From: Candidatus Lithacetigena glycinireducens | GTDB lineage: Bacteria; Coprothermobacterota; HKB111 | Direction of reading: 5' to 3' | Length of the DNA stretch: 8,273 nucleotides | NCBI GenBank assembly: GCA_018725485.1 | Contig: QLUP01000040.1 | Location: forward strand, 1-8,273 | Shown: positions 1-8,273 of the stretch, piece by piece | Layout of the letters: every line of letters starts with the position of its first letter | Position numbering within the stretch: position 1 is the stretch's first letter | Made by a program: the position numbers and the translations under genes | The notes under the pieces: generated by a model | Told to the model about the DNA's origin: nothing | Database searches by the model: none | What the model saw: the letters and a program-made list of their open reading frames with translations, nothing else

Positions 1-77
1 CCAGGGGTGCGCATACGGATTAGAAACCCATGAGTCCTGCTTCTTTTCTTTTTTTTAGGTTGGTAGGTTCTTTTCAT
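1..77 (-). CDS. rpmH: 50S ribosomal protein L34, N-terminal part (runs off the left edge)
   Basis: The minus strand from the ATG at 77-75 reads [18 protein letters not shown] and continues LIRMRTPG to the window edge. This is the near-invariant N-terminus of L34, the small, very basic protein of the large ribosomal subunit. Only about 25 of the usual 44-46 residues are inside the window. Its position beside dnaA and its divergent orientation match the classical rpmH-dnaA arrangement. The 13 bases before the ATG (TAAGATTAAG and neighbours) contain no convincing Shine-Dalgarno sequence. The stop codon of the iscB gene lies 7 bases upstream on the same strand, so the native leader of rpmH appears displaced or replaced by the inserted element. 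Identification is nearly certain despite the short length. Confidence 0.95.
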
Positions 78-84
78 CTTAATC

Positions 85-1287
85 TTATGCGACGGAGACC
101 CCATCCGTAAGGGAGGGGGGGAGTCGTAGCCTCCTTTCAATTAATAAAGTTTTAGCCCTCTCTAAAAGAGAGGGTTGCTTGTAGCAAGCCGATGAATGCA
201 CTTTAGTGCCATTTAACTGTCTCAAGTCAAAATAGCCCGTAGTTCTTCTACCAAAGATAAAACACTCCATACCTTTCCACATCACCTTATCGTATCTCTG
301 GAAACCACGGACAAGTCTGGGAGCCGTATTCCTAATATGCGACCTATCTCTCTTGAAGAGCTTTCTGTTACATTTACGAACTTGCCTGATAAAAAATTGG
401 GGGATCGGTCTTCCCTGACAGTTTCCACCAGCAATCACAAAAGCATCATTTGAATGGGACTTGGATAATCCGAGTTCAATGCGCTTGCTCTTAGTGATAT
501 AGCCATAATTAACTACATTGCCAGACTCTCTGAGCCTATTGACCAGCATCCACCTGACAGTAGACATAAGGGTCTCAGCCTTAAATCCCTTAGAGGGTTT
601 AATATCCAAAACCAGTTTCTTCTTAGAGACCTTTTGGTGGCAGGTATTGCACAAAGTAATCAGATTATCAGGTCTGTCCCCGCCTGTCTGTCTGGATACC
701 CTGTGGTGGATTTCAAGAATCGGGTCCTTAGATTTTCCCTTACAGTGCTGACAGGTGTGATCATCTCTGTAAAGCACATACTCTCTGGTATTCCAGAAGT
801 CTTTTTGAATTCCGTTTTGATAGTCAGTACCAGAGATATCGGGATTCTTAATCTTCTGGGTATCGAAAGCAGCCACTCCTACCTTGATTCGAGAAACAGG
901 AAGAATACTCTTAACCCGATTGATAACTTTAATATGGCTATCAAATTTATTCTGGATGGAAGGAGCGAGCCAGCCTTCGGGCTTCTTTCTGTTAAGGAAT
1001 CTTGGTTGGCGATACCAGGTGTTTCTACTGCGCCTTGCTCTCCTATACTGCCTTCTCTCTGAGTTAAGCTTAACCATATCGGTTCTCAGTGCAACCTCAG
1101 AAGAGTAAAGTTCTTGCTTCTCGGTAACAGCGGAAAGTCCGATATAGGTGTAACCACTGTCCACTCCGAGGGCTATGGGTTGTTTTGACTCCCCAGTTGC
1201 GTAAAGAAGCTGAAGGGTGAATGGCGTTCTGTTGACTACCACAGCTTTATTCTGCCTAAGCAGCATTTCTTGTTTCCATAGGAGCAA
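85..1287 (-). CDS. iscB: IscB-type RNA-guided nuclease (RuvC-HNH), RuvC-II Glu replaced by Gly
   Basis: The 400-residue product has the IscB layout. RuvC-I is at about 38-53 (GVDSG, Asp43). An arginine-rich bridge helix of the RRXRR family covers about 78-100. RuvC-II is at about 132-146 (FDTQKIKNP). The HNH domain at about 178-222 has CxxC pairs at 179/182 and 213/216, His194-His195, Asn208 and His217. RuvC-III is at about 276-288 ([12 protein letters not shown], His278, Asp281), followed by a C-terminal domain ending near GYFDLR...LLER. Known IscB proteins use an omega-RNA to find and cut DNA next to a short flanking motif. The RuvC-II motif normally reads V-E-V before FD; here it reads V-G-V (Gly137, codon GGA at 879-877), so non-target-strand cleavage may be lost while HNH looks intact. 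The N-terminal PLMP domain is mostly missing: an in-frame TAA lies at 1296-1294, two codons before the TTG start. No strong ribosome site is seen. No tnpA is nearby. Confidence 0.9.
88..128 (-). repeat. Right-end hairpin of the iscB element
   Basis: Outer arms CGAC (90-93) and GTCG (123-126) extend by a G-T and a T-A pair to 88 and 128. The interior CCCC/GGGG runs pair around a short loop. The hairpin overlaps the last codons of iscB and ends 11 bases before the rpmH ATG. Similar G/C-rich hairpins mark the right ends of IS200/IS605-family elements. The assignment rests on position and folding by eye only. Confidence 0.5.
154..176. repeat. Perfect 8-bp inverted repeat inside the iscB 3' end
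   Basis: CCCTCTCT (156-163) and AGAGAGGG (167-174) form a perfect stem with a three-base loop, and G-T and A-T pairs extend it to 154-176. It lies within the codons for the C-terminal tail after the LLER motif. There is no T-run on either strand, so it does not look like an intrinsic terminator. It may be part of the structured right end of the element. Confidence 0.45.
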
Positions 1288-1388
1288 TTGCCCTTAAGCC
1301 TTACGGCTCAAGCCCCTTCCGTATCTTTTCCGAGGGTGATTTTCCCTCAAAGGGAGGGGTGATTGACTTCTAACCTCCTTTAGTCTAT
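1288..1388 (-). ncRNA. Candidate omega-RNA (HEARO-like) scaffold upstream of iscB
   Basis: In known IscB systems the guide RNA scaffold lies directly upstream of the iscB reading frame, with the guide at its 5' end taken from flanking DNA. The roughly 100 bases upstream of this iscB are strongly structured. An 8-bp stem (one G-T) is closed by a GTAA tetraloop of GNRA type at 1312-1293, a short stem TCCCT/AGGGA lies at 1355-1343, competing GAGGG/CCCTC pairings span 1332-1358, and an AAAGGAGG/CCTCCCTT-type pairing spans 1381-1350. GGGTGATT occurs twice on the plus strand (1334-1341, 1357-1364). The region is shorter than the roughly 200 nt of typical scaffolds, so it may be compact, may run into iscB, or may be a remnant. 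If functional, the guide would be the minus-strand sequence just 5' of it, around 1389-1410. Confidence 0.4.
1293..1312 (-). other. GNRA-capped 8-bp hairpin just upstream of iscB
   Basis: On the minus strand CTTGAGCC and GGCTTAAG form an 8-bp stem with one G-T pair around GTAA. The TAA inside the 3' arm is the in-frame stop that separates iscB from upstream coding potential. A tetraloop-capped stem here suggests a structured RNA, not coding sequence. Confidence 0.5.
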
Positions 1389-1403
1389 TTACCATTATGG
1401 TAA
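1389..1403. promoter_or_regulatory. 15-base perfect palindrome between the iscB element and dnaA
   Basis: TTACCAT-T-ATGGTAA has perfect 7-base arms. It sits at the putative left boundary of the iscB element and about 100 bases upstream of dnaA. It could be an operator for the divergent rpmH/dnaA promoters, or the outermost left-end hairpin of the element. The sequence alone does not decide between these. Confidence 0.4.
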
Positions 1404-1506
1404 GTAAAATTATATTATAAATCGCTTAAAAGTGCTATTATATTTATTACCTGAATAGGTTAAATTAATATATCCTGCACTAAAAAAGCGAAGGAGTAAA
1501 AAGTAG
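1404..1506. promoter_or_regulatory. AT-rich dnaA upstream region with divergent promoter potential
   Basis: This spacer is very AT-rich. On the minus strand two overlapping TATAAT words lie at 1409-1419 and a third at 1437-1442. They could drive iscB and rpmH, but no good -35 is seen. On the plus strand TTACCA (1389-1394) and TATTAT (1413-1418) are 18 bases apart, a weak candidate for dnaA. The dnaA Shine-Dalgarno AAGGAG is at 1491-1496. No consensus DnaA box was found here, so autoregulation through classic boxes in this leader is not evident. Confidence 0.3.
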
Positions 1507-2856
1507 TTGGAAGAGATTCGACCTGCCTGGATGGAAGCTTTAAAAGAGATAAAACAGAAGGTTTCCCAACCAGTTTTTGAGATGTGGATTAAACCTATTT
1601 CCATTTCCAGGTTTACCCCTGAAGCCATCACCCTGGTGGTGCCTTCCGAATTTGCCCGGGATTGGCTCACTTCTAATTGTCTTAACCTTATCCAGGACGC
1701 TCTTAACCTTCGCCTTAATTCACCGGTTAAAGTTGATTTTACGGTTAAAGAAGCGGAAAAAATGGTAACTCCCCCCGCCCTCCGCTTTGAAGAAGCAGAA
1801 GAAGACGAAGAGATAACCGAAGACCATACCATAAATAATTTATATACTTTTGACCGATTTGTGGTAGGAAGTAGCAATAAGCTGGCCTATGCTACTTCCC
1901 GCGCGGTAGCGGACAGTCCCGGTAAGGCTTATAACCCTCTTTTTATTTATGGAGGCGTGGGACTGGGAAAAACCCACCTACTGCACGCTATTGCCAACCG
2001 GGTAAGAGAAAAATATAAAAGAAAAAAATTCCTTTATGTATCCTGTGAAAAATTCGTAAATGAGTTAATCAAAGCCATAGGCGAAAGGAAGACCGGTGAA
2101 TTTCAAAATAAATACCGCCATGTGGATGTACTCCTTATTGATGATGTCCAGTTTTTAAGCGGTAAGGAACGAACCCAGGAAGAGTTTTTCCACACTTTCA
2201 ACACCCTGTACGAAACGCGCAAGCAGGTGGTCATGACCTCGGACAGACTTCCGCGCGAAATACCCAATTTAGAAGAGAGGCTGCGCTCTCGCTTTGAGTG
2301 GGGTTTAATGGCTGATATAGACACTCCTGATTTTGAAACCCGGGTAGCCATATTAAGGAATAAAGTAATTAATAACCTGAAACAAAAAGACTCCATACCT
2401 AATGAAGTCCTGGAATATATTGCTTCTTTGATTACCGAAAACATTCGGGAATTAGAAGGAGCGTTAAACAGGGTAATGGCTGTCTCGTCCCTGCAGGAAC
2501 TTCCTCTTACTCTCACCTTAGCCCAGGATGTATTGAAGGGGGTCTTTGAAAAACCTGAAAGAGCAAAACCAACCTTAGAAGATATTCAGGAAGCCATTTC
2601 CCGCTACTTCAATATCAAAAAAGAAGATATTACCTCCACCCGAAGAACCCAGGACATTGTTCAAGCCAGGCAGATTGCTATGTATCTTTCTCGCGAACTT
2701 ACCAACCATTCTTTATTAACCATTGGGCGGTGGTTCGGTAAAAAAAATCACGCTACGGTTTTACATGCCTGTGAAAAGGTAAAGAAGGATATTTCAGATA
2801 ACTCTGATTTTAAGAGAGTTATTGACTCTATTTTTTCCACCCTGAAAAAGCACTGA
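1507..2856 (+). CDS. dnaA: Chromosomal replication initiator DnaA
   Basis: The 449-residue product is full length for DnaA, the AAA+ ATPase that binds oriC, opens the duplex and helps load the helicase. Domain I is at about 1-85, a short acidic linker at about 92-108, and the AAA+ core at about 110-330. The core has Walker A GGVGLGKT (149-156), Walker B LLIDDVQF (209-216), sensor 1 TSD (244-246), the arginine-finger region EERLRSRF (256-263) and sensor 2 RELEGALNR (314-322). Domain IV (about 355-449) carries IVQARQIAMYL and the signature helix. That signature reads GKKNHATVLHA where most bacteria have GGRDHTTVLHA, so residues equivalent to E. coli Asp433 and Thr435 are Asn414 and Ala416; His415 and Arg388 are kept. 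The TTG start is supported by AAGGAG ten bases upstream and by the usual distance to the conserved tryptophan. dnaN follows after the putative origin. Confidence 0.98.
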   Translation: MEEIRPAWMEALKEIKQKVSQPVFEMWIKPISISRFTPEAITLVVPSEFARDWLTSNCLNLIQDALNLRLNSPVKVDFTVKEAEKMVTPPALRFEEAEEDEEITEDHTINNLYTFDRFVVGSSNKLAYATSRAVADSPGKAYNPLFIYGGVGLGKTHLLHAIANRVREKYKRKKFLYVSCEKFVNELIKAIGERKTGEFQNKYRHVDVLLIDDVQFLSGKERTQEEFFHTFNTLYETRKQVVMTSDRLPREIPNLEERLRSRFEWGLMADIDTPDFETRVAILRNKVINNLKQKDSIPNEVLEYIASLITENIRELEGALNRVMAVSSLQELPLTLTLAQDVLKGVFEKPERAKPTLEDIQEAISRYFNIKKEDITSTRRTQDIVQARQIAMYLSRELTNHSLLTIGRWFGKKNHATVLHACEKVKKDISDNSDFKRVIDSIFSTLKKH

Positions 2857-2894
2857 TTTATAAAAATAGCCTGAATTCTATAATATATTGAAGT

Positions 2895-2949
2895 TGTTAA
2901 CATTATGTTAATAAGTTGTTAATAAGTAAGTTAATAGTTGGTTAAAAAC
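2895..2949. repeat. Helically phased GTTAA repeats including a tandem 11-mer
   Basis: The 11-mer TGTTAATAAGT occurs twice in tandem (2906-2916, 2917-2927). A diverged copy, TGTTAACATTA, directly precedes it (2895-2905). Two further GTTAA cores follow at 2930 and 2941. A separate near-copy, TGTTTATAAGT, lies at 2980-2990. The spacing of 11, 11, 12 and 11 bases would place the cores on one face of the helix, as expected for a cooperative initiator-binding array. Confidence 0.7.
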
Positions 2950-3060
2950 TACCGCTTTGCTAACATAAATAGTGTTTGATGTTTATAAGTAAGATTTATC
3001 AACCAGTTACTATCAAAACAGGTATAGGAAAGTGAGTTGTAAAAATAAAGCTTTTTTTAT

Positions 3061-3112
3061 TTATTAACAAAATATTTGTACTATTATTACTATAAAAGAT
3101 ATAAAATATTTT
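3061..3112. other. Candidate basal unwinding site: DnaA box, DnaA-trio-like tract and AT-rich segment
   Basis: The box TTATTAACA (3061-3069) is followed, 11 bases on, by CTA-TTA-TTA-CTA (3081-3092); the minus strand reads TAG-TAA-TAA-TAG. Repeated 3'-GAT-5' style trinucleotides beside a DnaA box are the DnaA-trio described for B. subtilis, where DnaA assembles on single strand. The next 20 bases are almost only A and T. The 11-base AT-rich gap to the box is longer than expected, so this remains a candidate. Confidence 0.45.
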
Positions 3113-3123
3113 AGTAGTACTAA
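3111..3123. promoter_or_regulatory. 13-base perfect palindrome just before the dnaN ribosome site
   Basis: TTAGTA-G-TACTAA has perfect 6-base arms and ends four bases before the AGGAGG of dnaN (3128-3133). It could be an operator or a small leader hairpin that affects dnaN translation. No regulator is indicated by the window itself. Confidence 0.35.
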
Positions 3124-3140
3124 GTTCAGGAGGACTTAAA

Positions 3141-4265
3141 ATGAACAAACCTGTAGAAATAAAAGTAAAAAGGAAAATACTTTCTTCGGTACTGGACAAA
3201 ACCAGTTTATCTTTACCTGCGGGAAAAGCAACTTATCCTTATTTAAGCCAGGTACTTTTGGAATACAATAATGAAAAAATTAAGTTAACCGCTACCGATT
3301 TAAAAAAAGCCATTACCACTTCCATTGAGTATCATTGTGAAAGTGAGGGTTCAATATTGTTCCCCGGTAAATTAGTATCGGATATCCTGAGAAAATTAAA
3401 TGAAGAGGAGGTTAGTTTATTTCTGAACAACAACCAATTGATTTTAAAAACCGATAAGTCCTCTTTTTCCTTCCAGCTAATGCCGGTAGATGAATTCCCC
3501 TTAATACCTTTTGCCGAAGATAGTCGTGAATTAAAGATAAGTCAATCTGTCTTATCTACCATACTTAAACAGGGTTTATATTCAGCCTCCAAGGACATAG
3601 AAAGGGAAGGTTTAAGTGGTGCTTTGTTGACCAATAACAAAAACCTGTTTAGAATGGTCAGCACCGACGGGCACAGACTTAGTGTGGGAGAAGGGGAATT
3701 GATTTCTTTTCCCAACCAGAACCTTAATACTATGATAAGCGCTTCCGATTTAAAATTGGTGGAATATTTAAATAGTGGGGAAGATATATCCATAAGGTGG
3801 GACCAGAAACAGGTTGATTTTATTCAGGGGAACACCCATATGACTTTCAAGTTGTTAGGAGCTAAATTCCCACCCTACGAAGAAGTTATTCCCCGCACCT
3901 GCACCACTATCTTAAATATTAAAACCCTACCTTTACTCCAATCATTAGACCGCTTAACCACCTTAAATCAGCACCAACCCATTAAATTCTCCGTGGGGGA
4001 TTTACTAACACTAACCATAAATGTTGCTGGCGTGGGAGAAGGAGTAGAAACAGTGGATGTGGTTGAATTCACCGGTAATAAACTCGATGTTTTTATTAAT
4101 CCCCGCTATTTTATGGAATCTCTGAAAAATAGCAATTCAGATACTCTTTTCTTTGGTTTTAACAGCTCTCAGAGTCCCATTTTAATAAGCAATCAGAAAA
4201 TACCTAAAACCGATGACCTGGTAGGAGGATACTATCTGGCACTCATCATGCCCATGCAAATTTAG
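3141..4265 (+). CDS. dnaN: DNA polymerase III beta subunit (sliding clamp)
   Basis: The 374-residue product matches the bacterial beta clamp, the ring that tethers polymerase III and many repair proteins to DNA. Visible family motifs are PYLSQVLLE and LTATDLKKAI (about 33-57), FRMVSTDGHRLS (about 171-182), FPPYEEVIP (about 243-251), FINPRYFMESL (about 315-325) and the C-terminal MPMQI in place of the usual MPMRL or MPVRL. Length is normal for the family (about 365-380) and the three-domain layout is complete. The ATG is preceded by AGGAGG at a 7-base spacing. It lies directly after the putative origin and the TTAGTA/TACTAA palindrome. Downstream there is no recF or S4-domain yaaA gene; a secreted protein frame begins at once, and dnaN is likely the first gene of that operon. 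Confidence 0.97.
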   Translation: MNKPVEIKVKRKILSSVLDKTSLSLPAGKATYPYLSQVLLEYNNEKIKLTATDLKKAITTSIEYHCESEGSILFPGKLVSDILRKLNEEEVSLFLNNNQLILKTDKSSFSFQLMPVDEFPLIPFAEDSRELKISQSVLSTILKQGLYSASKDIEREGLSGALLTNNKNLFRMVSTDGHRLSVGEGELISFPNQNLNTMISASDLKLVEYLNSGEDISIRWDQKQVDFIQGNTHMTFKLLGAKFPPYEEVIPRTCTTILNIKTLPLLQSLDRLTTLNQHQPIKFSVGDLLTLTINVAGVGEGVETVDVVEFTGNKLDVFINPRYFMESLKNSNSDTLFFGFNSSQSPILISNQKIPKTDDLVGGYYLALIMPMQI

Positions 4266-4476
4266 ATTTATAACGGTATTTATACTTCTACTTTTACTGA
4301 TTACTCCCCACTTAACTTATGGGCAGACATCACGACTTATTTATAGTTACGATAATACCCGCCATCTGCTTTTCCATCACAATTACCTGTGGGCGGCTAC
4401 CTCTGGTGGTCTGGTAAGGTACGAAGCTAATACTGGAAGGCGAATTAACTTAACCTCCTTAAATGGCTTAACCTCC
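4225..4476 (+). other. Upstream coding extension of the propeller-SLH gene: signal peptide and first blade, without a canonical start codon
   Basis: The frame of the gene at 4477-6549 stays open back to 4225, after a TAG at 4222. From 4264 it encodes a clear signal peptide: Arg, then a hydrophobic run containing ILLLLLITPHLTYG and a likely signal peptidase I site before QTS. It then encodes a complete propeller motif, LWAATSGGLVRYEA. This is real coding sequence because the blade repeats the downstream pattern. Yet there is no in-frame ATG, GTG or TTG before 4477. Possible starts are ATC at 4234, five bases after GGAGG (4224-4228), ATA at 4270, or entry by ribosome slippage at the end of dnaN. 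Removing one T from the TTT at 4261-4263 would fuse the frame to the dnaN codons ATG-CAA-ATT, so an indel in the sequence is also possible. Confidence 0.75.
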
Positions 4477-6549
4477 ATGGAGGTTCTCTACCTTTACCCC
4501 CACGAGAAAGGTATTTTTGCCGGGACTCTACAAGGGGGGTTAGTATTATTAGACAGGTTGGGTAGAATAAAAAGCATTTATGACCAGGCTAATGGACTGA
4601 AAGATACTACCATAACTGCTATATACAAAGGAAAGGATGGATTTTTCACGGGTACTTCTTCGGGGCTGTATTTTTACGATAAAAGAATATTCATTCGCCT
4701 ACCCGGTTTCCCCACGCTTCAGGTAAATGACCTTAAAGAAAGAAAAAACAACCTCTATATAGCCACCCCCTTAGGTTTATACGAACTTTCTCTCTCTAAT
4801 AAAGCCTTGAAAAAAATAGAAATACCAGGTTTTAAGGGGAGCATAATTACCATGGAAGTTAGTCCCGATTTTATTTACCTGGGAACCTCGCAGGGACTTA
4901 TAAGGTATAAACCAGAAACAGCCGAGACCCGGGTGTTAGGGGTAAAAGAAGGACTCCCCGTAAGCGTAATATTATCTCTTAAGATCTCAGATGGACTTAT
5001 CTATATAGGAACCCAGAGAGGGTTAAGAATAGCCAACCTAAACCTGCTTATGCAAAACCTAAGCCTTCCAGCGGAAGTAAAAAAAACCGAGATACAAACA
5101 ATTGAAGTAGGTAGAGGTTTTATCTTTGCTGGAACCAGCAAAGGCGTGGTAAGGATGAACAGGAACAACCTGTTAAGAAGGGTGGTATTTGCCAGTTTGA
5201 GCCCGCTTACTTCTAACCGCATAACGGCGCTCGCTAAAAATAAAACCGAACTTTTTATCGGTACTGCAAATGGTTTTTTACTTTATAACGAAAAGTTAAA
5301 TTATCTCAGCGAAATCATTAAAGGGGTTGTAGTTAACGATGTAGTTCAATTAAGTGATGATTACTACATAGCTACCAACACAGGCTTGTATCGCTACAAT
5401 ATAACCCAGAAAAAAGTATTGGAATCTTTTGATGTCCGTAGAGGGTTGTTTCATAACCAGGTATTAGATTTATTAGTTTATGAAGATAAACTTATTCTGG
5501 CTACTAAGCTGGGAGTTCAGGTATATGAGCCCCTCAGACGGAAGTTTGAGGCATATTTTCTAAGGGATGTTATATCCATTTTCCTCAAAGAAGATATTAT
5601 TTATGCTGGTACGGTGAATGGTCTTTACCGAAAGGCAATGCTGGCTGCCGATTTTACCAGGATTACCTTTAGCGGAGCCCCCACTTCTCCGGTAAGAAGT
5701 ATCGTATCTACCAAAAAAGGGCTTCTCTTATCTACTGGTAGATCTGTTTTAGAACTTAACTTAACCAATTCCTCCTTTTCCAGTTATAGCCTGCCGTTTT
5801 CAGCCAATATTTTAAAGTTAGCCGAAGAAGAAGACTATATATTTTATTTAACCGAAAATGGCTTTTACATTCAGGACAACATTTATGGTACTACCTGGGG
5901 AGTTAATTCACTTGATGGACTACCTTCCTCTACCGTACTTTCATTTTTAAAAGATGGAAATAAGGTTTATCTGGGAACCTCCAATGGGTTATTTATAGGT
6001 GGTTTTAATGCTCTTTCCCGGTCCCTTTTCTTTGATACTACCTTCCACCCACTCAGACGTATAATTGAAAACGCTTCAGTAAAGGGTATGGTGGCAGGTT
6101 TTCCAGACGGAAGCTTTAAACCCAACCATATAACTACCCGGGCGCAATTTGCAGTCTTGCTAATTAAGGCCCTGGATATATCACCTAGTAAGCCCATATA
6201 TTCTTCATTTACTGATGTGTCCCTGACTCACTGGGCTTCACCTTTTATTGAGGAACTGGTAAAAAGAAAAGTTTTGATAGCTGGCGGGAGGTTCTATCCA
6301 AATAGCGAAATAAAGAGGGAAGAATCTGCCGAGTGGGTAGCGCTGGCCTTAAAATTGCCTTTTCAACGGCCAGCCAGACCATCTTTTAAGGATGTCGCTT
6401 CCACTTATCCCTACTACTTACTTATTGAAGCTGTCCATCGCGAAAGAATTTTTATGGGAACCCCAGCAGGTAACTTCCTTCCCCGTTTTCCCTTAAGTAG
6501 AGCCGAAGCAGTTACCATACTTATGAGGATAAGAGATGAAAAACCTTAA
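4477..6549 (+). CDS. Exported two-propeller protein with three C-terminal SLH domains
   Basis: From the first canonical ATG the product has 690 residues; the true protein starts further upstream (about 760). It consists of repeated blades with the core x-G/A-T-x-x-G-L followed by a strand, as in the 'two-component regulator propeller' (Reg_prop) family. About 14 copies can be counted when the upstream one is included (AGTLQGG, TGTSSGL, IATPLGL, LGTSQGL, IGTQRGL, AGTSKGV, IGTANGF, IATNTGL, LATKLGV, AGTVNGL, LSTGRSV, YLTENGF, LGTSNGL), which fits two seven-bladed propellers. Three SLH domains follow at about 522-570, 573-625 and 636-690, with motifs GFPDGSFKPN, ITTRAQFA, SFTDV...HWA, FKDV and LSRAEAVTILMRI. 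SLH domains anchor proteins to cell-wall polymers or peptidoglycan, so it should be held at the surface or in the periplasm. There is no histidine kinase or membrane segment, so it is not a classical sensor kinase. Ligand and role are unknown. It overlaps gatC by 14 bases. Confidence 0.88.
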   Translation: MEVLYLYPHEKGIFAGTLQGGLVLLDRLGRIKSIYDQANGLKDTTITAIYKGKDGFFTGTSSGLYFYDKRIFIRLPGFPTLQVNDLKERKNNLYIATPLGLYELSLSNKALKKIEIPGFKGSIITMEVSPDFIYLGTSQGLIRYKPETAETRVLGVKEGLPVSVILSLKISDGLIYIGTQRGLRIANLNLLMQNLSLPAEVKKTEIQTIEVGRGFIFAGTSKGVVRMNRNNLLRRVVFASLSPLTSNRITALAKNKTELFIGTANGFLLYNEKLNYLSEIIKGVVVNDVVQLSDDYYIATNTGLYRYNITQKKVLESFDVRRGLFHNQVLDLLVYEDKLILATKLGVQVYEPLRRKFEAYFLRDVISIFLKEDIIYAGTVNGLYRKAMLAADFTRITFSGAPTSPVRSIVSTKKGLLLSTGRSVLELNLTNSSFSSYSLPFSANILKLAEEEDYIFYLTENGFYIQDNIYGTTWGVNSLDGLPSSTVLSFLKDGNKVYLGTSNGLFIGGFNALSRSLFFDTTFHPLRRIIENASVKGMVAGFPDGSFKPNHITTRAQFAVLLIKALDISPSKPIYSSFTDVSLTHWASPFIEELVKRKVLIAGGRFYPNSEIKREESAEWVALALKLPFQRPARPSFKDVASTYPYYLLIEAVHRERIFMGTPAGNFLPRFPLSRAEAVTILMRIRDEKP

Positions 6550-6820
6550 GAATCTCCTGAAACTGGCTTCACTTAAAGTAAGCGAAGAAGAAGAAGAAGA
6601 ACTGGCCCAAGAAGTATTTATGGTTATTAAATATTTTGACGAATTAAAAGAGGTTGAGGACAGCTCTTTTATAAACCCCGCTTCTTTAAACTTTCATCCC
6701 CAGGAGCTAATCCTGAGGGAAGACCAGGAAGTACCGTTTGCCGAAAGAGGAGAGATTATTAAGAATTTTCCTGAATTAGAGGGAGAATATTTAAAATCTC
6801 CCCCTATAAAAAGTGAATAA
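6536..6820 (+). CDS. gatC: Asp-tRNA(Asn)/Glu-tRNA(Gln) amidotransferase subunit C
   Basis: The 94-residue product has the normal GatC length and pattern. It has an N-terminal helix (LLKLASLKVSEEEEEELAQE), a second helix with IKYFDELKEVED, then ILREDQEV and a final segment ending FPELEGEYLKSPPI, where the family often reads NAPE...FxVP. GatC wraps around GatA and joins it to GatB in the complex that converts Glu-tRNA(Gln) and Asp-tRNA(Asn) to the amidated forms, needed where GlnRS or AsnRS is missing. The ATG lies inside the end of the propeller-SLH gene (14-base overlap), with GAGGATAAG just upstream as ribosome site. This indicates translational coupling. gatA follows after 6 bases. Confidence 0.93.
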   Translation: MKNLKNLLKLASLKVSEEEEEELAQEVFMVIKYFDELKEVEDSSFINPASLNFHPQELILREDQEVPFAERGEIIKNFPELEGEYLKSPPIKSE

Positions 6821-6826
6821 CCGTCA

Positions 6827-8272
6827 ATGCTAACCGTTAGAGATATCGTAAAGGGTATTAAAGAAAGAAAGTTTTCCCCCTTAGAAATTTTAGATAATTA
6901 TTGGGCGAGAATTGAAAAAATTGAAGATAAAATTAAAGCCTTTATTTCTTTAAAACCATACGAAGAACTTAAGAAAGAAGTTACGCAGCTGGGAAAAAAC
7001 CCTGAAGGAAGGCTGGTTGGTGTACCGATAGCCCTAAAAGACAATATTAATGTTAGAGGACTGAAAACCACCTGTGCCTCTAAGGTTTTGCAGAATTATA
7101 AACCGCCTTTTGAGGCCACTGTGGTGGAACTTCTAAAGAAAGAAGGAGCCTTAATAGTGGGCAAGACCAATATGGATGAGTTTGCCTTTGGTTCCTCTAC
7201 CGAAAACTCTGCCTACCAGACCACCAGAAACCCTTATGATTTAACCCGTGTTCCCGGGGGTTCTTCCGGTGGTTCAGCAGCTGCGGTGGCTGGGGGGATG
7301 GCTCCCCTAACTTTTGGTTCCGATACCGGGGGTTCTATAAGGCAACCTTCAGCTTTCTGCGGCGTGGCTGGGTTTAAACCAACTTACGGTCGGGTTTCCC
7401 GCTATGGACTGGTGGCTTTCGCTTCTTCCCTGGACCAGATAGGGCCTATAGCGAAAAATGTTGAAGATATCTGGTTAGCCTTGAGCGTAATTGGAGGTAG
7501 GGACGAAAAGGACCCCACCACTTCTTCCTGCCCTCCCATAAACTATCCTGGTAAAAACTGGAAACCTGGAGTGATTGGTTTTTGCCCCGATTTATTAGAA
7601 GAAGGGGTGGACACCGAGATAAAGGAATCTTTTACAGAAGCCATCAGTATTATTAAGGGACTTGGCGTAGCCGTAAGAGAAGTTCACCTGCCTCACCTTA
7701 AATACGGTCTGTCAATTTATTATATACTGGCTTCTTCCGAAGCCTCCTCCAATTTGGCCCGTTTTGATGGGTTAAGGTATGGCCAGAGGGAAAAAGGAGA
7801 AAATTATGCTGAGATGGTGGAAAACACGCGGGGTAGGAATCTCGGCAGGGAAGTTAAAAGAAGAATCCTATTGGGTACTTTTGCCCTGAGTAGCGGTTAT
7901 TACGATGCCTATTACCTCAAAGCCCTGAAAGTTCGCGCTTTAATACGAGAGGATTTTCGTAAAGTTTTAGGAGAGGTAGATTTAATACTGATGCCCACCA
8001 CACCCACGCTGCCTTTTGAAATTGGCGCCAAAACCAAAGACCCTTTGCAGATGTATAAGGCTGACCTGTTTACCATCCCGGTTAACCTGGCCGGGTTACC
8101 AGCGATTAGTTTACCCCTATCTCTTAAAAAGGGCCTTCCTGTAGGGGTGCAGCTTATCGGCAGGCACTTTGAAGAAGAACAGGTTTTGAGTGCAGCCTTA
8201 ATGTTAGAGAAAGAGCGGGGGGATTTTCCTTCGCCGGTTATTGTAGTTAAAGGGGACTGTCCCCAGGTATAA
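6827..8272 (+). CDS. gatA: Asp-tRNA(Asn)/Glu-tRNA(Gln) amidotransferase subunit A
   Basis: The 481-residue product is a complete GatA, the amidase-signature subunit that releases ammonia from glutamine for tRNA transamidation. The Ser-cisSer-Lys triad is intact: Lys71 in VPIALKDNI, Ser146 in PGGSSGGSAAAVAGG, and nucleophile Ser170 in GSDTGGSIRQP. Further family motifs are GKTNMDEFAFGSSTENSA (about 112-129), FKPTYGRVSRYGLVAFASSLDQIGP (about 183-207) and GLPAISLPL...GLPVGVQLIG near the C-terminus. The ATG lacks a clear Shine-Dalgarno sequence and is 6 bases after gatC, so coupled translation is likely. The last codons (VVKGDCPQV) contain the palindrome GGGGACTGTCCCC and do not resemble the usual GatA tail, so the original 3' end may have been replaced by a repeat. 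gatB is expected to follow outside the window. Confidence 0.97.
   Translation: MLTVRDIVKGIKERKFSPLEILDNYWARIEKIEDKIKAFISLKPYEELKKEVTQLGKNPEGRLVGVPIALKDNINVRGLKTTCASKVLQNYKPPFEATVVELLKKEGALIVGKTNMDEFAFGSSTENSAYQTTRNPYDLTRVPGGSSGGSAAAVAGGMAPLTFGSDTGGSIRQPSAFCGVAGFKPTYGRVSRYGLVAFASSLDQIGPIAKNVEDIWLALSVIGGRDEKDPTTSSCPPINYPGKNWKPGVIGFCPDLLEEGVDTEIKESFTEAISIIKGLGVAVREVHLPHLKYGLSIYYILASSEASSNLARFDGLRYGQREKGENYAEMVENTRGRNLGREVKRRILLGTFALSSGYYDAYYLKALKVRALIREDFRKVLGEVDLILMPTTPTLPFEIGAKTKDPLQMYKADLFTIPVNLAGLPAISLPLSLKKGLPVGVQLIGRHFEEEQVLSAALMLEKERGDFPSPVIVVKGDCPQV
8252..8264. repeat. GGGGAC-T-GTCCCC palindrome at the gatA 3' end
   Basis: A perfect 6-base inverted repeat around one T lies within the final codons of gatA, 5 bases before the stop codon at 8270-8272. 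G-rich words of this type are often seen in dispersed repeats of anaerobic Firmicutes-like genomes. The window ends right after it, so it cannot be shown whether it is repeated, forms a terminator, or marks the end of a small mobile repeat. Confidence 0.45.
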
Positions 8273-8273
8273 T

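Follow-up and report, generated by a model that had tools for sequence, protein, structure and literature searches.

The DnaA protein encoded in the window, the 8,273-nucleotide stretch of Candidatus Lithacetigena glycinireducens DNA analysed here, carries replacements in the recognition helix predicted to read the 3′ part of the DnaA box, and all four predicted boxes of the adjacent dnaA-dnaN spacer have A instead of C at base 6 (A6 and C6 hereafter). We consider it probable that the spacer is an origin with TTATNAACA boxes, and that box base 6 (C to A) and the recognition helix of DnaA changed in step. The likely protein-box pairing is T435A with C6 to A or G (DnaA residues in E. coli numbering). 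The combination of A435 and C6 loss turns up repeatedly, in about four lineages, with one A435 lineage as an exception.

Gene content of the window

The source assembly (G000, contig C140) measures 1.24 Mb, is 83% complete and consists of 204 contigs. The gene order in the window is an IscB-type insert, dnaA, dnaN, a propeller protein with S-layer domains, gatC and gatA. The dnaA product matches the Pfam families Bac_DnaA (1.2e-71), Bac_DnaA_C (9.1e-30) and DnaA_N (1e-14): the N-terminal, AAA+ and C-terminal HTH domains of the DnaA family are all present above the Pfam cut-off. Comparisons within the genus use G001, the sole other species found for it, with an assembly 93% complete; the phylum as a whole is thinly sampled. 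The relevant features, in window coordinates, are the following.

1507-2856, forward strand: dnaA, 449 aa, TTG start; the assembly's sole match to DnaA domain IV (single PF08299 match, G000)
2716-2718, forward strand: codon of L404, equivalent of E. coli P423 in helix 4 (position table)
2737-2769, forward strand: GKKNHATVLHA, start of recognition helix 5, residues 411-421 (alignment to 1j1v)
2857-3140, no strand: dnaA-dnaN spacer, 284 bp, 78% AT; probable origin (box cluster and conservation)
2895-2903, reverse strand: ATGTTAACA, weak third unit of an 11-bp array, 2 mismatches to TTATTAACA; identical in G001
2906-2914, reverse strand: predicted DnaA box TTATTAACA, exact match; kept in G001
2917-2925, reverse strand: predicted DnaA box TTATTAACA, 11 bp from the 2906 box; kept in G001
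2980-2988, reverse strand: predicted DnaA box TTATAAACA, exact match; kept in G001
2996-3004, forward strand: possible weak box TTATCAACC; TTATTAACC in G001, base 6 likewise A
3061-3069, forward strand: predicted DnaA box TTATTAACA, closest to the trio, exact match; kept in G001
3081-3092, forward strand: DnaA-trio CTATTATTACTA, 11 bp past the 3061 box; 12/12 identical in G001
3141-4265, forward strand: dnaN, sliding clamp, with three DNA_pol3_beta Pfam domains

The propeller-repeat protein with S-layer homology domains (window 4264-6549) lies directly 3′ of dnaN, ahead of gatC and gatA, and is an odd companion for replication genes. On the 5′ side of dnaA, a 1290-bp insert (window 78-1367) contains the IscB-type ORF (85-1287, minus strand), with RRXRR and HNH domains. 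Its site is empty in G001, where window 1-77 joins 1368-3140. G001 has a different IscB copy, of 479 aa and with a HEARO RNA at 4251-4477, on contig C146 (L111 3002-4477), which separates the origin boxes from dnaN and lies immediately past the former dnaN ribosome-binding site. Separate IscB elements thus flank dnaA on opposite sides in the two sister species. The window ORF is without the N-terminal part present in the G001 copy, a HEARO RNA search of the window insert gave no match at the gathering cut-off, and this insert may be decayed.

Recognition residues of DnaA

When the protein is aligned without gaps to domain IV of E. coli DnaA (1j1v), N414 falls on D433 and A416 on T435, which bears out the first-pass annotation, where Asn414 and Ala416 of the GKKNHATVLHA peptide had been assigned to Asp433 and Thr435. 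H415 (His434) and R380 (Arg399) are kept in the same alignment, and the equivalent of E. coli K415 is R, like in B. subtilis. L404 in place of P423 is a third contact change, absent from that annotation. Out of the base-contact set R399, P423, D433, H434 and T435, only R399 and H434 are kept, the replacements being P423L, D433N and T435A. In E. coli, the major-groove helix that starts at residue 434 reads TnCACA, and the T435M mutant has lost box binding (PMC5742627); P423, D433 and T435 are all listed as base-contact positions (PMC7561715).

The recognition peptide is 97% identical in the sister species. Among 212 distinct DnaAs, a sample ranked by similarity in which residue frequencies are rough, 197 have D and 7 have N at position 433, while at 435 there are 147 with T, 51 with S and 10 with A, and H434 is invariant; the N-H-A combination at 433-435 is confined to the window genus. 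The contact set R399/P423/D433/H434/T435 is typical of DnaA and not required, as its positions vary in the sample.

Boxes and layout of the predicted origin

An exact-match search finds three copies of TTATTAACA in the window, where 0.28 are expected (0 of 200 shuffles reach 3), and zero of TTATCCACA. In the 284-bp spacer, TTATNAACA occurs four times against 0.096 expected, a count that 0 of 5000 dinucleotide shuffles reach. These four are the A6 boxes of the spacer; it holds C6 boxes in neither species, nor the TTATNCACA cluster beside dnaA that marks a canonical origin. The three plus one variant boxes of the first-pass annotation, none of them classic, are therefore all recovered. It had placed their change at bases 5 and 6, and only the second part stands, with A6 in all four. 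E. coli DnaA accepts any base at position 5 (TTWTNCACA; PMC5043019, PMC5742627), and M. tuberculosis DnaA does not discriminate there either (PMC5043019). The informative change is thus C6 to A; base 5, which also varies among the window boxes, was rejected as part of the switch.

All four boxes are present at the same places in G001, one of them shifted by 1 bp. The two species agree in 36/36 box bases and 12/12 trio bases, against 82/125 for the remaining positions of 2938-3080 (Fisher p = 3e-6), and the minus-strand boxes at 2906 and 2917 sit in a block of ~60 bp identical between both. The trio at 3081-3092 reads CTA, TTA, TTA and CTA, the trio strand being its complement (TAG/TAA). A basal unwinding system comprises a DnaA box, a spacer whose length peaks at 10-13 bp, and then at least three trios (PMC8287927); here the box at 3061-3069 is followed by an 11-bp spacer and four trios, all conserved in G001. 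Because conserved boxes and a trio occur in this published layout, the dnaA-dnaN spacer (2857-3140) is likely the chromosome origin, an activity that we infer from the observed conservation and layout. DnaA would bind the 11-bp-spaced pair plus the 3061 box and assemble towards the trio at 3081, where the strands would open.

The first-pass annotation had allowed for a classic-box oriC elsewhere and suggested counting both boxes genome-wide. Across the 83% complete assembly, the sole TTATTAACA cluster is that of the dnaA-dnaN spacer, and TTATCCACA occurs at 16 scattered sites, unclustered and not in excess of its reversed control (19). TTATCCACA clusters are also absent from G001, except for three sites on the foreign-looking contig C273 (L112). 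Considered as a second DnaA of the genus, this contig was rejected: its canonical DnaA-dnaN stands beside Gram-negative envelope-assembly genes, and it is most likely contamination. With 83% completeness and 204 contigs, the window's assembly leaves room for an origin in the unassembled remainder of the genome, the spacer repeats then serving, for example, the control of dnaA or dnaN expression. We regard this as very improbable, given that the 93% complete G001 is without any TTATCCACA cluster, C273 aside, and that boxes and trio are conserved at the customary dnaA-dnaN place.

Contig C51 of G001 (L118 1355-1374) carries two TTATTAACA at 11-bp spacing, matching the host origin. The contig is phage-like, with ParB-methyltransferase and terminase-like ORFs, and the pair is intergenic, after a replication-like gene; the contig may use or titrate host DnaA. 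On C207 (11150-11181; L119 2651-2682), an apparently chromosomal contig of G001, two intergenic TTATTAACA 23 bp apart are possibly a DnaA regulatory site; a search of G000 did not recover the gene next to this pair.

Relatives within the phylum

Families f2 and f3 of the phylum combine D433 with T or S435 and have TTATCCACA beside dnaA: G005 has five copies, G003 four and G002 two, and G004 has twelve in and around dnaA. Alignment of domain IV in relatives, proposed in the first-pass annotation, thus agrees with its reading: the phylum mates keep D433, T/S435 and TTATCCACA clusters. Within the phylum sample, replacement of D433 and T435 and the box change are confined to the window genus. Its position in the DnaA tree is not firm, and a tree constraining the phylum members together is not rejected (p-AU 0.19). 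A contig of G004 apart from dnaA (C48, L121 946-1101) holds five TTATCCACA in 156 bp, possibly a DnaA-titrating or reactivating site.

Residue 435 and box base 6 across lineages

We read residue 435 in 255 distinct DnaAs and counted the TTATNNACA boxes at most 600 bp from dnaA. C6 accounts for 441/626 boxes (70%) with T435 and 99/181 (55%) with S435. The 66 boxes accompanying A435 divide into 3 with C6, 43 with A6, 16 with G6 and 4 with T6. Counted by locus, at least one C6 box is present at 167 of 184 box-bearing T/S435 loci vs 2 of 28 with A435. No T/S435 locus with at least four boxes is without C6 (0/89), and both species of the window genus have four boxes and zero C6; loci with a single box are without C6 in 10/37 cases. 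A6 boxes also occur with T/S435, as a minority, and an A6 box by itself does not require A435.

AT-rich drift could offer another account, in which the AT richness of the spacer (78%) and tolerance of A6 cost the boxes their C, the protein changes being neutral or relaxing specificity only. A6 boxes are indeed common in AT-rich T435 origins (78/202 at flank GC <0.32), and TTATTAACA boxes are predicted in Mycoplasma hominis, whose genome is AT-rich (PMC2751442). At that same composition, however, T435 origins retain C6 in more than half of their boxes (115/202) vs 0/36 for A435, so that base composition alone is insufficient for the loss of C6. Moreover, the altered residue reads DNA and its mutation abolishes binding in E. 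coli (PMC5742627). We therefore judge drift unlikely.

The A435 cases outside the window genus, which itself combines N-H-A with A6 boxes only, differ in detail. The clade around G268 has D-H-A and up to four TTATTAACA; other families of its phylum, with P423 and T/S435, have mostly C6 boxes, and two DnaAs of the clade itself with S435 and S423 (L248, L251) have A6 boxes only. In the phylum of G370, all members read have S-H-A, with TTATTAACA and TTATTGACA boxes, two members having one C6 box in addition. G112 has D-H-A, one TTATCGACA and zero C6, on a contig that stops soon after dnaA and leaves the spacer mostly unseen; its phylum mate G248, with D-H-T (T435), has ten TTATCCACA. The exception is G047 (L104), D-H-A yet with TTATCCACA and TTATTCACA boxes. 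The A435 DnaAs of G259, G289 and G299 have no TTATNNACA box nearby, G299 being the one new case from a targeted search for further A435 DnaAs. S433 with A435 accompanies A6 and G6, and D433 or N433 with A435 mostly A6.

When the window genus is left out, three of the four box-bearing A435 lineages are without or nearly without C6, as are 17/184 T/S435 loci. The chance of this is ~0.003 in a binomial calculation that treats loci as independent, and the true figure is weaker, since single-box loci lose C6 more often. A phylogenetic sign test lacks power, with three supported pairs only; the association between residue 435 and base 6 is strong when counted by locus, but the small number of independent lineages limits its formal significance.

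A real switch might also be driven by another residue (423, 433, or G431K/R432K), with A435 as a mere companion. This would fit the S435 DnaAs of the G268 clade that are without P423 and already A6-only (L248, L251), and the naming of P423 and D433 beside T435 as base-contact positions (PMC7561715). Loss of P423 was nevertheless rejected as the sole cause: among D433 DnaAs with T/S435, it does not lower the use of C6 (145/216 after the loss vs 393/587), and an S-H-A group that retains P423 is without any C6 box. Asn433 was rejected as the main determinant, the four sampled DnaAs with N433 and S/T435 (G143, G084, G222, G081) being without a TTATNAACA cluster. A driver other than residue 435 is, in our estimate, improbable. 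The co-evolved specificity of the first-pass annotation gains partial support as a coupled change, A435 with loss of C6 in several lineages, and not for Asn433, which alone brings no consistent box change.

We thus prefer the reading that DnaA and base 6 changed together, the latter from C to A, with T435A as probably the main determinant, to which P423L and D433N may contribute; both the binding preference and the residue responsible we infer from the observed cross-lineage association. Recurrence of the pairing in unrelated bacteria suggests that one DnaA amino acid helps to set one box letter. A general recognition code, in which residue 435 sets base 6 (T/S reads C; A reads A/G) through several evolutionary switches, is a tentative proposal that falls a little short of even confidence.

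Comparison with known systems

With the DnaA-oriC systems of E. coli and B. subtilis (TTATNCACA), that of the window shares the domain order, a dnaA-adjacent origin, a box cluster, the box-spacer-trio layout, Arg399 and His434; it differs in its all-A6 boxes and its replaced T435, D433 and P423. Epsilonproteobacteria, with TTCAC-core boxes, likewise show a lineage-wide box shift alongside altered residues where helix 5 begins, but their boxes have an invariable T at base 5 and retain C at base 6, and their DnaA keeps D433 and mostly has S at position 435; that base-5 shift is experimentally supported, with the helix-5 changes suggested as its cause (PMC5043019). The TTATTAACA spelling is already reported from mycoplasmas: it is identical, by comparison of boxes alone, in Mycoplasma hominis, M. 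arthritidis and M. mobile, where, unlike in the window, the predicted boxes lie upstream of dnaA in one or two copies (PMC2751442). In Thermotoga maritima, divergent contact residues of DnaA also accompany a divergent box, AAACCTACCACC, which differs throughout, whereas the window boxes depart consistently at a single base of the 9-mer (PMC10225481, PMC7561715). In a literature search covering only a minority of subscription papers, a pairing of T435A with box base 6 did not turn up.

DnaA and its box are commonly regarded as near-constant across bacteria, and origin finders use TTATCCACA by default. A residue-to-base rule, if true, would account for origins without the classic box, would make origins in uncultured phyla easier to predict and would illustrate how an essential initiator can change jointly with the sites that it binds. 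Under the recognition code, if true, the DnaA sequence of an uncultured bacterium would suffice to predict its origin box.
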